Source: Planctomycetota bacterium
GTDB lineage: Bacteria > Planctomycetota > UBA1135 > UBA2386
Direction: 5' to 3'
DNA length: 8,853 bases
Assembly (NCBI GenBank): GCA_020425885.1
Contig: JAGQRA010000721.1
Location: 1-8,853, forward strand
Shown here: one piece after another, positions 1-8,853 of the stretch
Position numbering within the stretch: position 1 is the stretch's first letter
How the letters are laid out: every line of letters begins with the position of its first letter
Program-made: the position numbers and the translations under genes
Notes under the pieces: model-generated
What the model was told of the DNA's origin: nothing
What the model saw: the letters and a program-made list of their open reading frames with translations, nothing else
Databases searched by the model: none

Positions 1-116
1 CAGCGTCCGCCCCGTACCGCGGCTCGGCTTGCGGCCAGTAATCCTTCGCGTGCGTTGCGGGAGCCGCCCGCGCTCGGAAGAACGGAAATGCGGAGGGTCG
101 GGGGGGAGCGCAGCAT
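1..116 (-). pseudogene. tnpB: Fragment resembling the start of IS66 TnpB
   Basis: A second minus-strand frame starts with ATG at 116, overlapping the run-on tail of tnpA. It begins MLRSPPTLRISVLPSA, resembling the usual IS66 TnpB beginning (ML.LPP.VRI.V). In intact TnpB this is followed by a conserved stretch with VDMRK..DGL, which is absent here in all frames. About 15 residues match and the remainder does not, so I read it as a TnpB remnant cut off by deletion or rearrangement. The match is short and could be chance. Confidence 0.35.
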
Positions 117-406
117 GGCGGCAGCGCCTGGTCCAGATCGCGCAGCCAGACGACGTCCGTGCCAGCTGATGCCGAGATCTCGATGTCGGCAACGCGAACG
201 ACAACTTCCCTGTGGCCAGCAGGCGTGACCTCCACCTCGACGAACTGCTCGCCGCCTCGACGACGAGCAGGCTCCTGTCGCAGACGCCAGCTCCACCACG
301 ACAGCGTCCCGAACGGGATCCCCGTCTTCTTGGACAGCTCCCGAAGGGTCAGACCCTGGCGCTCACGCCGCGCCAGCAGCGCGGCCATCTCGTTGCGTCG
401 TTGCAT
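1..406 (-). CDS. tnpA: IS66-family accessory protein TnpA, open at window edge (probably degraded 3' end)
   Basis: Reading the minus strand from the ATG at 406 gives a protein starting MQRRNEMAALLARRERQGLT. An IS66 TnpA-type helix-turn-helix follows (about residues 19-42, with LRELSKKTGIPFGTLSWWSW), then a basic linker and a beta-rich C-terminal part ending in WLRDLDQAL at about residues 87-95. This matches the usual layout of the small TnpA protein of IS66 elements, a DNA-binding accessory factor for transposition. Family members normally stop just after the LRDL..AL motif. Here there is no stop, and the frame runs to the window edge through unrelated proline- and alanine-rich residues, so the real conserved protein ends near position 122 and the rest looks like read-through. 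An in-frame stop lies upstream of the ATG at about 451-453, with no other ATG between. Family identity is fairly sure; intactness is doubtful. Confidence 0.75.
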   Translation of the reverse strand, partial: MQRRNEMAALLARRERQGLTLRELSKKTGIPFGTLSWWSWRLRQEPARRRGGEQFVEVEVTPAGHREVVVRVADIEISASAGTDVVWLRDLDQALPPCCAPPRPSAFPFFRARAAPATHAKDYWPQAEPRYGADA

Positions 407-463
407 GCCCGCACGATGCCGGCGGTCGCGGACCGTGCCAGATGTGCTTCACGCGACGGTTAC
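38..463 (-). mobile_element. Candidate internally deleted IS66-type element bounded by imperfect inverted repeats
   Basis: Read inward on the minus strand from 463, the sequence begins GTAACCGTCGCGTG. Read inward on the plus strand from 38, it begins GTAATCCTTCGCGTG. The two share 13 positions with one gap and one mismatch, face each other, and begin with GTAA as IS66 ends typically do. The 463 end lies 57 bases upstream of the tnpA start, a normal distance for IS66. The 426-base span could hold only tnpA and the first tnpB codons, so it would be a deletion derivative. The flanking octamers (30-37 and 464-471) do not match, so no 8-base target duplication supports these ends. The upstream boundary at 463 is more convincing than the one at 38. 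Confidence 0.35.
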
Positions 464-518
464 CCGGAGTGTGGCTGGACCGATCTGGGCACGCCAGCAC
501 GTGTTACCCGTTGTGCGC

Positions 519-530
519 GCTCGTACGAGC
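519..530. promoter_or_regulatory. Perfect 12-bp palindrome, possible operator
   Basis: GCTCGTACGAGC is its own reverse complement. It lies in the 166-base spacer between the likely IS66 end and the small lipoprotein gene at 630, about 100 bases upstream of its start. Its position suits an operator for a dimeric regulator, but no regulator gene is visible in the window and no clear -35/-10 pair was found beside it. A chance palindrome in GC-rich DNA is possible. Confidence 0.25.
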
Positions 531-618
531 AGCGCCTGGGGACTCCTGGTCAGGGCCTTGCAGCAGCAGCATTGCGCACTTGGGCAGCGCATGGCGAGTG
601 ACACATTCAGAGTTCTTC

Positions 619-624
619 AGGAGG
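619..624 (+). promoter_or_regulatory. Shine-Dalgarno sequence deciding the start at 630
   Basis: AGGAGG lies five bases before the ATG at 630. It fixes this as the start rather than the much longer in-frame opening beginning at 159, whose upstream part reads antisense through the IS66 tnpA region and has no protein-like character. Confidence 0.8.
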
Positions 625-629
625 AATCG

Positions 630-956
630 ATGCAAGACACCAGCAACCTCGAGAAGGCAATCGCCTTCTCTTTCGTGGCCGCGCTCGCAACGAGCTGCGG
701 TACCGTAGCTCCGGAGAGTGCCGGCAAAACGCCGGTCTGCCAGGAGTGCTTCGACGCGGTGAGTCGTGCTCGAGTCGACCATCCGGCATCGGGCCCCACC
801 CACAACGAGGTCTTGCGGACCTACCAGTGCCCATGCTGCAAGACGCAGATGTCCGTCTACATCGCGAACGGAGTGCACATGGTCAAGTGTGGCGGCTGCG
901 CGGTCGACGGCGTCGCCTGGGACCGCTGCAGTTCGTCGCCGCACGACGGCCGGTAG
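630..956 (+). CDS. Small Cys-rich putative lipoprotein, function unknown
   Basis: This 108-residue protein has an excellent ribosome-binding site. A hydrophobic segment at residues 10-22 ends in a lipobox-like LATSC (Cys23), so it is probably exported and lipid-anchored, although the n-region has only one lysine and two acidic residues. The mature part has three CxxC pairs (CQEC 37-40, CPCC 67-70, CGGC 87-90) plus Cys100, resembling zinc-ribbon or rubredoxin-like metal knuckles. The central part reads RTYQCPCCKTQMSVYIANGV. I do not recognise a named family. It precedes the Met-rich gene by 109 bases on the same strand, so it may be co-expressed with the metal/redox cluster, but a weak inverted repeat and a leader hairpin lie between them. 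A role in metal binding is an inference from cysteine content and context. Confidence 0.75.
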   Translation: MQDTSNLEKAIAFSFVAALATSCGTVAPESAGKTPVCQECFDAVSRARVDHPASGPTHNEVLRTYQCPCCKTQMSVYIANGVHMVKCGGCAVDGVAWDRCSSSPHDGR

Positions 957-957
957 C

Positions 958-983
958 GCCACTGTCGTTCGCCATGGAGTGGC
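958..983 (+). terminator. Weak inverted repeat just after the lipoprotein gene
   Basis: GCCACT (958-963) and AGTGGC (978-983) can form a 6-bp stem with a 14-base loop one base after the stop codon at 956. There is no T-run after it, so it is at best a weak terminator or mRNA-end structure. Confidence 0.15.
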
Positions 984-1014
984 AATAACGAGTGAGTGTG
1001 CCTACGCACCGGCA

Positions 1015-1052
1015 ATGACTCGGGTGCCGGTGTCGAGACCAACCCGAGTCGT
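1015..1052 (+). promoter_or_regulatory. Leader hairpin or operator upstream of the Met-rich gene
   Basis: GACTCGGGT (1017-1025) and ACCCGAGTC (1042-1050) are perfect 9-bp inverted repeats separated by 16 bases. The stem extends outward by a G-U wobble and an A-U pair (1016/1051 and 1015/1052). The right arm ends next to the purine-rich ribosome-binding site (GGAGAG, about 1052-1057) for the ATG at 1066. In RNA this would be a stable hairpin abutting the ribosome site; in DNA it could be an operator for a dimeric repressor. There is no T-run, so an intrinsic terminator is unlikely. Confidence 0.45.
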
Positions 1053-1065
1053 GGAGAGATGAGCG

Positions 1066-2079
1066 ATGACGAACATGAGAAAAGAGAAGACGCGAGTCTA
1101 TTCCCTCGCCTTGGCGTGCGCCCTCATCGCGGGGGCTACAGCAGCGGCTCAGGCGCCGCCGACGGGGCACGAAGACCACAAGCAGCACGCAGAGCACGTG
1201 GGTCAACAGGAGCCCTCGCTCGCCGACCAGATTGCGGAGCTCAGGGCCAAGGTCGCGAAGCTCGAAACCGCTCTGCTTCAGAATCACCAGGGCCAGTCTC
1301 AACAGCCGGCAGGACAGGGACCCGCAGCGGGCGGCATGCAGGCAACTGGGGGCATGGGAACAGCAGCCCCTAGCGGGTCGATGGGCATGGGCGGAATGGC
1401 ATCCTCTGGCATGGGCGGCATGGGTAGCAGTGGCATGGGGATGGGCGGAATGGGCATGGGCAAGACGGGTGGCGGCATGGGCATGGACGGCATGGGCATG
1501 GGTGGCATGCGCATGGGCATGGGAATGAGCGGCATGAACATGAGCGCATCCGGCTCCATGGCACCTTCGCAAGCGACCGACAGCTCGAGCATGTCCATGG
1601 GACCGATGCCCGGCATGGGGCAGAGCCAATCGAGACAGATGCGGATGATGGGCTCGATGGGCCAAGCGTCCGCCTCTCGGACGGCCGTTCTGTCGGTCCT
1701 GCCGGGCTTCCCAGGAGCGTCGCACATCTACCACATCGGCGCCAACACCCACTTCCTGGACTACGCGGAGGCGTTGGGGCTTTCTCACGAGCAGCACCGG
1801 CAACTGTCAGAACTCCACGCGCAGTCAGAGCTGCAACAGAACGACATGCAGCGCTCCCTGGACAAGCTCGAGCAAGACCTGTGGGTGCTCACGAGCGCTG
1901 GCCAGCCGGATGGCGATGCGATCAGTCGCAAGATTCGGGAGATCGCGACACAGACAGCAGAGATGCGGCTGCAGTTCATTCGCAGCGTCGGCGAGGCGGC
2001 GAGCGTGCTGACGGACGCCCAGCGTCGACAGCTGGTCGGCGACTACGCAACCGATACTGATGCTCAGAGCGGCAAATGA
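1066..2079 (+). CDS. Secreted Met- and His-rich protein with Spy/CpxP/ZraP-like C-terminal domain
   Basis: This 337-residue protein starts at an ATG preceded by GGAGAG; an alternative in-frame ATG lies at 1075. A Sec signal peptide (basic n-region, hydrophobic core residues 11-27) is probably cleaved after Ala-Ala-Ala at about 28. The mature N-terminus is His-rich (GHEDHKQHAEH, 34-44). A short amphipathic coiled-coil-like helix follows at 51-72. Residues 91-200 form a low-complexity Gly/Met/Ser tract with 30 methionines, of the kind known to bind Cu(I) in periplasmic copper proteins. The C-terminus (about 228-327) is helical with two LTxxQ-type motifs, LSHEQ (239-243) and LTDAQ (315-319), typical of the Spy/CpxP/ZraP envelope-stress and metal-binding family. 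The likely role is periplasmic metal binding or buffering, probably copper. Its stop overlaps the next start (ATGA). Metal identity is inferred. Confidence 0.85.
   Translation: MTNMRKEKTRVYSLALACALIAGATAAAQAPPTGHEDHKQHAEHVGQQEPSLADQIAELRAKVAKLETALLQNHQGQSQQPAGQGPAAGGMQATGGMGTAAPSGSMGMGGMASSGMGGMGSSGMGMGGMGMGKTGGGMGMDGMGMGGMRMGMGMSGMNMSASGSMAPSQATDSSSMSMGPMPGMGQSQSRQMRMMGSMGQASASRTAVLSVLPGFPGASHIYHIGANTHFLDYAEALGLSHEQHRQLSELHAQSELQQNDMQRSLDKLEQDLWVLTSAGQPDGDAISRKIREIATQTAEMRLQFIRSVGEAASVLTDAQRRQLVGDYATDTDAQSGK
1336..1662 (+). repeat. Low-complexity GGCATGGGC-type tract encoding Gly-Met repeats
   Basis: Short units such as GGCATGGGCATGGGC and GGCGGAATGGGC recur imperfectly through this stretch and encode the Gly-Met-rich domain of the secreted protein. 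Codons vary (GGC, GGA, GGG, GGT), so the tract is conserved at protein level and not a recent exact DNA expansion. Such tracts are prone to length change by slippage. Long opposite-strand open frames here are a by-product of the composition. Confidence 0.6.
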
Positions 2080-3971
2080 AGCGACTGCCCGCACGGAAGG
2101 AAGGCACGAGCAGCCGCTCCACCTGGTTTTCGGCCATGCGCGCGATCGCGGTCGGCATCGCGTTGGGCGTCGGCGCAGCGGCGCAGGTTTCGCCTGCGGA
2201 GCACGCCAAGCACCATCCTGGGCAGCAAGGCCCCGGGCAGCAAGGCGCAGGTGCGGCCCCGGGCAGCCAGGCAGACGGCGCCGGTGATGCTGGCGGGATG
2301 GGAGAAATGATGAAGAGCATGGGCGTGCCACCGCCCAAGGAGCTCTACCCATCCTTGATGGCGTTGCCCGATCTTCCCCTCGAGGCGCGTGCCGAGGTAC
2401 AGGCCAAGGCGCACGAGCGCATGAGGTCGGGGACGTCCCGAATGTCGGAAGGACTCGACCGCCTCGCAGCTGCGGCACCAGGCAGCGACTGGCAGCTGAT
2501 GCAGGCGGCCGTGGCGATGATCCGTGATGGCGTGGCAGAACTCGACAGTGGTCTCGCGGCGCACCGCGCGCTGGCCGAGGGCCAGGCACCGCGCAGCGTG
2601 GCGATGCGCTGGTTCAAGACCGAGATGAGCATGCTATCGCCCGTGTCGCAACCGGTATCGCCGGGGCCGATGGGGCTCGGGTGGTTCCACTTCTCGGCGA
2701 TGGTCGCGTTGATCGCGTTCACTGGGGCGATGGTATGGATGTACTTCCACAAGATGCGACGGGCAGCAAGCCTCATCGACGCCCTTACCGAGCGCCGCGG
2801 GGGCAGCCAGGAAGCAGGAGGCCTGGGCGCAGCAACCGAGGCCACTGCCTCGGCGGCAGGGAGGAGCAGTTCTGAAGCGAGCCGGTCAGCGACGAAGCCG
2901 GGACGTTGGGCGGGCAAGCTGCGCATCTGTCGAGTGTTCGAAGAGACGCCGACGATCAAGACCTTCCGACTGATCGCGGAAGGCGGGTCGGTGGTTCCAT
3001 TCCAGTTCCAGGCGGGTCAATTCCTGACTGTGGCGGTGAAGATCGGAGAGAAGGTCGTCAAGAGGTCGTACACGATTGCCTCGGCACCCAGTGTCCAGGG
3101 CTACGTGGAGATCACCGTCAAGCGCGAGGAGAACGGGACGGTGTCGAAGCACCTTCATGACCAAGTCAAAGAGGGCGACGCGCTCGACGTCTCCGCCCCG
3201 ATGGGCAAGTTCTGCTTCACGGGAAAGGAATCGTCGAGCATCGTGCTGATCGGCGCCGGCGTCGGGGTTACGCCGCTGATGAGCGTCGTCCGCTACCTGA
3301 CGGACATCGGATGGCCGGGACACGTCACGCTGCTGTTTGCATGCCGCGACCAACGTGAGTTCCTGTTCCGCGCCGAACTGGAGGCGTTGCAGCGGCGCCA
3401 TTCGAATCTGTCGGTAGTGACGACACTCACACGCGAAGAGGACGAGTCGTGGAAGGGCCCGCGCGGTCGCTTGACCAAGGACATGATCGCGAGCTCGGTG
3501 CCCGATTTGCCCAAGCAGCGGATCCACGTCTGCGGGCCGAAACCGATGATGGAAGCGACGAAGGACATCCTCGCGGAACTCGGCGTACCGGCGGCGAACA
3601 TCAAGACCGAGGCGTTCGGTGGCAGCAAAGAGAAGCTGCGCGGCAGCAGCGGCGACCCGCAAGACGCGGAGGGTGTGGCTCGCGCTGTCGACACTCCCGA
3701 TGTCGCCACGCAAGCCAGCGTGGCCTTCGCTCGGTCCGGCAAGAGCGGCTCCTTCGAAAGGGACGACACGATCCTGGACGTGGCGGACCGGATCGGGGTC
3801 GATATCGACAACTCCTGCCGCGCGGGTACGTGCGGCTCGTGCAAGGTCCGGCTCATCGAGGGGGCGGTCGAGATGGAGATCGAGGACGGTCTCGAACTTG
3901 GCGAGAAGGAGAGTGGATGGGTCCTGGCATGCCAAGGCAAGTCATCTGCCAGTGTGAAGGTCGATGCCTGA
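2076..3971 (+). CDS. Membrane-anchored NAD(P)H:FAD/2Fe-2S oxidoreductase with periplasmic His-rich helical domain
   Basis: This 631-residue fusion has several parts. A signal sequence (about 20-36) is followed by a His-rich start (EHAKHH, 42-47) and a Gln/Gly/Pro linker. A Met- and Ala-rich helical segment (about 85-190) precedes one transmembrane helix (about 203-224) followed by KMRR, which places the rest in the cytoplasm. After a Ser/Ala linker come an FAD-binding ferredoxin-reductase barrel with RSYTIAS (330-336), an NAD(P)-binding domain with GAGVGVTP (393-400) and CGPKPMM (486-492), and a C-terminal plant-type 2Fe-2S ferredoxin with Cys581, 586, 589 and 619 (Cx4Cx2Cx29C). All cofactor motifs look intact. 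Homologous modules occur in oxygenase reductases and Hcr-type enzymes, which take electrons from NAD(P)H. The gene overlaps the Met-rich gene by 4 bases and the b-cytochrome gene by 8, so the likely electron acceptor is that cytochrome. The periplasmic segment matches no family I can name. Confidence 0.88.
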   Translation: MKRLPARKEGTSSRSTWFSAMRAIAVGIALGVGAAAQVSPAEHAKHHPGQQGPGQQGAGAAPGSQADGAGDAGGMGEMMKSMGVPPPKELYPSLMALPDLPLEARAEVQAKAHERMRSGTSRMSEGLDRLAAAAPGSDWQLMQAAVAMIRDGVAELDSGLAAHRALAEGQAPRSVAMRWFKTEMSMLSPVSQPVSPGPMGLGWFHFSAMVALIAFTGAMVWMYFHKMRRAASLIDALTERRGGSQEAGGLGAATEATASAAGRSSSEASRSATKPGRWAGKLRICRVFEETPTIKTFRLIAEGGSVVPFQFQAGQFLTVAVKIGEKVVKRSYTIASAPSVQGYVEITVKREENGTVSKHLHDQVKEGDALDVSAPMGKFCFTGKESSSIVLIGAGVGVTPLMSVVRYLTDIGWPGHVTLLFACRDQREFLFRAELEALQRRHSNLSVVTTLTREEDESWKGPRGRLTKDMIASSVPDLPKQRIHVCGPKPMMEATKDILAELGVPAANIKTEAFGGSKEKLRGSSGDPQDAEGVARAVDTPDVATQASVAFARSGKSGSFERDDTILDVADRIGVDIDNSCRAGTCGSCKVRLIEGAVEMEIEDGLELGEKESGWVLACQGKSSASVKVDA

Positions 3972-4752
3972 ACCACGCACTCGGTCCGCTGCGCAAGAAC
4001 GGGAGAGTACCGTCGTCGGCGGCCTCGTGCTGATGATTCTGGTGCTGTGGCTCGGCTTCCTGATCCATCGGTCAGCTGACTTCCCAGGGAGCGGTTTGGG
4101 GCACGCACTCGGAATTGGCGGCGCCTTGCTGATGCTCGTCCCGGCTGCGTACGTGGTCGTCAAGCGTGTCCCGAAACTGCGGAAGTCGATCACCAAGCAC
4201 GTCCCCATGCGCACCTTGCTCGCCTGGCACATCTACGCGGGGGTGCTCGGCCCCCTGCTGGTGCTGTTCCACACGGGCCATCGCTTCGAGAGTCCGCTGG
4301 CCACCGCGCTGACGGCACTGACCATCATTGTCGTCCTCAGTGGCTACATCGGTCGCTACCTGATGCGCAACATCCAAGCCGAGCTTGCGGAGAAGCGCGA
4401 CCAACTGGAACAAGTCACGGCCGAATTCGGCAGGGTGCAGGGGGCACTGGCAAATGCCGGAGATGCGCGTGCGTCGTTGACAAGGCAGCGAAGCCTGTGG
4501 CGACGGCTCTCCGGTGCGTTCTTCGTGCAGGATGCTCGGCAGGACCCGGTCCTTGCAGCCCTGGTTCCAAGGGCGCTGCGAGTCGTCGAGTCCCGTGCCG
4601 ACCTGGAGTATGCCATCGGCACTCATGAACGCTTCAAGCGGTGGTTCGGCAGGTGGCTTCGATGGCACATCGTCGTCAGCTGCGGGCTCTACCTCCTCCT
4701 TGGGCTCCACGTTTGGGCGGCGATCTACTTCGGTCTGAGGTGGTGGCCATGA
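3964..4752 (+). CDS. Di-haem b-type membrane cytochrome, ferric-reductase/NOX-like
   Basis: This 262-residue membrane protein has five predicted transmembrane helices: about 16-34, 45-67, 83-103, 110-133 and 234-258. Helix 3 carries His89 and His103 (WHIYAGV...LFH). Helix 5 carries His235 and His249 (WHIVVSC...LH). Both pairs are H-x13-H, the spacing that holds two stacked b haems in NADPH oxidases and ferric reductases. By the positive-inside rule (basic KRVPKLRK after helix 2, basic 135-230 loop), His89/His235 would hold the cytoplasmic-side haem and His103/His249 the periplasmic-side haem. A roughly 100-residue hydrophilic helical segment (135-230) separates helices 4 and 5 and is unusually long; it could dock the reductase. 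The start overlaps the reductase stop by 8 bases, and the end overlaps the multihaem gene by 4. It is not a classic petB or NarI sequence. The di-haem assignment is inferred from His spacing. Confidence 0.82.
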   Translation: MPEPRTRSAAQERESTVVGGLVLMILVLWLGFLIHRSADFPGSGLGHALGIGGALLMLVPAAYVVVKRVPKLRKSITKHVPMRTLLAWHIYAGVLGPLLVLFHTGHRFESPLATALTALTIIVVLSGYIGRYLMRNIQAELAEKRDQLEQVTAEFGRVQGALANAGDARASLTRQRSLWRRLSGAFFVQDARQDPVLAALVPRALRVVESRADLEYAIGTHERFKRWFGRWLRWHIVVSCGLYLLLGLHVWAAIYFGLRWWP

Positions 4753-5525
4753 GTCTGCGGGCGACTACCGGCTTGCTCCTCGCGCTCGGAGCCGTCCTCA
4801 CCGCGGCGTTGGCGTTCGAGCCTCGACTACGGAGCGTTGCATTCTGGCAGCAGCTGGCCAGCCCGGGCGAGTTGTCCGCAGCACATGCGGATCTCGCCGC
4901 AGATTGCGCGGCGTGCCATGTACCTATGCAAGGGTCTATCGCCGCCCGGTGCATCGTCTGCCACGCAAACGACGCGAGGCTGTTGCAGAGTCAGCCGACC
5001 GCGTTCCACGCGACGGTGTCGAGCTGTCGGGAGTGCCACCCGGAGCATCGGGGCAGCGGGCAATTGGTATCCACCATGGACCATTCGGCGCTCGTGGCGA
5101 TCGGACTGAAAGAACTGATGCGCAGTGCCGATCCGGAGCAGCGACAGTTCGCAGATGCCATCGCGGCACTCGGAGGAGGAGGTGCGTCCGCGAGAGGTCT
5201 GGCGCTCGCCGTGGGCGAGGTGGCCCTCGATTGTGCCGCCTGCCACGCCACGGTAGACCCGCATCTTGGGCTGTTTGGTTCCGAGTGTAGCGAGTGTCAT
5301 GGCACCAAGGCGTGGGCGGTCACAGAGTATCGGCATCCGGCGGCGCGTTCCCGTGACTGCGCCCAGTGCCACCAGGCGCCACCGAGCCACTACATGATGC
5401 ACTTCGAGATGATCTCGGCGAAGGTCGCCCGCAAGCCACATGCGCGGGTCGAGCAGTGCTACGAGTGCCATCGAATCACTTCCTGGAACGACATCCCAGG
5501 CATCGGTCGGTACAAGCACCACTGA
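4749..5525 (+). CDS. Heptahaem periplasmic c-type cytochrome
   Basis: This 258-residue protein starts at the ATG in an ATGA overlap with the b-cytochrome stop. GAGGTGG just upstream serves as ribosome site, and the longer in-frame opening from 4641 lies wholly inside the previous gene. An N-terminal hydrophobic segment (4-22) is a signal peptide or uncleaved anchor. Seven CxxCH haem-attachment motifs are present at 53-57, 68-72, 93-97, 162-166, 180-184, 204-208 and 237-241. Many extra histidines (H46, H87, H100, H112, H172, H196, H214, H218, H231, H257, H258) could act as sixth ligands. Haems 1-3 and 4-6 form two similarly spaced triplets separated by a 64-residue haem-free segment, suggesting an internal duplication of a cytochrome c7/c3-like unit. 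It probably takes electrons from the b cytochrome and passes them to a periplasmic acceptor that the sequence does not reveal. Confidence 0.88.
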   Translation: MSLRATTGLLLALGAVLTAALAFEPRLRSVAFWQQLASPGELSAAHADLAADCAACHVPMQGSIAARCIVCHANDARLLQSQPTAFHATVSSCRECHPEHRGSGQLVSTMDHSALVAIGLKELMRSADPEQRQFADAIAALGGGGASARGLALAVGEVALDCAACHATVDPHLGLFGSECSECHGTKAWAVTEYRHPAARSRDCAQCHQAPPSHYMMHFEMISAKVARKPHARVEQCYECHRITSWNDIPGIGRYKHH

Positions 5526-5529
5526 ATAC

Positions 5530-5535
5530 AGGAGG
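5530..5535 (+). promoter_or_regulatory. Shine-Dalgarno sequence deciding the start at 5540
   Basis: AGGAGG sits in the 14-base gap after the heptahaem stop codon, four bases before the ATG at 5540. It rules out the longer in-frame opening from 5366, which lies inside the cytochrome gene. Confidence 0.8.
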
Positions 5536-5539
5536 GCAG

Positions 5540-6340
5540 ATGAGCGCAAATCAGGAACGATCCACGCCGACGGCGGACGAAGGCGCTTGGTGCGAGTTCG
5601 GACATGAGGAATGGGGAAAGCGCTCGCCTCTGGCCGAAGAGACGCGCTTCTTGCGCGGCCCCCAGAACCGGGTCCGGGACCTGTGGCGTGTCGTCCGCAT
5701 AGGCGCCGAGTTCGTGCGCGGGTTTCGCGCGTTCCGCGGGCTGCCGCCGACCGTCACCGTCTTCGGTTCGGCGCGCTTCGGCGAAGGATCCCCTTGGTAC
5801 GAGCTCGCTCGTGACCTCGGTAGCCAGCTCAGTAGACAAGGGTTCGGAGTCATGACCGGAGGCGGCCCCGGCATGATGGAAGCAGCGAACCGGGGCGCAG
5901 CCGAAGCCGGTGGGACGTCCATCGGCTGCAACATCGTTCTGCCAAGGGAGCAGAAGCCAAACCAGTACGTGCAGCGCTGGACGGAGTTCCGCCACTTCTT
6001 CGTGCGGAAGGTCATGCTCGTCAAGTACAGCTGCGGGTTCGTCGCGATGCCAGGAGGCTTCGGCACGCTCGATGAGGTCTTCGAGATCGCCACCCTGATC
6101 CAGACGGACAAGGTGCACGACTTCCCGGTCATTCTGATGGGTCGCGAGTACTGGGACCCGCTGCGATCTTTCCTGGAAGGGCAGCTGCTGGAAAGGGGGG
6201 CGATCGTCAGGCTCGACCTGGATCGCCTGACGATCACCGACAACGTGGCGTCGGCCGTTACCTGTCTACGGCAATGCGCAGAACGGCGCTTCGGCATCGC
6301 GATGCCTGTTCCGCGAATGGCTGAGGAGGCAAGGCGGTGA
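5540..6340 (+). CDS. TIGR00730/LOG-family Rossmann-fold protein (putative nucleotide phosphoribohydrolase)
   Basis: This 266-residue protein carries the LOG/lysine-decarboxylase-like signatures GGGPGMMEAANRGA (107-120) and PGGFGTLDEV (171-180), with VTVFGSARF (72-80) opening the Rossmann fold. Characterised family members release the base from nucleoside 5'-monophosphates (cytokinin-activating LOG; related PpnN-type enzymes act on purine and pyrimidine nucleotides). The old label 'lysine decarboxylase' is misleading. A roughly 65-residue N-terminal extension (with WRVVRIGAEFVRGFRAFRG) is longer than in minimal LOG proteins and resembles the extended bacterial TIGR00730 type. The exact substrate cannot be told from sequence. 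It follows the cytochrome gene by 14 bases, and its stop overlaps the next start by 4, so it is probably translationally coupled to the beta-CASP gene. Confidence 0.85.
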   Translation: MSANQERSTPTADEGAWCEFGHEEWGKRSPLAEETRFLRGPQNRVRDLWRVVRIGAEFVRGFRAFRGLPPTVTVFGSARFGEGSPWYELARDLGSQLSRQGFGVMTGGGPGMMEAANRGAAEAGGTSIGCNIVLPREQKPNQYVQRWTEFRHFFVRKVMLVKYSCGFVAMPGGFGTLDEVFEIATLIQTDKVHDFPVILMGREYWDPLRSFLEGQLLERGAIVRLDLDRLTITDNVASAVTCLRQCAERRFGIAMPVPRMAEEARR

Positions 6341-7698
6341 GAGTCTCCTTCCTAGGGGCGACCGGTACCGTTACTGGCTCGAAGTACCTCGTCGAGTGCC
6401 GTGGCGGGGCCAGGGTGCTGGTGGACTGCGGCCTGTTCCAAGGGCAGAAGAACCTCAGGCAACGCAACTGGACGAGCTTCCCGGTCTCCCCCGCGAGCAT
6501 CGACGCGGTACTCCTCACGCATGCCCACATCGACCACACGGGCTATCTGCCGGCGCTCGTCAAGCATGGGTTCCGCGGGGACGTGTTCTGCACTTCCGCC
6601 ACTCGCGACCTGGCGCAGATCCTGCTCCCAGACTGTGGCTACCTCCAGGAGGAAGACGCGAGGCACGCGAACGCCAGAGGGTACTCGCGGCACAAGCCGG
6701 CAATGCCGTTGTTCACCCGGGAGGATGCTGCGGCGTGCCTGCCCCTGCTGCGGCCCGTCGACTATGGCGTCGCGCTACAAGTGGCGCCTCGTCTGAACGT
6801 GACGTTCCATCCCGCGGGGCACATCCTCGGGTCGGCGTTCCTGGTGCTCGAGGACGAGGCGACCCGGCTCCTGTTCAGCGGTGATGTCGGCCGACAACAC
6901 GACGTGCTGATGCGGCCGCCAAGCCCCATTCCCGCGGTCGACTACATCGTTTGTGAGTCGACGTATGGCGATCGGCTGCACGACCCTGCGGACGGCGCGG
7001 AGAAGCTGGCGGAGGTGATCCACAAGACCATGGTCCACGGCGGGAAAGTCGTGATCCCGGCGTTTGCAGTCGGCCGGGCACAGGCCCTCCTCTACCTGCT
7101 ATCCGGGCTACGGCTCAAGGGACGGATCCCGCGAATGCCCGTGTTCCTCGACAGTCCGATGGCCATCGACACGAGCGAGATCTACTGCCGACATCGAGCC
7201 GAACACCGGCTCGACGAGCCGTCTTGCCGAGCGACCTGTACGGTCGCCAGGTACCTGCGGACACCTGCAGAGTCGAAGGAACTCAACTCGATGGCGCTTC
7301 CGTACGTCGTCTTGTCGGCCAGTGGCATGGCAACCGGTGGTCGCGTCGTGCACCACCTGGCACGGCTGCTCCCGGATGCCCGGAACACAGTGTTGCTCGC
7401 GGGCTTCCAGGCAACGGGCACGCGCGGCCGTCGGCTCGCGGAAGGTGCGGAGACGGTGAGAATCCACGGCGATGACGTGCCGGTTCGGGCGCACGTCGAG
7501 ATGCTCCACAACTTGTCGGCGCACGCCGATCGCGACGAGCTTCTGACCTGGCTGCGCACGGCATCGCGCTCCCCGCAGTGCGTGTTTGTCACCCACGGGG
7601 AAGCCCAGGCGGCGCAGGCATTCAGCGCCCACGTTGCTGGTAGCCTCGGTTGGTCGACGATCGTCCCGGAGGATGGAGAGGTCGTGGAGCTTGGCTGA
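6337..7698 (+). CDS. Beta-CASP metallo-beta-lactamase-fold hydrolase (CPSF/Ysh1-like RNA-processing type)
   Basis: This 453-residue protein starts at GTG (6337) in a GTGA overlap with the LOG stop, with GAGGAGG eight to fourteen bases before it. The metal-binding motifs of the MBL fold are intact: HAHIDH (62-67), His162 in PAGHILGSA, Asp183 in SGDVGR, His397 in SAHAD, and His420 in THGE. The beta-CASP insert follows, with PAFAVGRAQ (241-249) and FLDSPMA (270-276), then ASGMATGG (328-335). Family members of this length are RNA endo- or exonucleases related to CPSF73/Ysh1. Bacterial copies often sit outside RNA-maturation operons and their targets are mostly unknown. All catalytic residues expected for a two-zinc site are present, so it should be active. 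Why it follows a redox cluster is not evident. Confidence 0.9.
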   Translation: MRVSFLGATGTVTGSKYLVECRGGARVLVDCGLFQGQKNLRQRNWTSFPVSPASIDAVLLTHAHIDHTGYLPALVKHGFRGDVFCTSATRDLAQILLPDCGYLQEEDARHANARGYSRHKPAMPLFTREDAAACLPLLRPVDYGVALQVAPRLNVTFHPAGHILGSAFLVLEDEATRLLFSGDVGRQHDVLMRPPSPIPAVDYIVCESTYGDRLHDPADGAEKLAEVIHKTMVHGGKVVIPAFAVGRAQALLYLLSGLRLKGRIPRMPVFLDSPMAIDTSEIYCRHRAEHRLDEPSCRATCTVARYLRTPAESKELNSMALPYVVLSASGMATGGRVVHHLARLLPDARNTVLLAGFQATGTRGRRLAEGAETVRIHGDDVPVRAHVEMLHNLSAHADRDELLTWLRTASRSPQCVFVTHGEAQAAQAFSAHVAGSLGWSTIVPEDGEVVELG

Positions 7699-8185
7699 TC
7701 CAATCGCAATGGGTGATGGAGATGCGAAGCGCCTCGGTGAGTTCGAACTGCGCGTGCGGGCGCCTGAAGGCTTGCTCTTCACGGGACCAGTCGTGGCACT
7801 CCGCGTGCCATCGGTCGATGGCCATCTCGGTGTTCTGGCCAACCATGCACCGATGCTTGCAGCTTTGAGGTGTGGCATCATGCAGGTTCTGCATCCGACC
7901 GGCGAGCGGGAAGTGATGGCCGTTGGAGACGGGTTCGCGGAGGTGACTCGCAAGGGCGTGAGCCTGGTCGTGCACTTCCTCGATTTCCCGCGCGGCATCG
8001 ATCGTCAACGGGCGCATCTTGCCATGGGCCGCGCGCTGGCGCGTCTGCGGCGCGAGACGGAGGAGGAGGGCCTGGACTTGGTTCGCGCAGAGGCGGCCCT
8101 TTGCCGCTCGATCGCCAGACTCTCTGTGTGCGGATGCGGCTGCGTCATGTGCCACGAGGCCAAGGCGGTCCCGCGCCGCGGCTGA
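7691..8185 (+). CDS. atpC: Orphan F1 ATP-synthase epsilon-subunit-like protein with Cys-rich tail
   Basis: The protein (about 164 residues from TTG 7691) has the N-terminal beta-barrel signature of AtpC: FELRVRAPEGLLFTG (18-32), then GHLGVLANHAPML (44-56). Two C-terminal helices follow (about 102-145, with IDRQRAHLAMGRALARLRRE). In F1 ATPases this subunit links gamma to the c-ring and regulates activity. No other ATP-synthase gene is in the window. The start is uncertain: TTG 7691 has GGAGAGG nine bases upstream and overlaps the beta-CASP stop by 8 bases; ATG 7709 has no clear ribosome site; ATG 7673 directly abuts GGAGG. The last about 18 residues contain CGCGCVMCH, unlike normal epsilon tails, while the +1 frame there continues with VRMRLRHVPRG. 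A frameshift near 8126-8132 is therefore possible. Confidence 0.8.
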   Translation: MADPIAMGDGDAKRLGEFELRVRAPEGLLFTGPVVALRVPSVDGHLGVLANHAPMLAALRCGIMQVLHPTGEREVMAVGDGFAEVTRKGVSLVVHFLDFPRGIDRQRAHLAMGRALARLRRETEEEGLDLVRAEAALCRSIARLSVCGCGCVMCHEAKAVPRRG

Positions 8186-8490
8186 CCGGTCTGCCGGCTT
8201 CGCGCGTGAGTCGATGTCGGCGCGTCGAAGGAGGGGGGAGCACCGATGCGGCCAGTTCTTGAGCATCGGGTAGTCAGGAACTGCCGGCGCCTCAGCCGCG
8301 TGGCAGGGCTGTTCCCCCGGCGCACCCGCACAGGCGCAAGGCATGAGGTTTGCACACAACGCGCATCGGCCTCGCGAGTAGCTCAGTCGCAGTGCGAAGG
8401 AGTTCCGCAAGGCCGGAGTCCTTTGTCCCCGGTCGGGCTTCGGCGACGTTGCCTGCGCCCGACGACTGTCTCTACCGACTCGAGGTTTCG
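8186..8490. other. 305-base region without a convincing gene
   Basis: A very strong ribosome-binding site (AAGGAGGGGGGAG, 8228-8240) precedes an ATG at 8246 that opens a 94-codon frame. Its product is Arg- and Cys-rich, has no recognisable domain, and runs 40 bases into the next gene out of frame. It may be a decayed gene whose start signal survives. No tRNA, promoter or repeat could be supported beyond the hairpin listed separately. Confidence 0.5.
8253..8283 (+). other. Imperfect inverted repeat / RNA hairpin
   Basis: CAGTTCTTGA (8253-8262) and TCAGGAACTG (8274-8283) form a 10-bp stem with one G-U wobble and an 11-base loop. It lies immediately downstream of the strong ribosome site at 8228-8240 and the ATG at 8246. 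No T-run follows, so it is not a standard terminator; an operator or a translation-affecting hairpin is possible. Confidence 0.25.
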
Positions 8491-8853
8491 ATGTTCCGCA
8501 CCGCACGACTGTTCGTCACGGCCCCCTTGATGGCTCTGCTTGCTTCCGGCGTTGCACTTGCCCAGCACGAAGGTCATGGCGGGCATACGGGCCACGAGGC
8601 TCCGCGGTCGGCGCCACCGACCAAGCAGCCTGCCCGGGTCGGCGATGCCTACCCGTTCGCGACATGCCCGATCTCCGGCAAGCAGCTGGGGACGATGGGC
8701 GACCCGGTGGTCAAGGTCTATGACGTCCGTGAAGTCCGCTACTGCTGCGGCGGCTGCCCGAAGAAGTTCGAGAAAGACCTCCAGCAGAGCCTCGCCAAGC
8801 TCGACGCGAAGATCGCCGCCGACCAGGGGCCGATCTACCCTCTGAAGACGTCG
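8491..8853 (+). CDS. Secreted His-rich protein with YHS-like Cys motif, 3' end beyond window
   Basis: The frame opens at ATG 8491 with CGAGG five bases upstream and stays open for 121 codons to the window edge. A Sec signal peptide (basic start, hydrophobic core 8-23) probably ends at ALA-QH. The mature N-terminus is His-rich (QHEGHGGHTGHE, 25-36). A domain with CPISGKQLGTMGDP (59-72) and YCCGGCPKKFEKDL (84-97) follows, resembling YHS-type metal-binding domains (Cys59, Cys85, Cys86, Cys89). The final residues PIYPLKTS echo AYPFATCPISG, where the first domain begins, so a second copy probably starts at the window edge. The family and His/Cys content suggest heavy-metal binding, possibly copper. 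It lies 305 bases downstream of the AtpC-like gene and probably has its own promoter, although none is clear. Confidence 0.78.
   Translation, partial: MFRTARLFVTAPLMALLASGVALAQHEGHGGHTGHEAPRSAPPTKQPARVGDAYPFATCPISGKQLGTMGDPVVKVYDVREVRYCCGGCPKKFEKDLQQSLAKLDAKIAADQGPIYPLKTS

Follow-up and report, generated by a model that had tools for sequence, protein, structure and literature searches.

A putative NAD(P)H:multihaem-cytochrome c membrane conduit, possibly serving copper resistance, encoded by overlapping genes of a Planctomycetota bacterium

We analysed a stretch of 8,853 nucleotides from a Planctomycetota bacterium (contig JAGQRA010000721.1 of assembly GCA_020425885.1), which is referred to as a whole as the window. 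The genes and features discussed here are the following:

1066..2079, forward strand: ORF1, 337 amino acids, with a signal-like start, a Met-rich region and a C-terminal Metal_resist/Spy-like domain
2076..3971, forward strand: ORF2, 631 amino acids, with a predicted periplasmic arm, one transmembrane (TM) helix and FAD, NAD(P) and 2Fe-2S domains
2202..2321, forward strand: ORF2 residues 43-82, with HxxHHP and the Met cluster M75/M78/M79/M82, conserved and predicted to be periplasmic
2691..2747, forward strand: TM helix of ORF2, residues 206-224, a hydropathy peak lying in the model helix 203-243, with H205 just before it
3063..3968, forward strand: FAD motif, NAD(P) motif and 2Fe-2S cysteines of ORF2, assigned by motif positions, Pfam and the match to 2pia
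3964..4752, forward strand: ORF3, 262 amino acids, a predicted five-TM di-haem b cytochrome
4749..5525, forward strand: ORF4, 258 amino acids, a heptahaem c cytochrome, N-terminally anchored or exported

Successive genes overlap at ATGA (2076-2079, ORF1/ORF2), ATGCCTGA (3964-3971, ORF2/ORF3) and again ATGA (4749-4752, ORF3/ORF4). The overlapping order that the first-pass annotation had given for the trio ORF2-ORF3-ORF4 is thus correct, and every motif that it had claimed in the three proteins was found in its place. The most likely start of ORF4 is 4749 (MSLRATTG...), rather than the mechanical ORF start at 4641. As ORF1 overlaps ORF2, it probably joins the trio in a four-gene operon.

The trio had been proposed to form one unit, and we found that it is indeed conserved together. 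A contig scan with one genome per species yielded 192 relatives, of which 80 were kept; together with four plasmid loci and the window they make up 85 loci, and in 83 of them ORF2, ORF3 and ORF4 follow each other in this order on one strand, the trio loci coming from about a dozen phyla. One of the misses (L036) is a contig that ends just past ORF3, and the other (L050) has an ORF2 fragment only, at the contig start and with other ORFs between, while two small genes separate its ORF3 from ORF4. An ORF of 247 residues in L018 and one of 487 residues in L032 also lie between ORF3 and ORF4. As for plasmid records, 53, 52 and 52 of them carry ORF2, ORF3 and ORF4 at E limits that differ between the genes (1e-60, 1e-5 and 1e-15, respectively), and all three genes are present on 51 of the 54 plasmids bearing any of the trio. 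Trees and distances were obtained from 53 non-redundant loci out of the 72 with all three genes in the length range. Pairwise distances covary, with r of 0.77 for ORF2-ORF3 (maximum of 0.22 in 1000 permutations), 0.62 for ORF3-ORF4 and 0.67 for ORF2-ORF4, correlations that shared host history also lifts. Phyla are intermixed in the ORF3 tree (15 label changes, the least possible being 11), and conjugative or mobilizable types account for 32 of the 52 plasmid carriers; for these reasons a horizontal spread of the trio is likely, the tree giving no proof of it. The family is patchily distributed in this phylum: strong full-length ORF3 matches occur in five of 199 Planctomycetota genomes, among them the source genome, already known to carry it, and in 20 more genomes the matches are weak and for the most part cover a portion of the protein.

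Other origins for such an arrangement were considered and discarded. A chance string of motifs is ruled out by conservation, a contig artefact by the identical order in isolates and complete plasmids, and a NOX fusion split by a frameshift by the separate genes found in the window and in the 11 plasmid regions that were opened.

ORF2 matches the Pfam domains FAD_binding_6 (PF00970), NAD_binding_1 (PF00175) and Fer2 (PF00111), and contains the FAD motif RSYTIAS at residues 330-336, the NAD(P) motif GAGVGVTP at residues 393-400 and the 2Fe-2S cysteines C581-x4-C586-x2-C589-x29-C619. Its best PDB sequence match is phthalate dioxygenase reductase (2pia, E 2e-23). Residues 1-245, outside the Pfam reductase domains, make up a signal/periplasmic/TM segment; this segment was absent from the first-pass description. 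Conservation of the arm was studied with 76 ORF2 proteins and alignment A5 (42 sequences). H43, H46, H47 and H205 are invariant in the 42 sequences of this alignment, W179 is likewise invariant, and M75, M78 and M79 are kept at 90% or more. The AF2 model of residues 1-300 is of moderate quality (mean pLDDT 71.8, pTM 0.40), and a helical hairpin is predicted in it at residues 102-168 (pLDDT about 90-98). Foldseek with residues 1-300 returned no match at E<=0.001 and no convincing PDB relative, and across 46 alignment members the N-terminal region gave scattered Pfam matches, none of them in more than three members. Positive residues follow the TM helix 206-224, and most likely the arm lies outside and the FAD/NAD/2Fe-2S part inside. 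In a Roseomonas plasmid, ORF2 itself is annotated as two pieces.

Two H-x13-H pairs had been described in ORF3. Both of them, H89/H103 and H235/H249, are present and invariant, but the pattern actually fits three times, the third occurrence being H221-x13-H235. In alignment A4 (83 sequences) H89, H103, H235 and H249 do not vary and H221 hardly does. The pattern by itself is weak, as 2.4% of ORF3 shuffles show two or more. In the AF2 model (pLDDT 87) H89 and H103 lie on helix 82-104 and H235 and H249 on helix 195-259, and a long cytoplasmic helical hairpin is predicted from TM4 to TM5; a point against this placement is that the presumed cytoplasmic segment 130-234 contains only 15% K+R, about equal to the outer loops. 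H35 and H106 are also invariant, and are predicted to be periplasmic.

The ORF3 family is large. Upon searching 5.8 billion proteins, with 7998 candidates scored, at least 1090 homologues were found at E<=0.001, and among the matches listed (120 of the 1090) no homologue carries a Pfam domain or a functional name. For ORF3 itself no Pfam domain reaches significance (best E 0.045). Searches of PDB sequences, with the single sequence and with a profile, gave nothing credible, no PDB structure was matched by Foldseek at E<=0.001, and in a second Foldseek look unrelated coiled coils scored as high as SpNOX. Ferric_reduct (PF01794) is not matched by ORF3 of the window and is matched weakly by 5 of 87 ORF3 relatives (alignment A2, E<=0.01); additionally, two of the opened plasmid records name ORF3 'iron reductase'. 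Such matches and names would suit an enzyme of iron uptake that simply reduces ferric iron or ferric chelates. However, no iron-uptake gene was noticed by eye among the conserved neighbours and copper genes are strongly enriched near ORF3, as described below, and we regard this explanation as extremely unlikely.

ORF4 contains the seven CxxCH motifs that had been claimed for it (at residues 53, 68, 93, 162, 180, 204 and 237), whereas 20000 shuffles of its sequence gave a mean of 0.05 and a maximum of 3. Of 84 relatives, counting the window protein, 82 have exactly seven, the exceptions being one relative truncated by the contig end and one with six motifs. Seven further His (46, 87, 100, 112, 172, 196 and 214) are invariant in the 49 sequences of alignment A6. 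As these would suffice to make all haems bis-histidinyl, the simplest reading is that all seven haems are bis-His and that ORF4 serves as a wire, with no haem left open for catalysis. PF14537 and PF14522 (cytochrome c3/c7 families) are matched by all 49 members at E<=0.001, an HxxPPSH stretch is near-invariant in the family and a YKHH end is present in 69 of 84 relatives. No NCBIfam model was matched by ORF4 of the window at E<=0.01, and NrfH was weakly matched by 21 of 49 relatives. The N-terminal hydrophobic stretch, residues 5-23, could either anchor the protein or act as a signal that is cleaved off.

Charge bias and predicted helices favour the topology put forward in the first-pass annotation, with NAD(P)H, FAD and Fe-S inside and the c haems outside. 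The trio is very probably an electron conduit to the periplasm. Electrons would pass from NAD(P)H through FAD and the 2Fe-2S centre to an inner haem b (H89/H235), and from there to an outer haem b (H103/H249), the seven c haems and a periplasmic acceptor. Outward flow is favoured, since the sole recognisable low-potential donor site appears to be that of NAD(P)H.

By its sequence, ORF1 is a Met-rich, Spy/CnrX-like protein. Residues 236-322 match Pfam PF13801 (E 2.2e-7), residues 90-210 hold 30 Met, and a segment LPGFPGxSHxYHxG is strongly conserved in the family. With the window included, a family member occurs in 46 of the 85 loci; 74 loci were checked for its position, and in 29 of these it is upstream of ORF2 at a distance of no more than 900 bp. 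In four plasmid records the gene upstream of ORF2 is annotated as 'periplasmic heavy metal sensor' or 'Spy/CpxP family'.

The wider neighbourhood was counted in 49 genomes, which come from 50 of the 80 loci, hand-picked for long contigs and spread with their neighbours already seen; copper content was not a criterion in the picking. Five Legionella and three Dyadobacter are included in these genomes, so the counts do not represent independent events, and the expected values assume uniform placement in the genome, a simple null. Among the matches listed, 35 of the 49 genomes have a multicopper oxidase (PF07732) no further than 25 kb from ORF3, against 1.36 expected (the 20 weakest listed matches, mostly second domains of proteins already counted, were left out). 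CopB (PF05275) is found within the same distance in 19 of the 49, against 0.38 expected. The nickel/cobalt transporter NicO, used as a control, was found within 25 kb of ORF3 in none of the 49 genomes, against 0.14 expected (13 of 16 matches placed, one per gene), and Cation_efflux (PF01545), of the general Zn/Cd type, lies near ORF3 in six of 49, against 1.35 expected (positions from contigs bearing ORF3 only, expectation from all counts). By these counts linkage to copper genes is far stronger than to Cation_efflux, and the mild enrichment of the latter means that the linkage is partly to metal islands in general. The 8.8 kb of the window contain neither a multicopper oxidase nor CopB.

Plasmids give a similar setting. 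The 11 opened regions were chosen for variety and their PLSDB gene tables are incomplete; seven of them contain copper-named genes (multicopper oxidase, CopB, CopC/CopD and copper-binding proteins). No copper-named gene is present in the regions from Methylophaga, with a heavy-metal P-type ATPase, Pontibacter, with RND efflux, and Glaciecola, with a hydrogenase operon, and the Methylocystis region has no annotated metal gene. Across the 85 loci, neighbour clusters were named by eye; one of them, taken as F-ATPase genes, lies near the trio in 13 loci, 11 of them from Legionella, and in a Legionella fallonii plasmid the genes are annotated as such. Furthermore, a YHS-like Cys protein is encoded at the right end of the window and has relatives in six other loci.

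Copper is the best candidate for the outlet, in view of the His/Met arm of ORF2, of its Met-rich partner and of the copper genes in the neighbourhood. The suggestion in the first-pass annotation that metal reduction is plausible gains strength from the linkage to copper-resistance genes and from this arm. We consider a role of the trio in copper or silver handling probable, and our main reading, to which we give a probability of roughly 0.55, is that the trio is an NAD(P)H:multihaem-cytochrome c membrane conduit serving copper (possibly silver) resistance. The acceptor would most likely be Cu(II), caught at the HxxHH/Met arm of ORF2 and perhaps also by H35 and H106 of ORF3, and the Cu(I) product would be handed to ORF1, with its many Met, and to Cu(I)-type proteins of the island that serve efflux or storage. 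At the outlet, copper would either act as a switch or undergo reduction from Cu(II) to Cu(I); that the reduction of Cu(II) is the chemical step is a tentative proposal, to which we give somewhat less than even chances. Against the main reading count the genomes with no multicopper oxidase listed near ORF3, its absence from the window, the four opened plasmid regions with no copper-named gene and the hydrogenase context described below.

Multicopper oxidases oxidise Cu(I), and a reduction of Cu(II) seems opposed to these neighbours. The conduit and the multicopper oxidase might work under different oxygen supply, the multicopper oxidase itself might accept electrons from the conduit, or the conduit might maintain oxidisable methionines, in the way described for MsrPQ and CusF (PMC9302797). 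If electrons went to O2, directly or via the multicopper oxidase, the trio would instead be an alternative oxidase or redox valve that relieves copper-poisoned respiration. Multicopper oxidase is found near ORF3 in more genomes than any of the other three neighbour families tested, and SpNOX is described as reducing O2 (PMC5676040). Nevertheless, in 14 of the 49 genomes none is listed within 25 kb of ORF3 (contig ends account for some part of these) and direct O2 reduction needs no seven-haem wire, which makes an oxidase distinctly unlikely. Another possible explanation is that the electrons keep methionines, or other groups, reduced in periplasmic copper proteins rich in Met and do not reduce copper itself. 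ORF1 and the ORF2 arm are both Met-rich, and MsrPQ of E. coli, a split FRD system, is reported to be copper-induced and to protect the methionines of CusF (PMC9302797). However, none of the nine window proteins scanned is a sulfoxide reductase, be it an MsrP-like molybdoenzyme or another kind, and the haems of ORF4, all seemingly bis-His, would leave no obvious catalytic site, so that such a maintenance role appears very unlikely.

A different context is found on pAM1A3 of Alteromonas macleodii and pGLAAG01 of Glaciecola, where the trio heads a [NiFe] hydrogenase operon; a 407-aa hypothetical gene comes directly after it, and then the genes for a HynD-like protease, for HupH and for the hydrogenase subunits. 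The cloned A. macleodii cluster is described with the order orf1/cyt/orf2/hynD/hupH/hynS/hynL (PMC3102683), and by gene order its orf1 and cyt would be homologues of ORF3 and ORF4. The available text of that report treats them as unnamed hydrogenase accessory genes, and a reductase gene is absent from the constructs that it lists. The position directly ahead of the hydrogenase genes and the fit of the cloned order suggest a reversible hub between the NAD(P) pool and any redox enzyme of the periplasm that the island happens to encode; in Alteromonas and Glaciecola the partner would be a HynSL-type [NiFe] hydrogenase, with electrons from H2 running inward to NAD+. Such a hub is unlikely, as hydrogenase genes are seen in no more than 2 of the 11 opened plasmid regions, CopC and CopD are also encoded upstream on pAM1A3, and in E. 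coli HynSL was reported to reach its maximal activity without the need for Orf1 and Cyt (PMC3102683). A conduit able to run in either direction would fit the copper and the hydrogenase contexts alike.

A bolder statement, which we consider rather doubtful, is that these trios are unnamed, widespread and probably horizontally spread electron exporters that carry out periplasmic copper redox chemistry via the reductase's own copper-binding arm. In that case a single complex would join metal sensing or capture to NAD(P)H-driven reduction through a seven-haem wire, and copper resistance would rely not only on efflux and oxidation but also on a reductive branch that costs energy. The trio makes testable an NAD(P)H-driven reduction directed against periplasmic copper, beyond efflux and oxidation, and supplies a context for the ORF3 family with its at least 1090 proteins.

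The first-pass annotation knew of no named complex with exactly these three parts, and in agreement we found no paper naming or describing the trio in the open-access literature, the scope of our search (subscription papers lie outside it). Taken singly, its parts belong to kinds already known; no open-access report of the assembly came up. The contrast drawn with one-chain NOX enzymes is right, but split FRD systems, such as MsrQ, had already been described (PMC5676040). In the window and in the 11 plasmid regions the haem and FAD/NAD(P) domains are on separate ORFs, unlike NOX, and the trio further differs in its added 2Fe-2S domain and its predicted periplasmic metal-binding arm. With SpNOX and FRD proteins it would share the path from NAD(P)H through FAD to two bis-His b haems across the membrane, and ORF3 carries the two bis-His pairs (H-x12/13-H, on two TM helices) expected of FRD proteins. 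The His spacing is near-equal to that of SpNOX, whose haem ligands are given as H69/H83 and H129/H142, on helices 3 and 5 (PMC11564096); distinct from SpNOX are the five predicted TM helices and the long cytoplasmic hairpin of ORF3, and the seven-haem c outlet.

MsrPQ together with Fre resembles the trio in that a split FRD-type haem protein feeds a periplasmic partner and in its link to copper stress, the flavin reductase Fre having been proposed as a potential donor to MsrQ (PMC5676040). It differs in its partner YedY/MsrP, a molybdoenzyme (PMC3591440), and in that the quinone pool is given elsewhere as the electron donor of MsrQ (PMC11564096). The trio would work like a split NOX or MsrPQ, yet we assign it to neither because the window has no MsrP, no one-chain layout and no PF01794 match. 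To our knowledge, MsrPQ has no seven-haem partner.

NqrF is a membrane-anchored NADH/FAD/2Fe-2S subunit that feeds electrons across the membrane, and its Fe-S domain stands ahead of the FAD domain. ORF2 shares sequence with NqrF in the FAD/NAD part and differs from it in that the Fe-S domain comes after the FAD domain and in its predicted periplasmic arm, which NqrF is not known to have; among the nine window proteins scanned there are no Nqr partner subunits. Residues 281-630 of ORF2 have the FAD-NAD(P)-2Fe-2S order of PaaE, GbcB and phthalate dioxygenase reductase, with 238 bits to the GbcB model, under its cut-off of 500. Reductases of this type are known as soluble partners of oxygenases, whereas ORF2 begins with a signal-like sequence and also contains a TM helix and a domain predicted to be periplasmic. 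ORF4, in turn, is like the cytochrome c7/c3 family in its Pfam matches and CxxCH motifs, and is set apart from c7/c3-like cytochromes by its fixed number of seven haems, its HxxPPSH stretch and its YKHH end.

A dehydrogenase-like gene lies near the trio (the reductase ORF2, the predicted di-haem b protein ORF3 and the heptahaem c cytochrome ORF4) in 26 of the 85 loci compared, for example at 9534-10826 of locus L059, and we take this frequent neighbour to be glutamate/leucine-dehydrogenase-like. Such an enzyme could act as a source of NAD(P)H.

We found that ORF3 carries a C-terminal extension, for a total of ~520-580 residues, in 11 loci (L005, L006, L010, L011, L019, L021, L023, L031, L037, L045 and L056), and the motif CAAVSCPDR occurs within it in the nine sequences examined among them; presumably this extension is DUF547-like. 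A shortened form of it is found in L041. The Legionella anisa genome of locus L058 (G018) encodes an intact ORF3 and, elsewhere, on contig C35, a second copy damaged by internal stops. Regarding the cytochrome, the last CxxCH of the L066 protein (8228-9562) is changed to CxxCN, leaving six motifs. In the Nitrospirales genome of L034 an extra ORF with eight CxxCH (9782-11287) is placed just downstream of the trio.

On both sides of the trio, the window contains the following genes:

1-406, - strand: cut ORF, helix-turn-helix at its start
~690-953, + strand: small Cys-rich zinc-ribbon-like protein (PF13453, weak match)
6337-7698, + strand: MBL/beta-CASP/RMMBL nuclease
~7670-8185, + strand: lone ATP synthase epsilon gene, neighbouring a LOG gene and the nuclease gene
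8491-8853, + strand: exported His-rich Cys protein, start only (CPISGK...YCCGGC)

We assume that the cut ORF resembles IS66-type accessory transposase genes; IS66 genes also occur near the trio of the Bradyrhizobium BTAi1 plasmid. The small Cys-rich protein, whose N-terminus looks like a lipoprotein signal, has no relatives in the other 84 loci (E<=1e-4). Besides epsilon, no further ATP synthase subunits were recognised within the window; F-ATPase genes, a cluster named by eye, are found near the trio in 13 of the 85 loci, 11 of them from Legionella. ORFs related to the His-rich protein, presumably YHS-like, are present in six other loci (L018, L026, L028, L038, L045 and L051).

A relative of the nuclease is also encoded downstream of the trio in L069. 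The best NCBIfam matches of the window nuclease are type VII Cas14 and aCPSF1, with scores of 379 and 283 bits that fall below the respective cut-offs of 800 and 580.
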